A stretch of DNA of 64,000 bases from an uncultured Lachnospiraceae bacterium (lineage in GTDB: Bacteria > Bacillota > Clostridia > Lachnospirales > Lachnospiraceae), in contig CALWLT010000005.1 of NCBI GenBank assembly GCA_944381615.1, positions 1-64,000 on the forward strand. The letters run 5' to 3'. Made by a program: the position numbers and the translations under genes. Of the stretch, positions 1 to 64,000 are shown one piece after another. The notes beneath the pieces are model-generated. The model had not been told where the DNA came from and made no database searches. It saw only the letters and a program-made list of their open reading frames with translations. The first letter of the stretch is position 1. The number at the start of each line of letters is the position of its first letter.

Positions 1-234
1 TTCTTCCAGTTCTCTTCGGAGCCTTAAAATCTCTTTCATAAGTTCTGCTTCGTTCAGGGTATTGGGATTGATATCGGCTTTGGCTTGGCATTCTTCACTG
101 AATTCACTGCACCATTTGGAAATACTAGCTTTGGATACGCCATATTCTGCAGTAATACTTTTATAGGTGCGTCCCTCCTCTAAATGGAGACAGACAATCT
201 TCTTTTTAAATTCTGGCGTGTAACTTTGTGGCAT
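1..234 (-). mobile_element. IS3-family transposase OrfA, N-terminal part (runs off the window)
   Basis: Reading the minus strand from the ATG at 234 gives 78 residues beginning MPQSYTPEFKKKIVCLHLEEG, with a helix-turn-helix region (YKSITAEYGVSKASISKW) and then the start of a coiled coil (LMKEILRLRRELEE). This is the usual layout of IS3/IS150-type OrfA, which binds the element ends before the DDE OrfB acts. The C-terminus and OrfB lie left of base 1. Base composition is clearly more AT-rich than the genes to the right, as expected for an insertion sequence. The element's right end probably lies at about 290-305, because the host reading frame to the right is cut there. Confidence 0.8.
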
Positions 235-304
235 AATGTGTACCTCTTTTCTTTGTAAAATTGATTATATCTTATTAGCCACTTCCGTTACAACTTTATT
301 ATAG
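235..304. mobile_element. Right terminal region of the IS3-like element
   Basis: Seventy AT-rich bases between the transposase start and the point where the neighbouring reading frame opens. Read from the right, the minus strand contains TGTAACGGAAGTGG, a plausible IS150-subgroup terminal repeat starting at about 293, but the left end is not in the window so the inverted repeat and target duplication cannot be confirmed. An in-frame stop at 302-304 closes the interrupted gene to the right. Confidence 0.45.
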
Positions 305-892
305 CACTTCAGTGGCCGGGTTGCCAGAGAGCTTGGAATCAGTCCTTCAACAGTAATAAGGTCGGAAAAATATCTTGATGGTCTATATGCTGCAGATGAA
401 GTTCTTCCCGGCATTAAGGACGAAATACTCAGCAGATCTGTCAAACCAACGCAGAGTGCAGTGATTGCCATCGGCAAAGCGTCACCTGACAAACGCCAGG
501 AACTGGTTGAAAACCTGCGAAAGCCGAAAGCGGCGGCCCGCGGACAACCGATTCCCGAAGATCCTGATCCGGATGAGGATGCTGAAAACCTGGAAGAAGA
601 TTCTGATGAAGAAACGGAACCTTATATCCCTTCCAAGGCATCGATCCGTCAGATCTCCGCAGCCATGGCAAGCGATGCGGAGCATCCGGAACACAGGATG
701 CCGACCGAGTTCATTATTGAAGAGCTCACTGAAGCACTGGACACCATGATCTTCCGATGGGATTTCTGCCTGAGCGAACACCGTGACGAAGCAAATGATG
801 CGGAGTGCCGGCGTCAGATACAGGTACTCGTTGAAAAAGGAAGAGCATATTTGAAACAATACCGAGGAGGAAAGAAACGTGATGCAGTTTAA
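305..892 (+). pseudogene. 5'-truncated ParB-like/HTH partition-type gene interrupted by the IS
   Basis: An open frame runs from base 305 (just after an in-frame stop at 302-304) to the TAA at 890-892, 195 codons. The first residues (HFSGRVARELGISPSTV) look like the middle of a helix-turn-helix and cannot be a natural N-terminus. The next part reads YAADEVLPGIKDEILSR, followed by an acidic linker (PDPDEDAENLEEDSDEE) and a helical C-terminal region. I infer a ParB/KorB-like DNA-binding protein of a mobile element that lost its start through the IS insertion. A GTG at 461 could still start a 143-residue product. It overlaps the start of the next gene, as in an operon. Confidence 0.6.
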
Positions 893-1664
893 CGATAAGA
901 AATACAAAGAGCTGAGAATCGAAAGCACTCAGCTGGAGATCCCCCGCAATACCTACCAGCGGGAACTGAATACAGACCGCGTTCACAAGATCGTGAAACA
1001 GTTTGACGAGCGCGTCGCCAACGAGCCGAAGGTGAGCTACCGGGATGGCCGTTACTACGTCTTTGATGGTCAGCATACGATTGCTGCCAGGGTTGAGCGA
1101 AACGGCGGGAAACCGCTGATGATCCTCTGCAAGGTCTACTACGGACTGACGGAGAAGGAGGAAGCAAGGCTCTTTGCCGAGCAGACAGGTTTCTCTGCAG
1201 ACTTGGGAGCCGGAGCAAGGATCCGGGCTCTGGTTTTTGCCGAAGACGAGCTGGCCTGCAGCTTCATCAAAGCCACAGAGGCCGCCGGGGCTAGGATCGA
1301 CTACAGCCAGAGACGGGCAAGAAACCGGCTGGCCTGTGTATCCACCGCATTCAAGGAGTTCAGGAAGATCGGGGCCGAGAAATATACGGATGCTCTCCGC
1401 ATCCTACTGGAAGCCTGGGGAGGTGATCCCGACTCTCTCCGGTCCGAAGCCGTCGGTGCCATGTGCGAGTTCGTGGATCTCTACGACGGGGAATTCGACC
1501 GGAAGCGTCTGGTCCGCAGATGCAAAAAATGTGACCCGATCACCATTTACCGCAAAGGTTATGCGATGGGAAACAGCATGGCGGGCAGTAAGAAGTATCT
1601 TTACCAGGTCCTGGATATCTACAACGGCTCCAGCCAGAGGCTGAACCTGCCGCTGAAGTTTTAA
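882..1664 (+). CDS. DUF6551-type ParB-like protein
   Basis: 260 residues from ATG 882. A GTG at 879 sits at a better distance from the AGGAGG at 865-870 and is the alternative start. The N-terminal half has a ParB/sulfiredoxin-like fold signature: 'NTYQRELN', then 'VFDGQHTIAARVERNGG', the DGQHT motif typical of ParB-N nuclease-like domains. The rest is helical with no motif I recognise. Proteins of this type are common in integrative elements of Clostridia next to small HTH proteins and integrases; a precise role (partition, regulation or nucleotide hydrolysis) is not known to me. It overlaps the preceding truncated gene and is followed after 11 bases by the MazF-like gene, so the group looks like one transcript. 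Confidence 0.7.
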   Translation: MQFNDKKYKELRIESTQLEIPRNTYQRELNTDRVHKIVKQFDERVANEPKVSYRDGRYYVFDGQHTIAARVERNGGKPLMILCKVYYGLTEKEEARLFAEQTGFSADLGAGARIRALVFAEDELACSFIKATEAAGARIDYSQRRARNRLACVSTAFKEFRKIGAEKYTDALRILLEAWGGDPDSLRSEAVGAMCEFVDLYDGEFDRKRLVRRCKKCDPITIYRKGYAMGNSMAGSKKYLYQVLDIYNGSSQRLNLPLKF

Positions 1665-1675
1665 GGAGGCTACGA

Positions 1676-2098
1676 ATGCTGGATAAGAAGACAGACCGTG
1701 AGGGACGCAGAGATCCCTGCCGGAGTGAGGATTGGATCTACAGACGCGGGGATATCTACCTCGCAAACTTGAATCCTTTCAAGGGTTCCGAACAGGGAGG
1801 TACAAGACCGGTCCTGGTCCTGCAGAACAATGACGGCAATTACTACTGCCCGACCCTGATCGTTGCGCCGATTACAACGAAGCTGAAGAAGCTGAACATG
1901 CCAACGCACTGCTATTTCGAAAAGGTCCGGGGACTGGCGGAACCTTCGATGGTTTCTCTGGAGCAGATCAAGACGATCGATAAATGCCGGATCGAGAAGT
2001 ATCTCGGCAAGATGACCCGGGAACAGATGACGAAGGTTGAGGATGCAATACGGGAAAGCCTCGGAATGGAGATTCCGGAATGTGTGGAGGCCCCGTGA
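1676..2098 (+). CDS. MazF/PemK-family endoribonuclease toxin-like protein
   Basis: 140 residues. After about 20 residues the sequence enters a MazF/PemK fold: 'RRGDIYLANLNPFKGSEQGG' followed by 'TRPVLVLQNN', then 'PTLIVAPITTK' and 'EPSMVSLEQIKTIDKCRI'. The GDIY, RPVL, APIT and SLEQIKTID blocks are the conserved ones of the family, which cuts mRNA at short sequences. The usual MazE-type antitoxin is not recognisable immediately upstream; the neighbour there is the DUF6551 protein. Such solitary MazF genes occur in integrative elements, where they may stabilise the element. RBS AAGGAGG lies 8 bases before the ATG. Confidence 0.85.
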   Translation: MLDKKTDREGRRDPCRSEDWIYRRGDIYLANLNPFKGSEQGGTRPVLVLQNNDGNYYCPTLIVAPITTKLKKLNMPTHCYFEKVRGLAEPSMVSLEQIKTIDKCRIEKYLGKMTREQMTKVEDAIRESLGMEIPECVEAP

Positions 2099-2123
2099 TC
2101 ATATACAGGAGGAAATAACGATA

Positions 2124-2348
2124 ATGGAAGCTTGTGTTGAATACGATTTCCCGGAGGGAGTTGCTCCGGAGATGCCGGAGAAGCGCTGCTATACGGTGGA
2201 TGACCTGATGCTGATCCTGGAGTGCGGACGGCGTACGGTTTATGACCTGCTCAAAAAGAATGAGTTCCGATATATCAAACTTGGAGGGAGCGGCTACCGA
2301 ATCTCCCGCAAGAGCTTCGATGAGTGGCTTGATAAACAGAGCTGCTGA
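2124..2348 (+). CDS. Small excisionase-type HTH-17 DNA-binding protein
   Basis: 74 residues from ATG 2124, with AGGAGG at 2107-2112. The core (YTVDDLMLILECGRRTVYDL, then FRYIKLGGSGYRISRKSF and DEWL) is a winged-helix HTH-17 unit of the excisionase/MerR-like class: an N-terminal recognition helix, a beta wing containing G-YRI, and a closing helix. In integrative elements such proteins act as Xis or as regulators. Its position upstream of a multi-HTH protein and a tyrosine integrase fits a recombination directionality or regulatory role, which is inference. Confidence 0.75.
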   Translation: MEACVEYDFPEGVAPEMPEKRCYTVDDLMLILECGRRTVYDLLKKNEFRYIKLGGSGYRISRKSFDEWLDKQSC

Positions 2349-2482
2349 CTTTAGAACACCTTGTCAAGGATGTCATTCCCAGAAATTAATCGAATCCGCA
2401 TCCTTAAAGTCAGAGCGATGATCCGCTACTCTGTAGCCAGGCCGAAGGGTCTGGCTACATTTACATACAGGAGGTTGAAAGC
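2349..2482 (+). promoter_or_regulatory. Intergenic hairpin before the multi-HTH gene
   Basis: 134 bases without a gene. They contain a perfect 9-bp inverted repeat, TGTAGCCAG at 2432-2440 and CTGGCTACA at 2451-2459, with a 10-base loop. It has no T-tract and ends 23 bases before the next start codon, just upstream of the AGGAGG. It could be an operator for one of the HTH proteins or a weak RNA hairpin affecting translation. Confidence 0.4.
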
Positions 2483-3382
2483 ATGACCAAACGCTCCAAA
2501 ACAACCATGTCGGTCCGGGAGATGGGAAACCTGCTTGGACTGAAGAAAGTCGATTCGTACTGGCTGGTCCACAAAGGTTTTTTTGAGACCATCCTTGTGG
2601 GCGGAAAGATGCGGGTCGTGATTGAGAGCTTTGAGAACTGGTACGCACATCAGGCTAAGTACCATAAGGTGACAGGGGAACCGCCGGGAGAACTGCTGAA
2701 GCAGGAGTCATATTCTGCAAGGGATATCGCCGGGATCCTAGGAGTATCCGAATCCTATGTCTATGAAATTATGAAAGCTGCCGGTGTCAAACCGGTGATG
2801 GTCGATTTCCGGCAGCGGTTCCGCAGGGAGGATTTTGAACGATGGTACAGCAGTCAGACCCGGTTCCGCAATGATGAGGATCGCCGCAGGGATGAGGAAA
2901 TGGAAGAAAGCTCCATGAGCATGCCGGATATGGCGAGGCTTCTGGACGTTTCCAGAAGTGTCGTTTACGGAATTCTTCAAAGTGATCTGGGGAAGGAAAT
3001 GCTGGAAGTGATCATCATTGCCGGCCGGAAACGGATTACCAAGGAAAGCTTTGACCGGTGGTACGCTAGTCAGACCCGATATCTGAAGCCCGAAGACCAG
3101 CCGGAAGGTGTTCCCCGGAGACATAAAAGTTACGCTGATACGCTCGTAAAGAAGAAAGTGAAAACAGACTCGGATCCCAGAGAGGTCCGATACAGTTCAA
3201 ATCCGGATTATCTTACGATCGACGAAGCTGCCTATATGGCAAAGGTGAGCATGGATCGCATTTACCGCTGGATCCAGTCGAGTAAGGTCCCGGCATTGAA
3301 GATCGCCAAGAGAGTGACCCGGATCCCCCGGAGAGATTTTGAAATGTTCCTCGAAGAATATATGAAGCAGGATAAGGAGTAA
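2483..3382 (+). CDS. Protein with four excisionase-type HTH-17 units
   Basis: 299 residues, RBS AGGAGG 9 bases upstream. I count four consecutive HTH-17-like units: about 8-55 (SVREMGNLLGLKKVDSYW ... FENWYAHQ), 75-132 (YSARDIAGILGVSESYVYEI ... FERWYSSQTRF), 148-205 (SMPDMARLLDVSRSVVYGIL ... FDRWYASQTRY) and 235-290 (LTIDEAAYMAKVSMDRIYRW ... RRDFEMFL). Each has the same plan: a helix pair, a basic wing, and a closing helix with WY. Single-unit proteins are ordinary excisionases; four in a row suggest binding to an array of sites, for example the attachment-site arm repeats. It is followed 4 bases later by the integrase gene, so joint expression is likely. Confidence 0.75.
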   Translation: MTKRSKTTMSVREMGNLLGLKKVDSYWLVHKGFFETILVGGKMRVVIESFENWYAHQAKYHKVTGEPPGELLKQESYSARDIAGILGVSESYVYEIMKAAGVKPVMVDFRQRFRREDFERWYSSQTRFRNDEDRRRDEEMEESSMSMPDMARLLDVSRSVVYGILQSDLGKEMLEVIIIAGRKRITKESFDRWYASQTRYLKPEDQPEGVPRRHKSYADTLVKKKVKTDSDPREVRYSSNPDYLTIDEAAYMAKVSMDRIYRWIQSSKVPALKIAKRVTRIPRRDFEMFLEEYMKQDKE

Positions 3383-3386
3383 AGAA

Positions 3387-4775
3387 ATGGCATCAATCGT
3401 AAAGCGCCGCGGTCGGTTCTGTGTCGTGTATCTGTATACCGACTCAAAGGGAAACCGGAAGCAGAAATGGGAAACATTTAAGACACAGGCTGAGGCAAAA
3501 GCCCGGCAGAAGGAAATCGAGTATAAGGAGCAGATCGGCACGTTCGTGATCCCGCAGTGCAGTACACTGGACGATCTCCTGAAGGAATACGTTGCTCTGT
3601 ACGGGAAGAACACCTGGGCAATGTCTACATACAGTTCCAATGTCGGCCTGATCAAGAATTATATCTCGCCGTTCATCGGAAACATGAAGCTGAAGGACCT
3701 CACGCCCAGAGTACTGGAAAAGTACTATCAGCAGCTGCTGAAGACGAAGCCCGTCAACAACCCGGTGACCGGAAAGACCAAGAACGAGTTTGTCGGGACG
3801 AGCACGGTCCGGGATGTCCATAAGCTGCTCCGGAACTGCTTCGGCCAGGCTGTGAAATGGGAGCTTCTTGAGAAGAATCCCTGTCTGCATGCGACGGTTC
3901 CGAAGCACAAAAAACAGGAGCGGGAAATCTGGACGGCAGAGACTCTTTTCCATGCAACGGAAGTTTGCGAGGACAAGCGCCTGAGGCTGGCTATCAACCT
4001 GGCCTTTGCCTGTTCCCTCCGGATCGGCGAACTGCTTGGGCTGACCTGGGACTGTGTGGATATATCGGATGAAGCCATCAATACCGGTTACGCCTGTATT
4101 TCCGTGAACAAGGAGCTTCAGCGTGTGACGAGGGCGGCGCTTCAGTCTCTGGAGAATAAGGATGTCATGCAGATATTTCCGGCAAAGACATCCCGGACTT
4201 CAACGGTACTGGTGCTGAAAACACCGAAGACGGCAGGCAGTAACCGAAAAATCTTCCTTCCGAAGACCGTTGCAAACATGCTGATCGAATGGAAGAAGGA
4301 GCAGGACTTCACCATAGAAGCACTGGGCAGCGAGTATCAGGATTATAACCTCGTGATGGCGGGGCCGATCGGATTACCTGTTGAACCTGCCACGATCAAA
4401 TCTTCTCTGAACAAGCTGATTGAGGAGCATGATCTTCCGAAAGTGGTCTTCCACAGTCTCCGCCATTCCAGTATCACTTACAAGCTGAAGCTGAACGGAG
4501 GCGATATCAAGGCTGTTCAGGGAGACTCCGGACATACCCAGACGTCGATGGTCACGGATGTGTACTCTCACATTCTGGATGATGACCGCCGGAAGAATGC
4601 ACAGCTCTTTGAGAATGCATTTTATGAAGGGAAAGGTGCCGATCCGGCGGCTCCGGCAAAGGATCCGGATCCGGAAGAACAGAAAGCCTCTGATATGGAT
4701 ACGCTGATGAGGCTCCTGGGCAATCCGGAAACGGCCGGCCTCCTGAAGCAGCTGGTCAAGGCGATGGACAAGTAA
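3387..4775 (+). CDS. int: Tyrosine site-specific integrase
   Basis: 462 residues. An N-terminal AP2-like arm-binding part (ASIVKRRGRFCVVYLYTDSKG) is followed by a SAM-like core-binding domain (about 55-170) and the catalytic domain. Visible catalytic boxes are 'ACSLRIGELLGLTWD' (first Arg) and 'HSLRHSSITY' (His-x-x-Arg), then 'GDSGHTQTSMVTDVYSH' (second His and the Tyr nucleophile). All the tyrosine-recombinase residues appear present. It is the last gene before the tRNA-Arg remnant at 5087-5146, the standard place for an integrase next to its attachment site. The C-terminus has an acidic tail after residue 415. Confidence 0.92.
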   Translation: MASIVKRRGRFCVVYLYTDSKGNRKQKWETFKTQAEAKARQKEIEYKEQIGTFVIPQCSTLDDLLKEYVALYGKNTWAMSTYSSNVGLIKNYISPFIGNMKLKDLTPRVLEKYYQQLLKTKPVNNPVTGKTKNEFVGTSTVRDVHKLLRNCFGQAVKWELLEKNPCLHATVPKHKKQEREIWTAETLFHATEVCEDKRLRLAINLAFACSLRIGELLGLTWDCVDISDEAINTGYACISVNKELQRVTRAALQSLENKDVMQIFPAKTSRTSTVLVLKTPKTAGSNRKIFLPKTVANMLIEWKKEQDFTIEALGSEYQDYNLVMAGPIGLPVEPATIKSSLNKLIEEHDLPKVVFHSLRHSSITYKLKLNGGDIKAVQGDSGHTQTSMVTDVYSHILDDDRRKNAQLFENAFYEGKGADPAAPAKDPDPEEQKASDMDTLMRLLGNPETAGLLKQLVKAMDK

Positions 4776-4789
4776 AGGTGTATAAAGAA

Positions 4790-4823
4790 AACGATTTGGT
4801 GAATAACCAGGTCGTTTTTTCTT
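4790..4823 (+). terminator. Intrinsic terminator after the integrase
   Basis: An imperfect inverted repeat (AACGATTTGGT, loop GAATA, ACCAGGTCGTT) is followed at once by TTTTTC. It sits 15 bases after the integrase stop codon and would end the element's transcript. Confidence 0.75.
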
Positions 4824-5086
4824 CTCAAAGACAATTCTGTGTGCTATATTGGCCGTACATACCAATTAAGGTCTACGTAAAAAATTGCGTTCTTGCGGGT
4901 GAATATGGTTTCCTGAGGTCGCCAATAACGACCGACGCCTTTTTTAGCAAAATCTAATATCTGGCTAAAATCCAGAGCGGATTTCTAATGAAAAAAGCGG
5001 ATCTCAGGTGTACACAACGGAATTCGAACTTCGAAAAAACCGAGCAACAGAGCGGCACAACGGCTCTTAACTGACTTTAAACGCCA
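4824..5086. other. Element end without genes
   Basis: About 260 AT-rich bases between the integrase terminator and the tRNA remnant. I see no ORF with an RBS and no RNA gene. Such a stretch normally holds the integrase arm-binding sites of the attachment region, but I did not find convincing repeated arm sites by eye. Confidence 0.4.
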
Positions 5087-5146
5087 GGATAGAGCGACCG
5101 CCTCCTAAGCGGTAGGCCGGAGGTTCAAATCCTCTTAGCGACGCCA
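5087..5146 (+). tRNA. 3' portion of tRNA-Arg (anticodon CCT), element attachment site
   Basis: From GGATAGAGCG onward the sequence is a normal tRNA-Arg. The anticodon arm is CCGC-CTCCTAA-GCGG with anticodon CCT, the T arm contains GGTTCAAATCC, the 3' acceptor strand is TAGCGAC, and GCCA follows, so CCA is encoded. The 5' acceptor strand that should pair (GTCGCTA) and a normal D arm are missing: the sequence before 5087 does not pair. I infer that the element integrated into this tRNA, so this end keeps the chromosomal 3' part (with its own terminator downstream), and the reconstituted intact gene lies at the element's other end, left of the window. Confidence 0.7.
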
Positions 5147-5157
5147 GAATTTCCGCC
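5111..5157 (+). repeat. Attachment-type direct repeat, copy 1 (tRNA tail)
   Basis: 47 bases covering the tRNA variable/T arm, acceptor end and the first bases of its terminator. They recur at 6217-6263 with four mismatches in the same orientation. This is the expected footprint of successive integrations into one tRNA 3' end. Confidence 0.75.
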
Positions 5158-5191
5158 GAAAACGTGAATGTTCAAAGTTTTCGGCGTTTTC
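5154..5191 (+). terminator. Intrinsic terminator of the tRNA-Arg gene
   Basis: A perfect 10-bp stem, CGCCGAAAAC (5154-5163) with GTTTTCGGCG (5177-5186), and a 13-base loop, followed by TTTTC. It begins eight bases after the encoded CCA, so it is probably the native terminator of the tRNA transcript. Confidence 0.85.
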
Positions 5192-5429
5192 TATTTGCGC
5201 GAGCGCCGCTCGGCATCTGAAAGAATTTGAATCGATATGAATGTGCGATTGGCAGGAGTGGTTTTTGCTAATCGAACGTCCTTCTGTTAATCTGAAGAAA
5301 AATCCTGCTGATTTAAAGGGCGATTGCCAGCCGAAAACAAAGTATAACACGATTGCGGAAGGGGGGGATGGGTGGCATAGAATTTGTTGTAACAATTTGG
5401 CACCTCAAAATGATAAAGGAGAGATGGGA
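5192..5429. other. Stretch without a recognisable gene
   Basis: 238 bases between the tRNA terminator and the broken ORF6N gene. The only open frames are short, lack an RBS and overlap on both strands. I see nothing functional apart from the likely leader of the next gene (AAAGGAGA at about 5415, upstream of ATG 5430). Confidence 0.4.
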
Positions 5430-6211
5430 ATGACAAAAGCAGATGAAAAAGCTCTGGCAGAAAGAAATGGTAATTTAAAATATAGAAATAGCAGGATATG
5501 ATATTAGGAGCATGATTTATGTCGTGCGTAATCAGCAAGTTATGATAGATAGCGATTTGACTATGCTGTATCAGGTTGAAACAGGAGCATTGAACAGGGT
5601 TGTAAAAAGAAATATAAAAAGATTTCCAGAGGATTTTAGGTTTCAGCTTACTGTGAAGGAATATGAAAACTTGAAATGCCAATCTGGCATTTCAAGTTGA
5701 GCGTATCAGCAATGTGGAACTGAAGCAGTTGGAATACCAGAAACAGACCGATGAAAAATTGGAGCAGATATTTGAGTACATATCTGAACATGAAGAAGCC
5801 AGTCAAAAGATATTCTTTGACGGTCAGATTTATGACGCGTTCAGCCTGATTGTCCGTCTGGTACAAAAGGCGGAAAAGGAAATCACGCTGATAGACGGAT
5901 ATGTGGATGTGGGAACATTGAATTTGCTTTCCAAGAAAAACGAAAATGTGTCTGTGACAATCTACACGCAGAAACGGACAAGACTCACGAAAACAGATGT
6001 GGAAAATTTTAATGCACAGTATCCGTCTTTGGAAATGAAATATACGAAGGGATTCCATGATCGCTTTTTCATTCTTGACAGAGAAACAGCCTACCATGTA
6101 GGGGCATCTTTGAAAGACGCAGGAAAGAAATGTTTTGGAATTAACCTTATCCAGGATGCAGGGATCATTAAAGACATATTGCAGAGGTTGGAATTGGAAA
6201 TGGAAGAATGA
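5430..6211 (+). pseudogene. Broken ORF6N-domain antirepressor-type gene
   Basis: The coding signal starts at ATG 5430 (MTKADEKALAERNGNLK). One extra base near 5480 shifts the frame, and the next frame continues as IEIAGYDIRSMIYVVRNQQV, then DLTMLYQVETGALNRVVKRN, a typical ORF6N domain. At about 5697, after CQSGISS, the frame stops and coding resumes in another frame with ERISNVELKQLEYQ up to 6211. I believe the family's middle part, usually tens of residues, is missing here. So there is one frameshift and one internal deletion. The C-terminal piece (TDEKLEQIFEYISEHE ... QDAGIIKDIL) is the usual coiled-coil/tail domain. ORF6N proteins are phage and element regulators. The remnant lies between two tRNA-tail repeats, so it is the relic of a separate small element. 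Confidence 0.75.
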
Positions 6212-6216
6212 ATGGC

Positions 6217-6263
6217 GGCAGGCCGGAGGTTCAAGTCCTCTTAGCGACGGCAGAATTACCGCC
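6217..6263 (+). repeat. Attachment-type direct repeat, copy 2
   Basis: The second copy of the tRNA-Arg tail repeat (first at 5111-5157; 43 of 47 bases identical). It is not a tRNA: nothing upstream resembles an anticodon arm. Its right end overlaps the last codons of the Sel1-repeat gene on the minus strand, so integration may have set that protein's C-terminus. Confidence 0.75.
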
Positions 6264-7500
6264 GGTTCCAGCCGCCGAACCGGTTTTTCCGGTAATGTGA
6301 CAGCTCTTCTCTGGCTTCCGGCAGATCTCCGGCTTTTTGCAGCAGACGGATTCCGGCTTCCAGATCCTCCGGTCCGCCCAGCCCGCGGACGTAGAGAAGG
6401 CCGAGAAGGTAAAAGGCGTTGGGGCTATACCAGGTTACGCGCTCCAGGTAAGCGCGGGCGGCAGAATAATCCTTCGGGACGCCCAGCCCCAGGGCGCGGC
6501 AGGCCCCCAGAAAATAAACGCCCCAGTTTCCGGTTGTTTTCTGATCGTCCGCCCATTTGAGAAGGCGGTACGCCTGTTCATAATCCCGGGGAACGCCGTT
6601 TCCGTAAAAACAGAGCGCGCCCAGACGGTTGCAGCAGTTTTCACGGTTCTCCCGGGTTTCAAGTCCCTGTCTGTAATAGCGCGCGGCGCGGGCCGCGTCT
6701 TTTTTTACGCCTTTTCCCAGCTCACAGGAATATCCCGCGCCGAAGCAGGCCCGCTTTTCGCCGTGATCGGCGGCGCGGCGAAACCAGGAGAACGCTTCTT
6801 CTTTTCCGCTCTTCAGGAGATCCCGGGCATAGAGATACTGATAATTGGGATATCCGTATCCGGCTCCGAGACGGTTTATCGCGGACGCCTTTTTCGGCTG
6901 CGGGGCGATCAGGCCGCGGATGCCGTTTTGGTAATAGTGTTCCAGATTGCTGCCGCCCAGGAAAACACCGTTTTGGAATGCTTTCCAGAACCAGTTTTCG
7001 CAGCGGGCGGCATTTTCGCGCACGAAATCCCGGAATGCGTTCTGACTGGGAAAATCTGCCCGATCCGTTTTCTGAATCAGAAGAAAATCCTGCCAGAAAA
7101 AGACGTTGCCGATGGTGTACTGACAGAACGGTTCCCCGGCGGCGGCTTTCTTCCAGATTGCGTCGAACGCGGCTTGCAGATCGGCCGTGGTAAGCGCCTG
7201 TTTCAAAATGGATGAAAGCCCTCCGGTGCGCAGGCAGAAAAGTATGGCCAGAGCACTTTTCTGTCGGACGCCCTGTAAAAGAAGACGTTCCGCCTCGGTT
7301 TCATCTTCTGGAAAGCCGTGACCGTCCCACATGTACTGCGCTCCGGACAGGCAGCGCGCCAGAAGGCAGCTGGCGTCTCCGTCTCCCGCGCCGGCGGCCT
7401 TTTCCAGCAGATGGAATGCGTCCCGGCCGCGTCCGTTTCCCATCTGATAATAGAGATCGCTAAGCGCCTGTTCCACAGCGTCGCTGAAAAAAGCTCCCAT
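6256..7500 (-). CDS. Sel1-repeat (SLR/TPR-like) protein
   Basis: 414 residues from ATG 7500. No signal peptide. At least six Sel1-like units of about 36 residues are visible, with the A-x-x-x-L-G-x-x-Y-x-x-G pattern: 'KRACFGAGYSCELGKGVKKD' and 'NCCNRLGALCFYGNGVPRD' are two, and 'AFYLLGLLYVRGLGGPEDL' another. The repeats form alpha-solenoids for protein-protein contact; no enzymatic domain is evident, so the partner is unknown. The C-terminus (FGGWNRR) is encoded inside the 6217-6263 tRNA-tail repeat and may be truncated or replaced relative to its homologues. Confidence 0.75.
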   Translation of the reverse strand: MGAFFSDAVEQALSDLYYQMGNGRGRDAFHLLEKAAGAGDGDASCLLARCLSGAQYMWDGHGFPEDETEAERLLLQGVRQKSALAILFCLRTGGLSSILKQALTTADLQAAFDAIWKKAAAGEPFCQYTIGNVFFWQDFLLIQKTDRADFPSQNAFRDFVRENAARCENWFWKAFQNGVFLGGSNLEHYYQNGIRGLIAPQPKKASAINRLGAGYGYPNYQYLYARDLLKSGKEEAFSWFRRAADHGEKRACFGAGYSCELGKGVKKDAARAARYYRQGLETRENRENCCNRLGALCFYGNGVPRDYEQAYRLLKWADDQKTTGNWGVYFLGACRALGLGVPKDYSAARAYLERVTWYSPNAFYLLGLLYVRGLGGPEDLEAGIRLLQKAGDLPEAREELSHYRKNRFGGWNRR

Positions 7501-7605
7501 ATACGGTGTCCTCCCTGTATTTGAAATGATCGTTCTGAAAAATGGATCTTGTGTCTTATGTCCGCGAAATTTTCCGCTTACCTGCGGCTCTGGTTTGACA
7601 GGCGC

Positions 7606-8028
7606 TCAGGGAAGGATTTCCAATTCAAGCACCTCGTCCAGAGAAATTTCCAAACCATTTTTCAGAATGAGACGCCGCACCGCCGGATCGATTTTCTGAA
7701 TCTGTCCGGAAACGGTAACGCAGATTCCGCCGGATTTGGCCCGGTCCGGAGAGAAATACGTGACGGAAACGGAAAGGTCTGCCCCGTGCTGTGAGAATAT
7801 TTCGCGAAGCCGCAGATCCAGCCGCTCTTTTTCTTCTTCTGTCAGCTCGGGCCGGGCCTGCAGCGGGCGGGCGGTCTCGCGAATCAGATCGCCGTAGCCG
7901 GTCAGCGCGGCGAAGGGAGAAAACTGGGCGGCGCGTTCCGCCATGCTCATTTGCGGATGGCTGGCGGAAACAGGGCGGGAAAGATACAGAATATCTTCAT
8001 ACGGAAATGGTTCCGGATCTGGTCTCAT
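7606..8028 (-). CDS. YolD-like protein
   Basis: 140 residues. The sequence PQMSMAERAAQFSPFAALTG is the hallmark of the YolD-like family found in Firmicutes next to Y-family polymerases. The following GYGDLIRETAR and the C-terminal part (VSGQIQKIDPAVRRLILKNG) also fit. In known pairs it is a small partner of a UmuC/DinB-like polymerase of the SOS response; its molecular role is not firmly known. The gene lies 67 bases downstream of the polymerase gene on the same strand, so the two are probably cotranscribed. No start conflict: ATG 8028 is preceded by AAAGGGG. Confidence 0.8.
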   Translation of the reverse strand: MRPDPEPFPYEDILYLSRPVSASHPQMSMAERAAQFSPFAALTGYGDLIRETARPLQARPELTEEEKERLDLRLREIFSQHGADLSVSVTYFSPDRAKSGGICVTVSGQIQKIDPAVRRLILKNGLEISLDEVLELEILP

Positions 8029-8095
8029 GACAAATCCCCTTTCTTTTTACCGGGAGTACGCCGGCGCTGTCAGAGTAGCCAGCGCCGTCTGTGTG

Positions 8096-9619
8096 TCAGG
8101 CGCGGTGGCCGCCAATCTGGTTGTTGCGATCGGCGGCGGTGGCGCCTTCCTGGAGATTCATTCCCCTGAGAACGGCATTTTTTCCGAATTTTTTCTTAAT
8201 CTCCAGTACGGCCTGCTGCATTTTTTTCTCCCGCTTCCGCTCATTTTTTTCGGTTTCTTTCTGCTTCTGCTGCGCGTCATAATCGGTAAACAGGGTAAGC
8301 TGCTGAAAATCCGGTTCTCCCGGCGCTTCGCTTTCCGCGATGACGCGGATGGCGGTAAGCGTGATTCGGCGCGCAAGAAGCTTTTCGTCGGCAATCCGCT
8401 CAAAAAGAGAGGTGGCTGCCTGCATGATCAGCCGGGCGGAGGAAGTAGGGCATTCCAGATTTTCGGTGCCGTGCGCGTGGCGGGGGACCGCGCGGCCGTA
8501 GCAGTCAGTCTGCAGACTGTTCTGATACTGTTTTCGCAGAGCAGGATTTTGCAGGTTTTCCCGGTCGTAATCGATGGTCAGAACAAGCTGGCTGGTCAGA
8601 AGCTCCTGTTCGACAAGCTGCAGGGCCAGGGAATCGGCCATTTCCCGCACGGCCAGCCGGGTTTTTTCATAGGGATAGGGGCAGGGCAGCACCTGTCCGC
8701 TTCCGATGCTGCGGTTTTCGGGCCGATAGGACCGGATGTCGGAAATAGTACACGGTTCCCAGCCCCAGGCGTGGTCGATAAGCAGCTCGGCGTTTACGCC
8801 GAATAAGCTGTAAAGCAGATCTTCATTATAATAATCCTCCGGCCTGCCCAGGGAGCAGCGGGCGATATCGCCCATGGTAAAAAGGCCGATCCGTTCCAGG
8901 CGGGAGGCGTATCCTTTTCCTACGCGCCAGAAATCCGTGAGCGGACGGTGGTTCCAGAGCCGGCGGCGGTAGGAGAGCTCGTCGAGGCGGGCGATGCGCA
9001 CGCCGTGTTCATCGGCCGGGCTGTGTTTGGCTTCAATATCCATGGCGATTTTGCAAAGATAGAGATTGCTTCCGATTCCGGCCGCCGCCGTGATGCCGGT
9101 GGAGGCGAGCACGTCGAGAATGATGGTCCGCGCCAGTTCCTCCGGGGTTTTTCCGTATGTTTTCAGATAGGAGGTGGCGTCGATGAATACTTCATCAATG
9201 GAATAGACGTGCATATCTTCGGGCGCGATATAGTTCAGATAGATCTGGTAAATCTGCGCGCTGATCTGCATGTAACGGGCCATCTGCGGCGGCGCGACGA
9301 TGTAGTCGAGGGCCAGCGATGGATCGGCGGCCAGTTTTTTTGTATCAGAAGAAGAGCCGGTTAAGCGGCGGCCGGGGGCAAGGCGGCGCCGTCCGGCGTT
9401 TAACCGGGCGACCTGCCGGATGACTTCAAACAGGCGCGGCCGTCCGGGAATGCCAAAGGATTTGAGCGCGGGAGAGACGGCCAGGCAGATGGTTTTTTCC
9501 GTCCGGCTTTCGTCTGCCACGACCAGGCAGGAGGTCATGGGATCCAGATGGCGATCCACGCATTCTACGGAAGCGTAAAAGGATTTCAGATCGATGGCAA
9601 TATAGATCCGATCGCTCAT
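8096..9619 (-). CDS. Y-family DNA polymerase (UmuC/DinB type)
   Basis: 507 residues. The N-terminus MSDRIYIAIDLKSFYASVEC has the catalytic Asp and the steric-gate/SFYASVE motif, and 'DMHVYSIDEVFIDAT' carries the second catalytic acidic pair (S-I-D-E). A fingers region with GIPGRPRLFEV, a helix-hairpin-helix region (FWRVGKGYASRLERIGLFTM) and the little-finger domain follow. The C-terminal 60 residues are basic and coiled-coil-like (QQKQKETEKNERKREKK). This class performs error-prone translesion synthesis. The length and the neighbouring YolD gene favour the UmuC-like Firmicutes subgroup over DinB proper. Confidence 0.9.
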   Translation of the reverse strand: MSDRIYIAIDLKSFYASVECVDRHLDPMTSCLVVADESRTEKTICLAVSPALKSFGIPGRPRLFEVIRQVARLNAGRRRLAPGRRLTGSSSDTKKLAADPSLALDYIVAPPQMARYMQISAQIYQIYLNYIAPEDMHVYSIDEVFIDATSYLKTYGKTPEELARTIILDVLASTGITAAAGIGSNLYLCKIAMDIEAKHSPADEHGVRIARLDELSYRRRLWNHRPLTDFWRVGKGYASRLERIGLFTMGDIARCSLGRPEDYYNEDLLYSLFGVNAELLIDHAWGWEPCTISDIRSYRPENRSIGSGQVLPCPYPYEKTRLAVREMADSLALQLVEQELLTSQLVLTIDYDRENLQNPALRKQYQNSLQTDCYGRAVPRHAHGTENLECPTSSARLIMQAATSLFERIADEKLLARRITLTAIRVIAESEAPGEPDFQQLTLFTDYDAQQKQKETEKNERKREKKMQQAVLEIKKKFGKNAVLRGMNLQEGATAADRNNQIGGHRA

Positions 9620-9767
9620 GGGCGTTTCTCCTTTCGGCGGCTTATTATCCGGCGGCCTGCTATTTGGCGGCTCATTATCCGGCAGCTCACTGTTCGGCGT
9701 TCTGTTTCCGGGTGTCCGGCTTTCCGCTGGTCTGTTTCTGCAAACGTTCGATGCGTTCCTTCTATAA
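9620..9767. repeat. Short imperfect GC-rich repeats upstream of the polymerase
   Basis: About 70 bases (9636-9710) contain several copies of a GGCGGCTCATTATCC-like word in the plus direction (for example TTATTATCCGGCGGC and CTCATTATCCGGCAGC). They lie in the presumed 5' leader of the polymerase transcript. No clear LexA-type site was identified. Confidence 0.35.
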
Positions 9768-9877
9768 AGTATACCCCATTTGCGCGGATTTTGGGAGGGA
9801 AAATGATCTTTTCAAGATACGCGCATTGTGTTATGATGGATAAGGCGTCTGCCGAAAAAGTGAAAAAGGAGAAAAAA

Positions 9878-10498
9878 ATGAGACGGTTAAAGATATGGAT
9901 GATTGCGGGAGCTGCCATGATGCTGGCGGCCTGTGGACAGAAGGAGGAGACGGCGCCTTCGGCGGCGGAGACCGTACAGGAGACGGAGAGCGAGGCAGCA
10001 GAAACGGCTGCGGAGGAGAGCGAAGCGGCGGAGACGGCCGCCGAAGAGAGCGGTGCGGCGGAAGGCGCAGAGAAGGCGGCCGCTGAAGAGAGCGGTGCAG
10101 CGGAAGGCGCAGAGGAGACGGCTGCAGCGGAAGGTTCCGGCGAAGATGCGGCTGCAGATGACAACTTCTCTGTTCCGGCAGAGGAGGCAGAGGCATTTGC
10201 CGGCGAGGTAAAGCAGGCGGTGGCAGATGCGGATCTGGAAGCGCTTGCGGATCTGGCGGCGTATCCGCTGTATCTCGGCCTGGGGGACGGCGTGTCGGTA
10301 GAGAGCCGGGAAGAATTTCTTGCGCTGGACGCGGCAGAGGTATTTACGGAGGAATTAAAGAACGCGGTGGCGCAGGCGGACGAGACGGCTCTTGCGCCCA
10401 GTATGGCCGGATTTGTCCTGTCGGATGAAAGCGGCGCGCCGAATGTGATTTTCGGCCTGCGGGACGGAGCGCTGGCAGTCAGCGGAATCAATTATTAA
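9878..10498 (+). CDS. Lipoprotein with acidic Ala/Glu-rich linker
   Basis: 206 residues from ATG 9878. The start is chosen for the AAAAAGGAG box and the lipoprotein signal MRRLKIWMIAGAAMMLAACG, whose lipobox LAAC places the lipidated Cys at 19. Residues 30-95 are low-complexity repeats of EESGAAEGAE type, probably a cell-wall-spanning spacer. The C-terminal 110 residues (NFSVPAEEAEAFAGEVKQAV onward) form a small domain that ends ISGINY-like and resembles no family I can name. The gene stands alone between the polymerase and the exonuclease. Confidence 0.75.
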   Translation: MRRLKIWMIAGAAMMLAACGQKEETAPSAAETVQETESEAAETAAEESEAAETAAEESGAAEGAEKAAAEESGAAEGAEETAAAEGSGEDAAADDNFSVPAEEAEAFAGEVKQAVADADLEALADLAAYPLYLGLGDGVSVESREEFLALDAAEVFTEELKNAVAQADETALAPSMAGFVLSDESGAPNVIFGLRDGALAVSGINY

Positions 10499-10541
10499 AA
10501 AAGAATTGACGAGAAACATTAAAAAAGAATTGACAAGAAAC
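10494..10541 (+). repeat. 24-bp tandem duplication after the lipoprotein gene
   Basis: ATTAAAAAAGAATTGAC-AGAAAC occurs twice in a row (10494-10517 and 10518-10541), differing at one base. The first copy includes the lipoprotein stop codon. The second contains TTGACA (10530-10535), which could serve as a -35 box for the exonuclease gene; the matching -10 (TTAAAA at 10553) is poor. Confidence 0.6.
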
Positions 10542-10588
10542 CGGAATGCCGGTTAAAAACCGGTGCGGAAAAGGGGGTGGAAAATGGC

Positions 10589-11575
10589 ATGGCGCAGTTT
10601 ATTGTTCTGGATCTGGAGTGGAATCAGAGTCCGGCCGGCCGGGACGGGGCGCTGGATCGCCTCCCGTTTGAGATCATCGAGATCGGCGCGGTCAAGCTGA
10701 ACGCCAGCCTGCAGATTATCTCTGAATTCCACCGCCTGATCCGCCCCCGCGTGTACCGCCAGATGCATTTTAAGATCTCGGAGGTTACGCATATGTCGAT
10801 GGAGGAGCTGGATGCGCGGGGGGAGGATTTTCCGTCCGTGATGGCGGATTTTCTGGAATGGTGCGGGGACGATTACCGCTTCTGCACCTGGGGATCGATG
10901 GATCTGACCGAGCTTCAGCGGAATATGGTGTATCACGGCCTGGATCTTCCCTTCTCCTATCCGCTTCTGTATTATGATCTGCAGAAGATCTACAGCCTGA
11001 TCCGGGGCATTAAGCAGCGGGAATCGCTGGATACGGCGGTAGAGGAGCTGCAGATCCGGGAAGACCGGCCGTTCCACCGGGCGCTGGACGACGCCTGGTA
11101 CACCGGCCGCGTGATGAGCGAGATGGATTTCTACAGCATGGTCGAATTTGTCTCGGTTGATTATTTTCGTCCGCCGGAGACGGAGGAAGAAGAGATTTAT
11201 CTGGAGTTTCCGGGATACGCGAAATTTGTGTCCCGCCGCTATGAAACCAGAGAAGAGGTTTTAAAGGAACGCCGGGTCATGGAGATGGTCTGTTATCAGT
11301 GCAGGAGGACGCTGCGCAAGAAGATCCGGTGGTTTTCCATGAATCAGAAGTTTTATTTCTGCCTGGCGGTCTGTCCCGAGCACGGGTATCTGAAAGGGAA
11401 AATCCGCATGAAGCGATCGGATGACGGCTCCTATTTTGCCGTCAAGACGACGAAGCTGGTCGGCGAGGAAAGCGCCGGACAGATTGAAAAGAAGCGGGAG
11501 GAATGCAGAAAAAAACGTGCGGACCGCAGCCGTGTGAAGCGGACGGCGCAGACGGGATCGAAGAAAAACGGATAG
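10589..11575 (+). CDS. DEDD-family 3'-5' exonuclease (DnaQ-like)
   Basis: 328 residues from ATG 10589. This start is preferred over GTG 10577 because AAGGGGGTGG lies 8-9 bases upstream. Exo I is FIVLDLEWNQSP (Asp/Glu pair), Exo II lies around the FCTWGSMDL segment, and Exo III is FHRALDDAWYTGRVM (His-x4-Asp). This matches the stand-alone DnaQ/KapD-like group acting on DNA or RNA ends. After residue 200 there is an extra C-terminal region with a Cys pair (VCYQCRRTL) and a basic tail (RKKRADRSRVKR), suggesting a metal-binding and nucleic-acid-contacting extension. The substrate is not predictable. Confidence 0.85.
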   Translation: MAQFIVLDLEWNQSPAGRDGALDRLPFEIIEIGAVKLNASLQIISEFHRLIRPRVYRQMHFKISEVTHMSMEELDARGEDFPSVMADFLEWCGDDYRFCTWGSMDLTELQRNMVYHGLDLPFSYPLLYYDLQKIYSLIRGIKQRESLDTAVEELQIREDRPFHRALDDAWYTGRVMSEMDFYSMVEFVSVDYFRPPETEEEEIYLEFPGYAKFVSRRYETREEVLKERRVMEMVCYQCRRTLRKKIRWFSMNQKFYFCLAVCPEHGYLKGKIRMKRSDDGSYFAVKTTKLVGEESAGQIEKKREECRKKRADRSRVKRTAQTGSKKNG

Positions 11576-11576
11576 A

Positions 11577-11616
11577 AGGCGGCGCGCCGGAATTACGGGC
11601 GCGTTCCGCCTTTTTT
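11577..11616. terminator. Bidirectional terminator between convergent genes
   Basis: An imperfect GC-rich stem (AGGCGGCGCGCC paired with GGCGCGTTCCGCCT) is followed by TTTTTTTC on the plus strand. It lies just after the exonuclease stop and overlaps the end of the convergent carboxypeptidase gene. Confidence 0.75.
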
Positions 11617-13899
11617 TCTGCGGCTTGCCGCGGCTCTGGATCGCCCGCTTCTTGCCGGGCCGGAGCTCTCGCGGCGCTTCTGCATCATCAGGTCAAATTC
11701 CGCCTGGGAGACGCCGGTTTCCCGGAGGCGCTGGGCACGGCGGCGCCGGCGCTCCAGCAGGGCTTCCTCTTCCTGACGCCGTTTCTTTTCCAGGATGGTA
11801 TAAATTCCGCCGCCCGCGATGACAAGGATCAGCACTGCGCCGGCGATCTTGAGAGCCAGGGACGGAAGACGCAGGGAAATGTGAAACGGCCCGCTTTCTT
11901 CGCCGGAAACGGGGGATACGGTCTCATCCGCCGCTTCTTCGGAGACCGGGGACGCCGATTCGGCGGGGGCGATGGCGGTCGGCGCAGCTTCCAGCAGCGA
12001 TTCCGGGAGGCGCGCGCTCTGCACGGCGGCGTCCGTGAGCGTCAGGAAAGCCTGTCCCACCAGATGATCGCCCAGATAATAATCGATGGCGGCGATCGTC
12101 CCCTCCGGGGCGCCGGCCGGGATCTCATAGCTGAGAGAGCTGGTCGTCTCGGAGAAATCCGCCGTTACCGGCAGGATCAGCCGGCTGTCCGGATCCAGGG
12201 CGAGACGCTGGTCCTCGGAGGTGGGGAGGCCGCCGATTTCTAACTCGTCTCCGATGCTGGAGAAGGTCTGATCGTAATCGGCGATTTTAACAGAATGAAA
12301 ATTCTGGAAGCCAAAGTCCAGAAGCCGGTCCGTATCGGTATACTGCGTGCCGTGGCTGTGCAGGACGACGGTAATCAGCTCCGTGTCGCCCTGGCGCGCG
12401 CCGTTGACCAGGGTGTTGAGGGCGATCGAGGTATAGCCGGTCTTGCCGCCCAGCACGTCGGGGCGGTATTCGTCGGGCCAGTTTTTCTTGACCATCTTGT
12501 TGCCGGGAGAAATGCCCTGTCCCTCGGGATTCAGCTTGTTGGGCGGCAGCTCGTAATAGGTCGTGGAGATGATCTCGGCGAAGGCGTCGTACTGGAAGGC
12601 GGCGCGGGTAATCAGAGCCATGTCGTAGGCGCTGACGTAATGGTTTTCATCGTTTAAGCCGCTTGGATTGGAGAAATGTGAATCCACGCAGCCCAGCTCG
12701 GCGGCCTTTTCGTTCATCAGGACGGCGAAGTCCTCTGTGGTGCCGGCCACGTGTTCCGCCAGGGCGTTGGCCGCCTCGTTCGCCGATTTCAGAAGCATGG
12801 CGTAGAGGCAGTCTTTGACGCTCGCCGTGTCGCCGGTGTCATAACCGGCGCTGGTGCTGTTGGATTCCACATTGTAGACGGCGTTCTCCGAAAACGTGAC
12901 AATCTCGTCCATGGAACAGTTTTCCAGGACAAGAATGGCGGTCAGGACCTTGGTAATGCTGGCCGGGGCGTATGTATCATGAATATTTTTGCCGTAGAGC
13001 ACCGTGCCGGTGTGGGAATCCATCACGATCCCCGCGTCCGATTCGATGGAGACGCCGGACGGCCAGTCGGTGGAAGCCTGCGCCGGCAGCGGGCGGGCAA
13101 GTGTAAAGGAGATAAGAAGAAGCAGGGCGGTGCTTTTTTTTGCCGCGGCTTTCTTCGGCCGGTCTGCTTTTTGCTTCTGCCGCTTTTCCAGCAGGATGAG
13201 GGCCGCGCAGACGGCAAACAGCAGCGCGGTCAGAGCCGCGAAGGTCAGCGCGATGCGGGCGGCCGTGTCCATGAAAAACGGTTCCGGCACGATATTAATC
13301 AGCAGATCCGTGGCCGGATCCAGCATCCAGAGATCGTTGGTAAAGAAAATCCGGTGGAAAAGAATAAAATATTTCGTGAAATCGGTGGAAATTACGGCGG
13401 CCAGGAGCGCGGTTACGGCAAGAAAAAGAACCGTGCCGGCGCAGAGCATCCGCGGCAGCAGCGAGCGGACGGGAGCGCGCAGCGCAAACAGAGCCGCCAC
13501 GCAGGCGGCCGCCAGAAGAAGGCAGGCGCGGCGCAGGGCGAGGCCGCCCAGAAACAGGCCGCGGACGTCTTCCATATGGGCGATCTCCCTCGCATTAAAA
13601 AATTCGCGGGGTTCGCCGTTTACAACGGTCTCGACATGAAGATCCGCCCGGTCGCCGCGCAGATAATCCATCATCTCATCCGTGACCGCCAGCAGATCCT
13701 CCATCTCCATGTGGACGGCTTCGGTTACGTGATATTTGCTGTATTCTTTTTCATAATAGCCGGGCGTCCAGTAGGCCACGGCTTCCACCGAGGTAATCAG
13801 GAAAATGATCATCAGGCAGAAGGCGCAGAGGATGCCGAGAAACCCGGAAAAAACAGAAAATCCTTTTTTCATGTTCTGATTATACACCTGCTTATCCAA
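11593..13899 (-). CDS. DUF1461 membrane domain fused to D-Ala-D-Ala carboxypeptidase (S11)
   Basis: 768 residues. The first 235 are a TIGR01906/DUF1461 integral membrane protein: a first membrane helix, then an extracellular part with KYHVTEAVHMEMEDLLAVT, DLHVETVVNG and MEDVRGLFLGG, and three further helices. Residues about 275-520 are a penicillin-binding peptidase S11 domain with S314-x-x-K (APASITK), S372-A-N and K486-T-G, so all catalytic motifs are intact. A C-terminal beta domain (about 540-610), another membrane helix (about 670-690) and a basic coiled tail (RRRRAQRLRETG) follow. S11 enzymes trim peptidoglycan stem peptides. The two halves normally occur as separate proteins; the reading frame is continuous through the junction (near 13140-13200), so this is a real fusion. 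Confidence 0.88.
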   Translation of the reverse strand: MDKQVYNQNMKKGFSVFSGFLGILCAFCLMIIFLITSVEAVAYWTPGYYEKEYSKYHVTEAVHMEMEDLLAVTDEMMDYLRGDRADLHVETVVNGEPREFFNAREIAHMEDVRGLFLGGLALRRACLLLAAACVAALFALRAPVRSLLPRMLCAGTVLFLAVTALLAAVISTDFTKYFILFHRIFFTNDLWMLDPATDLLINIVPEPFFMDTAARIALTFAALTALLFAVCAALILLEKRQKQKADRPKKAAAKKSTALLLLISFTLARPLPAQASTDWPSGVSIESDAGIVMDSHTGTVLYGKNIHDTYAPASITKVLTAILVLENCSMDEIVTFSENAVYNVESNSTSAGYDTGDTASVKDCLYAMLLKSANEAANALAEHVAGTTEDFAVLMNEKAAELGCVDSHFSNPSGLNDENHYVSAYDMALITRAAFQYDAFAEIISTTYYELPPNKLNPEGQGISPGNKMVKKNWPDEYRPDVLGGKTGYTSIALNTLVNGARQGDTELITVVLHSHGTQYTDTDRLLDFGFQNFHSVKIADYDQTFSSIGDELEIGGLPTSEDQRLALDPDSRLILPVTADFSETTSSLSYEIPAGAPEGTIAAIDYYLGDHLVGQAFLTLTDAAVQSARLPESLLEAAPTAIAPAESASPVSEEAADETVSPVSGEESGPFHISLRLPSLALKIAGAVLILVIAGGGIYTILEKKRRQEEEALLERRRRRAQRLRETGVSQAEFDLMMQKRRESSGPARSGRSRAAASRRKKGGTRP

Positions 13900-14116
13900 A
13901 TTGTGAGTGTCTGCACTTTCTATATACTATACCAAAAAGCGGCGGTTCAGAAAAGGCGGAGAGAAGAAAAAACTGTGAAATTTTTAGAAAGAAACAAAGA
14001 AGGGGCGCTTGTCAGAAGGGGAGAGATCCGGTATACTGGCAGAGAATACGGAAACAGGGCCGGGGAAAAGCGGCAGAGCGCGCGGCGCGGCGGGGCCCGG
14101 ACGGGAGAGGAGCAGA

Positions 14117-14788
14117 ATGATAAAAGCGGTAATTTTTGACATGGACGGGGTCATTATCGACAGCGAGCCGGTTTATTTAAACTACCTGTATGAATATGCC
14201 AGGAAGAAAAATCCGCGGGTACAGCTCGCGGATCTCTACGGAACCGTGGGGACGACGAAGAAGGACTGCTGGAGCGTGGTGGAACGGGCGGTCGCGACCG
14301 GCGAGAGCTGGGAGACGCTGCACGCGGAATATCTGGGACGCTGGACGGATATTTTCAACGAGGTCGATTATCTGTCGATTTTCCGGCCGCAGGTGCTGGG
14401 GGTAATGGACAGGTTAAAAGAGATGGGGCTGCGGCTGGCGGTCGCGTCCGCGACCAACATCGAGCAGGTGGAGAAAATCCTGAAGGAAAACGGGGTGGCT
14501 TCGCGTCTGGAACGCATGGTCAGCGCCAGCACGTTCAAGAGGAGCAAGCCGGATCCGGAGGTGTATCTCTATACCGCGGATCAGATGGGGCTTGCGCCGG
14601 CGGAATGCCTGGTCATCGAGGATTCTACCGTGGGCATCATGGCCGGACATGCGGCCGGGATGACGGTCGCCGCTCTGATTGACGAGCGGTTCGCCTTTGA
14701 CCGCAGCCTGGCGGATTATGAGCTTGGCAGCCTGGAGGAGATTGTCCCCCTCGCCGCGCGCCTGTTGAAAGAAACGGAAGAGAAGTAA
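14117..14788 (+). CDS. HAD-superfamily phosphatase, beta-phosphoglucomutase-like
   Basis: 223 residues from ATG 14117, chosen because it begins the fold directly (MIKAVIFDMDGVIIDSEPVY), with GGAGAGGAG upstream. Motif I is DMDGV, motif II is VASATNIEQ, motif III is the Lys in KRSKPDPEVYL, and motif IV is IEDSTVGIMAG. The cap is the alpha-helical C1 type, as in PGMB/GPH-like enzymes that dephosphorylate or isomerise small sugar phosphates. The substrate cannot be told. It has no obvious operon partner and ends at a strong hairpin. Confidence 0.88.
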   Translation: MIKAVIFDMDGVIIDSEPVYLNYLYEYARKKNPRVQLADLYGTVGTTKKDCWSVVERAVATGESWETLHAEYLGRWTDIFNEVDYLSIFRPQVLGVMDRLKEMGLRLAVASATNIEQVEKILKENGVASRLERMVSASTFKRSKPDPEVYLYTADQMGLAPAECLVIEDSTVGIMAGHAAGMTVAALIDERFAFDRSLADYELGSLEEIVPLAARLLKETEEK

Positions 14789-14791
14789 AAA

Positions 14792-14842
14792 GCGGGCCGC
14801 GCCTGCCGGATGGAACCATGCAATCCGGCAGGCGCGGCCCGC
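14792..14842. terminator. Perfect 20-bp hairpin between convergent genes
   Basis: GCGGGCCGCGCCTGCCGGAT (14792-14811) pairs perfectly with 14823-14842 across an 11-base loop. It is preceded by AAAAA on the plus strand, which gives a T-tract when read from the minus strand. It separates the HAD gene from the convergent DUF4145 gene and may work in both directions. Confidence 0.75.
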
Positions 14843-14879
14843 CTGATCTCAGGACAGTCCGGCGGCCTGCTTGAAAAAA

Positions 14880-15773
14880 TCAGGAAACAGGCGTCAGGTA
14901 TTCTTTTACGACGTAAGCCTCCTGGCCGTTGTAGCGGATGACGCACCAGCGGTCATCGTAGTCGCCCAGGAATTCGACCTCCGTGTCAGGGGCCAGCACG
15001 CCGATCCGCGCGTCGTCGGTCGACGGGGTGGAACGGACGTTTAACGTGTCCGTCGTGCGGTACAGGACGACGGCTTCCGTGGGAGCCTCGGTCGGCGCTT
15101 CCGTAACGGCTTCGGTCGGCATCTCCGTCGACGCCATGGTCTCCACTGCGACGGTCGGCGCGGCGGTCGTATCTTCCGGCGCCGTCTCCTCTGCGGGGCG
15201 GATCATGCGGATGATCAGGAGCAGGACGATGATGATGGCGATCAGCAAAAGCGGCTTGATGATGCTTCCCGGATCGATCGAGGGGCCGGAGGAATAAGCT
15301 CTGCGCCGCCGGCTCTCCCGCTGCGCCGTGCTGCGGCTTCCCGCCGTGCGGCTCCGCGTGCTTTCTCCCGCAGAGCGCCGCGCCGCCGGTGCCGGCCGCC
15401 TGCGCCGTTCCGTGTAATCGCCGGCAAAGGTATAGACCTCCTGTGAGAGGAGATGATAGGCCTGATTGGCGTTGTAGGCGCTGTTGTCCTCCTCGTGGAT
15501 GGCCCGGTTGCCGATGGTGCGGATCTTGTGGTAATGCTCGCACGTCGTCTTGCTGATATAGTCCTCGTCATAGAGCGCGTCGATCATGTCGATCAGGCTG
15601 CCCTCCGGGACGTCTGATTTTTCACACAGGCACTTGACCATAAATTCCAGGGTCTGCCGCGCCTTGATCATTGCCATATTGTATTTCTTCTGTCCGATGA
15701 GGCGCTCCGTGTCCCGGACGCCGATCTGGATTTTTTCCCAGCTGCTCTGACTGGAACTGTCTGTATTCGCCAT
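14880..15773 (-). CDS. DUF4145/HEPN-like membrane protein with C-terminal SH3-like domain
   Basis: 297 residues from ATG 15773, chosen for AAAGGAG eight bases upstream; ATGs further upstream lack an RBS. Residues 1-125 form a helical DUF4145/HEPN-like domain (ARQTLEFMVKCLCEK, HYHKIRTIGNRAIHE). A basic Arg/Ser-rich linker, one membrane helix (IIKPLLLIAIIIVLLLIIRM) and a Thr/Ala/Pro/Glu spacer with TEAPTEAP repeats follow. Residues about 235-297 are an SH3b-type domain (TLNVRSTPSTDD, DDRWCVIRYNGQEAYV). The topology puts the HEPN-like part inside and the wall-binding SH3 outside. It probably senses or anchors to the cell wall; the exact function is unknown. Confidence 0.8.
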   Translation of the reverse strand: MANTDSSSQSSWEKIQIGVRDTERLIGQKKYNMAMIKARQTLEFMVKCLCEKSDVPEGSLIDMIDALYDEDYISKTTCEHYHKIRTIGNRAIHEEDNSAYNANQAYHLLSQEVYTFAGDYTERRRRPAPAARRSAGESTRSRTAGSRSTAQRESRRRRAYSSGPSIDPGSIIKPLLLIAIIIVLLLIIRMIRPAEETAPEDTTAAPTVAVETMASTEMPTEAVTEAPTEAPTEAVVLYRTTDTLNVRSTPSTDDARIGVLAPDTEVEFLGDYDDRWCVIRYNGQEAYVVKEYLTPVS

Positions 15774-16007
15774 ACGTTGTTTCTCCTTTGTGCCGCTGTC
15801 GGTCGGTAAAATCGTTTCTTCTGTCATTATAATATAGATCCCGGATTTGTGCACCAGTATTTTGAAGAAAAATTAAAATAGTAAGAAAAATTTCAGAGAT
15901 TTGGAAGAATCCGGATGAAAATCCGGATTTGATGATTAACTTGCGGAAAACGGCGCAGAATGGTAAGATAGAAGGGAATCAACAGAAAAGCGAGAGGATA
16001 CAGCCAG

Positions 16008-16709
16008 ATGAGATTACGTCATATTCCGGGCGCGGAACAGATGATAGAGGAAAGTCCCTTTGTGATACAGGATGCCAGAGAGCGAAAAGGCCGCTGGCAG
16101 GAGTCGCTTGGCGCGAAAGCTCCCCTGCAGATTGAGATTGGGATGGGGAAAGGGCGTTTTATCCTGGAACAGGCCAGGAAGAACCCGGATCTTATGTTTC
16201 TCGGGATCGAGCGCTACAGCACCGTGCTGCTGAAGGCGCTGCGAAAGCGCGGAGAAGAGGAGGCGCCGAACCTTTTTTATCTCTGCGAGGACGCGAGAAA
16301 GCTGGGAGAGATTTTCGGACCGGGGGAGGTCGGGCGGATTTATCTGAATTTTTCCGATCCGTGGCCCAAAAAGCGCAACGCCGGGCGGCGTCTGACCTCG
16401 CCGGTCTATCTGGGCATTTACGAACAGTTTCTGACCGCGGACGGAACGGTGGAATTTAAGACGGACAACCGGGATCTGTTCGAGTATTCGCTGGAATCCA
16501 TCGGCCAGGCGGGCTGGCGGATTCTTGCCTCTACCTTTGATCTGTACGCCAGCGATCTGGCGGCCGGGAATGTCATGACAGAGTATGAGATGAAATTTGC
16601 CGCAGAGGGAAAACCGATCTGCAAGCTGATCGCCGCCAGGCGGGAGCCGGAAGAAGGGGATTTTTCTGCGGAGAAAGCCGATCGGGAAAACGGCGCGCAT
16701 ATACTGTAG
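16008..16709 (+). CDS. trmB: tRNA (guanine-N7)-methyltransferase
   Basis: 233 residues. The fold shows IEIGMGKGRFILEQA (SAM-binding loop), 'MFLGIERYSTVLLKAL', the family signature YLNFSDPWPKKRNAGRRLT, and 'GTVEFKTDNRDLFEYSLE'. The PWPKKR box and the FKTDN box are diagnostic of TrmB, which makes m7G46 in the tRNA variable loop. The length is normal for bacteria, with about 15 extra residues at the C-terminus. A thioredoxin gene lies 180 bases downstream on the same strand. Confidence 0.95.
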   Translation: MRLRHIPGAEQMIEESPFVIQDARERKGRWQESLGAKAPLQIEIGMGKGRFILEQARKNPDLMFLGIERYSTVLLKALRKRGEEEAPNLFYLCEDARKLGEIFGPGEVGRIYLNFSDPWPKKRNAGRRLTSPVYLGIYEQFLTADGTVEFKTDNRDLFEYSLESIGQAGWRILASTFDLYASDLAAGNVMTEYEMKFAAEGKPICKLIAARREPEEGDFSAEKADRENGAHIL

Positions 16710-16731
16710 CAAAAACGGAGAGAGCCGGGAT

Positions 16732-16920
16732 ATGGGGTTAGGAGACCGGATCCGCCGGGCGCTGTTAAAGGCGACCTGCGACAAGGCCGAGCTTAACCGG
16801 GCCGTCCTGCGGTGGAGGCGGTATTTCGCGGAAGCCGCGGCGGTTCTGGAGCCGGATCGGCGAAAAAAGAAGACAGGAGGAGCGTTACATGGAAAAAAGG
16901 TTTACAAACGAAAATTTTGA
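16732..16920 (+). CDS. Possible small protein between trmB and trxA
   Basis: A 62-codon frame (MGLGDRIRRALLKATCDKAE...) starts 23 bases after trmB with a weak GGAGAGAG upstream. It runs 32 bases into the thioredoxin start, and its last 15 residues are the out-of-frame reading of the trxA start region. The first 45 residues are basic and helical. I recognise no family. It may be a real leader-type protein or a chance frame in this GC-rich DNA. Confidence 0.3.
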   Translation: MGLGDRIRRALLKATCDKAELNRAVLRWRRYFAEAAAVLEPDRRKKKTGGALHGKKVYKRKF

Positions 16921-17206
16921 GACGGAGGTACTCGGATCGGAGATTCCGGTTCTGGTTGATTTTTATGCCGACTGGTGCGGGCCGTGTCAGATGATGGCCC
17001 CGATCATCGAGCAGCTGGCGAAGGATTATGAGGGGCGGATTGCGATTGGAAAGCTCAATGTGGATGATAATCCGGAGCTGGCGCTGCGCTATAACGTCAT
17101 GTCGATCCCGACGCTGATCCTGTTTCGGAAGGGCGAGGTCTTCAGCAAGGAGGTCGGCGCGCGCTCGAAGCGCGATATGGAAAAGGTTTTAAACCGGGCG
17201 CTGTAA
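16889..17206 (+). CDS. trxA: Thioredoxin
   Basis: 105 residues, AGGAGG 9 bases before the ATG. It has the active site DFYADWCGPCQMMAP, the cis-Pro loop SIPTLILF, and a complete single thioredoxin domain. It is a general disulfide reductase needing thioredoxin reductase, which is not in this window. The length and motifs are entirely normal. Confidence 0.95.
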   Translation: MEKRFTNENFETEVLGSEIPVLVDFYADWCGPCQMMAPIIEQLAKDYEGRIAIGKLNVDDNPELALRYNVMSIPTLILFRKGEVFSKEVGARSKRDMEKVLNRAL

Positions 17207-17233
17207 AAGGCCCGTAACAGAAGAGAAAAGCCG

Positions 17234-17277
17234 GGAACCGGCGGCGCGCGGGAAGAAAACCGCGCGCCGCCGGTTCC
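17234..17277. terminator. 18-bp perfect hairpin after trxA
   Basis: GGAACCGGCGGCGCGCGG (17234-17251) pairs perfectly with 17260-17277 around the 8-base loop GAAGAAAA. There is no T-tract on the plus strand, so termination efficiency is uncertain, but position and stability fit the end of the trxA transcript. Confidence 0.6.
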
Positions 17278-17313
17278 GCCTTATGGCGGCAAAAAAGCTT
17301 AACTTTGCTTAAC

Positions 17314-17342
17314 TTGACTAAATTAGATTCAGTTGATACACT
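17314..17342 (+). promoter_or_regulatory. Sigma-A type promoter of the P-type ATPase gene
   Basis: TTGACT (17314-17319), a 17-base spacer, and TACACT (17337-17342). The start codon GTG lies 60 bases downstream. Confidence 0.7.
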
Positions 17343-17402
17343 GAAAACGGAATATTCTGGCAACTCGATAAACAAGCAGAGCATACTTCAGGGGGAAATA
17401 AC

Positions 17403-20051
17403 GTGAAAGAGTATCTGTCAACATTGGAAGAAATCCTGAGCGCGCAGAAAACCTCTCTCCAGGGCCTGACGCAGGAGGAAGCGGACCGGCGGCTGGAGGA
17501 ACACGGGAAGAACAAGCTGAAAGAGGGGAAGAAGGCGTCCCTGATCCAGCGTTTCCTGGAAGAGCTGGCCGATCCGATGATCATCATTCTGCTGGTCGCC
17601 GCTCTGATTTCAGGCATCACGGCTTTCTATGAGGGAGAGTCCTTTGCGGATGTACTGATTATCCTGGCCGTGGTCATCATCAACGCGATTCTGGGCGTTG
17701 TGCAGGAGAGCAAGGCGGAGGCGGCGATTGCGGCGCTGCAGGAGATGGCGGCGGCGACCAGCAAGGTGCTGCGCGACGGCCGGCAGATTCAGGTTAAGAG
17801 CGAAGATCTGGTTCCCGGCGACGTCGTGATTCTGGAAGCGGGCGACGCCGTGCCGGCGGACGGGCGTATTGCAGAGTGCGCCAGCATGAAGATAGAAGAG
17901 GCGGCCCTGACCGGCGAATCCGTTCCCGTCAACAAGACGGCGGAGACGTTAAGCCTCGGCGATCAGAAGGATGTGCCGCTGGGCGACCGTAAAAATATGG
18001 TATATATGGGTTCCACCGTGGTGTACGGCCATGGCAGCGCCGTGATCACGGCGACGGGCATGGCGACGGAGATGGGCAAGATTGCCGACGCTCTGGCCCA
18101 GACGGAGGAAGAAGAGACGCCGCTGCAGCGCAAGATGAACCAGTTAAGCAAGATTCTGACGGTCCTGGTGGTCGGGATCTGCGTGGTCATTTTCGCGGTC
18201 GGCCTGCTGCGGGCGCAGGGATCGGCGGACGGCATCACGGCCGACTCAATCCTGGAGACCTTTATGGTAGCCGTTTCCCTGGCAGTGGCGGCGATTCCGG
18301 AGGGCCTGGTGGCCGTGGTTACGATCGTGCTTTCCATCGGCGTGACCAATATGTCCCGCAAGAACGCGATTATCCGCAAGCTGACGGCGGTAGAGACGCT
18401 GGGATGTACGCAGGTAATCTGCTCGGACAAGACCGGTACGCTGACGCAGAATAAGATGACCGTCGTCGATCACGCGACGGATGATTTGAAGCTCTTGCAG
18501 ATTGGCATGGCGCTCTGCAGCGACGCGAAGCCGGATCCGGCGACCGGACAGGCCGTCGGCGAGCCGACGGAGTGCGCGCTGGTCAACGACGCGTACAAGG
18601 ACGGCATGGACAAGAACGGGCTGGAGCAGGAATACCCGCGGCGGGCGGAAGCGCCGTTTGACTCCATGCGCAAGATGATGTCCACCATTCACGAGAAGAA
18701 GGAGGGCGGATACATCCAGTTTACCAAGGGCGCGCCCGACGAGGTATTAAAGCGCTGCAGCAGCGCGCTGATCGGCGGGAAGACGGTCCCCATGACGGAC
18801 GAAATCCGCGAATCGATCCTTCAGAGCAACAAAAATATGGCGGATCGCGCGCTGCGCGTGCTCTGCGCGGCAAAACGGGACTGGAACGCGCTTCCGTCAA
18901 ACTGCGAGCCGGAATTTCTGGAGCAGGATCTGACCTACGTCGGCCTGTCCGGCATGATCGATCCGGTGCGCCCGGAGGTTAAGGCGGCAATCGAGGAATG
19001 CCGCGAGGCGGGCATCCGCCCGATCATGATCACGGGCGACCACCGGGATACGGCGGCGGCCATCGCCATGGAGCTGGGAATCATCGACAGCCCGGATCAG
19101 GCGATTACCGGCGCGATGCTCAATGAGATTGACGACGCGACCTTCAAAAAAGAGATTGAAAAATATTCCGTCTACGCGCGCGTACAGCCGGAGCACAAGG
19201 TGCGGATCGTAAAGGGCTGGAAGGCGAACGGAAAGATTACCGCCATGACGGGAGACGGCGTCAACGACGCGCCCTCGATCAAGAGCGCCGACATCGGCGT
19301 CGGCATGGGCATCACGGGAACGGATGTGACCAAGAATGTGGCGGATATGGTCCTGGCGGACGACAACTTTGCCACCATCGTTTCCGCCGTCGAGGAAGGC
19401 CGGCGTATCTACGCCAATATCCGCAAAGCGATCCAGTTTTTGCTGGCGTCCAACCTGGCGGAGGTGCTGGCGATCTTCTTCGCGACGCTGATCGGTTTTA
19501 CGATCCTGGAACCGGTTCATCTTCTGTGGATCAACCTGATTACCGACTGCTTCCCGGCGCTGGCTCTGGGCAGGGAAAAGAGCGAGGCCGACATCATGAA
19601 GCAGAAGCCGCGTGATCCGAAGGAAGGGATCTTTGCCGGCGGCATGGGCTTTGACGTGTTCTTCCAGGGCTTTATTGTGACGGTCCTGGTGCTGGTGTCC
19701 TATCTGCTCGGCCATTATGTGGAGAGCGGCGTCTGGGAGTTTGTGGACAGCCCCGACGGGACGACGATGGCGTTTCTGACGCTGTCCATGGTGGAAATTT
19801 TCCACTCCCTGAACATGAGAAGCCGCAGAGGATCGATCTTTACGCTGCCGACGAAAAATATGTTCCTTTACGCGGCCATGATCGCGTCCCTGCTCCTGAC
19901 GACGGCGGTTATCGAGATCCCATTTTTGGCCGGCCTCTTCGAGTTTACGCCGATCGACTGGAACGAGTATCTGATCGCGCTGGGACTGGCCGTCCTGATT
20001 ATTCCGATCATGGAGGTTGTGAAGGCGGTTCAGAGAAAGCTGGGCGTATAA
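17403..20051 (+). CDS. Cation-transporting P-type ATPase, Ca2+ (PMCA/SERCA-like) group
   Basis: 882 residues from GTG 17403 (CAGGGGGAAATAAC upstream). Motifs are TGES (ALTGESVPV), the phosphorylation site CSDKTGTLTQ, and the hinge MTGDGVNDAPS. An M4 segment AAIPEGLVAV carries the PEGL calcium site, and M6 carries LLWINLITDCFPALALG with the N-x-x-x-D site. The site I acidic residue in M5 appears absent, as in one-Ca2+ pumps. A typical N-terminal cation-ATPase domain (GLTQEEADRRLEEHGKNKL) precedes M1. It exports Ca2+ (or possibly Mn2+) at the cell membrane at the cost of ATP. It forms a single-gene transcript. Confidence 0.9.
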   Translation: MKEYLSTLEEILSAQKTSLQGLTQEEADRRLEEHGKNKLKEGKKASLIQRFLEELADPMIIILLVAALISGITAFYEGESFADVLIILAVVIINAILGVVQESKAEAAIAALQEMAAATSKVLRDGRQIQVKSEDLVPGDVVILEAGDAVPADGRIAECASMKIEEAALTGESVPVNKTAETLSLGDQKDVPLGDRKNMVYMGSTVVYGHGSAVITATGMATEMGKIADALAQTEEEETPLQRKMNQLSKILTVLVVGICVVIFAVGLLRAQGSADGITADSILETFMVAVSLAVAAIPEGLVAVVTIVLSIGVTNMSRKNAIIRKLTAVETLGCTQVICSDKTGTLTQNKMTVVDHATDDLKLLQIGMALCSDAKPDPATGQAVGEPTECALVNDAYKDGMDKNGLEQEYPRRAEAPFDSMRKMMSTIHEKKEGGYIQFTKGAPDEVLKRCSSALIGGKTVPMTDEIRESILQSNKNMADRALRVLCAAKRDWNALPSNCEPEFLEQDLTYVGLSGMIDPVRPEVKAAIEECREAGIRPIMITGDHRDTAAAIAMELGIIDSPDQAITGAMLNEIDDATFKKEIEKYSVYARVQPEHKVRIVKGWKANGKITAMTGDGVNDAPSIKSADIGVGMGITGTDVTKNVADMVLADDNFATIVSAVEEGRRIYANIRKAIQFLLASNLAEVLAIFFATLIGFTILEPVHLLWINLITDCFPALALGREKSEADIMKQKPRDPKEGIFAGGMGFDVFFQGFIVTVLVLVSYLLGHYVESGVWEFVDSPDGTTMAFLTLSMVEIFHSLNMRSRRGSIFTLPTKNMFLYAAMIASLLLTTAVIEIPFLAGLFEFTPIDWNEYLIALGLAVLIIPIMEVVKAVQRKLGV

Positions 20052-20081
20052 GTCCGGAAAGAGAGTCGGTCCGGAAAGAAC

Positions 20082-20115
20082 CGGCGCGCCGCGGGCGTTT
20101 CCCCGCGGCGCGCCG
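20082..20115 (+). terminator. GC-rich hairpin after the ATPase gene
   Basis: A 14-bp perfect stem, CGGCGCGCCGCGGG (20082-20095) with 20102-20115, around a short loop. It lies 30 bases after the stop codon. T-rich sequence follows only loosely. Confidence 0.6.
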
Positions 20116-20210
20116 TTCATGCGGAAAATGCCGTCCCGTGCGGTTTTTTGGAAAAAGAAACGATTTCTGAAAAAAATGTAAAATTTTTCTGGAAAAAAAT
20201 GAAAAAAGGG

Positions 20211-20239
20211 TTGACTTTTTCAGCTTCCTGAGATAGAAT
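20211..20239 (+). promoter_or_regulatory. Promoter of tRNA-Lys
   Basis: TTGACT (20211-20216), 17-base spacer, TAGAAT (20234-20239); the tRNA begins 42 bases further. An AT-rich stretch lies upstream (20160-20205), as in strong stable-RNA promoters. Confidence 0.75.
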
Positions 20240-20280
20240 AACTCTTGCGTTGCGGGAGACCGCAGATGAAAATAAAATAA

Positions 20281-20353
20281 GCGCCTTTAGCTCAGTTGGT
20301 AGAGCAGTAGACTCTTAATCTATTTGTCCAGGGTTCGAGTCCCTGAAGGCGCA
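20281..20353 (+). tRNA. tRNA-Lys (anticodon CTT)
   Basis: A complete 73-base cloverleaf. The acceptor GCGCCTT pairs with AAGGCGC, the D arm is AGCTCAGTTGGTAGAGC, and the anticodon arm is TAGA-CTCTTAA-TCTA with anticodon CTT. The T arm is CCAGG-GTTCGAGTC-CCTG, with discriminator A. CCA is not encoded. It reads AAG codons. Confidence 0.95.
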
Positions 20354-20358
20354 CTTTA

Positions 20359-20403
20359 AACACTGGTTTTGCAGACGGAGAGCTGTGGGGCTGGTGTTTT
20401 TTT
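20359..20403 (+). terminator. Terminator of tRNA-Lys
   Basis: Imperfect stem (AAACACTGG...GCAG pairing with CTGT...CTGGTGTTT) followed by TTTTTTT, immediately after the tRNA. Confidence 0.7.
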
Positions 20404-20543
20404 TGCGTGTGAAAATGTTGCGCGTGAAAAACAGCGGGCCGGTTTTGTGGATTATGCTGAAAATGAACGGCAATCTCATTTTTTGTGAAAAGCCTCTTCC
20501 ATTTCTTTCTGCTTTGATGTATGCTTAAGTACAGTGCGTTGGA

Positions 20544-20559
20544 ATACAAGATATAGTGC
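20544..20559 (+). promoter_or_regulatory. Possible NrdR box upstream of nrdD
   Basis: ATACAAGATATAGTGC matches 13 of 16 positions of the NrdR-box consensus ACACWATATATWGTGT as I remember it. A weaker half-match ending in AGTGC lies 22 bases upstream. NrdR normally binds pairs of such boxes in front of ribonucleotide reductase genes. The rest of the 309-base gap between the tRNA terminator and nrdD shows nothing else I can name. Confidence 0.4.
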
Positions 20560-20662
20560 AGAAAGAAAAGGAATTCCAATATTTGGTAGATGATTTGTCG
20601 GAAGAGTTCCGGCGCCGGCAGAGCGGACGCCTGCGGGGCAGGGAACGGGAAGGGGCAGAGGA

Positions 20663-22852
20663 ATGGAGACGACGGTTTTAACGCGCGTGATTAAGCGCAA
20701 CGGGGAAGAAGTATGTTTTGATCAGAGCAAGATTGTCAATGCGATTACCAAGGCCAATAACGGGGTAGATCGGATCCATCAGATGAATGCGTATCAGATC
20801 CAGGCGATTGCGGATACGATTTCCAGCCGGGTTCAGGAGATGACGCACGCGGTCAACGTGGAAGACATCCAGGATATGGTGGAGACGGGGATCATGGAGA
20901 TGCGCGGCTACGAGGTGGCGCAGAAGTACGTGCGCTACCGCTATAAGAGAGAGCTGAAGCGCAAATCCAACACGACGGACAACGGGATCCTGGCGCTTTT
21001 AGACCACATCAACGAGGAGGTCAACCAGGAGAATTCCAACAAGAATCCGGTTATCAATTCCACGCAGCGGGATTATATGGCGGGCGAGGTCAGCAAGGAC
21101 CTGACGCGGCGCGTGCTGCTTCCCGACGATATCGTGCGCGCGCATGAGGAAGGGATCATTCATTTCCACGATTCGGATTATTTTGCGCAGAAGGAGCACA
21201 ACTGCGATCTGATCAATCTGGAGGATATGCTGCAGAACGGGACGGTCATCAGCGAGACGATGATCGAGAAGCCGCACAGCTTTTTTACGGCCTGCAATGT
21301 GACGACGCAGATCGTGGCGCAGGTGGCCAGCAACCAGTACGGCGGCCAGTCGTTCACGCTGGCGCACCTGGCGCCGTTTGTGGATATCAGCCGGCAGAAG
21401 ATCCGCCGCAGCGTGATGGAAGAGCGCAGGGAGTGCGGCGAGAGCCTGGATGAGGAGATTATCGCCCGGGTTACGGAACGCCGCCTGAAGGAAGAGATCA
21501 AGAGCGGTATCCAGACCATTCAGTATCAGCTGATTACCCTGATGACCTGCAACGGGCAGGCGCCGTTCGTGACGGTGTTCATGTACCTGGACGAGGTGGA
21601 GGAAGGCCGCACGAGAGACGATCTGGCCATGATCATCGAGGAGGTCATGGTACAGCGGATGCAGGGAGTAAAGAACGAGAAGGGCGTGTGGATTACGCCG
21701 GCGTTCCCCAAGCTGATTTATGTGCTGGATGAGGACAACATTACGGAAGGATCCAAATACTGGTATCTGACCGAGTTGGCGGCGCGCTGCACGGCCAAGC
21801 GCATGGTGCCGGACTATATTTCCGCCAAGATGATGCGGGAGCTGAAAAACGGGGAGGTATATCCCTGCATGGGCTGCCGTTCCTTCCTGACGGTGGAGGA
21901 TTCGCAGATGCTTCCCAACGGGAAACACAAATTTTACGGCCGGTTTAATCAGGGCGTCGTTACGATCAACCTGGTCGACGTGGCCTGTTCCTCCGAGGGC
22001 GACATGGATCGCTTCTGGGAGATCCTGGACGAGCGGCTGGAGCTGTGCCACCGCGCGCTGCGCTGCCGTCATGAGCGCCTGCTGGGCACGGTTTCCGACG
22101 TGGCGCCGATCCTCTGGCAGAACGGCGCGCTGGCCCGCCTGAAGAAGGGCGAGAAGATCGATCCGCTCTTATACAACGGATACTCCACGATCTCGCTGGG
22201 CTATGCGGGCCTTTACGAGATGTGCATGCGTATGCTGGGCAAATCTCACACCGACCCGGAGGCCAAGCCGTTCGCGTTAAAGGTCATGCAGCGCCTGAAC
22301 GACAAGTGCCGCGAGTGGAAGGAAGCCGAGCATATCAGTTATTCGGTTTACGGGACGCCCATGGAGTCCACGACGTATAAGTTTGCCAAATGCCTGCAGA
22401 AGCGCTTCGGGATCATTAAGGGCGTGACGGATAAGAATTATATTACCAACAGCTATCACGTCCACGTTTCGGAGGAGATCGACGCGTTCAGCAAGCTGAA
22501 ATTCGAGTCGGAGTTTCAGAAGCTGTCGCCGGGCGGCGCCATCAGCTACATCGAGGTGCCCAACATGCAGCAGAATATCCCGGCGGTCCTGGCGGTCATG
22601 CAGTTCATCTACGGGAATATCATGTACGCGGAGCTGAACACCAAGAGCGATTACTGCGAGTGCTGCGGCTACGACGGGGAGATTCAGATTAAGGAAGACG
22701 AGAGCGGCAAGCTGATCTGGGAATGCCCCAACTGCGGAAACCGCGATCAGGATCGGATGTTCGTGGCGCGCAGAACCTGCGGCTATATCGGGACGCAGTT
22801 CTGGAACCAGGGCCGGACGCAGGAGATCCGGGATCGGGTGCTGCATCTGTAA
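20663..22852 (+). CDS. nrdD: Anaerobic (class III) ribonucleoside-triphosphate reductase
   Basis: 729 residues. An N-terminal ATP-cone (TRVIKRNGEEVCFDQSKIV ... KYVRYRYKRE, residues 5-95) precedes the reductase domain. The C-terminal Zn site is present (CECCGYDGEIQ and CPNCGNRDQDR), followed by the glycyl-radical motif RRTCGYIG near residue 711. It makes dNTPs from NTPs using a glycyl radical installed by NrdG, in the absence of oxygen. The activase gene follows 80 bases downstream. The presence of this enzyme supports an anaerobic host. Confidence 0.96.
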   Translation: METTVLTRVIKRNGEEVCFDQSKIVNAITKANNGVDRIHQMNAYQIQAIADTISSRVQEMTHAVNVEDIQDMVETGIMEMRGYEVAQKYVRYRYKRELKRKSNTTDNGILALLDHINEEVNQENSNKNPVINSTQRDYMAGEVSKDLTRRVLLPDDIVRAHEEGIIHFHDSDYFAQKEHNCDLINLEDMLQNGTVISETMIEKPHSFFTACNVTTQIVAQVASNQYGGQSFTLAHLAPFVDISRQKIRRSVMEERRECGESLDEEIIARVTERRLKEEIKSGIQTIQYQLITLMTCNGQAPFVTVFMYLDEVEEGRTRDDLAMIIEEVMVQRMQGVKNEKGVWITPAFPKLIYVLDEDNITEGSKYWYLTELAARCTAKRMVPDYISAKMMRELKNGEVYPCMGCRSFLTVEDSQMLPNGKHKFYGRFNQGVVTINLVDVACSSEGDMDRFWEILDERLELCHRALRCRHERLLGTVSDVAPILWQNGALARLKKGEKIDPLLYNGYSTISLGYAGLYEMCMRMLGKSHTDPEAKPFALKVMQRLNDKCREWKEAEHISYSVYGTPMESTTYKFAKCLQKRFGIIKGVTDKNYITNSYHVHVSEEIDAFSKLKFESEFQKLSPGGAISYIEVPNMQQNIPAVLAVMQFIYGNIMYAELNTKSDYCECCGYDGEIQIKEDESGKLIWECPNCGNRDQDRMFVARRTCGYIGTQFWNQGRTQEIRDRVLHL

Positions 22853-22865
22853 AGAAATCAGATAA

Positions 22866-22916
22866 CGGGATGCTGCAGGACCGGCTGTCCGGGAATGCGC
22901 GCATCCCGTATTTTTT
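22866..22916 (+). terminator. Terminator-like hairpin between nrdD and nrdG
   Basis: CGGGATGC (22866-22873) pairs with GCATCCCG (22901-22908), followed by TATTTTTTC. It could reduce read-through so that the activase is made in smaller amounts than the reductase, or act as an attenuator. Confidence 0.55.
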
Positions 22917-22931
22917 CGGAAAGGCGCGAAG

Positions 22932-23426
22932 ATGTATTACGGAATGATTAAGAAATGCGATATCGCGGACGGCCCCGGCGTGCGGGTCAGCCTGTTTGTC
23001 TCCGGCTGCCGCCATCACTGTAAGGGCTGCTTTAACGCGGAAACCTGGGATTTTGCATACGGATCGCCGTATACAAAAGAGACGGAGGAAGAAATCCTCC
23101 GTCTCCTGGAACCGGATTACATCCGGGGGTTTACCCTGCTGGGCGGCGAACCCTTCGAGCCGGAAAACCAGCGGGAGCTGGCCGGCCTGCTTGCGCGGAT
23201 CCGGGAAACGTATCCGGGAAAGGATATCTGGTGTTATACCGGTTACCTCTACGACCGCGATCTGCAGCCGGGCGGCTGCGTTTTTACGGATGTGACGGAA
23301 ACGATGCTCTCGTGCATCGACGTCCTGGTGGACGGCGAGTTCATTGAAGAGCAGAAGGACGTCACGCTGCGTTTTCGCGGAAGCCGCAACCAGCGGATCC
23401 TCACGCTGCATGGAGTAAAGGACTGA
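22932..23426 (+). CDS. nrdG: Anaerobic ribonucleotide reductase activating protein (radical SAM)
   Basis: 164 residues. The radical SAM cluster motif is CRHHCKGCF (C-x3-C-x2-C), preceded by the family signature DGPGVRVSLFVSGC and followed by LLGGEPFEPENQ. It transfers an electron from a [4Fe-4S] cluster to SAM to make the glycyl radical on NrdD. Length is normal. It ends 24 bases before the convergent PepSY gene. Confidence 0.96.
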   Translation: MYYGMIKKCDIADGPGVRVSLFVSGCRHHCKGCFNAETWDFAYGSPYTKETEEEILRLLEPDYIRGFTLLGGEPFEPENQRELAGLLARIRETYPGKDIWCYTGYLYDRDLQPGGCVFTDVTETMLSCIDVLVDGEFIEEQKDVTLRFRGSRNQRILTLHGVKD

Positions 23427-23449
23427 GCGCCGGGGCGGCTGCGTTTGGT

Positions 23450-24376
23450 TTAGCGCAGCCGCTCGCTCTCCCAGTCGATCAGGATGCCGCTGTAGGCGTC
23501 GATGGTAAATTCGTACTCGGTGTTGTCGTGGATCAATTTTCCTTCGTATTCCATGCGGCCGTCATCCTCGTCCAGGTGGAGGAAAAGGTTGTCGGAGCTG
23601 GCGCCGGGAACGCGTTCCAGGACGGTCTGAATGGCCTGATCTTCGGAGATCAGCGTTCCGGATCCGCCCGCCTGGCCTCTGGGGAGCGTGGATTCCGCAT
23701 CGTAGTCGTAGCTCAGGATCGTGCCGTCCAGCGCGATCTCGTAATCGTATTCCGTGCCGTCTGCGGCGAAGATTTCCACGTCAAAGACCTGCCGTCCGTC
23801 GTCAAAATCGCGTTTGGCAAGAATGTGCAGGGTGTCGGCTTCGGTCAGCCCGGCGTGAGAGAGGGCGATGGACTGTGCGTCGGCCTCCGAGAGGGAGCTG
23901 CCCGCCTGCGCGCCTGCGTTCGCGGCCTGCGCGCCTGCGGCCGCGCCGCTCTGTCTGCCTGCGGCTGTGCCGTTCTGTCCGCCTGCGGCCGTGCCGTTCT
24001 GTCCGCTTGCGGCCGTGCTTTCATCTGCGAGTCCGGCCATCTGCACATCGGCCGCAGGTTCGGCGGCGCCTGCCGTCTCTGTCTTTTCTTCAATCACAAC
24101 GCCGGTCATGGCGTCGATGTCGTAAAAATATTCCGTGCCGCCGCTCTCAAAATTGACTTCATAATAGAAGGTGTCGTTCTGGTTGTCGAGCCCCGCCGAG
24201 GAGAAAGTTACGTCGCCGCTGGAAAGGCCGGCCGCCTTGAGCGCTGCTTCCTTGGCCGCGTCGATCCCGATATAATCGGCGGTGGTGGGCTGTTCCTGGC
24301 CGCCGGCGCAGCCGGCAGCGGCAAGAGCCGACAGGCAGCCGAGCGTCAACAGAGAATTGCGGAATGTTTTTTTCAT
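23450..24376 (-). CDS. PepSY-domain lipoprotein
   Basis: 308 residues from ATG 24376, with AGGAGG 11 bases upstream. The lipoprotein signal ends LSALAAAGC with the lipidated Cys at about 23. Three PepSY-type units are visible: DAAKEAALKAAGLSSGDVTF, then DAQSIALSHAGLTEADTLHI, then EDQAIQTVLERVPGASSDNL, each followed by a beta hairpin with FDYDAE- or DIDAMTG-like ends. A Gly/Gln/Ala-rich linker (GQNGTAAG repeats) separates units 1 and 2. PepSY domains are thought to inhibit proteases or sense at the envelope. It is the last gene of the response regulator-kinase-PepSY operon. Confidence 0.85.
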   Translation of the reverse strand: MKKTFRNSLLTLGCLSALAAAGCAGGQEQPTTADYIGIDAAKEAALKAAGLSSGDVTFSSAGLDNQNDTFYYEVNFESGGTEYFYDIDAMTGVVIEEKTETAGAAEPAADVQMAGLADESTAASGQNGTAAGGQNGTAAGRQSGAAAGAQAANAGAQAGSSLSEADAQSIALSHAGLTEADTLHILAKRDFDDGRQVFDVEIFAADGTEYDYEIALDGTILSYDYDAESTLPRGQAGGSGTLISEDQAIQTVLERVPGASSDNLFLHLDEDDGRMEYEGKLIHDNTEYEFTIDAYSGILIDWESERLR

Positions 24377-24462
24377 AATAAAGTGCCTCCTTGAATTGTA
24401 TGAAAATTGAGAATTCATCCGGTATCGTGATTTCATCATACGGGATAAATATTAAAAAAACA

Positions 24463-25860
24463 TTAATGGCCGGAAGAAATTTTCTCTGCTTTTTTTTCCG
24501 GATCGCCGGGGGCTGCCAGCGGGAGACGCACCGTAAAGCGGCTTCCCTCGTCGGGGCGGCTTTCCACGCCGATGGACCCGCCGTGCAGCGCGACGATCTG
24601 TTTCGTCATGGCTAGGCCCAGGCCCAGACCGGCCTCCGGCCCGCGGGACGGGTTGACCTGATAGAATCGCTGCCAGATTTTATCCTGGTTTTCCGGTGTG
24701 ATCCCGATCCCGTTGTCCTCGACGGCCAGGACGGCCTCGTCTTTCTCCCGGGAAAGAGAGAGGCGGATCTGGCCGCCCTCGCGGCCGTATTTGCGGGCGT
24801 TTTCCAGAAGGTTGGTTATCACGCGGGAGAGGAGGAACGGGTCGCCGGGGACGATGACCGCTTCTTCAATCTGTGCGGAAAGGGAGATACCCCGCGCGCC
24901 GGTATCCTGTTCCTCGCAGAGGATGCGGGACATCTCGCTCAGATCCGTCGGCTCGCACTGCGGCGTCTGCGTCCCCAGATCGAGGCGCGTCAGGTCGAGA
25001 AGGCGGCTGATGAGCAGGGACATTTTTCCGGCCTGCCGCTCGATGACTTCCACGGCCTCCCGGTAATCCTCCGCCGTCTCGGCGTGCTTGCGGGCAAAGC
25101 CGCACTGCGCCAGAATCACGGCCGTGGGCGTGCGCAGCTCGTGGGAGGCGTCGGAGGTAAACTGTTTCTCCGCTTCAAAGGCCTGTTCCAGCCGGGCGAC
25201 CATGTGGTCGAAGGCGCTGGAGAGACGGCTGATCTCGTCGCTGCCCTCGGGCAGGCCGATGCGCTGCGTCAGATCCTGTCCCTCGCTGATCTGTCCCGCT
25301 ACTTCCGTGATGTGGGAGAGCGGAGCCAGCGCCCGGCGGGCGATCAGATACCCCCCGGCGGCCGCTAAAAGAATAAAGAAGGGAAGGACGATGGAAAAAA
25401 TCGTAAAGACATTGTCCACTGTCTGGCTGCTGTTCTGCGCGGCGCGCACGCCGCGCAGCCAGATCCCGTCCGTCCAGCCGGACGGGAGATAGAAATCCAG
25501 CACGCAGAAGGTATCGCTCTTGCCGGGCACGAATTTGGTCACGCCGTTTTCCAGCGCCGTATCGACGGGGAACGAGGGGGGCGCCTGGCCGGAGAGCAGC
25601 GCGCCGTCCCGGTTGTAGATCAGCATATAGGTATCGTCGGCGTAATACTGAAAATCCGCATCCAGCTGAAGCCGCCCGTCTGTCAGCCGCACCCGGTCCA
25701 AATTGGCCCGCACGGAGAGAGACAGCAGGCTTCGCGTCTCGTTGGTGGCGACGCTGTCGCTGATTAAGAGGATCAGCCCCAGGCACAGAGCGGCCGTCAG
25801 GGCCATGAAGCCCGTAAACCACAGCGTCAGTTTCAGTTTCAGGGAAAGGCGTCGTTTCAT
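24463..25860 (-). CDS. Sensor histidine kinase
   Basis: 465 residues. Two membrane helices (about 12-34 and 160-182) flank an extracellular sensor of about 125 residues. A HAMP domain (about 183-235), a HisKA domain with the phosphorylated His in SDASHELRTPTAVI, and a HATPase domain with N (VITNLLENARKYG), G1 (VEDNGIGI) and G2 (GLGLGLAMTKQIV) boxes follow. All motifs look intact. It starts 9 bases after the response regulator gene ends, so the pair forms one operon together with the PepSY lipoprotein, which is a candidate target or modulator of the sensor. Confidence 0.93.
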   Translation of the reverse strand: MKRRLSLKLKLTLWFTGFMALTAALCLGLILLISDSVATNETRSLLSLSVRANLDRVRLTDGRLQLDADFQYYADDTYMLIYNRDGALLSGQAPPSFPVDTALENGVTKFVPGKSDTFCVLDFYLPSGWTDGIWLRGVRAAQNSSQTVDNVFTIFSIVLPFFILLAAAGGYLIARRALAPLSHITEVAGQISEGQDLTQRIGLPEGSDEISRLSSAFDHMVARLEQAFEAEKQFTSDASHELRTPTAVILAQCGFARKHAETAEDYREAVEVIERQAGKMSLLISRLLDLTRLDLGTQTPQCEPTDLSEMSRILCEEQDTGARGISLSAQIEEAVIVPGDPFLLSRVITNLLENARKYGREGGQIRLSLSREKDEAVLAVEDNGIGITPENQDKIWQRFYQVNPSRGPEAGLGLGLAMTKQIVALHGGSIGVESRPDEGSRFTVRLPLAAPGDPEKKAEKISSGH

Positions 25861-25869
25861 GCGTCCTCC

Positions 25870-26541
25870 TTACGGTTCCCGAATCATCCAGCCGGCGCCC
25901 CAGACGGTGCGGATCAGCTTTTTCTCCTGCCCGCCGTCGATCTTGCGGCGCAGGTAACTGATGTAAACGTCCACGACGTTGGTGCCGCCGCTGTAATCGT
26001 AGTTCCAGATGTGGTTTTCGATCGTCTCGCGCGAAAGGACGGTCCCGGCGTTCATGCACAGGTATTCCAGGATCGCGTATTCCCGGGCGGAGAGATCGAT
26101 GGTTTTGCCGCCGCGCGCGACCTGATGGCTTGCCGTGTCAAGCGTCAGATCGCCTACCGTTATCAGACTGGATTTGTGCGCGCTGCGCCTGCGCGTCATG
26201 ACGCGCAGGCGCGCCAGCAGTTCGTCAAAATCAAACGGCTTAATCAGGTAATCGTCCGCGCCGGAGTCCAGTCCCGTAACGCGGTCAGAGATGCTGTCGC
26301 GGGCGGTTAAAAGCAGGATCGGCAGATCGTTTCCTCTGGCGCGGACCGCTTTCAGTACCTGCAGTCCGTCTTTTTTCGGCATCATGATATCCAGGACGGC
26401 CGCGTCGTAATCGGTCGTCTCCAGGCAGTAGAGCGCCTCTTCCCCGTCCAGGCAGGCGTCCACGCCGTATCCTTCCTTCTCCAGCGTGCGGGCGATCAGG
26501 CGGTTTAGGTCCCGCTCGTCCTCGGCAATCAGGATTCTCAT
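25870..26541 (-). CDS. OmpR/PhoB-family response regulator
   Basis: 223 residues from ATG 26541 (GAGGGGGAATTTATTG upstream). The receiver domain (1-118) has the acidic pair in ILIAEDERDL, the phosphorylated Asp in AVLDIMMPKKDG, and Lys in LIKPFDFDELL. The C-terminal winged helix (about 130-223) ends YISYLRRKIDGG...VWGAGWMIRE, typical of OmpR-type regulators. It probably controls its own operon and the divergent PepSY gene across the 240-base AT-rich gap. Confidence 0.93.
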   Translation of the reverse strand: MRILIAEDERDLNRLIARTLEKEGYGVDACLDGEEALYCLETTDYDAAVLDIMMPKKDGLQVLKAVRARGNDLPILLLTARDSISDRVTGLDSGADDYLIKPFDFDELLARLRVMTRRRSAHKSSLITVGDLTLDTASHQVARGGKTIDLSAREYAILEYLCMNAGTVLSRETIENHIWNYDYSGGTNVVDVYISYLRRKIDGGQEKKLIRTVWGAGWMIREP

Positions 26542-26781
26542 CAATAAATTCCCCCTCTGTCTGATGCAATCGTTGGTCGTACTGCCATTATAGCGCAAAT
26601 CAGAATAAAAATTTTAAATTTTTAAATCTTCTAATATTTTTTTAATGATTTTCTTTTATGATAGGCTCATCAGAAGGACAGACGGCACAGAAAACAGAAA
26701 CAGAAGGAAAAACAGAAAAAGAAGAAAAACGAAAACCAGAATACAGACACAATACCATGGAAGAGAATAAGGAGGATCATC
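26542..26781. promoter_or_regulatory. Divergent AT-rich promoter region between response regulator and PepSY gene
   Basis: 240 bases with no gene. The first 110 are very AT-rich (AAATTTTTAAAT and similar), consistent with divergent promoters under the response regulator. The right half is purine-rich on the plus strand and likely forms an untranslated leader. I could not define a direct-repeat binding site with confidence. Confidence 0.4.
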
Positions 26782-27384
26782 ATGAAAAAAAGAATCGGAT
26801 TGGCGGGAGCGGCGCTGGCGGCAGGCGTGATGGCGATGGGAGCGCAGATGACGGCGTTCGCGGCGTCCGTTACGAAAGAACAGGCACAGGAGATCGCGCT
26901 GAAAGACGCAGGGATTGCGGCAGAGGACGCGGCCTGGATTCTGACCAAAACGGATTATGAGCACGGCCGGCTGGTTTATGAGGTAGAGTTTATCACGAAG
27001 GATTACGCGGAGTATGATTACGAGATCAGCGCGGAGTCCGGCGCCATTCTTTCCTTTGACTATGACGCGGAGGAGTACGACGGCTGGCGGGAGAGAGAGT
27101 ACCGGGAGTATGGCTGGCAGGATCGCGGCCGCCGGGAGGATCGGGGATACACCGGCCGGATGACGGAGGCGGCGATCACGGAGGAAGAGGCGAAGAATAC
27201 GGCGATCGCCCACGCGGGCCTTCGCGCGGCCGATGTGGATTTTGTAAAGATAGAGCTGGACTGGGACGACGGCCGCCTGCTCTATGAGGGCGAGATCTAC
27301 AGCGGGATCTGGGAGTACGAATTTGAGATCGACGCGGCGAGCGGACGGATCACGGAGTGGGATTCGGAGAGCCGTTTTGATTAA
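26782..27384 (+). CDS. Exported PepSY-domain protein
   Basis: 200 residues with AAGGAGG 7 bases upstream. The signal peptide runs to about residue 30 (GAALAAGVMAMGAQMTAFAA, cleavage after AFA). Two PepSY units are present: TKEQAQEIALKDAGIAAEDA and EEEAKNTAIAHAGLRAADVD, each ending in an acidic beta hairpin (EYDYEISAESGAILSFDYD; YEFEIDAASGRITEWD). A Tyr/Arg/Glu-rich linker separates them (WREREYREYGWQDRG). It is divergent from the two-component operon that encodes another PepSY protein, which suggests a single envelope-sensing module. Confidence 0.87.
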   Translation: MKKRIGLAGAALAAGVMAMGAQMTAFAASVTKEQAQEIALKDAGIAAEDAAWILTKTDYEHGRLVYEVEFITKDYAEYDYEISAESGAILSFDYDAEEYDGWREREYREYGWQDRGRREDRGYTGRMTEAAITEEEAKNTAIAHAGLRAADVDFVKIELDWDDGRLLYEGEIYSGIWEYEFEIDAASGRITEWDSESRFD

Positions 27385-27439
27385 AACGGGCTGCCTGGAT
27401 CAGGGCGGACGGCCCTCCGGGTATCGGTTTGAGAGCGGG

Positions 27440-28354
27440 TTATTCTGAATCGGGCAGCGCGGCCGCAGGCCGCGCTGCCCGGTACTGTGCGGGCGTAAAA
27501 CCGGTCTCCTGCTTAAACTGGCGGATAAAATAAGAGGGAATGCGCAGTCCCACCCGCTCTCCGATCTCATGGACGGAGAGATCCGTCTCTAAAAGCAGGC
27601 GGGCCGCCTGTTCGATGCGCCGTTTTTTCAGATACTGCATGGGCGAGATCTGGTAAGCCTGGTTGAAGCAGCGGATCAGATGCGAGGTGCTGTAGGAATA
27701 CTGCCGGGCCAGCCGGGTAAGCGATACCGGTTCCATGTAGTGGGAATCCAGGAAGCCGCGGATGATTGCGGCGATACTCTCCTTTTCGTATCCGCTGCAG
27801 TAGGGCGCGTAGAGCAGTTCCAGGAAATTCAGAAAATCCGTCTGCAGCTCATAGGGCGTGCGCGTGACGGAAGGAAAGCTCTTCTTCTGCGTATAGCGGC
27901 TGAAGGAGACGAGGTTCATGCGCTGCAGGTAGCGCTCCGCCTTGGCGCGCTCCGGCTCCGGGATGGAACCGGAACGCGGGACGGAAAGCGTAAACGTCTG
28001 GGGCGAATAATAAAATTTGGGCGTCGCCCGCCTCGCGGTACAGTCGGGGATGAATTCCTCCGACAGCGAGTACTCGCCCGCCGTATAGAAATGAAGCCAG
28101 AAGGCAGCCGTTTTCTCTGTGCAGACGCGGCTGCCTTTGTGCGGCGTATCGGGCGTCAGGATAAAAAAATGTCCTGCGGGGATTTCCGCGTGAAGCGGTT
28201 CCTGCTCCATCCAGAGGCAGCCGCTCTGGACATAGAGGAGATCAAACACATTGCGCGTGACGCGCCGTTCGTGCGTGTCTCCGGGACGGTAAATATGCTC
28301 GCCGCCGATTACATAGTAGGGAAGCGGCGGGCAGACGAAATTCAAAAAATTCAT
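27440..28354 (-). CDS. AraC-family transcriptional regulator
   Basis: 304 residues, AAGGAAAG upstream of ATG 28354. The N-terminal cupin sensor (YYVIGGEHIYRPGDTHERR ... GHFFILTPDTPHKG) is followed by a C-terminal double HTH: PVSLTRLARQYSYSTSHLIR and LSVHEIGERVGLRIPSYFIR, closing with FKQETGFTPAQYRA. These regulators usually bind a sugar and activate a neighbouring sugar-use gene. It is divergent from the GH127 gene, so an arabinose-type ligand is a reasonable guess. Confidence 0.92.
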   Translation of the reverse strand: MNFLNFVCPPLPYYVIGGEHIYRPGDTHERRVTRNVFDLLYVQSGCLWMEQEPLHAEIPAGHFFILTPDTPHKGSRVCTEKTAAFWLHFYTAGEYSLSEEFIPDCTARRATPKFYYSPQTFTLSVPRSGSIPEPERAKAERYLQRMNLVSFSRYTQKKSFPSVTRTPYELQTDFLNFLELLYAPYCSGYEKESIAAIIRGFLDSHYMEPVSLTRLARQYSYSTSHLIRCFNQAYQISPMQYLKKRRIEQAARLLLETDLSVHEIGERVGLRIPSYFIRQFKQETGFTPAQYRAARPAAALPDSE

Positions 28355-28436
28355 ATCATTTCTTTCCTTTGTATTTCGGTCTACACATCAATTTTATTAT
28401 ATCAGAATCTGACATACGGCGCAAGAAAAGCCGCAC

Positions 28437-28603
28437 TTTTTCACAGAAAATTCAAAAACAGCCGCAAAAGAACTGTTAAAATGTGAAAAAATAAACGGGC
28501 AAAAGAAGAAAATATGGTAATTTTATACCATAAAGAAAGGTGGATTTTTTTACATAAAATGAAAACTATGTGAAATGACAGAAGAAAAAATTGACCTTAT
28601 ACT
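28437..28603 (+). promoter_or_regulatory. GH127 promoter with putative AraC-type half sites
   Basis: A promoter ATGACA (28575-28580), 17-base spacer and TATACT (28598-28603) lies about 100 bases before the GH127 start. The word ATGTGAAA occurs directly upstream of the -35 (28568-28575) and again at 28481-28488, and in inverted form (TTTTTCACA) at 28437-28445. The last two form a perfect 9-bp inverted repeat 36 bases apart. A separate inverted repeat, TATGGTA/TACCATA, lies at 28513-28532. A half site touching the -35 is the usual place for an AraC-type activator. Confidence 0.5.
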
Positions 28604-28704
28604 AGTAAGAAAAGAGGCGTCAGTCTGCGCCTTTTTTCAGATTATTGCAGGCCTTTCATGAAAAGATGACAGGAAGAAAACGATAAACAGGAGGGCGTAT
28701 TTTT

Positions 28705-30636
28705 ATGCCAGAGAAGAAGATCGGGTTCATTCCCCTGAAGCAGGTTACGGTGCGGGATTCCTTTTTCACGCCGGTGCAGCAGGTTGTGACGGACGTCATG
28801 ATCCCCTATCAGGAGAAGGTGCTTCATGATGAAATACCGGATATTAAACAGAGCCATGTCATAAAAAATTTTCAGATCGCGGCAGGCGAGCTGAATGAAA
28901 CGTATTACGGCCGCGTGTTTCAGGACAGCGATCTGGCCAAGTGGCTGGAGGCGGTGGCCTACTCGCTGACGATCAAGCCGGATCCGGAGCTGGAGAAGCG
29001 GGCGGACGAGATCATTGATCTGATCGGCCGGACGCAGCAGCCGGACGGCTATCTGGATACCTATTTTATCGCGGTGGAGCCGGAGCACCGCTGGCAGAAC
29101 CTGACGGACTGCCACGAGATGTACTGCGCCGGCCATATGACGGAGGCGGCGGTGGCCTATTACCAGGCGACCGGAAAGCGCAAATTCCTCGATATCTGCT
29201 GCCGGCTGTGCGATCACATCGACCGCCGGTTCGGGAAAGGGAAGATAACCGGCATTCCGGGCCACGAGGAGATCGAGCTGGCGCTGATGCGCCTCTACCG
29301 GGCGACCGGGGAGGAGCGCTACCTGAAGCTGGCGTCGTATTTTATCGACGAGCGGGGCCAGGATCCGGAGTTTTTCCACAAAGAAGCGGCGAACCGCGGA
29401 TGGAGCCGCACGGATTACATGGACAAGATGCCTCCTTCCTATATGCAGAACCACGCGCCGGTGCGCAGCCAGCGCACGGCGGAGGGTCATGCGGTCCGCT
29501 GCATGTATCTGTTTACGGCGGCGGCGGATCTGGCGGCGGTTACCGACGACGGGGAGCTGATGGAAGCCTGCCGCAGCGTGTGGGACAACATGGTAAACTG
29601 CCGGATGTACGTTACGGGCGGCATCGGATCCACGGCCTACGGGGAGGCGTTTACCGTCGATTACGATCTGCCGAACGATACGGCCTACGCGGAGACCTGC
29701 GCGGCTGTGGGCGTCTGCTTCTTTGCCCGCCAGATGCTGGAGGCGGATCCGGATTCCCGCTATGCCGACGTGATGGAGCGGGCGCTCTATAACGGCACCA
29801 TCAGCGGGATGCAGCTGGACGGAACGAAATTTTTCTATATTAATCAGCTGGAAGCCAATCCCGGCATGCCGACGACGGCGTACGGGGAGGAGGAATACAC
29901 GCCGCAGCGAATCGGCTGGTATGACTGCGCCTGCTGCCCGCCGAACCTGGCGCGGCTGATGACGTCGCTGGGGACCTACGCCTGGGCGTCCGGCCAGGAT
30001 ACCATTTATTCGCACCTGTTTATTGGCGGAACGGCCCGCTTCGAGACGGCGGGCGGCGTGGAGATCGCGATGGATTCCCGCTATCCCTGGGAGGGAGCGG
30101 CGGATTATACGGTAAATCCGGAGAAGGACGGAGCGGAATTTACGCTGGCGATCCGGCATCCGGGCTGGTGCCGCGGCATGGAGGTGTCGGTCAACGGGGA
30201 GCGGATCGATAAGGATCAGCTTTCCGCAAAGGGCTACTGGATGATCCGGCGCCGCTGGAGACGCGGCGATACGGTTTCCTGCCGCATGGAGATGCCGCCG
30301 CGCCGGGTTTACGCCAACCCGCTGGTCAAGGCGGACGCCGGCTGTGTGGCGCTGATGCGCGGCCCGGTGGTCTATGCGTTTGAGGGTGTCGATAACGGCG
30401 AGGAGCTGCAGACGATCCGCATCCCGCGCGAGAGCGAGATCCAGGCGATGCCCTACGATCCCGATCTGCTGCGCGGCGTGGTCACGCTGAAGGTAAAGGG
30501 ACGGAAAAAGAAAGCGGGATCCCGGCTCTATGCGGACGCGCCGGCGGAGGAAGAAGAGGTTATGCTGACCGCGGTTCCTTACTACGCATGGTGCAACCGG
30601 GGCCTGACCCACATGCGGGTGTGGATGCAGGAGTAA
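28705..30636 (+). CDS. GH127 glycoside hydrolase, beta-L-arabinofuranosidase-like
   Basis: 643 residues, GGAGG upstream, no signal peptide, hence cytoplasmic. The (alpha/alpha)6 domain begins at 'DSFFTPVQQVV' and 'GRVFQDSDLAKWLEAVAYSL'. The zinc/nucleophile site known from Bifidobacterium HypBA1 is present: E330-T-C332 and C410-C411 (CACCPPNLARL). In that enzyme the equivalent Cys acts as nucleophile in retaining hydrolysis of Ara-beta-1,2-Ara units on hydroxyproline. C-terminal beta domains follow (about 430-640). It is the first gene of an operon with a complete Opp-type importer, so the substrate is probably taken up intact. Confidence 0.9.
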   Translation: MPEKKIGFIPLKQVTVRDSFFTPVQQVVTDVMIPYQEKVLHDEIPDIKQSHVIKNFQIAAGELNETYYGRVFQDSDLAKWLEAVAYSLTIKPDPELEKRADEIIDLIGRTQQPDGYLDTYFIAVEPEHRWQNLTDCHEMYCAGHMTEAAVAYYQATGKRKFLDICCRLCDHIDRRFGKGKITGIPGHEEIELALMRLYRATGEERYLKLASYFIDERGQDPEFFHKEAANRGWSRTDYMDKMPPSYMQNHAPVRSQRTAEGHAVRCMYLFTAAADLAAVTDDGELMEACRSVWDNMVNCRMYVTGGIGSTAYGEAFTVDYDLPNDTAYAETCAAVGVCFFARQMLEADPDSRYADVMERALYNGTISGMQLDGTKFFYINQLEANPGMPTTAYGEEEYTPQRIGWYDCACCPPNLARLMTSLGTYAWASGQDTIYSHLFIGGTARFETAGGVEIAMDSRYPWEGAADYTVNPEKDGAEFTLAIRHPGWCRGMEVSVNGERIDKDQLSAKGYWMIRRRWRRGDTVSCRMEMPPRRVYANPLVKADAGCVALMRGPVVYAFEGVDNGEELQTIRIPRESEIQAMPYDPDLLRGVVTLKVKGRKKKAGSRLYADAPAEEEEVMLTAVPYYAWCNRGLTHMRVWMQE

Positions 30637-30657
30637 GGAAGGAAAGGAGAGGAGCAG

Positions 30658-31593
30658 ATGAAGAAATATATAGGGAAACGAATCCTGATTTCTCTTTTCA
30701 CGCTGCTGATTATCATTCTGGTGCTGTTTCTGCTGCTTCAGCTGATGCCCGGCTCGCCGTTTAACGACGAGAAGCTGTCGCCGGAGCAGATCGCCCGCAT
30801 GCAGGAGAAATACGGGCTGGATCAGCCGGTTATCATTCAGTTTCTGACGTATGTGAAAAATCTGTGCGTCGGCGATTTCGGCGTTTCCTACGTGATTTCC
30901 AAGGACACGCCGATCTCGGTGCTGTTAAAGACGCGGGTGCCCGTCAGCTTCGGCATCGGCCTGGAGGCGGTAACCTTCGGCGCGATCGTGGGCCTGATCC
31001 TGGGAATCCTTGCGGCCCTCAAGCACAACAGCTGGTGGGATACGCTGTGCACGGTTATCTCGGTTATCGGCGTCAGCCTTCCGTCTTACGTGTTCGCCCT
31101 GGGACTGGCGTATTTTGTGGGCTTTAAGGCTCAGTGGCTGCCGCTTCTCTATGACGCGGACGAGTTCATTGCCTCTTCCATCATGCCCATGCTGGCGCTG
31201 TCCATGTTTACGGTAGCGACGGTAGCCCGCTTTACGCGGACCTCGCTTCTGGAGGTGCTGGACAGCGACTACATGCTGCTGGCGGAGAGCAAGGGGATTA
31301 CCGGGCGGACGCTGATCACGCGCCACGCCCTGCGCAACGCGCTGATCCCCATTGTTACGGTCCTGGCGCCGCTGATCGTCGATCTGATGATCGGATCGCT
31401 GGTTATCGAGAAGATTTTCTCCATTCCCGGCATCGGCAGCCTGATGACGTCGGCGATCCAGTCGAACGACTATAACGTGACGATCTCGCTGGCATTTATT
31501 TACAGCGTGATGTACATCGTCCTGATGCTCACGGTGGATATTCTCTACGGAATCATTGACCCGAGAATCCGCCTGACGAAGAAGGCAGACTGA
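30658..31593 (+). CDS. ABC transporter permease, DppB/OppB type
   Basis: 311 residues, GGAGAGGAG upstream. Six membrane helices, starting with ILISLFTLLIIILVLFLLLQ, then the typical EKYGLDQPVIIQFL and the EAA loop (ARFTRTSLLEVLDSDYMLLA ... SKGI). It is the first integral membrane subunit of an oligopeptide/dipeptide-type importer, coming 21 bases after the GH127 gene and followed by its partner permease 11 bases downstream. Transporters of this sequence family also carry oligosaccharides and glycosides, so a peptide substrate is not certain. Confidence 0.92.
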   Translation: MKKYIGKRILISLFTLLIIILVLFLLLQLMPGSPFNDEKLSPEQIARMQEKYGLDQPVIIQFLTYVKNLCVGDFGVSYVISKDTPISVLLKTRVPVSFGIGLEAVTFGAIVGLILGILAALKHNSWWDTLCTVISVIGVSLPSYVFALGLAYFVGFKAQWLPLLYDADEFIASSIMPMLALSMFTVATVARFTRTSLLEVLDSDYMLLAESKGITGRTLITRHALRNALIPIVTVLAPLIVDLMIGSLVIEKIFSIPGIGSLMTSAIQSNDYNVTISLAFIYSVMYIVLMLTVDILYGIIDPRIRLTKKAD

Positions 31594-31604
31594 GAGGTGG
31601 CGGC

Positions 31605-32702
31605 ATGAAGAAAAAAGAAGAGACGAAGGCGGCGGTTCTGACGCCGGATATGCTGCCCGTGGACGAATATTTAAAGCAGATTGAATTCCGGGACGATGAT
31701 TTCGAGTTTCAGCACCGGGACGGGTTTGAGCATATCGATACCAACTTTTCCAGCCAGAGCTTCTGGAAAGAGTCGCTGGCGCGCTTTAAGAAGAACCGGG
31801 GCGCGGTTATCAGCCTGTTTTTCATCCTGTTTCTGGTCATCATGGCGTTAGTCGGGCCGGAGATGAGCCCCTTCCGCTACGATCAGCAGATCATCGCCAA
31901 TCAGAACATGGCGCCGCGCGTGCCTGGCCTGGAGGATCTGGGAATTCTGGACGGCTCGGAGACCATGCGGACCTCCACGGGAAGCCGGGATGTGAACTAC
32001 TATGAAGAATACGGGATGGACGATACCTACTACTGGTTCGGCTCCGATTCGCTGGGCCGCGATCTGTGGTCGCGAACCTGGATCGGAACGCGCATCAGCC
32101 TCTATGTGGCGGTGCTGGCGGTGGTCATCGACCTGGCCTTCGGCCTGACCTACGGCCTGATTTCCGGATATTTCGGGGGCCGTGTGGATATGGTCATGCA
32201 GCGAATCGTGGAGGTGTTAAACAGCATCCCCTATCTGGTTACGGTTACCCTGCTTCTTCTGATTATGAAGCCGGGGCTTATGTCCATAACCTTTGCCCTG
32301 ATGTTTTCCGGCTGGCTGGGGATGAGCCGGATTGCGCGGGCGGAGGTGTTAAAGCTTAAAGAGCAGGAATACGTGCTTGCCTCGCGGACCCTGGGCGCGG
32401 GAAGCTTCCGGATCATTTTCCGGGAGATCCTGCCCAATATCATCGGGCCGCTGATCACGCAGACGATGTTTTCCATTCCCCACGCGATCTTCACGGAAGC
32501 GTTCCTGGCCTTTATCGGTCTGGGCGTTCCGGAGCCGCTCGCTTCGCTGGGCTCGCTGATTTCCAGCGGTTACCAGAACCTGACGACGCATCCCTATATG
32601 ATCGTGTTCCCGCTTCTGGTCATGGGCATCCTGATGCTGGGCTTCAACATGCTGGCGGACGGCCTGCGCGAGGCGCTGGATCCCAAGATGCGGGATATGT
32701 AA
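31605..32702 (+). CDS. ABC transporter permease, DppC/OppC type
   Basis: 365 residues. A cytoplasmic N-terminal extension of about 70 residues precedes the first helix (ISLFFILFLVIMALVGPEM). The family signature HxxG-like segment (WFGSDSLGRDLWSRTWIGTR), five further helices and the EAA loop (ARAEVLKLKEQEYVLASRTL) follow. It pairs with the upstream permease. The periplasmic-side insert between helices 1 and 2 (about 95-150) is acidic. Confidence 0.92.
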   Translation: MKKKEETKAAVLTPDMLPVDEYLKQIEFRDDDFEFQHRDGFEHIDTNFSSQSFWKESLARFKKNRGAVISLFFILFLVIMALVGPEMSPFRYDQQIIANQNMAPRVPGLEDLGILDGSETMRTSTGSRDVNYYEEYGMDDTYYWFGSDSLGRDLWSRTWIGTRISLYVAVLAVVIDLAFGLTYGLISGYFGGRVDMVMQRIVEVLNSIPYLVTVTLLLLIMKPGLMSITFALMFSGWLGMSRIARAEVLKLKEQEYVLASRTLGAGSFRIIFREILPNIIGPLITQTMFSIPHAIFTEAFLAFIGLGVPEPLASLGSLISSGYQNLTTHPYMIVFPLLVMGILMLGFNMLADGLREALDPKMRDM

Positions 32703-32714
32703 GGGAGGACTGGC

Positions 32715-33803
32715 ATGGAGAAAAAGGAAGAAGTTTTACGAATCGAGAACTTACATATTTCATTTAAGACGACGGCCGGTACGGTCAAAGCGGTCCGCGG
32801 CGTCAATCTGACGGTCAACCGCGGCGAGACGGTGGCCATCGTGGGCGAGTCCGGTTCCGGCAAATCCGTTTCCGCCAAGGCGGTCATGGGAATCCTGGCC
32901 AAGAACGGCGTCATCGATCAGGGGCGCGTCACGCTTTCCTATTACCGCAGCCCGCAGGAGAAGGTAACGCGGGAGATTCTGGAGATGAAGAAGGAGGAGA
33001 TCCGGCGCCACGTCAACGGCAAGCGGATCGCCATGGTATTCCAGGATCCGATGACCTCCTTAAACCCGCTGATCCCGGTGGGCCGGCAGATCATGGAGGG
33101 CATGATCTGGCACTATAACACGCCGAAGGAAGAGGCGCAGAAAAAAGCGCTGGAGCTGATGGAGCTGGTCGGAATCACGGACGCCGAGAAGCGGATGAAG
33201 AACTATCCGCACCAGCTGTCCGGCGGGATGCGCCAGCGAATCGTCATTGCCATCGCCCTGGCCTGCGATCCGGATCTGCTGATCTGCGACGAGCCGACGA
33301 CGGCGCTGGACGTGACGATCCAGTCGCGGATCCTGGAGCTGATCCAGAAGATCCAGAAGGAGCGGGATCTGTCGGTTATCTATATTACGCACGATCTGGG
33401 CGTGGTGGCCAAGGTGGCGGATCGCGTCAACGTCATGTACGCCGGCAAGATTGTGGAGACGGGAACGGTCAACGACGTATTTTACGATCCCCGCCATCCC
33501 TATACCTGGGGTCTGCTCTCGGCGATGCCCGATCTGGGGACGAACGACGAGCGCCTCTACACCATTCCGGGCAGCCCGCCCAACCTGCTGCATGAGGTAA
33601 CGGGAGACGCGTTTGCGCCGCGCAATAAATATGCGCTGAAGATTGACAGCCGTCTGGAGCCGCCGATGTTCCGGATTTCCGATACGCATCAGGCCGCGAC
33701 CTGGCTGCTGCACCCGGACGCGCCTCATGTGGAGCTGCCGCCGGAGCTGCGGGATCGAATCGAAAGAATGAAGAAGGAGGCAGGATATCATGAGTCAGAA
33801 TAA
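32715..33803 (+). CDS. ABC transporter ATP-binding protein, DppD/OppD type
   Basis: 362 residues. Walker [13 protein letters not shown], signature LSGGMRQRI, Walker [13 protein letters not shown], and the His switch YITHDLGV. The C-terminal oligopeptide-transporter domain ([20 protein letters not shown] ... GSPPN) is present; the Cys-rich part that holds a 4Fe-4S cluster in many OppD proteins is not evident (no Cys cluster after GSPP). It overlaps the next gene by 14 bases, indicating translational coupling. Confidence 0.93.
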
Positions 33804-34728
33804 AAACAGTGAAACCGCCCCTCTTCTGGAGGTAAAAGGATTGCGGCAGCATTTCGCAGTCAGCCGCAAATTTACGGTCAAGGCCGTGGAGGACGTCAGT
33901 TTCTATATTAATCCGGGCGAAACCTACGGCCTGGTAGGCGAGTCTGGTTCCGGAAAGACGACGATCGGGCGCTCGATCATCCGCCTGTACGATCCGACGT
34001 CCGGCGAGATCCATTTTGACGGAAATGATATTTCCGGGCGGATGGACAAAAAGACGAAAGACGATCTGCGGGTCAATATGCAGATGATTTTCCAGGATCC
34101 CATGGCGTGCCTGAATCCGCGCCAGAAGGTGGCGGACATCATCGCCCAGGGACTGGACATCCACCACCGCTATCAGTCGCAGAAGGAGCGCACGGAGATG
34201 GTGGCGGAGATCCTGCACAAGGTCGGGCTCTCGGCGGAGCACGCCAACCGGTATCCGCACCAGTTTTCCGGCGGACAGCGCCAGCGGGTCGGGATTGCCC
34301 GCGCGCTGGTCATGAATCCCAAGCTGATCATCGCGGACGAGTGTATCTCGGCTCTGGACATGTCGATCCAGGCGCAGGTTGTCAACCTGATGAAGGATAT
34401 TCAGGACGAGACGGGACTGGCGTATCTGTTTATCGCCCACGATCTGTCGATGGTAAAATACATCTCGGACCGGATCGGCGTGCTTCATCTGGGGCATCTG
34501 CTGGAGACGGGGACGACGGAGGAGATTTTCTCCCATCCGGTTCACCCGTATACGAGAAGCCTGATCTCGGCGATTCCCAACCCCAATCCGGTGCTGGAAA
34601 AGAGCCGGGTGGCGCTGCAGTACGACTACAAGACCAGCGGCCTCGACTACGATGCGGGAACGCTGCATCTCATCGGCGGGACGCATTATGTGCGCGGCAC
34701 GGACGCGGATCTGGAGCGCTGGGTGTAA
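33790..34728 (+). CDS. ABC transporter ATP-binding protein, DppF/OppF type
   Basis: 312 residues. Walker [13 protein letters not shown], signature [13 protein letters not shown], the segment [14 protein letters not shown] as Walker B (here CIS instead of the usual PVS/PTS), and switch FIAHDLSM. The typical F-subunit C-terminus follows ([21 protein letters not shown]). It completes the two-ATPase set of the importer. The substrate-binding protein follows after 220 bases with its own promoter. Confidence 0.92.
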
Positions 34729-34754
34729 AGGAAGAGTGAAATTTCTTTTTTCGC

Positions 34755-34783
34755 TTGAAAGTGCCGGCGCGGCATAGTAAGAT
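34755..34783 (+). promoter_or_regulatory. Promoter for the substrate-binding protein
   Basis: TTGAAA (34755-34760), 17-base spacer, TAAGAT (34778-34783), within the 222-base gap before the oppA-like gene. A separate promoter would allow the binding protein to be made in excess over the membrane subunits, as is usual for such systems. Confidence 0.6.
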
Positions 34784-34950
34784 AAAAAGACAGTAAGAAG
34801 CGGACAGAATTCAGAAAAAGACGGAAAATTTCCCGCCGTTTCCGGGCGGCCGGGTGATTTTAATAAACGGGACGTAAACGCGCGGAAAGCAGGAAGAGAC
34901 GGCTTTTGCGGCGCGGCGTTTCAGGAAAATTTTGTAAAGGAGGAAACATT

Positions 34951-36678
34951 ATGAAGATCAGAAAATGGATGGCTCTGGCTCTGGCTTCAGCCATGTGCGG
35001 CGGCCTGCTGGCCGGCTGCAGCTCCGGCTCTTCGGAGACGGAGACGTCCGCCGGCGAGGCGCAGACGGAAGCGGCCGGCGCGGAGAGCGAGGCGGCGGGA
35101 GAAGCGCAGGGAGAGGCTTCGGCAGAAGGCTCCGGCGACAATGTCCTTCGCTATCACGTAACGACCCTGGTTGATTCCATGGATCCGGCGCTGTCCAACG
35201 ACTACACGTCCTGCGGTGTTCTCTCGCAGTGCATGATGGGTCTGAACACGAAGGATGCGTCCGGCGCTCCCGCATACGGGGTAGCGGAGAGCAAGGAGGT
35301 TTCCGAGGACGGCCTGACGCTGACCTGGAAGATCCGCGAGGATGCCGTGTGGGCGAACGGGGATCCGGTAACGGCGCACGATTTCGTGTACGCCTGGAGA
35401 AGAGTGGCGGATCCGGCGACGGCCAGCGACTATCAGTTCTTTATTCAGACGGCCTGCATCGCGAATGCGGAAGCCGTTATGAGCGGCGAGGCGCCAGTGG
35501 AAGAGCTGGGCGTTGTGGCAGAGGATGACAAGACGCTGGTGGTTACGCTGAGCAGCCCCTGCGCGATTTTTGATTACCTGATGACTTCGACCTGCTTCCT
35601 GCCGCTGAACCAGAGCTTCGTAGAGAGCTGCGGCGAGGAGTTTGCGACTTCTCCGGAGACGATCCTGTGCAACGGACCGTTCAAGGTATCCGGTTATGAG
35701 CCGTCCACGATGACGGTGGATCTGGTTAAGAACGACGCGTTCTTCGGCGCGGATGATGTGACGCTGGACGGCGTGCAGTTCCAGATCATTCTGGACAGCC
35801 AGACGGCGGCCCTTTCCTTCGAGAACGGCGATCTGGACGTAGTGACGCTGAACGGCAACCTGGTTGAGCAGTACCGCGACGACCCGAGATACTCCACCAG
35901 AAGCGACGGCTACAACTGGTATCTGTGCCCGAACCTGAACAAAGAGGGCTTAAACAACTTAAATATCCGTATGGCGCTTGCCAAGTCCTATGACAAGGAA
36001 GCGATCACGACCCGCGTGCTGAAGGACGGTTCTTCTCCGATGGACTTCTTCGTACCGGTCGGACTGGCGACGAACGCGCACGGCGAGGACTTCCGTGACG
36101 CGGCCGGCGACGGCTATGAGAGCTGGACGTACGACGTGGCGGCGGCTCAGGAGCTGTGGCAGGCAGGACTGGACGAGCTGGGCGTTGATTCCCTGTCCTA
36201 CACGCTGATGTGCGAGGATACGGATTCCTGCCAGGCGGTTGCCCAGTTCTTACAGAGCGAGTGGCAGACCAATCTGCCCGGCCTGACCATCGAGCTGCAG
36301 GTACTTCCCAAGAAGGCCCGCCTCGAGTACATGCAGAACGGCGAATATGACCTCGGTCTGACCCGCTGGGGCCCGGACTATGCCGATCCGATGACCGATC
36401 TGGATATGTGGGTAACCGGAAGCTCCACCAACTACTCTCAGTACTCCAATCCGGAGTATGACGAGATCATCGACTCCGCGAAGTACGGCGACCTGGCGCT
36501 GGATCAGGATGCCCGCTGGGAGGCGCTGGTAAACTGCGAGAAGATGCTGGCTGACGAGTGCGTGCTGTTCCCGATTTACGGACAGTCCGCAGCGGTTATG
36601 ACGAATCCGCAGGTACAGGGGATTCAGTATTATTCGGTAGGTATGCCGTACTTGTTCCTGAACGTTACGAAGAATTAA
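34951..36678 (+). CDS. Extracellular solute-binding lipoprotein, OppA/DppA family (SBP_bac_5)
   Basis: 575 residues from ATG 34951, AAAGGAGG upstream. The lipoprotein signal ends GGLLAGC (lipidated Cys at about 22), then an acidic Glu/Ala/Ser linker to residue 65. The binding domain shows the family signature DGLTLTWKIREDAVWANGDP and 'VTAHDFVYAWRRVADPATAS', and later LTRWGPDYADPMTDLD. It captures the substrate outside the membrane for the adjacent permease. The codons are strongly biased toward C/G-ending optimal ones plus GTT and GTA, as in highly expressed genes here. A strong terminator follows. Confidence 0.93.
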   Translation: MKIRKWMALALASAMCGGLLAGCSSGSSETETSAGEAQTEAAGAESEAAGEAQGEASAEGSGDNVLRYHVTTLVDSMDPALSNDYTSCGVLSQCMMGLNTKDASGAPAYGVAESKEVSEDGLTLTWKIREDAVWANGDPVTAHDFVYAWRRVADPATASDYQFFIQTACIANAEAVMSGEAPVEELGVVAEDDKTLVVTLSSPCAIFDYLMTSTCFLPLNQSFVESCGEEFATSPETILCNGPFKVSGYEPSTMTVDLVKNDAFFGADDVTLDGVQFQIILDSQTAALSFENGDLDVVTLNGNLVEQYRDDPRYSTRSDGYNWYLCPNLNKEGLNNLNIRMALAKSYDKEAITTRVLKDGSSPMDFFVPVGLATNAHGEDFRDAAGDGYESWTYDVAAAQELWQAGLDELGVDSLSYTLMCEDTDSCQAVAQFLQSEWQTNLPGLTIELQVLPKKARLEYMQNGEYDLGLTRWGPDYADPMTDLDMWVTGSSTNYSQYSNPEYDEIIDSAKYGDLALDQDARWEALVNCEKMLADECVLFPIYGQSAAVMTNPQVQGIQYYSVGMPYLFLNVTKN

Positions 36679-36697
36679 TTTTGCCAACCCCATACCT

Positions 36698-36742
36698 GGG
36701 GGCCGCAGCGGGCGCTGCCCGCCGCGGCCCCCGTTTAGTTTT
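36698..36742 (+). terminator. Terminator of the GH127/Opp operon
   Basis: GGGGGCCGC (36698-36706) pairs with GCGGCCCCC (36724-36732), with further inner pairing (GCGGGC/GCCCGC). GTTTAGTTTTG follows. Confidence 0.85.
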
Positions 36743-36984
36743 GTAATACTGAAACTCGGAAACGGGTTTTAAGGGCGTTTTTCCCTCAAAAACAGGGGTA
36801 AGAACCAGAAAAACAAGAAAGAAACAAAAGAAAATAACGAAAAAGAAACGGCCTTAAAAACATTGTAAAATCAGAAAAGATAACAGAAAAAGATACGTTA
36901 TTTTCAAGAAAAATAATCGAATGATGAAAAAATATCAAATAATTTCTGTCACAGTAAAAAAATATTTCAAATTGATGAAAATGT
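36743..36984. other. AT-rich stretch without genes
   Basis: About 240 bases, very A-rich on the plus strand (many AAAACAAGAAAGAAAC-like runs), upstream of the promoter at 36985. I see no ORF. A-rich upstream DNA of this kind may serve as an UP-element or curved region. Confidence 0.4.
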
Positions 36985-37018
36985 ATTGACATTTTTTGTA
37001 AAACGGAGTACGATAAAA
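36985..37018 (+). promoter_or_regulatory. Strong sigma-A promoter for the leader of the aldehyde oxidoreductase locus
   Basis: TTGACA at about 36987-36992, a 17-base spacer TTTTTTGTAAAACGGAG, and TACGAT at about 37010-37015. The -35 is consensus. The first coding ATG lies almost 300 bases downstream, leaving a long untranslated leader. Confidence 0.75.
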
Positions 37019-37021
37019 CCA

Positions 37022-37180
37022 GCGAAATCAACCGAATAAAGCGAGAGTTATTTTTCGAGCCGAAGGCGCTAAGTGGGAAGATCTCATATGCGCCGGGGCC
37101 AATGGGTACTGCCGGAAACGGCGGCGCCTTCCGTGTTTGAAAAGAAAGTAATGCGCGTTTTCTTGATGAGGATCAGAAGG
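37022..37180 (+). ncRNA. Structured leader RNA, riboswitch candidate of unknown class
   Basis: About 160 transcribed bases with clear pairing. GAAGGCGC (near 37061) can pair with GCGCCTTC (near 37126) to close a domain. Inside it lie a tetraloop hairpin GCCG-GAAA-CGGC and a possible GGCGC/GCGCC pairing that competes with the closing stem. The domain is followed directly by two intrinsic terminators before the first gene. I could not match it to a riboswitch class from memory; a molybdenum-cofactor sensor would suit the genes but is only a guess. It might also be a separate small RNA. Confidence 0.5.
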
Positions 37181-37207
37181 GGACAAAAGGGATTTTGTCT
37201 GTTTTTT
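37181..37207 (+). terminator. Leader terminator 1
   Basis: GACAAAA (37182-37188), loop GGGA, TTTTGTC (37193-37199), with an extra G-T pair at the base, followed by TGTTTTTT. It lies inside the leader, more than 100 bases before the first start codon, so expression of the downstream genes needs read-through or antitermination. Confidence 0.75.
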
Positions 37208-37225
37208 GCTATCATACGGAGAGAG

Positions 37226-37257
37226 CGGAACTGTCTTTTCAGACGGTTCCGTTTTTT
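37226..37257 (+). terminator. Leader terminator 2
   Basis: CGGAACTGTC (37226-37235) pairs with GACGGTTCCG (37242-37251; one G-U pair) and is followed by TTTTTT. It is the second of two terminators in tandem, 53 bases before the first ATG, with no further promoter visible in between. Confidence 0.85.
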
Positions 37258-37309
37258 ATTGGGGGAATTCCGGTTCCTGAAAAAAGCCGCAGGATTGACG
37301 GGGGAGAAG

Positions 37310-37741
37310 ATGGAGAGGGACATTTTAAGACTGAATGAACTGCTTTTATCCGGACGCTGCTGCGCCCAGGCGCTGACGGCGCTGGGACTTGAGTTAAGAG
37401 GCGAGGAAAACGAGCAGCTTCTGACGGCCGCGGCGGCGCTCTGCCAGGGGATCCGCAGCGGGATGACCTGCGGGGCGCTGACGGGCGCGGCCATGATGAT
37501 GAATCTGTTTGCGCCGGAGGATGCGATGCGCGAGCTGATCCCGGAGCTGACGCAGTGGTTTAAGGAGACGTACGGCGAGGCCTACGGCTCGGCGGACTGC
37601 GACGCGATTCTGGAGGGGAACCCGGCCAACCGGGCGCGCTGTCCCGGGATTGTGGAGAATACCTACCGCAGGGCGAGAGAGCTTCTGGAGGATGCGGGTG
37701 TGGATTTTGACGCGCTCTTAGATCGCCTGGAGGAGGCATAG
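37310..37741 (+). CDS. C-GCAxxG-C-C family protein (DVU_1555-like)
   Basis: 143 residues from ATG 37310. I prefer this start because GGGGGAG precedes it and the upstream frame runs through both leader terminators. Conserved positions are GRCCAQ near the N-terminus, GMTCGALTGAA in the middle (the C-GAxxG core), then GSADCDAIL and ARCPGIVE. The family is small, Cys-rich, redox-related or metal-binding, with no proven activity. It is the first gene of the aldehyde oxidoreductase block. From memory, relatives of this subtype accompany the same partners in Desulfovibrio (DVU_1555 family). Confidence 0.8.
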   Translation: MERDILRLNELLLSGRCCAQALTALGLELRGEENEQLLTAAAALCQGIRSGMTCGALTGAAMMMNLFAPEDAMRELIPELTQWFKETYGEAYGSADCDAILEGNPANRARCPGIVENTYRRARELLEDAGVDFDALLDRLEEA

Positions 37742-37877
37742 AGCCGGAGCCGGCACGTATCCTGCGCGGCCGGGCGCTGAGAAACGATATTACAGGCCCG
37801 CGGGTCTTTAATATGAAAGCTTTGGGGATTTGTTTTACGAAAGCTTTAAAAAATTTATATAAGGAGGAAATCACGCC

Positions 37878-40799
37878 ATGAAATTGAGAAAAATGGTACT
37901 GAAGATCAACGGTGTCGAGCGGATCTTCATGTGCGATCCGGAGCATGACAAGCTTTCGGACGTCCTTCGCCGGCTGGGGCTGACCGGCGTCAAGGTAGGC
38001 TGCGGTACGGGTGTCTGCGGCTCCTGTTCCGTCATCCTGAACGGAAAGGTAATCCGTTCCTGTACGAAGAAGATCACGCAGGTCGAGGAGTATTCCGAGA
38101 TTACCACGATCGAGGGAATCGGAACGCCGCAGCATCTGCATCCTCTTCAGGTTGCCTGGATGCAGCGCGGCGCCGTACAGTGCGGCTTCTGCGTACCGGG
38201 CTTCATCGTTTCCGCATACGCCCTGCTTCAGGAGAACCTGAACCCGACCCGCGAGGAGGTCCGCGACTGGTTCCAGAAGACGAGAAACGTATGCCGCTGC
38301 ACGGGCTACAAGCAGATTGTAGACGCGGTTATGGACGCTGCCAGAGTGATGCGCGGCGAGTGCGATATCGAGGATATCAAGTTCCATAATCCGGAAGACG
38401 GCGAGTACTACGGCAAGCCGATCGTCCGTCCCGACTCTCTGGCGAAGGTCTGCGGCCTTGCGGATTACGGCGACGATCAGGCGCTGAAGATGCCCGACGG
38501 CACGCTGTACGCGGCGGTTGTTCAGCCGAGAGTGGCGCATCACGCCAAGATCCTGGCGATCCACACCGAGGAAGCCGAGAAGATGCCGGGCGTGGTAAAG
38601 GTTATCACGGCCAAGGATATCCTTGCGGCAGGCGGAACCAACCTGATGGCAGAGGGACAGTTCCACGAGAGAAGTACGGTTATGGTGCCGTCCCGTAAGG
38701 TTCTTCAGGATGAGAAGATCTTCCGCTACGGCGACGTTGTGGCCCTGGTTGTGGCGACGAGCCACCGTCAGGCGAGAGAGGCTGCGGCCAAGGTTACGGT
38801 AGAGATCGAGAAGCTGCCGGAGTACCTGACCTACCTGGATGCCGTTATGCCTGACGCGATGCGCATCCATGAGGATACGCCCAACATCTTCGCCGAGCAG
38901 CCCGTATTAAAGGGAGCCGGCCTTGAGGATGCCGAGGAGGTTAAGGAGATCATCGACAAGGCGCCGCACGTGGTAGAGGGAAGCTTCATGTCCACCCGCG
39001 AGCCGCATCTGTCCATCGAGGGCTGCGTGCTTCAGTCCTACTGGGGCGACGACGGCCTGCTGACCATCCAGTGCAAGTCGCAGTGTACATACTCCTCCAT
39101 CGGACGTCTCGGAAACTGCCTGGGCGTGCCGAAGGACAAATACAGAATTATCATGAACCCGACGGGCGCGAGCTTCGGCTGGTCCACCAACGCCGGCGAC
39201 CTGGCGCTGTGCGCGGCCTGCACGGTTGTAACCGGCGAGCCGGTATCCCTGTCCATGTCCTATGAAGAGCATCAGCACTTCAGCGGCAAGAGATGCCCGG
39301 CCTACTCCAACGGACGTCTGGCCTGCGATGACGACGGCAAGATCCTGGCGGTTGAGTTCGATTTCGGTATGGACCACGGCGCATACTCCTGGGGCGGCGA
39401 CGACGTTATGACGAAGCCGGCGCGTTTCGCGTTCTTCCCCTACAGCATTCCCAACGTAGCGGGCCTGGTTCGTGTGGCCAATGTAAACCACGCGTTCGGT
39501 ACGGCTTACAGAAGCTATGGTTCTCCGCAGGCCTATACGCTGTCCGAGCCGCTGATGGATATGATGGCGGAAGAGCTGGGCATGGATCCGTTCGAGTTCC
39601 GCTATAAGAACATCTGCCGTGAGGGCGAGACCAATATCAACAGCTATCCGTTCCCGCAGTATCCGATGGAGAAGATGATGGATACCATGCGGCCGATCTA
39701 TGAGAAGGCCGTTGCGGATGCCAAGGCGGCCGATACGCCGGAGAAACGGCGCGGCGTAGGCCTTGCATGGGGCGGATTCAACGTAACCGAGGGTGTTTCC
39801 GACAGCGCCGAGGTTGCTCTGGAGCTTCTTCCGGACGGCCGGATCCGCAAGTACGACACCTGGCATACGATGGGCCAGGGCGGCGCGGTAGGTTCTGTGA
39901 TGGTAACGCTGGAGGCTTTAAAAGAGCTGAAGCTGACGCCCGAGGATATTCATCTGGTACAGAATGACACCAAGCTCTGCCCGGATACGGGTATGGCCGG
40001 CGCGAGCCGTTCCCTGTACATGGACGGCAACGCGACCAAGATTGCGGCGGAGAAGCTGCTGAACGCCATGAGAAAGGCCGACGGCACGTTCCGCACCTAC
40101 GACGAGATGAAGGCGGAAGGCATCGAGACCAAGTATCTCGGACGCTATGAGACGACTGCGACGCCCGGTCTGTGCCGTCTGGATCCGAATACCGGTATCG
40201 GCGACCCGACCCCGGCATTTACCTACTGCCTGAACCTGGCGGAGGTTGAGGTCGACACGGCGACCGGCAAGACCACGGTTCTCAAGTTTACCTGCGTGGA
40301 CTTCGTAGGACGCATCGGCAACATCGACGCGGTCAACGGACAGGCCTACAGCGGCATCATGCACAGCATCGGCTTTGCCCTGAAGGAAGATTACCATGAT
40401 GTGAAGAAGCACGCCAACATGTTCGGCGCCGGCACTTCCTACATCAAGGACGTCCCGGACGACATCACGCTGGTTCATCTGGACGGCGAGATCTCGGACG
40501 GCCCGTTCGGTTCTTCGGGAGCTTCCGAGGCGTTCCAGGCATCCGGCCACTGCGCGGTACTGAACGGTATTTACAACGCCTGCGGCGTCCGCATCCATGA
40601 GATGCCGGCTCTGCCCGAGAAGGTTAAGGCCGGACTTGACGCCATCGCGAAGGGCGAGAAGCCGTACGAGCCCAAGAAGTATTTCCTTGGCTCCGACCTC
40701 TACGAGGAGCTGGAGAACATCAAGGAGAATCCGGTACAGGTAGGCGGCGGCGACTTCTACGTATCGCTTGACGATCCTGACGCGGAGCGTCCGTTCTAA
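37878..40799 (+). CDS. Molybdenum aldehyde oxidoreductase, single-chain Mop/AOR type
   Basis: 973 residues, AAGGAGG 8 bases upstream. Residues 1-75 form a plant-type [2Fe-2S] domain (GCGTGVCGSCSVI ... SCTKK); 76-160 form the second [2Fe-2S] domain (QCGFCVPGF ... CRCTGYKQI). The molybdenum-binding domains follow without any FAD domain, as in Desulfovibrio gigas Mop: a Gln loop GQGGAVGSVMV and the catalytic Glu in GSSGASEAFQASG. Such enzymes oxidise aldehydes to acids with water, using a molybdopterin cytosine dinucleotide cofactor. The FAD-less design implies an external electron acceptor, and the next gene encodes a suitable one. Codon use is that of a highly expressed gene. Confidence 0.93.
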   Translation: MKLRKMVLKINGVERIFMCDPEHDKLSDVLRRLGLTGVKVGCGTGVCGSCSVILNGKVIRSCTKKITQVEEYSEITTIEGIGTPQHLHPLQVAWMQRGAVQCGFCVPGFIVSAYALLQENLNPTREEVRDWFQKTRNVCRCTGYKQIVDAVMDAARVMRGECDIEDIKFHNPEDGEYYGKPIVRPDSLAKVCGLADYGDDQALKMPDGTLYAAVVQPRVAHHAKILAIHTEEAEKMPGVVKVITAKDILAAGGTNLMAEGQFHERSTVMVPSRKVLQDEKIFRYGDVVALVVATSHRQAREAAAKVTVEIEKLPEYLTYLDAVMPDAMRIHEDTPNIFAEQPVLKGAGLEDAEEVKEIIDKAPHVVEGSFMSTREPHLSIEGCVLQSYWGDDGLLTIQCKSQCTYSSIGRLGNCLGVPKDKYRIIMNPTGASFGWSTNAGDLALCAACTVVTGEPVSLSMSYEEHQHFSGKRCPAYSNGRLACDDDGKILAVEFDFGMDHGAYSWGGDDVMTKPARFAFFPYSIPNVAGLVRVANVNHAFGTAYRSYGSPQAYTLSEPLMDMMAEELGMDPFEFRYKNICREGETNINSYPFPQYPMEKMMDTMRPIYEKAVADAKAADTPEKRRGVGLAWGGFNVTEGVSDSAEVALELLPDGRIRKYDTWHTMGQGGAVGSVMVTLEALKELKLTPEDIHLVQNDTKLCPDTGMAGASRSLYMDGNATKIAAEKLLNAMRKADGTFRTYDEMKAEGIETKYLGRYETTATPGLCRLDPNTGIGDPTPAFTYCLNLAEVEVDTATGKTTVLKFTCVDFVGRIGNIDAVNGQAYSGIMHSIGFALKEDYHDVKKHANMFGAGTSYIKDVPDDITLVHLDGEISDGPFGSSGASEAFQASGHCAVLNGIYNACGVRIHEMPALPEKVKAGLDAIAKGEKPYEPKKYFLGSDLYEELENIKENPVQVGGGDFYVSLDDPDAERPF

Positions 40800-40948
40800 T
40801 TTTCATCAGCAACAAAAACTGAAGCACTGCTGTTTCTCCCCGCTTCCCTGTGGGGCGGGGAGAAAACTGGGGCGGAAGGTTCTTCCCCGTGCGCTCTGCT
40901 GCAACACAGCCGGAGCCGCGGGGATTTTTGGTATTGGCAGGAGGTTTT

Positions 40949-43207
40949 ATGAGTTTTCTGGAGGATTTTGAAAAGACGCTGGCGGAAAAATGCCGTCAGA
41001 ATGAGCCGCCGTTCTGTCAGGCGGCCTGTCCCTTTCATCTGGAGATCCGGGATCTGGAGGAAAAATGGAAGAAGGGCCGTTTTAATGCGGCATACCGGAC
41101 GTATCAGAATACGGTAGGGTTTCCCGGGATTGTGGCGAAGCTCTGCGGCCGTCCCTGCGAGAGGGCCTGCGTGCGCGCGCGCATCGACGCGCCGGTGTCG
41201 CTGGGGCTTCTGGAAGAGGCGACGGTCCGTCTGGCGAAGCGGAAAACCCCTAACGCCTATAACCTGCCTTCCAAGGGGCGGAAAATCGCCATCGTCGGCG
41301 GCGGCTTAAGCGGGCTGGGCTGCGCCCTGCGCCTGTGCAATAAAAAATACGAGGTAACGGTGTTTGAAAGGGAGGAGGTTCCCGGCGGACGGGGCCGCGC
41401 GCAGATGGACGCGCAGGAGTTTGACCGGGAAATCCAGAATCAGTTTCAGTTTGAAGCGCCAGCGTGGCGGCTGGGACAGGAGGTAACCTCGCTGGAAGCG
41501 CTGCGGGAGGAATTCGAGGCGATCTATGTGGCCACCGGCCCCGGCGGAGCGGATTTCGGTCTGAAGGCGGACGCGGGCGGCGCGTTTGCCACCACGACGC
41601 CCGGCGTGTTCATGGGCGGCGGGCTGACCGGCTCGGATCCGATGACGGCGCTGGCGGACGGGCTTGACGCGTCCCATGCGATCGAGCGCTTTCTGAAGAC
41701 CGGCGGCATGAATGAGCCGCATCAGAGAAAGGGGACGCTTCTGGAGCTGAATGAATCCCTGATTGAGAAAAAGGAGCCGGTGCTGCCGGCCGATCCGGCG
41801 GGGTATACGGCGGAGGAGGCGATGCAGGAGATCGCGCGCTGCGAGCGCTGTTCCTGCGATGCCTGCATGAAGGCCTGCGATCTGATGCGCACGTTTGAGA
41901 AGACGCCGCGGCGGATCTGGGAAGAGGTGTACATAACGATCCGGCCGGGCACGCTTTCGCGCGACGGGACCTGGGCAACGCGCTTGATCGCCACCTGCGA
42001 TCAGTGCGGCCTGTGCAAGGCCGTCTGCCCGCAGAAGATCGATCTGGGCGAATTTTTCCTGGAGAGCCGCCGGGCGATGCACGACAAGGGGGCCATGCCC
42101 TGGCCGTATCATGATTTCTGGCTGCGGGATATGGAATTTTCCGCGAAAGAGGCGAAAGTCTGCCGCCGGCCGAAGGGGAAAGAAACGAGCGAATACGCCT
42201 TTTTCCCGGGCTGCCAGATGGCCGGTTCGGATGAGCGCTACGTGACGAAAACGTACGAATGGCTTCTTTCCAAAAAACCGGATACGGCGATGTGGATGAC
42301 CTGCTGCGGCGCGCCGGCGGAGTGGGCCGCCGACCAGACGCGTTATCAGGCGTATCTGGATACGCTTAAGGCGGAATGGCGGGAGTTGGGAGAGCCGACG
42401 GTTATTTTTGCCTGCGCAAACTGCAGGAAGCTTTTTAAACAGTATCTGCCGGAGATCCCCGGCGTGTTTCTTCCCGAGGTAATGGAAGAGTGGGGCATCG
42501 AGCCGGCCGCGCCGGAGGAAGGGGCGGAATTTGCAGAGACTTACGCCGTCTTTGATCCGTGCACCAGCCGGGAATTCCCTGAACTGCAGGACAGCGTGCG
42601 CCGCCTGATGGACGCGCACGGGCTGAAGCGGGAGAGCCTGCGCTATGAGAAGGAGAAGGCGCGCTGCTGCGGCTACGGCGGCCATATCGGGATCGCGGCG
42701 TCTGCCTATACCAGACGCGTGGCCCATCTGCGCAGCGAGGAGAGCGCGCGCCCGTATCTGACGTACTGCGTCAACTGCCGGGAATCCTTCGCGGGGCAGG
42801 AAAAGGAAGTCATCCATTTTCTGGACTGGATCTTCGGCATCAACGGCGGCCGCCGGCCGCCGGCGACGGTAACGGAGAAGCGCAGCCGGAGGCTGGCGGC
42901 GAAAAAGCGGCTTTTGGAGATATTCTGGCAGGAGACGGTAAAGGAGGAAGCGCGGATGCAGCTGGAGGTAACGAAGGAGCTGGAGCGAAAGCTCTCGGAC
43001 AGCCAGATCCTGGTTCAGGATATGGAGGAGGTCATTGCCCACTGCGAGAAAGAACAGGCCGGGGCGCTGGATCCGGAGACGGGACACGTCATCGGCCACC
43101 TGAAGATACAGAATATCACGTACTGGGCGGAATACGAGGCGCTGGAAGGCGGCGGCTACAGGCTGTGGAACGGATATTCACACCGCATGAATCTGGAGGG
43201 AGAGTGA
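40949..43207 (+). CDS. NAD(P)-disulfide-oxidoreductase-like/dicluster-binding electron-transfer protein (DVU_1558-like)
   Basis: 752 residues from ATG 40949 (GGCAGGAGG upstream). Domain order: a GltD/DPYD-like Fe-S N-terminus (CQAACPFHLEIRD; CGRPCERAC), and a Rossmann FAD site (KIAIVGGGLSGLGCALRL) with a shortened FAD domain. Then come a ferredoxin-like pair (CERCSCDACMKAC; CDQCGLCKAVCP) and a heterodisulfide-reductase-type CCG domain twice (FFPGCQMAG ... TCCGAPAEW ... CANCRKL; FDPCTSREF ... RCCGYGGHI ... CVNCRE). A helical C-terminus completes it. The NAD-binding half seems reduced. It looks built to pass electrons from the aldehyde oxidoreductase to a disulfide, quinone or ferredoxin. From memory NCBI names such proteins 'pyridine nucleotide-disulfide oxidoreductase/dicluster-binding protein'. 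Confidence 0.85.
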   Translation: MSFLEDFEKTLAEKCRQNEPPFCQAACPFHLEIRDLEEKWKKGRFNAAYRTYQNTVGFPGIVAKLCGRPCERACVRARIDAPVSLGLLEEATVRLAKRKTPNAYNLPSKGRKIAIVGGGLSGLGCALRLCNKKYEVTVFEREEVPGGRGRAQMDAQEFDREIQNQFQFEAPAWRLGQEVTSLEALREEFEAIYVATGPGGADFGLKADAGGAFATTTPGVFMGGGLTGSDPMTALADGLDASHAIERFLKTGGMNEPHQRKGTLLELNESLIEKKEPVLPADPAGYTAEEAMQEIARCERCSCDACMKACDLMRTFEKTPRRIWEEVYITIRPGTLSRDGTWATRLIATCDQCGLCKAVCPQKIDLGEFFLESRRAMHDKGAMPWPYHDFWLRDMEFSAKEAKVCRRPKGKETSEYAFFPGCQMAGSDERYVTKTYEWLLSKKPDTAMWMTCCGAPAEWAADQTRYQAYLDTLKAEWRELGEPTVIFACANCRKLFKQYLPEIPGVFLPEVMEEWGIEPAAPEEGAEFAETYAVFDPCTSREFPELQDSVRRLMDAHGLKRESLRYEKEKARCCGYGGHIGIAASAYTRRVAHLRSEESARPYLTYCVNCRESFAGQEKEVIHFLDWIFGINGGRRPPATVTEKRSRRLAAKKRLLEIFWQETVKEEARMQLEVTKELERKLSDSQILVQDMEEVIAHCEKEQAGALDPETGHVIGHLKIQNITYWAEYEALEGGGYRLWNGYSHRMNLEGE

Positions 43208-43211
43208 TCGG

Positions 43212-43448
43212 ATGCCGACGATAGACGGAGGAGGAAGAGATCAGAGGCTGAAGGAGGCCTTTGAGCGGGAGGTAATCTGCCGCCGCTGCGGCGTAAAGAT
43301 GGAGGCCAGAAAGACGTTTTTTGACTATCTGGGGCATAACTTCCACACGGAGGTGCTGTGCTGCCCGAAATGCGGCGAGGTGTTTATCCCGGAGAAGCTG
43401 GTAAAGGGCCGTATGGCGCAGGTAGAGCAGGAGCTGGAGGATAAATGA
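43212..43448 (+). CDS. Small CxxC redox/zinc-ribbon protein (DVU_1557-like)
   Basis: 78 residues. Two Cys pairs, CRRCGVKM and CCPKCGEVF, form a rubredoxin- or zinc-ribbon-like site, with a conserved helix-turn (KTFFDYLGHNFHTEVL) between them. It sits 4 bases after the dicluster protein gene and overlaps the radical SAM gene by 4 bases (ATGA type), so translation is coupled. Its partner in a metal- or sulfur-handling step is probably the radical SAM protein or the oxidoreductase. Function unknown. Confidence 0.8.
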   Translation: MPTIDGGGRDQRLKEAFEREVICRRCGVKMEARKTFFDYLGHNFHTEVLCCPKCGEVFIPEKLVKGRMAQVEQELEDK

Positions 43449-44881
43449 TGGCGGCGCTTCCGGAGGCGATGAAAAACACGTACAGCGTCTGCCCGGTCTG
43501 CCTGGAGCGGCTTTTGGCCAGGCGCAAGATGCGGGAGGACGGAATCTATCTGGTCAGGACCTGCCCGCGGCACGGGACGTTCTCCAGCCTGATCTGGAGA
43601 AACCGAGTGGATTTTGCGGCGTGGCGGGGAGAGCGGCCGGCGGTCGGGGCGGAGGAAAACCGGAACTGTCCGTCCGGCTGCGGCCTCTGCCCGGATCATC
43701 TCCGGGCGACGTGCTGCACGCTTCTTGAGATCACGGACCGCTGCAATATGGACTGCGCGTTCTGTTTTGCGGATCCGGCCGCCCGGCCGGATCCGCCTCT
43801 GGAGGAAATCCGGCGCCGGATCCGGGAGCTGACGGATCCGGGGAAAACGCTTCTTCAGCTTTCCGGCGGAGAACCGACGGTGCGCGAAGATCTGCCGGAA
43901 ATCGTGGCCTGCGCCAGAGAAGCCGGTTGCAAATATGTGCAGTTAAACAGCAACGGCCTGCGGCTGGCGCAGGAGGAAGCGTTCGTAAAGAAGTTAGCGG
44001 ACGCGGGGCTTTCGTTTGTGTTTCTGCAGTTTGACGGGGTAACCGACGCCGTTTACGAGACGCTGAGAAAGCGTCCTCTGCTGGAGATTAAAAAGCGGGC
44101 GATCGAAAACTGCGGGCGCTTCGGGATCGGCGTCACGCTGGTCCCGGTTCTGGTGCCCGGCGTGAACACGGATCAGATCGGGGAGATCATCCGCTTTGCC
44201 GCCGCCCGTTCGCCGTACGTGCGGGGCGTCCATTTCCAGCCGGTCAGCTATTTCGGGCGCATTCCGCGGCTGCCGCGGGACGAGGACCGCTATACGTTGG
44301 ATGAGCTGATGGAGGCGGTCGTCAGTCAGAGCGGCGGGCTGGTAAAGATGGAGAATCTGGCGCCGTCCAGCTGCGACCATCCGCTGTGCGGATTTCACGG
44401 GGATTTTATCGTGATGCCCGACGGGAGCCTGATGGCGCTGACCAGCCGGAAGGCGGAGCAGGCGTTTGCCTGCCGGGATGCGCGCAATCCGGCGGAGCAA
44501 AACCGGGAATTTGTCGGCCGCCGCTGGGGGCGGCGGGAAGTTCGGCCGGTAAAGGAGGCAGGCGCGGGCTCCGATCCGGCCGGAGCAGGAGCCGCGGCTG
44601 CGGGGACAGGAGCCGATTTGGCCGGGCAGACGGGCGCGGGAAGTTCGGCCGCGGAGTACGGCGATATGACGAGCATGGAGTTTTTCCTGAAGCGGGCCAG
44701 AAGCCATGGATTTACCGTTACCGCCATGGCGTTTCAGGATGCGGGGAATCTGGATATCGAGCGGCTGCGTCAGTGCAGCCTGCACGTGTACCGGGACGGG
44801 AAAAAGATCCCGTTCTGCGCCTGTTATCTGACGCCGATGGGAGAAAAAGCGGACGCGGCGCGGGGAGGAGAAAACGGATGA
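43445..44881 (+). CDS. Radical SAM protein, TrsS-like
   Basis: 478 residues. An N-terminal zinc-ribbon-like part (VCPVCLERLLARRK ... TCPRHGTF) precedes the radical SAM core with C100-NMD-C104-AF-C107. GGEPTVREDLPEI and LNSNGLRLAQ follow, plus a TIM-barrel with GVTLVPVLVPGVN. After the barrel comes a Cys/His cluster SSCDHPLCGFHG and a C-terminal region ending PFCACYLTPMG. A Gly/Ala-rich insert lies at about 372-405. Some relatives are selenoproteins as I recall; here the corresponding positions are plain Cys and no in-frame TGA occurs. It may modify a cofactor or small substrate for the aldehyde oxidoreductase; the reaction is not known to me. Confidence 0.85.
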   Translation: MMAALPEAMKNTYSVCPVCLERLLARRKMREDGIYLVRTCPRHGTFSSLIWRNRVDFAAWRGERPAVGAEENRNCPSGCGLCPDHLRATCCTLLEITDRCNMDCAFCFADPAARPDPPLEEIRRRIRELTDPGKTLLQLSGGEPTVREDLPEIVACAREAGCKYVQLNSNGLRLAQEEAFVKKLADAGLSFVFLQFDGVTDAVYETLRKRPLLEIKKRAIENCGRFGIGVTLVPVLVPGVNTDQIGEIIRFAAARSPYVRGVHFQPVSYFGRIPRLPRDEDRYTLDELMEAVVSQSGGLVKMENLAPSSCDHPLCGFHGDFIVMPDGSLMALTSRKAEQAFACRDARNPAEQNREFVGRRWGRREVRPVKEAGAGSDPAGAGAAAAGTGADLAGQTGAGSSAAEYGDMTSMEFFLKRARSHGFTVTAMAFQDAGNLDIERLRQCSLHVYRDGKKIPFCACYLTPMGEKADAARGGENG

Positions 44882-46854
44882 GAGAAGAGGAAACGCTCTG
44901 CCGGCCGGGCGGCTTTGCCTTAACGGATGAGCTTTTGCGCTTTGCCGGGCTGGAAGAACAGCATGCGCTGCGGGTGCTGGACGTGGGCTGCGGGCATGGC
45001 GCGTCCGTGACGTATCTGCGGGCGCGGTTTCCCGACTGGCGGATCTCGGGCCTGGATGCGGATCCCGTTCTGCGCCGCGAGGGGATTTGTGAAACCGGGC
45101 GGGCGGAAGCGCTCCCGGTCCCGGATCAGAGCCTGGATGTGATCCTGATGGAGTGCAGCCTTTCCCGGATCGGGCGCCCGCAGCAGGCGCTGGCGGAAGC
45201 GCTGCGGGCGCTGCGCCCGGACGGCTGGCTTCTGATCAGCGATATGTACGCCCGCAAAAAGGAGCTTGGAACGGAGCGCGGGGATGCGGACGGGCAGGAG
45301 GCTGCCGGGGAGCGGGGCGGTCTGCTGGGCCGTCTGGAATTCTCCCGGCATATCTGGAAACGGCTTTCGCAGGCGGGATTTTCTGTGCTGGAGATGGAGG
45401 ATCGCTCGCGGGCGCTGACGCAGTGGATCGGGCAGCAGATCCTGGACGGGAACGGAGGGAGCCTCGACGCGGCTCTGGGCGTGGATCGGGCGTCGCTGCG
45501 CGAGGCGGGCTGCGGTTATTATGTCTGCGCGGCGCGTCCTTCGCTGCTCTGGCGGCTGCTTTGGTTTGTGCGGGAGAAAAGCCCGTTTTACCGGGAACGG
45601 CTGCAGGAGGCCGGGATCGGGGAGATCGCGCCCGGAGACTGGGATTCGTTTCTTCGCATCCCCTTTACCACGGCCGGGGAGCTGCGGGAGAAGCCGGAGG
45701 CGTTTCTCTGCGTGCCACCCAAGGAGATCGCGCGCATCATCACGCTTCGCACCTCCGGCAGCAGCGGCGCGCCCAAGCGCCTGTTTTTTACGGAGGATGA
45801 TCTGCTGCGGACGGCGGATTTTTTTGAAACGGGAATGCAGTATCTGGTAAGTCCGGGCGGGAGCGTCACGGTCTATATGGAGGGGCCGGGCTTTTTCTCG
45901 ATCGGAGGCCTTTTGAAAGAAGGGCTGGGGCGGATTGGCGTCACGGCGACGGTGCACGGGCTGATCCGCGACATGGAAGCGGCGGCGGCGGACGGGAAAG
46001 GGAGGGACTGCCTGATCGGCGTCCCGTCCCAGATGTACGGGCTGGCCGTGTACGCGCCGTGGCTGCGGCCGAAAACGGTACTTTTGAGCGCGGATTACGT
46101 GCCGCAGAGCGTAAAGGAATATCTGGAAAAAACCTGGGAGTGCCGGGTGTTTACGCACTGGGGGATGACGGAAACGGGATACGGCGGCGGCGTTCAGTGC
46201 GGCGCGCGGGAGGGATACCATCTGCGGGACCGGGATCTGCTGCTGGAGATCATCGATCCGCAGAGCGGGCGGCCGGTTCCCGACGGGGAGTACGGGGAGC
46301 TGGTGCTGACGACGCTCTCGCGGCGCGGAATGCCGCTTGTCCGCTACCGCACCGGCGACTGGGGGCGTTTCCTCATGGATCCCTGCGGCTGCGGCTGCCT
46401 GAAGCCGCGCCTGGAAGAGGTAAAGGGGCGGCTTGACGACGGCGTCGTGCTGCCGGACGGCTCGCTGCTCTCGATTCACAGGCTGGACGAGCTTCTGCTC
46501 TCGTCGGGGGAGATCCAGGATTTCAGGGCGGAATACGACAGGGAAACAAACCGGCTTTTCGTGACGGTCATGGGGCGGGAAGCGGGGAAGGGCGTGCCGG
46601 AACGCAGAACAGAGGCGGGAGAAGGAGCGCCGGAGCGCAGAACAGAGGCGGAAGAAGGAGCGCCGGAGCGCAGAACAGAGGTGGAAGAAGACGTGCCGGA
46701 GCGCGGTGCGGCGGCCGCGGCAGCCGCCCTGCTGCAGGCGGAATTTGGCGGCCGGGCCGATATTCGTGTGGAAAGCGGGATTCTTTCGCCTTACATCGGT
46801 TCCGCGAAGCGGACGCTGGGGGAGCGCGCCGTTTCTGGCGGACAGCCCGGGTAA
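44878..46854 (+). CDS. Fusion of SAM methyltransferase (TrsM-like) and AMP-dependent CoA ligase (DVU_1553-like)
   Basis: 658 residues from ATG 44878, which overlaps the stop of the radical SAM gene by 4 bases; longer frames upstream are shadows. Residues 1-215 are a class I methyltransferase: VLDVGCGHGASVTYL, GLDADPVL, LMECSLSRIGRPQQAL. Residues 225-590 resemble phenylacetate-CoA ligase: WFVREKSPFYRERL, IPFTTAGELRE, the P-loop TLRTSGSSGAPKRLFFT, HWGMTETGYGGG and YRTGDWGRF. A repeat of 13 residues (GAPERRTEAEE type, 3-4 copies) is inserted near 575-615, before a last C-terminal piece. The ligase would activate a carboxylic acid, perhaps the product of the aldehyde oxidoreductase. In Desulfovibrio the two functions are separate genes, as far as I recall. 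Confidence 0.85.
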   Translation: MREEETLCRPGGFALTDELLRFAGLEEQHALRVLDVGCGHGASVTYLRARFPDWRISGLDADPVLRREGICETGRAEALPVPDQSLDVILMECSLSRIGRPQQALAEALRALRPDGWLLISDMYARKKELGTERGDADGQEAAGERGGLLGRLEFSRHIWKRLSQAGFSVLEMEDRSRALTQWIGQQILDGNGGSLDAALGVDRASLREAGCGYYVCAARPSLLWRLLWFVREKSPFYRERLQEAGIGEIAPGDWDSFLRIPFTTAGELREKPEAFLCVPPKEIARIITLRTSGSSGAPKRLFFTEDDLLRTADFFETGMQYLVSPGGSVTVYMEGPGFFSIGGLLKEGLGRIGVTATVHGLIRDMEAAAADGKGRDCLIGVPSQMYGLAVYAPWLRPKTVLLSADYVPQSVKEYLEKTWECRVFTHWGMTETGYGGGVQCGAREGYHLRDRDLLLEIIDPQSGRPVPDGEYGELVLTTLSRRGMPLVRYRTGDWGRFLMDPCGCGCLKPRLEEVKGRLDDGVVLPDGSLLSIHRLDELLLSSGEIQDFRAEYDRETNRLFVTVMGREAGKGVPERRTEAGEGAPERRTEAEEGAPERRTEVEEDVPERGAAAAAAALLQAEFGGRADIRVESGILSPYIGSAKRTLGERAVSGGQPG

Positions 46855-46912
46855 GGCTTTGCGGCCTCGCCGGCGGTGCTATCAATCAAGGTACTATCAA
46901 TAAAAATGAATG

Positions 46913-46937
46913 GTAAAATTGTAAAAATCAATTTTAC
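46913..46937. promoter_or_regulatory. Candidate operator overlapping the opine-type operon promoter
   Basis: A perfect 9-bp inverted repeat, GTAAAATTG (46913-46921) and CAATTTTAC (46929-46937), with a 7-base spacer. Its right arm covers most of the -35 box. A LysR-type regulator encoded at 52204 is a candidate ligand. Confidence 0.6.
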
Positions 46938-46961
46938 AAAATGTTGCATACAATATATACT
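46933..46961 (+). promoter_or_regulatory. Promoter of the Hcn/opine-oxidase-like operon
   Basis: TTTACA (46933-46938), 17-base spacer, TATACT (46956-46961). The word ATTTTACAAAA around the -35 and the TATACT box recur with the same 17-base spacing at 53163-53191. The rest of the 294-base gap is an A-rich leader of about 180 bases without further genes. Confidence 0.75.
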
Positions 46962-47148
46962 AATTATAGTGACGATTTGCTTAAAAACATACAGAAGTGT
47001 CAAAATGGAAAGAAATCATAAGAATATTTGATAAAGTTTTAGCAAACGGAACTGCTGTGTGAACAACAAAAACCGGGGAGAAACCGGGAGAAACAGAAAA
47101 ACGGGAACAAAACGGAGACGACAAAGAAGAAACAGGGGAGGTGTCACA

Positions 47149-47463
47149 GTGAGGATTACGAATCATCCGGTACTCAGCTTTAAGCAGGCAAGGACGGTCA
47201 CGTTTACCTTCGAGGGACAGACGCTTGAAGGACGGGAAGGGGAACCGATCGCGGCGGCCCTGCATGCGAACGGAATCCGTGAGCTGCGCAACCACAAGGG
47301 ACGGCCGCGCGGGCTGTTCTGCGCGATCGGGAACTGTTCTTCCTGCCTGATGGAGGTGGACGGGGTGCCGAACGTGCGCGTTTGCACGGAGCCGCTTAAG
47401 GAGGGCATGGTAATCAGGAAGCAGGACGGCTACGGTTCGCTGTTGGGAGGTGGAACGCGATGA
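47149..47463 (+). CDS. (2Fe-2S)-binding subunit, HcnA/opine-oxidase type
   Basis: 104 residues from GTG 47149, chosen for AGGGGAGG seven bases upstream and because the longer frame adds only a basic low-complexity run. The [2Fe-2S] site is FCAIGNCSSCLMEV with a later Cys in VRVCTEPL. This is the small Fe-S subunit found with FAD subunits in hydrogen cyanide synthase, opine oxidase and D-hydroxyproline dehydrogenase complexes. It overlaps the next gene by 4 bases. The substrate is set by the beta subunit, here the gene at 49332. Confidence 0.87.
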   Translation: MRITNHPVLSFKQARTVTFTFEGQTLEGREGEPIAAALHANGIRELRNHKGRPRGLFCAIGNCSSCLMEVDGVPNVRVCTEPLKEGMVIRKQDGYGSLLGGGTR

Positions 47464-48548
47464 AATATTCGGACGTGGTAATTATCGGCGGGGGACCGGC
47501 CGGGATGAGCGCGGCCCTGGCGGCGGCGCAGGCCGGCGTGCGGGTCACAATGATGGATCGCTTTTCGGAGCCGGGCGGCCAGCTGGTCAAGCAGACGCAC
47601 CGTTTTTTCGGATCGGAGCGGGAGCGGGCCGGTACCCGCGGGATCGAGATTGTGGACATCCTGCGCCGGGAGATGAAGGAAAATCCTCTGATTGAGATTA
47701 AGACGAATACGGACGTGCTGGGCATCTATTCGGACCGCGTGATTCCCTATGAGGAGAACCATGTATACGGCAGGATGACCGGCGGCAAGATTATCATCGC
47801 CACCGGGGCCTCGGAGAAGATGCTTCCGTTTGAAAATAACGATCTGCCCGGCGTTTACGGGGCCGGGGCGGTGCAGACGCTGATGAACGTCTACGGGATT
47901 CAGCCCGGGAAGCGCGTGCTGATGATCGGGGCCGGCAACATCGGGCTGATTGTGTCCTATCAGCTTCTACAGGCCGGCGTAAAGGTGGCGGCGATCGTGG
48001 AGGCGTCGCCCCGCATCGGCGGTTACAAGGTACACGCCTCCAAGGTGCGCCGGTTCGGCGTGCCGATCCTGACCCGGACGACGATCAAGGCCGCGCTGGG
48101 CGAGACGGCGGTTACGGGAGCGGTAATCGCCGACGTGGACGACCGCTTCCAGATCATTCCCGGCACGGAGCGGGAGATCGAGGCGGATACCATCTGCATC
48201 GCCGTGGGCTTGGCGCCGCTCTCGGAGCTTCTGTTCCATGTGGGGGCCCGGATGCACTATGTGCCGCAGCTGGGCGGATTCGTGCCGGAGCGCGATGCCT
48301 ATCTTGAGACGACGGCCCCCGGCGTTTACGTGGCGGGAGACGTCTCCTGCATCGAGGAGGCGACGGCCGCCATGCTGGAGGGGAGCATCGCGGGAATTTC
48401 CGCCGCGATCGCCTCGGGGATGCACCGGCCGGATCTGTGCGCGAAGCGGGAGGAGTACGTCAGACAGCTGGCGGTACTCCGTTCGGGAGAGACCGGAAAG
48501 AAGATACGCGACGGGCTGAGCCTGATTGCAGGAAAGGGGGAGAACTGA
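47460..48548 (+). CDS. FAD/NAD-binding oxidoreductase subunit, HcnB/OoxA-like
   Basis: 362 residues. It has the FAD loop SDVVIIGGGPAGMSAALAAA, a second Rossmann loop RVLMIGAGNIGLIVSYQLLQ, and the C-terminal FAD motif TAPGVYVAGDVSCIEEATAA. This corresponds to the alpha subunit of opine oxidases, but without the fused Fe-S parts, which are encoded here by separate neighbouring genes. It overlaps both neighbours by a few bases. It probably relays electrons from the amine-oxidising flavoprotein to the Fe-S proteins and an unknown acceptor. Confidence 0.87.
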   Translation: MKYSDVVIIGGGPAGMSAALAAAQAGVRVTMMDRFSEPGGQLVKQTHRFFGSERERAGTRGIEIVDILRREMKENPLIEIKTNTDVLGIYSDRVIPYEENHVYGRMTGGKIIIATGASEKMLPFENNDLPGVYGAGAVQTLMNVYGIQPGKRVLMIGAGNIGLIVSYQLLQAGVKVAAIVEASPRIGGYKVHASKVRRFGVPILTRTTIKAALGETAVTGAVIADVDDRFQIIPGTEREIEADTICIAVGLAPLSELLFHVGARMHYVPQLGGFVPERDAYLETTAPGVYVAGDVSCIEEATAAMLEGSIAGISAAIASGMHRPDLCAKREEYVRQLAVLRSGETGKKIRDGLSLIAGKGEN

Positions 48549-49036
48549 TGGGAACGCTGGAGAGTACCGGAATCGCAGGCCGCGAACAGTTTGAGAAGCT
48601 TCTGCCTTCTCCTGAGAGGAGAGCCCGCGGCCCGTATGTCGTGATGGAATGCTACGAGGAGATTCCCTGCAACCCGTGCAGCACCAGCTGCCCGGCCCAC
48701 GCGGTACATATGGAAAACATCAATGATCTGCCGCAGTGCGATATGGAAGCCTGTACCGGCTGCGGAAACTGTGTAGGCCGCTGTCCGGGCCTGGCCTGTT
48801 TCGTGATCGACGAGACGGCGGGGAACGGGAAAATCCGGATTACCTTCCCCTATGAGATGGCCCCGCTGCCGCAGAAGGGGGATATCGTGGACGCGCTGGG
48901 ACGGGACGGAGAGGTGGTCGGAAAGGCCGAGATCGTCCGGGTGCTGAATACGGAGAAGCTGGATCACACCAGCATCATTACCATGCTGGTCGATCAGGAG
49001 CTGATTTACGACGCGCGGAACATTCGCTTGGAATAA
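48548..49036 (+). CDS. 4Fe-4S ferredoxin-type subunit
   Basis: 162 residues. Two cluster motifs: IPCNPCSTSCPAHAVHM, and CTGCGNCVGRCPGLACFVID preceded by CDME. The C-terminal 75 residues are a beta-rich domain (KGDIVDALGRDGEVVGKAEI). It starts on the last base of the preceding stop codon. As part of the five-gene set it adds [4Fe-4S] centres to the complex, which fits an anaerobe's ferredoxin-based electron flow better than the aerobic two- or three-subunit versions. Confidence 0.87.
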   Translation: MGTLESTGIAGREQFEKLLPSPERRARGPYVVMECYEEIPCNPCSTSCPAHAVHMENINDLPQCDMEACTGCGNCVGRCPGLACFVIDETAGNGKIRITFPYEMAPLPQKGDIVDALGRDGEVVGKAEIVRVLNTEKLDHTSIITMLVDQELIYDARNIRLE

Positions 49037-49050
49037 GGAGGGGGAAGGAG

Positions 49051-49335
49051 ATGGCATATATGGATGAGAGCAAGATTATCCTCTGCCGCTGCGAGAACGT
49101 GACGCTGGCAGATCTGCATCAGATGCTGGACGAGGGCATGACCTCCATGCAGGAGATCAAGAAGAAATGCCGCTGCACCATGGGCCCCTGCCAGGGGCGG
49201 ACCTGCAAGGAGCTGATCGCGAAGGAGATTGCCAGCTATCTGCATATTTCCGTGGACGAGCTGGACGTACCCATCAGCCGCGTGCCGATTAAACCGATTA
49301 CCATCGGGCAGATTGCGGGAGGTGAGACGAAGTGA
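49051..49335 (+). CDS. BFD-like [2Fe-2S] subunit
   Basis: 94 residues. It has the bacterioferritin-associated ferredoxin pattern: ILCRCENVTLADL at the N-terminus and CRCTMGPCQGRTC in the middle (Cys-x-Cys ... Cys-x4-Cys spacing). In opine oxidases and HcnB this module is usually fused to the alpha subunit; here it is a separate gene. It overlaps the next gene by 4 bases. Confidence 0.87.
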   Translation: MAYMDESKIILCRCENVTLADLHQMLDEGMTSMQEIKKKCRCTMGPCQGRTCKELIAKEIASYLHISVDELDVPISRVPIKPITIGQIAGGETK

Positions 49336-50477
49336 AAAAAACGGCTGACGTTGTGATCATCGGCGGCGGCGCCGCCGGGACTTCGACGGCGTATTACCTG
49401 TCGAAGATGGGAGTGAAGAATGTCGTCCTGGTGGAGCAGAATTATACGCCGTTTGGCGGGACCGGCCGCTGCGCCGCGCAGTTCCGCCTTCAGTTCGGCT
49501 CGGTTTCCAACTGCAAGCTGGGCCTGTTAAGCGTTTCCCAGTTCGATGTGCTGGGCGAGGAGACGGGTTTCGGCGATCTGGAGATCGACAAGCACGGGTA
49601 TCTGCTTCCCGCCTACGACGAGGCGGAGCTGGAGGGGCTTAAGAAAAATGTGGCGCTTCAGCACACGCTGGACATCCCCTCCATGATCCTGGATCAGAAG
49701 GGCTGCAAGGAGGTCGCGCCGTTTCTGGAGGTGGGCGAGATCATCGGCGGCTCCTACTGTACGGGCGAGGGGACCATCAACCCGCAGAAGATGGCGCTGG
49801 CTTTCAAGAAGGGGGCGCAGGACCGCGGCGTAGAGTTTAACAATTACACGAAGGTCATCGATATCCGTGTGGAAGGCGGAAAGGTAAAGGGCGTCGTCAC
49901 GGACAAGGGCGAGATTGCCACGGAGTGCGTGGTCAACGCCACGGGAGAGTGGGGCAAATTCATCGGCCGCATGGCGGGCGTGACGATCCCGGTGGAACCG
50001 GAGAAGCATCAGATCTGCATCACGGAGCCGCTGGAGTACATCGGCGGGCCGATGATTTATTCGTTTAAATACGCGACGTACATCTCGCAGGTCAAGCACG
50101 GCGGGTTCCTGATGGGCTGGTCGGATCCGGATGTGGAGGCCGGCATCATCGATTTCAATCCGGAATGGCGGGTTCTGGAAGAGCTGTGCCGGCGGGTGGT
50201 AAAACAGGTGCCGGCGCTGGCCAATGTGCGCATCGTCCGTCACTGGGCTGGCCAGTACGGAAACGGGCCGGATCACTCGGTCATCATCGGGCCGGTGCCG
50301 GAGGTAGAAGGCTTTATCTGTGCGCTGGGCATGACGAAGGCCACGATGTTTGCGCCGGCCATCGGAATCCTGGCGGCGCAGTCGGTAACAGGGGCGGCGC
50401 CGTCCCTGCCGATGGAGCCGTACACCATCGATCGCTTCGCGAAGGGTAATCTGGTCATCGACCCGGCGCTTCTGTAG
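49332..50477 (+). CDS. FAD-dependent amino acid/amine dehydrogenase, DAO family (HcnC/OoxB-like)
   Basis: 381 residues. It has the N-terminal FAD loop ADVVIIGGGAAGTSTAYYLS, then 'GGTGRCAAQFRLQFGS' and the C-terminal DAO-family GPDHSVIIGPVPEVEGFICAL. This is the substrate-oxidising beta subunit; relatives act on sarcosine, glycine, D-hydroxyproline, octopine or nopaline. The neighbouring octopine/nopaline-dehydrogenase-family gene and BCCT transporter suggest an N-substituted or quaternary amino acid. Followed by a two-hairpin spacer before the transporter gene. Confidence 0.87.
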   Translation: MKKTADVVIIGGGAAGTSTAYYLSKMGVKNVVLVEQNYTPFGGTGRCAAQFRLQFGSVSNCKLGLLSVSQFDVLGEETGFGDLEIDKHGYLLPAYDEAELEGLKKNVALQHTLDIPSMILDQKGCKEVAPFLEVGEIIGGSYCTGEGTINPQKMALAFKKGAQDRGVEFNNYTKVIDIRVEGGKVKGVVTDKGEIATECVVNATGEWGKFIGRMAGVTIPVEPEKHQICITEPLEYIGGPMIYSFKYATYISQVKHGGFLMGWSDPDVEAGIIDFNPEWRVLEELCRRVVKQVPALANVRIVRHWAGQYGNGPDHSVIIGPVPEVEGFICALGMTKATMFAPAIGILAAQSVTGAAPSLPMEPYTIDRFAKGNLVIDPALL

Positions 50478-50523
50478 AACGTGTTTCTGCAAAGGACGCG
50501 TCGCCGGATCTACGGGGGAATCC

Positions 50524-50587
50524 ATCAGGCGGCCGAAGGCCGCCTGATAAAAGGGAAAATCGCGGCGCACTCTGCCGCGGTTTTTCA
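50524..50587 (+). terminator. Two hairpins between dehydrogenase operon and transporter
   Basis: The first is a perfect 11-bp stem, ATCAGGCGGCC (50524-50534) with 50538-50548 and loop GAA. The second is CGCGGC...GCCGCG (about 50563-50583) followed by GTTTTTC. The second looks like an intrinsic terminator, so the transporter may be reached by partial read-through. No promoter is obvious between it and the BCCT start. Confidence 0.6.
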
Positions 50588-50610
50588 AAAAGAACAGGAA
50601 AGGGGAATTT

Positions 50611-52197
50611 ATGGAGAAAGAGAAAAAACGAATTGAGATAGAGAAGGGGATATTTATCCCGTCTGCGGCGATTCTTCTGGCGGTCATTCTGATCGGCTTT
50701 CTGTTTCCGGATTTTTTCAATCAGTCGATGGTCGTTCTGTTTGACGTGACGACGAAAAGCTTCGGATGGTTTTATCTTCTGATGTCGGCCTTTCTGGTAT
50801 TTCTGTGCCTGTTTGTGGCGGCGACGCCGTTCGGGAACCGCGTGATCGGCGGCGAGGGCGCGAAGCCGGAGCACCGCAATTTTTCCTGGTGCGCGATGAC
50901 CATCTGCAGCGGCATCGCCACGGCCGTCGTATTCTACGCAGTCGGAGAGCCGCTGACCTATTACCATGTGCCGCCGGCGTTTACCGGCCTGGATCCGTGT
51001 TCGCCGCAGTCGGCGGTGCGCGGCGTGCAGATCGCGTCTTTCCACTGGGGCTTTGCCTACTATGGAATTTTTACTTTCTGGGGCCTGGTTACGGGTTACA
51101 TGTGCATGAATTACCATCTGCCGGCGCGGCCCAGCTCCGGCCTGTATCCGGTTCTGAAGGATAAGATCTTCGGCCCGGCGGGGAAGGTCATCGACGTGGT
51201 TTCCCTGCTGGCGCTGATCGGCGGCATCGTGACTTCTCTGGGATTTGGCACGACGCAGTTTGCCTCCGGCATGGATTTTGTATTCGGCGTAAAGCCCAGC
51301 AACCTGATGTACGTGATCACGATCGTGGTGGTAACGCTGTCCTACACGCTTTCCAGCGGGCGCGGTCTCAAAAAGGGAATGCAGTTCATCAGTGATATGA
51401 ACGCCTATGTCTACATTGTCCTGCTTCTGTTCCTCTTTCTGTTCGGGCCGACCATCTATCTGCTGAATCTTCTGACGGAGGTAGTCGGCTCGACGATCAT
51501 GAACTATATCCCGACGGCTTTCAACGCCGACGCGTTCGACATCGGCGAGGGCTGGAGCCGGATGAACACCGTGTTTTTCATGGCCTGGATCATGGCCTAC
51601 GCGCCGTTAATCGGCCTGTTTCTGGCCAAGATTTCCCGCGGCCGCACGGTGCGCCAGTTTCTGCTGGTCAACATTTTCGTGCCCGGCATCTTCGTCCTTT
51701 TATGGTTCGTCGGCTTTGGCGGCAACGCGATTTATGTGGATCACTATCTGAACGGGACGCTCTACGACATCGTCTCCGAGCTGGGCTTCCCGGTGGCCAA
51801 TTTTGCGCTGCTCAGGGAAATGCCGCTTAATACGCTGACGAATCCGCTGGTCATTCTGGCGCTGTTTCTGTCCTTTATCACGCTGGCGGACGCCATGACG
51901 GGGACGATCGCCTCCATGACGGTTAAAGATACGCTGGCGGAGGAAGCGCCGGTGCGCATCAAATTTTTCTGGGGCCTTCTGATTGGCGCGTCCACGATTC
52001 TCTGTCTGTTCGCGCTGGGAGAGATCGGAACGACGGCGCTGCAGAACATGAGCATCGTCTACGCGCTGCCGATCTTTATCATTACGATCTTCGCGATTGT
52101 CAGCGTGATGAAGATGGTCAACGGGACGGTGGACCGGGAGATGGAAGAACTGTTGAAAAAAGAAGGGAGGCTTCCCTGGGAAAAGGAAGCAGAATAA
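50611..52197 (+). CDS. BCCT-family transporter (betaine/carnitine/choline type)
   Basis: 528 residues with about twelve membrane helices. Family marks are YYHVPPAFTG early in the chain, the core segment ASFHWGFAYYGIFTFWGLVTGYM (W-x-F/Y-rich), and YTLSSGRGLKKGMQFIS with the central Gly-rich region. A second copy-like region has FFMAWIMAYAPLIGLFLAKISRGRTVR, the BCCT signature near helix 8 with its conserved aromatic residues. It moves quaternary ammonium or similar zwitterionic compounds, by sodium or proton symport or by exchange. The context points to uptake of the substrate of the dehydrogenase complex. Confidence 0.9.
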   Translation: MEKEKKRIEIEKGIFIPSAAILLAVILIGFLFPDFFNQSMVVLFDVTTKSFGWFYLLMSAFLVFLCLFVAATPFGNRVIGGEGAKPEHRNFSWCAMTICSGIATAVVFYAVGEPLTYYHVPPAFTGLDPCSPQSAVRGVQIASFHWGFAYYGIFTFWGLVTGYMCMNYHLPARPSSGLYPVLKDKIFGPAGKVIDVVSLLALIGGIVTSLGFGTTQFASGMDFVFGVKPSNLMYVITIVVVTLSYTLSSGRGLKKGMQFISDMNAYVYIVLLLFLFLFGPTIYLLNLLTEVVGSTIMNYIPTAFNADAFDIGEGWSRMNTVFFMAWIMAYAPLIGLFLAKISRGRTVRQFLLVNIFVPGIFVLLWFVGFGGNAIYVDHYLNGTLYDIVSELGFPVANFALLREMPLNTLTNPLVILALFLSFITLADAMTGTIASMTVKDTLAEEAPVRIKFFWGLLIGASTILCLFALGEIGTTALQNMSIVYALPIFIITIFAIVSVMKMVNGTVDREMEELLKKEGRLPWEKEAE

Positions 52198-52203
52198 GGG
52201 AAG

Positions 52204-53103
52204 ATGGAATACCGGAATCTGGTTACCTTTCTGCGCGTGGCCGAGCTGCAGAATTTCACGCAGGCAGCGAACGCGCTGGGCTACGCCCAGTCGACCGTGA
52301 CGTTTCACATTCAGTCGCTGGAGGAGGAGCTGGGCGTCGTGCTGTTCGACCGCATCGGCAAGCGCGTGTCGCTGACGATGGCGGGCGAGTATCTGATCTC
52401 GTATGCCAACGATATCATGCACCTGGAATCGGCCATCCGGGATCTGAATAAAAATCTGGAGACGCTTCCGGGAACGCTGCGGATCGGCGTGGTGGAATCG
52501 CTTTTAAGCGTCTATGCCGGGCGGATCGTAGAGGGATACAGGGAGCTTCATCCGCAGATCGCCCTGGAGATCCAGTCCGGCTCTTCGCCGGAGCTGATGG
52601 AACTTCTGCGGGAAAATAACGTGGATCTGATTCTGTTTATGGGGCGGCGCATCGTCGAGCCGCATTTTGTGCGCGATTTAATCCGGCCGGCGGACGTGTC
52701 GTTCGTCACGGCCGCCTCCAGCCCGCTCGCGAAAAAAAAGACGGTAAAGTTTTCCGATCTGATCCGCGAGCCGCTGATCCTGCCGGAAAAGAGCAGTCTT
52801 TACCGGAAGATGGCTGAGGAAGTGGCCGCGCATTTTGACTGTATGCTGGAACCGGCCGTGCAGATTAACAGCACGGCGGTCATTCTGCGCCTTTTAAAGC
52901 GGGGGCTGGGCGTCTCCTTTCTGCCGGACTACCTGACGCGCCCGGGCGTGCAGGCGGGCGAGCTGGCGCTGCTGCCGGTAGAGAGCTGGGCGCCGCAGGA
53001 ATATTTTATCCAGCTTCTGCACCACAAGAATAAGTGGGTTACGCCGCAGATGCGGTGGTTCGTGTCGCTGATGGAAGAAACTCTGGGGACTTCTGCGGGC
53101 TGA
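52204..53103 (+). CDS. LysR-family transcriptional regulator
   Basis: 299 residues. The N-terminal HTH (MEYRNLVTFLRVAELQNFTQ, AANALGYAQSTVTFHIQSLE) and the linker helix EELGVVLFDRIGKRVSLTMAG are typical. A two-lobed effector domain follows (LRIGVVESLLSVYAGRIV ...). It starts 6 bases after the transporter stop, so it belongs to the operon it probably controls. Candidate binding sites are the inverted repeat at 46913-46937 and the related sequence at 53148-53168. Confidence 0.92.
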   Translation: MEYRNLVTFLRVAELQNFTQAANALGYAQSTVTFHIQSLEEELGVVLFDRIGKRVSLTMAGEYLISYANDIMHLESAIRDLNKNLETLPGTLRIGVVESLLSVYAGRIVEGYRELHPQIALEIQSGSSPELMELLRENNVDLILFMGRRIVEPHFVRDLIRPADVSFVTAASSPLAKKKTVKFSDLIREPLILPEKSSLYRKMAEEVAAHFDCMLEPAVQINSTAVILRLLKRGLGVSFLPDYLTRPGVQAGELALLPVESWAPQEYFIQLLHHKNKWVTPQMRWFVSLMEETLGTSAG

Positions 53104-53147
53104 TTCTGTAATGGAAGCAGACCCATCGAAAAATTCGATTTCTATAA

Positions 53148-53191
53148 TAAAATCCATCTATTTTACAAAACAGAACAGGGAACGTATACTG
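53148..53191 (+). promoter_or_regulatory. Promoter of the opine dehydrogenase-like gene, matching the 46.9-kb promoter
   Basis: TTTACA (53163-53168), 17-base spacer, TATACT (53186-53191). ATTTTACAAAA at 53160-53170 is identical to that at 46931-46941. A TAAAAT/ATTTTA inverted repeat lies at 53148-53165. This suggests common control with the Hcn-like operon. Confidence 0.7.
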
Positions 53192-53230
53192 AAGGCGTGA
53201 GGGGATAAAGGGCCGGCGCAGCCGGCCCGT

Positions 53231-53406
53231 CCGGAGCGCAAAAGAGCCGGAGCGCAAAAGAGCCGGAGCGCAAAAGAGCCGGAGCGCAAAAAAGCCGGAG
53301 CGCAAAAGAGCCGGAGCGCAAAAAAGCCGGAGCGCAAAAAAGCCGGAGCGCAAAAAAAACGGATCGCAAAGATACCGGAGCGAAAAGATACCGGAATGAA
53401 AACGGA
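53231..53406 (+). repeat. 16-nt tandem repeat in the leader, about 11 units
   Basis: CCGGAGCGCAAAAGAG is repeated head to tail from 53231. Units 1-7 are nearly perfect (AAGAG or AAAAG ends), and units 8-11 are degenerate (CGGATCGCAAAGATA, CCGGAGCGAAAAGATA, CCGGAATGAAAACGGA). The unit is not a multiple of three and lies between the promoter and the RBS, so it is untranslated. Each unit carries a GGAG word resembling a Shine-Dalgarno core. Confidence 0.85.
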
Positions 53407-53443
53407 AACCGGGACGAAAAAGGAGAAACGGGAGGATTTTGTT

Positions 53444-54691
53444 ATGGGCAGAATGGAGTATCTGAAGGAGATGCCGATCGCCGTTTTGGGAGGCGGCGCG
53501 GTGGGGAAGACGTGCGCGGCGGATATGAAGCTGGCCGGAAGGGAAGTACGCCTGTTTGACATGATGCCCTTTGCGGAGAAAACGCTTGCAAACCTGGAAA
53601 AGACCGGGATTCTGCTGGACGGGATCCAGCGCAATCTCTACTGCTTTGAGCGCTCCGGAAGGGCGCATCTGGACCTGGTCAGCAGTGACATGGGCGAGGT
53701 GGTAAAGGGAGCGGGCCTGATCGTGGTCGCCGCGCCGGCGTTTGCGCACGAGCCGTTTTTCCGGGAGCTGATCCCGCTACTGGAGGACGGGCAGGTCATT
53801 CATATTTTTACCGACAATTACGCGACGCTGATTTTCCGCAGGCTGATGCGCGAGATGGGCTGCACGAAACGGGTCATTGTCGGCGGCTGGTCCTCGGCGC
53901 CCTACGGGACGCGCATCGAGGCGGTCGGAAGCTTCCAGTTCCCGCATGTGGGAATCAAGTACCGGGCGATTACCCTGCGCGGGGCGTCGCTTCCGATGAC
54001 GGACCTCGATGATTTCCTTGAATCCTCCCGATATCTGCCCTGCGTCGACGCCGTGACGTACGGCGACGGGCCGGTGGCGGGCAATACGGTGCTGGATATC
54101 GGATTTTCCAATATCAATCCGGTCATCCACGTGCCGGCTACGATCCTCGGCGTATCGACCATGGAAAACTGGGGCGTGATCTTCGGCGGCCATGACCGGA
54201 CGAATTACTCCATGTACAGCCACGGGCTCTGCCCGTCGATCTGCGAGGTGCAGTATCAGTTTTTCGAGGAGGAGAAGGCGCTGGCGAAGGCCATCGGCGT
54301 GGGGACGCCGGAGTATTCGTATGAATCCTTCTTCTCGCGGAGAAGCGTGCTGACGCAGGAGTATATGGGCCTTGACAAAGACGGGAAGGACAACGTGGTG
54401 TTCCCGCTCGATCAGCCGTCCAGCGAGGGGAACACGGGCCCCAACAGCATCCATCACCGCTATCTGACGGAGGATGTGCCGGTGGGCTGTAAGATTTATC
54501 ACGATCTGGGCGTGCAGTACGGCGTGCCGACGCCGATCATCGATTCGATGATCGTGCTGGCGGGCGCGATGCATAAGAAAAATTTCTTCGAGACAAGTAA
54601 ATATAATTTGGCCTATCTGGGCATCGACGGGATGAGCAGAGAAGAACTGCTGGCGTATCTGAACGAGGGGATTTACCGCAGCCGGGCCTGA
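53444..54691 (+). CDS. NAD(P)-dependent octopine/nopaline dehydrogenase-family protein
   Basis: 415 residues from ATG 53444, preferred over 53396 because GGGAGG lies 8 bases upstream and the earlier start falls in the leader repeat. The Rossmann domain has PIAVLGGGAVGKTCAADMKL with a downstream acidic/Asp position (VRLFDMM). The C-terminal helical domain shows NPVIHVPATILG with the family's catalytic His. These enzymes reductively couple an amino acid and a 2-oxo acid or run the reverse oxidation. In a catabolic operon the reverse, opine-splitting direction is plausible. It precedes an MmgE/PrpD gene by 35 bases. Confidence 0.85.
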   Translation: MGRMEYLKEMPIAVLGGGAVGKTCAADMKLAGREVRLFDMMPFAEKTLANLEKTGILLDGIQRNLYCFERSGRAHLDLVSSDMGEVVKGAGLIVVAAPAFAHEPFFRELIPLLEDGQVIHIFTDNYATLIFRRLMREMGCTKRVIVGGWSSAPYGTRIEAVGSFQFPHVGIKYRAITLRGASLPMTDLDDFLESSRYLPCVDAVTYGDGPVAGNTVLDIGFSNINPVIHVPATILGVSTMENWGVIFGGHDRTNYSMYSHGLCPSICEVQYQFFEEEKALAKAIGVGTPEYSYESFFSRRSVLTQEYMGLDKDGKDNVVFPLDQPSSEGNTGPNSIHHRYLTEDVPVGCKIYHDLGVQYGVPTPIIDSMIVLAGAMHKKNFFETSKYNLAYLGIDGMSREELLAYLNEGIYRSRA

Positions 54692-54726
54692 CGCAGAGCC
54701 GGGGCGGGAAGAGAAGGAGAGGCGCG

Positions 54727-56130
54727 ATGAACTTTACGACGACCTATCAGCTGGAACATTATATTCTGGATACGAAATGGGACGATCTGCCGGAAAAGGT
54801 GCAACAGCGCGCCGTGGACTGCGGGATCGATCTGATGATGGCGCTGATTCTGGGGAGCCGGGGCGAGCAGTTTCAGAATGGAATCCGCCTCGCCTCCTAT
54901 GTAAAGAGCGGAAACCTGGAGATCCCGGGCGCGCAGGAGCGCTTCAGCTTTCTGGGGGCCGCCCTCGCCATGGGCCACGCCTCCAATTCGTTCGACATCG
55001 ACGACGGGCACAATCTGGTCAAGGGCCATCCGGGAACCTCGTTTGTCGCCGGGGTTATGGCGGCGGGGCTGGAGAAAAATGTTTCTTACCGCGAGTATCT
55101 GACGACGCTGGTCGTCGCCTATGACACGGCCGTGCGGATGGGCCTGGCGCTGCAGGATTATTATAAATTTCTGCACAGCACGGGGACGTACGGGGCGGTC
55201 GCGACGGCGGCCGGCGTGGGGCGCATCTTCGGATTCACGAAGGAGCAGCTGAACACGGCGATCTCCATGGCGGAATACCATGCGCCGGTTACGCCCGTGA
55301 TGCGGGCGGTGCAGTATCCGTCTATGAACAAGGACGGCGTGCCCTTCGGCGCGATGGTGGGCGTGCTGGCGGCGCTGGATACGATGGCCGGCGAGACGGC
55401 GAAAACGCATATGCTGGAGATGGATCGCTACCAGCCGCTGTGCGCGTCGCTGGGAAGCATTTATGAGATCATGAATCTGTATTTTAAGCCGTATACCTGC
55501 TGCCGCTGGGCGCATCAGCCGATTCAGGCCTGCATTGAGCTCATGCGGAAAAAAGACCTCCGGGCAGAGGAGATTGAGCAGGTTACGGTCCACACCTTCG
55601 ATTCCGCCGCGCAGCTAAGCAAAATCGTGCCGCACGAGACGGACGAGGCGCAGTATAACATCGCCTATCCGGTGGCGGCGGCGATCATTCACGGCGACGT
55701 GGGGTACCGTCAGGTCAACAACCAGGCGTTAAATAACCCGCGCGTGCTGGAGATGATGAAACGCCTGCGCTTTGTGGTGGATGAAGAGCTGGACCGCCAG
55801 TTCCCGCAGAAGCGCCTGGCATGGGTCGAGATGCGGATGAGAAACGGAAGCGTTTACCGGACGCGGGTGTATTCCGCCAGCGGCGAGGCCTCCGATCACA
55901 TCGACCACCGGTGGATGACGGAGAAATTCAACCGCATCATGGATCCGTTCCTGAACGAACAGGGCAAGAAGGCGGTGCTGCGCCTTCTGGAGGAGAATCC
56001 GGACCGGCCCCTGCGGGCGGTCGTCTCCGGGATCAACCGGGCGCTTTTCGTGGGCGGGCGGGGCCAGGAGGGAAGGTCCTCCCGGCCCGGGAGCGCGCAG
56101 GGACGGGAGACGAGGAAGCGGCCGGCGTAA
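54727..56130 (+). CDS. MmgE/PrpD-family protein
   Basis: 467 residues. Family marks are GHASNSFDIDDGHNLVKGHP near 80-100 (the D-D-x-H-x4-HP site), then FLHSTGTYGAVATAAGVGRI and CCRWAHQPIQACIELM. The family includes 2-methylcitrate dehydratase, cis-aconitate decarboxylase and iminodisuccinate epimerase, so it acts on polycarboxylic or imino acids. Next to an opine dehydrogenase-like gene it may isomerise or dehydrate a substrate derived from the same compound. The last 40 residues are basic and of low complexity. The gene ends 25 bases before the convergent protease gene. Confidence 0.87.
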   Translation: MNFTTTYQLEHYILDTKWDDLPEKVQQRAVDCGIDLMMALILGSRGEQFQNGIRLASYVKSGNLEIPGAQERFSFLGAALAMGHASNSFDIDDGHNLVKGHPGTSFVAGVMAAGLEKNVSYREYLTTLVVAYDTAVRMGLALQDYYKFLHSTGTYGAVATAAGVGRIFGFTKEQLNTAISMAEYHAPVTPVMRAVQYPSMNKDGVPFGAMVGVLAALDTMAGETAKTHMLEMDRYQPLCASLGSIYEIMNLYFKPYTCCRWAHQPIQACIELMRKKDLRAEEIEQVTVHTFDSAAQLSKIVPHETDEAQYNIAYPVAAAIIHGDVGYRQVNNQALNNPRVLEMMKRLRFVVDEELDRQFPQKRLAWVEMRMRNGSVYRTRVYSASGEASDHIDHRWMTEKFNRIMDPFLNEQGKKAVLRLLEENPDRPLRAVVSGINRALFVGGRGQEGRSSRPGSAQGRETRKRPA

Positions 56131-56154
56131 AAAGGCTAAAAAAGCGGCTTAAAA

Positions 56155-59100
56155 TTACGGCCTTGTCTGAGGAACCCCGTTGATGCACCAGCGGCCGCCG
56201 GCGTCCACCTCATACCCGTCCGGCGTCGTGCAGGACGCCGCCATGGCGCCCATGGGGCGTCCGGTATCGGGATAGAAATAATAGCAGAACTGCCGGCCGG
56301 ACGCATCCGCGATCCACTGCCAGCCGGTTACCATTTTTCCAAGGCTTCCGTCTGAGATCGGATGGAGATAGTACCAGTTTCCGTCTGTGTCCTGGAACCA
56401 GCCGGTAAGCATCCGTCCTTCTGCATCAAAGCGGAACCAGCCGTCTTCGCCGGCGCCCTGATTGGCGTAGGGATTGTGCAGATAGCCCCAGGTATTCCGA
56501 TAGGCGCTGCCTTTTGAGGCAAACGACCAGCTTCCGTCCGCGCTCTGAGTCCAGCTTCCATGGACTGCGGTTCCTGTTCCGGAACCGGATGTAAGGCTTC
56601 CCGAGCTTCTGCCGGAGTCTCTGCGCTGCTTCCAGACGGTCACGGTGCAGCCTGCCTCTTCGCCGCCCGCCCGTACCCGGATCACGGTCGTGCCGCTGTT
56701 TACTCCGAGAATCCGCCCGTTTTCATCGACGGCGGCGATATTGGGATTGTCAGAGGAAAATACGGGCTTTGCCCCGCTTCCTTCCGGCGCCTCGATTTGG
56801 ACCTCCAGCTGATAGGTCTGTCCCGCTTTAAGCCGGAGGCTTTCCGGGGAAACGGTAATGCGGTTTACGGAATTTTCCTCGAGCAGCATGACCCGGCAGG
56901 AGGCCGTTTTGGTCGGGTCGTCGGCAGAGCTTACCTTCACGGTCACGACGCCGCTTTCCCGCGGGATAAACAGCCGCACTTCTTCGCCGTTTTCCGTAAG
57001 CCCGGTGCCTTCTGTCTCTTCCTGAAAAGCGGATACATCCACGGAGGAAAGGTCCCCGGAAAGCTCCCAGCGGAGTGTTCCGCCGGCATCCTCGATGGGG
57101 CCGTTATCCCAGGAAAGAAGCGTTGGAGTAAACAGGGCTTTTTCCATGCTTTCCGCCTCTTCTTTATCAAAGCGATAGAGGACGGTCCCCTCTTCTGTCA
57201 GGGGGAGCGCCGTCTCCAGGCTGATTCCGGAAGAATAATTGAAATCATACAGGTTGCTGCCGTTTAAAAGATAGCTGGATTCCACGGCGGCCGTGGAGCC
57301 GAAGGACCAGCAGGTGTTGGTTGCGGCCTGATTTTTGACCGGCGTCAGCAGGCCCTCGTCCCGGAGGTCAAAGGACTCCGGAAAAACGGTGGAGGGCGCC
57401 GGAAGCTCGGAGCTGTTCAGAGGGGCCGGGGCAGTCCGGCTCTGGAGGACGTGACCGTCCTTCAGCCGCATCAAATCAGCGCGTTCTTCATCCGGTCTCC
57501 CGTTTTCCAGACTGGAAGGAGAGGCTTTTTTCGCGCCGGAAGGAGACGCTTTTGACGCGTTCTCTAGATTGGAAGACGTGGCTTCTTCTCCGCCGGGGTT
57601 TTCTGTAAGGGAATAATACACCTCCGGATCGAGCTTCAGAGAGCTGATCCGCTCCATTTTGCCATCCTCCAGGGAAGTGTCGATGCACAGCGCTTTCACG
57701 GGGAAATATGCATAGTGATTGCTGGAGCCGTTATCCTCGATAAAGCCGCTGCCGGTATCGATCCACGCTTCTCCCTCTGCGGGGTCGAGGAGGAGGCAGA
57801 TGCCGTCTTTCTGCGGGAGATTCGCCACTAAATAGTCGTTTGCAATAAAAGGAAGGGCCAGCTGCTCCTGCCCGTCTCCTTCGATTTTCAGGATGACCTC
57901 AAATGGTTCTCCGGGCGCAAGCAGGATGGATTTCTCCAGTCTTACCGTATAATAACCGGCATAAAGCTTGGAGCCGGCCGCGCAGATATTTTCTTCCAGC
58001 CAGCCTTTTTTGACATCCTCGCCCTGATTGACCGCGATCTCATAATGGATGTTGTTGTTTTGCAGGGCAAAGGTCACTGCTTTCAGCACATCGGAGCCGT
58101 CTTCGTCCGCCGTAAAAACGGTAGAGGCCATCAGGCTTTCCGCATCCGTAAGCCAATATGCGGACCTTGTATAGGGAAGACTCGTGACCTCGTAAAGCTT
58201 ATTATAATTGCCTGCCGTCTCCGTGGCCGTATAAGCCCAGGTATTATCCGAGCCGAAGATCTGATTGTCATAGTAGGACACGTAGTAGTATCCGCCGTCC
58301 CCGCTGTCTTTGCCCCAGGAATTGCGGATGATCCACGCTCCGTCGCCCTCCGGAAGGAGTTCATCCAGAATTTCCTCTCTGGAAATTTCGTCTTCTTCCG
58401 TGTTTTCTGTCTCTTCTTCCGTTTCGGGGCTGTCTTCATTTCCCTTTGGCTCTCCGGTTCCGGAATCGTCTTCGCGATCGGGATCTTCCGTTTCAGATTC
58501 GTCCTCGCGATCGGATTCTTTTTCGGTTTCGGAATCATTTTCGCGATCGGATTCTTCTCCGGTTCCGGAATCGTCTTCGCGATCGGATTCTTCTCCGGTT
58601 TCGGATTCATTCTCCTGTTCGGTCTCTTCGCTCATTCCGGGTTTGCCGCTGCCTTCTGTTTCCTCTTCGGGATCTGCGTCCGAGCCGGTCGCTTTCCTGG
58701 CATTTGACGGCGCGTTCCCCTTTGTAAATACGTTGATGTCCGTTTCCCGCCCGAGATCCGAGGCGGAAGCCGAGGGGGAATCCGTGTCCAGGATTATTTT
58801 CTCTACGCCGTTTATATTGTAGCGGAAGTTTTCCCTGTCATAGTTGTCGCCCCAGCCGACCACGGCCACCTCGTGATTCTGGGAAAAATTCGGCTGATAG
58901 GAAAGGACCGTAACGTACTCCTGATCGGCTTTATCCCATACGGTGCTGGTATCCCATCCGCTGTAATAATAATTTTCATCCTCTTCACACGACAGATTTG
59001 ACCAGTAGATGCCGGTGGTAAGGGCGCCGTAATTCATGATGCCGGCCTTGATATGGTCTTCCCAGCCGGGATTTTCGATGCTCGTTCCATCTTCCGAATA

Positions 59101-59985
59101 GCCGAGATATCTGACGGGAAGGGCGATGGAGTTCTGCACATGGATCTGCGCTTCGCCCTCCCGGTAGGCAATGCCTTCGTTCTGGAGATAGGCGAGATAG
59201 CTGTTATACTCTTCGATGGTTGTGCCGGAGAATGCGTTTACCTCGCTCATGGGCTGCACCTCCTCCGCCACGGGCCCGAGCCAGGAGGCATAGTAGCTCT
59301 GAGGCATCGGATAGCTGCCGCCGGAGTTCACGCCCCGGCCATCGTATGCCGGTTCATCCAGCCTGTACCACTGAATCACGATCGGAAGCACCGAAGAATC
59401 TGCTTGATAGAGGTAGTGCGGATCCGTGCCGTTGAGGCGGTAGGGCGAGCCATCGCCCTGAAGGGCCGCTACCATATGCATCTCAGAAAAGTCCGTTTTT
59501 CTGACTTCTTCTGAAGACAGCCGGAGCTTCTGCAGGGAAACGGAATACGGCTCCCATGTATGTTCGGAAAGAGGAAATACCCGGAGGAAATACGTCCCGG
59601 CGGGAAGATCCTTTTCTGTGATGCGCTGCCCGGATGATCGGGTGGAAAGGCTCAGGCTTGAGAGCCCGCTGTCCAGGAGCTCTGCCCCGTACTGGCAGCT
59701 GCGGTCTCCTGATTCCACGGAAATGGAGAGATCCGTCACGCTGTCGAGCGTGAAGCTGTAAAAATGTTCCTCAAAGCCGCCGTCCAGCTGATCGGAAAAA
59801 CGGCTCGGAAAGCTCACGAAGCTGGTGTTGGCACTCTGGAGGACGTACGTTGCCTGGGTGCCTTCTGCTGCCCCGGTATCCCGGGTATCGGCCAGGGCAA
59901 AAGAAGCGTTCTGCAGAATCAGCGCTGCGATCAGGAGCGCCGCCGTTCTGGTTTTCAATCGGTTCCATAAAGGATGTCTGTTCAT
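56155..59985 (-). CDS. Secreted C1 (papain-like) peptidase with permuted catalytic segments, Big2 and choline-binding-type repeats
   Basis: 1276 residues. The signal peptide ends near FALA (residue 32). Domains in order: a PPC-like beta domain (about 45-150); a peptidase part with the middle region (DFSEMHMVAAL, SYYASWLGPVAEE), H371 in NHEVAVVGWGD, an acidic Ser/Glu/Asp repeat insert (about 440-535), and N555 in WIIRNSWGKDSG; a clostridial lectin-like domain (about 590-790). Only then comes the Cys segment FPESFDLRDEGLLTPVKNQ with C892 in TNTCWSFGSTAAVES. After that come an Ig/Big2 pair (about 940-1120) and wall-binding repeats (GWFRFDAEGRMLTGWFQDTD). In ordinary papain-like enzymes Gln and Cys precede His and Asn. 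All four catalytic residues are present. It is probably attached to the cell surface. Confidence 0.87.
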   Translation of the reverse strand: MNRHPLWNRLKTRTAALLIAALILQNASFALADTRDTGAAEGTQATYVLQSANTSFVSFPSRFSDQLDGGFEEHFYSFTLDSVTDLSISVESGDRSCQYGAELLDSGLSSLSLSTRSSGQRITEKDLPAGTYFLRVFPLSEHTWEPYSVSLQKLRLSSEEVRKTDFSEMHMVAALQGDGSPYRLNGTDPHYLYQADSSVLPIVIQWYRLDEPAYDGRGVNSGGSYPMPQSYYASWLGPVAEEVQPMSEVNAFSGTTIEEYNSYLAYLQNEGIAYREGEAQIHVQNSIALPVRYLGYSEDGTSIENPGWEDHIKAGIMNYGALTTGIYWSNLSCEEDENYYYSGWDTSTVWDKADQEYVTVLSYQPNFSQNHEVAVVGWGDNYDRENFRYNINGVEKIILDTDSPSASASDLGRETDINVFTKGNAPSNARKATGSDADPEEETEGSGKPGMSEETEQENESETGEESDREDDSGTGEESDRENDSETEKESDREDESETEDPDREDDSGTGEPKGNEDSPETEEETENTEEDEISREEILDELLPEGDGAWIIRNSWGKDSGDGGYYYVSYYDNQIFGSDNTWAYTATETAGNYNKLYEVTSLPYTRSAYWLTDAESLMASTVFTADEDGSDVLKAVTFALQNNNIHYEIAVNQGEDVKKGWLEENICAAGSKLYAGYYTVRLEKSILLAPGEPFEVILKIEGDGQEQLALPFIANDYLVANLPQKDGICLLLDPAEGEAWIDTGSGFIEDNGSSNHYAYFPVKALCIDTSLEDGKMERISSLKLDPEVYYSLTENPGGEEATSSNLENASKASPSGAKKASPSSLENGRPDEERADLMRLKDGHVLQSRTAPAPLNSSELPAPSTVFPESFDLRDEGLLTPVKNQAATNTCWSFGSTAAVESSYLLNGSNLYDFNYSSGISLETALPLTEEGTVLYRFDKEEAESMEKALFTPTLLSWDNGPIEDAGGTLRWELSGDLSSVDVSAFQEETEGTGLTENGEEVRLFIPRESGVVTVKVSSADDPTKTASCRVMLLEENSVNRITVSPESLRLKAGQTYQLEVQIEAPEGSGAKPVFSSDNPNIAAVDENGRILGVNSGTTVIRVRAGGEEAGCTVTVWKQRRDSGRSSGSLTSGSGTGTAVHGSWTQSADGSWSFASKGSAYRNTWGYLHNPYANQGAGEDGWFRFDAEGRMLTGWFQDTDGNWYYLHPISDGSLGKMVTGWQWIADASGRQFCYYFYPDTGRPMGAMAASCTTPDGYEVDAGGRWCINGVPQTRP

Positions 59986-60240
59986 ATGTATTCTCCCGGA
60001 CAGATTCTGAAAGGATTAAAAGGGATAGGCGCATCTGAGAAAACGCGCCCGGTAAATGTGGTTTGAAACCCGTCAGCTACCTGAATCAATTATAAAATTA
60101 CAGAATATGAAAGTCAAGGAAACGCCGGTGCGAAGAGGGGCGGGAAACGATGCCGGAGAAGTTTCCGGCATGGAGCGGGCAGGGGACGGATCCCGCAATA
60201 TTTTATTTTTGAAATAATGCGAAAAAACGGGCGGTTTGAC
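59986..60240. other. Intergenic region between divergent protease and NifX-like genes
   Basis: About 255 bases without genes. They contain the protease leader on the minus strand, AT-rich promoter DNA (60085-60115) and a short hairpin near 60150 (GCCGGAGAAGTTTCCGGC). No other feature is evident. Confidence 0.4.
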
Positions 60241-60269
60241 TTGACGGGAGAGCGGCGGCGGGGTATCAT
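60241..60269 (+). promoter_or_regulatory. Promoter of the NifX-like gene and following block
   Basis: TTGACG (60241-60246), 17-base spacer, TATCAT (60264-60269). The ATG used lies about 120 bases downstream. It probably drives the NifX-methyltransferase-NTP transferase-molybdopterin-binding series. Confidence 0.6.
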
Positions 60270-60393
60270 AAATTCAGATGATATTTTGATGAAGATGAAA
60301 CATGAAGGCAAAGCTTTCAGAAAAATGAAAATCATGCGATCTGATTTTCCGGAAAGCGAAATTGAAAAGGAAGAAAAAGCGGGAGAAAAGAAG

Positions 60394-60786
60394 ATGAAAA
60401 TTGCGATTGCATCCGATACGCAGGAGATCGACGGCCTGGTGCCGGCGACGTTTAAGGAGAGTCCGTTCCTGATGATTATCGACGCGGACAAGAATGAGAT
60501 TTTCCATATTTACGGGAAGCAGGATCCGGACAACCTGGTGTTTGCAAAGAAGGTCGTAGAACACGACTGCGAGGCGGTCATCTGCGGCCCGATCGAGAAG
60601 GAACCGTTCGAGATCCTGGCGGGCGCGGGCGTGACCCGTTATCTGGGGAGCGGGCATACGGTGCAGAAGGCGTACAGCTATATGAACCGCTATAAGCTGG
60701 AGCTGATCCGCGATTATATCGGCGGCCCCGGCCCCTTCGGTCACAGCCACGATTTCAGCTGCGACTGCGGCGAAGAAGAGGAATAG
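60394..60786 (+). CDS. NifX/NifB-C-terminal-like (dinitrogenase iron-molybdenum cofactor family) protein
   Basis: 130 residues from ATG 60394 (GGGAGAAAAG upstream; the longer frame is a basic leader). It shows the small metallocluster-carrier fold: MKIAIASDTQEIDG at the start, VVEHDCEAVICGPI in the middle, and AGVTRYLGSGHTVQKAYSYM. The C-terminus is rich in His/Cys (GHSHDFSCDCGEEEE), a probable metal-binding tail. No nitrogenase genes are present, so it more likely carries a metal or cluster for another molybdenum- or Fe-S-dependent step. It is the first gene of a block of molybdenum cofactor-related genes. Confidence 0.82.
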   Translation: MKIAIASDTQEIDGLVPATFKESPFLMIIDADKNEIFHIYGKQDPDNLVFAKKVVEHDCEAVICGPIEKEPFEILAGAGVTRYLGSGHTVQKAYSYMNRYKLELIRDYIGGPGPFGHSHDFSCDCGEEEE

Positions 60787-60797
60787 GAGCACGGCAG

Positions 60798-61673
60798 ATG
60801 AAGGGGATTGTGATCTTTGGCGCGGGGCAGGCGGGAATGGCGCTGTACCGCCTGCTGCAGCGGCGGGGAAACCGTGTCGTTGCCTTTGGCGACAACAAAG
60901 AGGAGCTGTGGGATCAGCGGCGGGAGGGACTTCCCATCTGGCCGTTTGAACGGGTGCTTGAGGCGGATCCGGAGGAGATCTGGCTGGCGATCGTCAATGA
61001 GGACGCGCAGCGGGAATTAAAGGCGCGTTTTCGCGCCCGCGGCTATGGCGGACGCCTGTTTGGCCTTTCGGATTTGCGGGAGCGCTTCCAGCTGCGTCTG
61101 GCGGCCTGCCGCCTGCTGGCGCAGGAGATCCGCCGCCGGGGCGTCGCCGGGGACGTGGCGGAGCTGGGCGTTTATCAGGGCGAGTTTGCGGAGGAATTAA
61201 ACCGGCTGTTTCCGGAGCGGCGGCTGTACCTGTTCGATACGTTTTCCGGCTTCGACGGGAGAGATATCGGGAGCGCGGACGGCGCGCGGGCAAAGGCGGG
61301 ACAGTTTTCCGACACGTCCGCGGAGGCGGTGCTGGCGCGGATGGAAACGCCGGGACAGGTCGTGATAAAGAAGGGGCTTTTTCCGGAAAGCCTGGGCAAG
61401 ATGGCGGCGGAGCGTTTTGACGGGCGTTTTGCCCTGGTCAGCCTCGATGTGGATCTCTACCGGCCGACGATGGCGGGCCTTACGTACTTTTACCCCCGGC
61501 TGTCGCCCGGCGGGTATCTGATTCTGGATGATTACAACAGCCCCCAGTTTCCGGGCGCGGGACAGGCGATCCGGGAATTCTGCGACCGGGAGGGGCTGGG
61601 CGTGGTGCCGCTGCCGGATCTGCACGGCACGGCGGTGCTGGTAAAGACGGGAAAGACGGGAGGAAGACGGTGA
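60798..61673 (+). CDS. Rossmann-domain/TylF-type methyltransferase fusion
   Basis: 291 residues. Residues 1-100 form a nucleotide-binding Rossmann-like domain (KGIVIFGAGQAGMALYRLLQ ... IWLAIVNEDAQRELKARF), as in proteins that change sugar or acyl groups. Residues 110-285 resemble the TylF/MycF O-methyltransferase family: VAGDVAELGVYQGEFAEELN (SAM loop), LYLFDTFSGFDGRD, FALVSLDVDLYRPT and GGYLILDDYNSPQ with its metal-binding Asp pair. The substrate is unknown. It overlaps the NTP transferase gene by 4 bases, which argues for a role in the same pathway. Confidence 0.82.
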   Translation: MKGIVIFGAGQAGMALYRLLQRRGNRVVAFGDNKEELWDQRREGLPIWPFERVLEADPEEIWLAIVNEDAQRELKARFRARGYGGRLFGLSDLRERFQLRLAACRLLAQEIRRRGVAGDVAELGVYQGEFAEELNRLFPERRLYLFDTFSGFDGRDIGSADGARAKAGQFSDTSAEAVLARMETPGQVVIKKGLFPESLGKMAAERFDGRFALVSLDVDLYRPTMAGLTYFYPRLSPGGYLILDDYNSPQFPGAGQAIREFCDREGLGVVPLPDLHGTAVLVKTGKTGGRR

Positions 61674-63382
61674 GAACGATTTATCTGGCGCGGCACGGGA
61701 AGCCGGATTTCCCGGACGGGGAAAAGCGCTGCATCGGGCGGACGGATCTGCCGCTCGGAGAGGAAGGGCGCGGACAGATCCGGGCGCTTGCCGGATCGCT
61801 TTCGCGGGCGGAGATCGAGTGCATTTACACGAGTCCGCTGCGCCGCTGCGTGGAATCGGCGCAGATTCTTTCCGGAGGGCGGATCCCGGTGCGGGTGGTT
61901 CCCGGGATGGAAGAGATCGATATGGGGGCTTGGGAGAACCGGACGTTTGATGAAATCCGGGCGCGGTGGCCGCGGGAATACGAGGCGCGCGGGCTGGATA
62001 TGGCGGGGTTTGCCCCGCCGGGCGGCGAGAGCTTTTGCGCCTGCCAGAAGCGCGCGCAGGAGGTTTTTGAAAAAATCCGCCGTGAGAGCCGGGGAAACGT
62101 GCTTCTGATGGGCCATGCCGGCTGGAACCGGACGCTGATCGCGGCCCGGGAGGGACGTCCGCTGGCAGAGCCGTTTGCGATCCCGCAGCCGTACGGCGGG
62201 ACGTATGCCTGGGAGGAGCCGGTGTTCGACGCGATGATCGTGGCGGCCGGGCTTTCCTCGCGCATGGGGGGCTTTAAACCGTTTCTGGAGATCGGAGGGA
62301 AAAGCTTTCTGGCGCGGGAGATTGAGGGGCTGCGGCGCGGCGGCGCGCGGGAGATTGCCGTCGTCACGGGGTACCGGGCGGACGAGGTGGAGGCTGCGGC
62401 GCGGGAAGCGGCCGGGCAGGAGATTGTGTTTCTGCACAATCCCGCCTACGAGACGACGAAGATGTTTGACTCGGTAAAGCGGGGCCTTTCGTATTACGAG
62501 GAGAAACGGCGGCGTCCGGAGGGAAAAACGCTGGACGGGATTTTTTTCCTGCCGGTGGATGTACCGCTGTTTACGGCGTTTACCATGGAGTATGAAAAAG
62601 CGGAGTTTTTAAAAGGAAGCGGGGACGTGTACTGCCCGTATTATGAGGGCGCGCCGGGACATCCGCTGCTGATTCGGGCGTCGGCGCTTCCTGCGCTTCT
62701 GGCGCACGACGGGGAGCGCGGGCTGAAGGGCGCGTATGAGCGCCTGGGCGATCGGGTCGTTCATCTGGATGTGACGGATCGGGGCTGCGTGATGGACGCG
62801 GACACGAGAGAAGACTTTGACCGGCTTGAGGCGTATGAGAACGGCCGCCATGTGCCGGACGGGGAAACGTGCGAGCGGCTGCTGGCCTGGTTTCGGACGC
62901 CGCCGGAGACGGTGCGCCACTGCCGGGCGGTGGCGGCGCTGGCGGAGGAGATCGGGCGCGCCGCCAATGCCCGCGGCGCGGGCCTTTCGCTGGAGCGCAT
63001 CCGCGCGGCGGCGCTGCTGCACGATGTGGCGAAGGCGTGGCCGGATCATGCGCGCGCGGGAGAGCGGTTCCTCTCTCTTCTGGGGCATGACAAAATCGCA
63101 CAGATCGTGGGCGATCACATGGATTATCCGGAGGAAAAGCTGGATGAGCTGAGCGAGGGCCTGATCGTGTACGCGGCGGACAAGCTGGTGCAGGGGGAAC
63201 GGCGCGTGACGCCGGAGGAACGCTTTGGCGCGAAGCGGGAGCGTTTTAAAGAGGATCCGCAGGCGCAGGCGGCGGTAGAGCGCCGGTATGCGAGGGCGAA
63301 ACGGGCGCTTGAGACGATACGGCGCGCGGCGGGAGAGACAGACGCAGAAGATGGAAGGCCGGCTGTGCGGGCTTCGGTTTAA
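61670..63382 (+). CDS. Histidine phosphatase/MobA-like NTP transferase/HD-domain fusion (DVU_1551-like)
   Basis: 570 residues from GTG 61670, overlapping the previous stop. Residues 1-180 are a histidine phosphatase: YLARHGKPDF with H8, later IYTSPLRRC and GHAGWNRTLI. Residues 187-390 are a MobA/MocA-type nucleotidyltransferase: DAMIVAAGLSSRMGGFKPFL (signature loop), VVTGYRADEVEAA, FFLPVDVPLFTAFT and GAPGHPLLI. Residues 405-550 are an HD domain with LLHDVAKAWPDH (H451-D452). The NTP transferase would attach CMP or GMP to molybdopterin; cytosine dinucleotide is what the Mop-type enzyme needs. The family name DVU_1551 is recalled, not checked. The roles of the phosphatase and HD parts are unknown. 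Confidence 0.87.
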   Translation: MRTIYLARHGKPDFPDGEKRCIGRTDLPLGEEGRGQIRALAGSLSRAEIECIYTSPLRRCVESAQILSGGRIPVRVVPGMEEIDMGAWENRTFDEIRARWPREYEARGLDMAGFAPPGGESFCACQKRAQEVFEKIRRESRGNVLLMGHAGWNRTLIAAREGRPLAEPFAIPQPYGGTYAWEEPVFDAMIVAAGLSSRMGGFKPFLEIGGKSFLAREIEGLRRGGAREIAVVTGYRADEVEAAAREAAGQEIVFLHNPAYETTKMFDSVKRGLSYYEEKRRRPEGKTLDGIFFLPVDVPLFTAFTMEYEKAEFLKGSGDVYCPYYEGAPGHPLLIRASALPALLAHDGERGLKGAYERLGDRVVHLDVTDRGCVMDADTREDFDRLEAYENGRHVPDGETCERLLAWFRTPPETVRHCRAVAALAEEIGRAANARGAGLSLERIRAAALLHDVAKAWPDHARAGERFLSLLGHDKIAQIVGDHMDYPEEKLDELSEGLIVYAADKLVQGERRVTPEERFGAKRERFKEDPQAQAAVERRYARAKRALETIRRAAGETDAEDGRPAVRASV

Positions 63383-63419
63383 GCGAAGAAATGCGGCCGG
63401 CAAAAAGGGGGAATACAGG

Positions 63420-64000
63420 ATGAAGTTAATGAAGACGACGGAGGCGGTAGGGCAGGTGCTCTGCCATGATATGACGCAGATTATCCCGGGGGTAACGAAG
63501 GACGCGGTGTTCCGCAAGGGCCATGTGGTGCGCGAGGAGGATATCCCGGTGCTGCTTTCCATCGGCAAGGATCACATCTATGTCTGGGAGAAGGACGAGA
63601 CGAAGTATCACGAGGACGAGGCGGCGGATATTCTGCGGGAGCTCTGTCAGAATGATCACATGCGGGCGACGGAGGCCAAGGAGGGAAAGGTAGAGCTGAT
63701 CGCGGAGTGCGACGGGCTGTTTCTGGTAGATGAGGAACGCCTGGTGCGCGTCAACAGCCTGGGCGAGATGATGATCGCGACCCGCCACGGCAATTTCCCG
63801 GTTAAGAAGGGAGATAAGCTGGCGGGAACGCGCATCATCCCCCTGGTTATCGAGAAGGAGAAGATGGAGGAGGCCAGGCGGGCGGCCGGCGATACGCCTC
63901 TTTTGTCGCTGATTCCGTATAAGACGAAAAAGGCCGGGATCGTGACGACGGGAAACGAGGTGTATTTCGGGCGCATTCAGGATCAGTTTGGTCCGGTAAT
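63420..64000 (+). CDS. Molybdopterin-binding protein, MoeA-like (cut by the window end)
   Basis: 193 codons visible from ATG 63420, with AAAGGGGG upstream. It begins MKLMKTTEAVGQVLCHDMTQ, then IIPGVTKDAVFRKGHVVRE, LLSIGKDHIYVWE, and a middle domain ending IVTTGNEVYFGRIQDQFG, the start of the MoCF/molybdopterin-binding domain (TTGNE motif). The protein resembles the MoeA-related proteins that accompany selenium- or molybdenum-hydroxylase genes more than classical MoeA. It follows the NTP transferase gene after 37 bases, so both probably serve cofactor completion and insertion for the aldehyde oxidoreductase at 37878. Confidence 0.85.
   Translation, partial: MKLMKTTEAVGQVLCHDMTQIIPGVTKDAVFRKGHVVREEDIPVLLSIGKDHIYVWEKDETKYHEDEAADILRELCQNDHMRATEAKEGKVELIAECDGLFLVDEERLVRVNSLGEMMIATRHGNFPVKKGDKLAGTRIIPLVIEKEKMEEARRAAGDTPLLSLIPYKTKKAGIVTTGNEVYFGRIQDQFGPV

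Follow-up and report, generated by a model that had tools for sequence, protein, structure and literature searches.

A P3-less Moco/tungsten-cofactor-family riboswitch upstream of a xanthine-oxidase-family aldehyde oxidoreductase cluster in an uncultured Lachnospiraceae bacterium

What kind of RNA is the long leader ahead of an aldehyde oxidoreductase gene cluster in an uncultured Lachnospiraceae bacterium, which metal cofactor might it sense, and in which direction would it control the genes behind it? These questions are raised by a 64,000-nt stretch of that organism's DNA (GCA_944381615.1, CALWLT010000005.1, positions 1-64,000; hereafter the window), whose relevant features are collected in Table 1, with gene functions given as the names of the family models. 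The leader is an RNA of an already known class; its use before an aldehyde-oxidoreductase cluster is informative, and the interest of the locus lies in this association with an enzyme of the xanthine-oxidase family. The aptamer is placed upstream of genes for users of the Mo/W cofactor, and the same gene stands behind homologous copies.

Table 1. Features of the leader and of the gene cluster behind it (window coordinates)
Feature	Position	Strand	Basis
Sigma-70-type promoter	36986..37014	+	TTGACA (36986-36991), 17-nt spacer, TACGAT (37009-37014)
Moco/tungsten-cofactor riboswitch aptamer (RF01055), P3-less form	37040..37163	+	Rfam match and covariation
P1 5' strand UUUUC	37052..37056	+	alignment and fold
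P2/P4 junction CAAU, place of the missing P3	37100..37103	+	RF01055 alignment; junction-length comparison
GAAA tetraloop of P4 (GNRA)	37115..37118	+	sequence; RF01055 alignment
Aptamer strand of predicted antiterminator, UGUUUGAAAAGA (P5/junction/P1 3' side)	37134..37145	+	folding, swap control
P1 3' strand GAAAG	37144..37148	+	alignment and fold
T1, weak A/U-rich terminator-like hairpin	37181..37207	+	folding; poorly conserved
T2, intrinsic terminator, conserved expression platform	37226..37257	+	folding; leader comparison
Terminator strand of predicted antiterminator, UCUUUUCAGACG	37234..37245	+	folding, swap control
First controlled gene, DVU_1555-family C-GCAxxG-C-C protein	37310..37741	+	NF045669, 111 bits, cut-off 103
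Xanthine-oxidase-family molybdopterin-dependent aldehyde oxidoreductase	37878..40799	+	NF045668, 1138.7 bits, cut-off 1100
Pyridine nucleotide-disulfide oxidoreductase/dicluster-binding protein	40946..43207 (start 40850 or 40946)	+	NF045663
DUF7479 protein	43212..43448	+	
Radical SAM protein TrsS	43445..44881	+	NF045646
DVU_1556-type methyltransferase fused to DVU_1553-type AMP-dependent ligase	44899..46854	+	

Class and structure of the leader RNA

An Rfam search of the whole window, a check that an earlier sequence-only reading of this DNA had proposed, recovered RF01055 at 37040-37163 with 64.6 bits against a gathering cut-off of 36 (E 3e-13), the match spanning the full model (1-135 of 135). 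This places the leader in the Moco/tungsten-cofactor riboswitch family. That reading had been unable to assign it to a known class; a riboswitch of unknown class, suggested by the failure to place the leader from its letters, is ruled out by the full-length match far over the cut-off, the conserved core and the covariation. The reading's suggestion of a ligand related to the molybdenum or tungsten cofactor was right as to class, given the placement in RF01055.

In an alignment of 26 related copies, the stems P1, P2 and P4 around a conserved junction are supported by covariation: 88.9% of the cells are paired versus 39-51% with the structure slid, the covariation score is 0.654 versus 0.201 in shuffles (none of 500 shuffles reaching the observed value), and compensatory changes occur at 18 of the 25 pairs. 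Thus, by both the Rfam score and this covariation, the long leader is structured beyond chance, as had been claimed, and related copies keep the aptamer stems paired, a lack of conserved pairing in homologous leaders having been named as one observation that would speak against it. A receptor-like bulge in P2 appears to be formed by CUAAG (37069-37073) and UAUG (37087-37090), as judged from sequence and alignment. The P3 stem is absent from the aptamer, with the junction in its place being only 4 nt long; such P3-less copies made up 58 of the 176 copies of the motif in Regulski et al. 2008 (PMC2408646).

The closing helix proposed earlier, GAAGGCGC (37062-37069) with GCGCCTTC (37124-37131), is indeed present in the window, where all eight positions are complementary; it would connect P2's 5' strand with P4's 3' strand, and is therefore not part of the aptamer fold. 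Nor is it conserved: four homologous leaders retain 4, 3, 6 and 4 of the eight pairs, and the helix was rejected as a functional competitor on this account.

The promoter matches 10 of 12 consensus positions, its TTGACA (36986-36991) bearing out a consensus -35 element previously placed at 36987, and transcription probably starts near 37021. A similar TTGAC... arrangement is seen 5' of the four homologous leaders. It is the sole sigma-70-like site on the + strand between 36000 and 38500, so that, in line with the earlier claim, no second promoter was found before the ATG at 37310.

Genomic setting and the metal of the ligand

A covariance model derived from the 26 copies was run against 77 loci that code for relatives of the enzyme. 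Copies were found upstream of the same enzyme gene in four more leaders of the window leader's group (L042, L050, L051 and L077), in Maledivibacter (L054), Sinanaerobacter (L067) and Formimonas (L043), in four other assemblies of Firmicutes or Clostridiales (L046, L066, L078 with two, and L098) and in a Synergistales assembly (L071). Most of the 77 loci have no such copy: the arrangement of riboswitch and enzyme recurs, and it is not universal. In L078 the two P3-less riboswitches (3040-3161 and 8815-8934) each directly precede their own copy of the enzyme. Tandem RF01055 aptamers were seen in Formimonas (L156, 1286-1414 and 1501-1629) and, before tupA, in a Synergistaceae assembly (L115, 1136-1292 and 1501-1620).

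The length of the junction at the place of P3 is bimodal, either 2-6 nt or 16-55 nt with none between, and the P3 state of the 83 distinct aptamers tallied differs by the gene that follows. Those before the xanthine-oxidase-family enzyme are all P3-less (17, with none having P3), as are those before AFOR (5 and 0); before tupA, 21 are P3-less and 2 have P3, and before moeA or moeA-like genes 5 are P3-less and 9 have it. The copies before the enzyme differ in P3 state from the moeA copies (p 1e-4) and from all other copies together (p 0.03). Given the relatedness of the sequences and the presence among the 17 of copies that precede remoter members of the enzyme family (45-48% identity), all these numbers are descriptive.

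The genome to which the window belongs carries three RF01055 copies, all P3-less: the one in the window, one before a tupA-like gene and one before moeA. The last heads a run of closely spaced genes for two MoeA-type proteins, a 155-aa protein that weakly matches a MoaC/MOSC fusion model, a ferredoxin and, as the only one of its kind in the genome, an AFOR-family, tungsten-type aldehyde oxidoreductase; the run lies at L133 3860-10483 (G000:C8), with tupABC and its own P3-less copy just upstream. Exactly one xanthine-oxidase-family enzyme is encoded, that of the window, and among the families searched there is no DMSO-reductase-family enzyme (PF00384). The tungsten-metabolism genes of the organism are AFOR and the TupA-like protein, the latter at 261 bits, below the equivalog cut-off of 400; ModA is also present. 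Elsewhere in the window, an ORF at 61670-63382 combines a histidine-phosphatase (CobC-like), a DVU_1551/MocA-like NTP transferase and HD domains, and close to it is a protein with a dinitrogenase iron-molybdenum cofactor domain (PF02579; 60217-60786). In the fused gene of the cluster, methyltransferase and AMP ligase share one ORF and the DVU_1556-type match is just under its cut-off (148.4 versus 155 bits).

Moco and Wco riboswitches are listed apart in a 2022 review (PMC9481103), and Regulski et al. 2008 (PMC2408646) used correlation to link copies without P3 to the tungsten cofactor. On the strength of this published correlation we lean slightly to the tungsten rather than the molybdenum cofactor as the ligand of the window's aptamer. 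As the 17 copies before the enzyme, whose family is normally molybdenum-dependent, are all P3-less, either the enzyme follows the tungsten supply or the absence of P3 does not mean tungsten.

The latter view, in which the P3-less RNA senses the molybdenum cofactor too or instead, the enzyme is an ordinary molybdenum enzyme and P3 is uninformative about the metal, is plausible, if somewhat less likely than not. The enzyme shares its family, that of xanthine oxidase, with the aldehyde oxidoreductase of D. gigas, which holds Mo (PMC10223205); a MocA-like NTP transferase is encoded in the window and ModA in the genome; and the P3 rule is itself correlational, deletion of P3 from the E. coli RNA having only abolished regulation (PMC2408646). 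Against it, the P3-less copies cluster at tupA (21/23) and AFOR (5/5), whereas those of the moeA type mostly have P3 (9/14).

A further alternative, which we regard as rather unlikely, is an isozyme switch, wherein the tungsten cofactor represses the molybdenum aldehyde oxidoreductase so that the tungsten-dependent AFOR is used when tungsten is available. The OFF direction predicted below would fit such a switch, and the same tungsten-cofactor logic was suggested by Regulski et al. for two genes of S. wolfei (PMC2408646). An AFOR gene also occurs in 13 of the 13 genomes with the riboswitch before the enzyme; where the enzyme is encoded and the examined stretch lacks such a riboswitch, AFOR is found in 19 of 35 genomes (Fisher p 0.002; 0.016 when the genus is counted a single time). 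However, AFOR tracks the presence of any RF01055 copy (11/12 versus 8/23), and the association is therefore not specific to the enzyme arrangement; we rejected it as evidence for an isozyme switch, confounded as it is by RF01055 presence. Moreover, the single AFOR gene of this genome is itself in an operon behind another P3-less copy, that of moeA.

Returning to tungsten sensing, we tentatively raise the possibility that in several Firmicutes and in Synergistales a xanthine-oxidase-family aldehyde oxidoreductase has come under a tungsten-cofactor riboswitch, the enzyme being either made with tungsten or shut off in favor of AFOR. With one xanthine-oxidase-family enzyme, one AFOR, no DMSO-reductase-family enzyme found and three P3-less riboswitches, the genome of the window, together with the cultured relative Clostridium fessum, offers a compact setting in which the equation of P3 loss with tungsten sensing can be tested, the evidence for it in Regulski et al. 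2008 (PMC2408646) being correlational.

Expression platform and direction of control

Both hairpins that had been described as two tandem intrinsic terminators are present, but they are not equivalent: T2 alone shows good conservation and coupling to the aptamer. The T1 stem (37181-37188/37193-37200) folds at -7.3 kcal/mol (z -2.7; 2 of 200 shuffles fold as well). In C. fessum it lacks a U-tract, and in the other leaders it is weak or differs; on these grounds T1 was rejected as the main switch, and it may be a pause site or a leaky extra terminator. The T2 stem (37226-37236/37241-37251), followed by TTTTTT, folds at -16.5 kcal/mol (z -5.7; 0 of 200 shuffles). T2 is conserved across five leaders that form one group, that of the window and L042, L050, L051 (taken to be the leader of C. 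fessum, from the same genus as the window's organism) and L077: its apical UGUCUUUUCAGA is invariant and the base of the stem varies with pairing kept, while the rest of the platform diverges. These five are close relatives, and their agreement does not amount to five independent events. A simple consensus terminator scan listed neither hairpin, probably because the stems can extend into the U-tracts. The window is not alone in having a double-hairpin platform: in the unrelated leader L046, the region about 20-90 bases past the aptamer, which ends at 5431, shows a second terminator-like hairpin, GCUAAAC..GUUUAGC, ahead of the main one.

Twelve bases of T2 (37234-37245), UCUUUUCAGACG, are complementary to the conserved aptamer core at 37134-37145, UGUUUGAAAAGA, a stretch that takes in P5, the junction and the first part of the P1 3' strand; the T2 bases involved lie in the loop and upper part of the hairpin and not at the base of its stem. 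All 12 bp of this helix can form in four of the leaders, and C. fessum keeps 11 of the 12. On folding the window transcript at successive lengths, this pairing is in the minimum-energy structure of transcripts ending at 37246-37254. Taken as equilibrium values of truncated transcripts, with no kinetic simulation, the energies at a transcript end of ..CAGACG show the antiterminator to be 0.4-2.2 kcal/mol away from the ensemble in each of the five leaders, versus 4.9-14.7 kcal/mol worse than the ensemble for P1-constrained states; once T2 is complete, the T2 states are within 0.2-1.7 kcal/mol. The predicted antiterminator would thus exclude both T2 and the closing stem P1 of the aptamer.

In a swap control, the window leader has 17.4 expected aptamer-terminator pairs with its own T2; combining its aptamer with terminators from other lineages gives a mean of 3.6 and a maximum of 10.7. 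Each leader's own terminator takes first place in all five members of the group and in 8 of 14 leaders overall, being elsewhere no worse than fifth; swapped terminators also pair to some extent, the aptamer cores being alike. In the leaders of other lineages, the same 3' side of the aptamer is predicted to pair with unrelated terminators. When only the aptamer 3' core was considered, 30, 14, 45, 136 and 72 of 2000 shuffles reached the observed helix in the five leaders. The best single helix over the whole aptamer, taken leader by leader, was not significant against shuffles, and in L051 it lies elsewhere. A long-gap duplex search of the aptamer against the downstream sequence was set aside as uninformative, long bulges inflating its background.

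We accordingly suggest the following course of events. Without ligand, the aptamer 3' core (37134-37145) would pair with the top of T2 (37234-37245), and this antiterminator would allow RNA polymerase to proceed into the C-GCAxxG-C-C/aldehyde-oxidoreductase cluster; once ligand is bound, P1 and the aptamer core would be locked, T2 would fold and transcription would stop before the ATG at 37310. The T2 platform of the five homologous leaders and the swap control favor the transcription-attenuating riboswitch that had been proposed from the architecture, and the leader is likely to be a ligand-OFF attenuator acting via T2, whichever metal is sensed. We do not put this direction higher than likely because swapped terminators pair somewhat and the untargeted helix search was not significant. 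It also counts against an OFF switch that the antiterminator would engage the upper part of T2 instead of its stem base, that the model gives T1 no role, and that a cofactor repressing its own apo-enzyme would be unusual, if the enzyme uses the cofactor that is sensed.

The opposite direction, in which the enzyme is made when the cofactor is present, would be logical for a cofactor-requiring enzyme, yet appears improbable here. In such a ligand-ON switch, a ligand-stabilized P1 would free UUUUCUU (about 37158-37164) to pair with the T1 5' arm AAGGGGAC and block T1, and when transcripts end at 37190-37198 their minimum-energy folds do contain a local hairpin over this arm. However, the UUUUCUU/AAGGGGAC pairing is not conserved, T1 has the deficiencies noted above in C. 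fessum and other leaders, and the stronger, conserved T2 would be left unexplained.

Comparison with known systems

Three known systems stand closest to the leader and its gene cluster. With the E. coli moaA RNA, an RF01055 member with P3, the leader shares the P1, P2 and P4 core, the GAAA tetraloop, the CUAAG/UAUG receptor-like bulge and the conserved 3' core GCCU(U/C)CC..GAAAAG; it differs in having no P3, in its predicted control by a terminator instead of occlusion of the ribosome site, and in preceding an aldehyde-oxidoreductase cluster. With the P3-less Tuco/Wco form it has in common the missing P3, an organism with tupABC and AFOR, and a terminator as expression platform, whereas the enzyme downstream is here of the xanthine-oxidase family, which normally uses molybdenum. 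The cluster itself parallels that of the D. gigas aldehyde oxidoreductase (MOP) and D. vulgaris DVU_1551-1559: the same NF045668 enzyme is accompanied by DVU_1555-, DVU_1553-, DVU_1556- and DVU_1551-type proteins and TrsS, but here in a Lachnospiraceae genome and behind a riboswitch.
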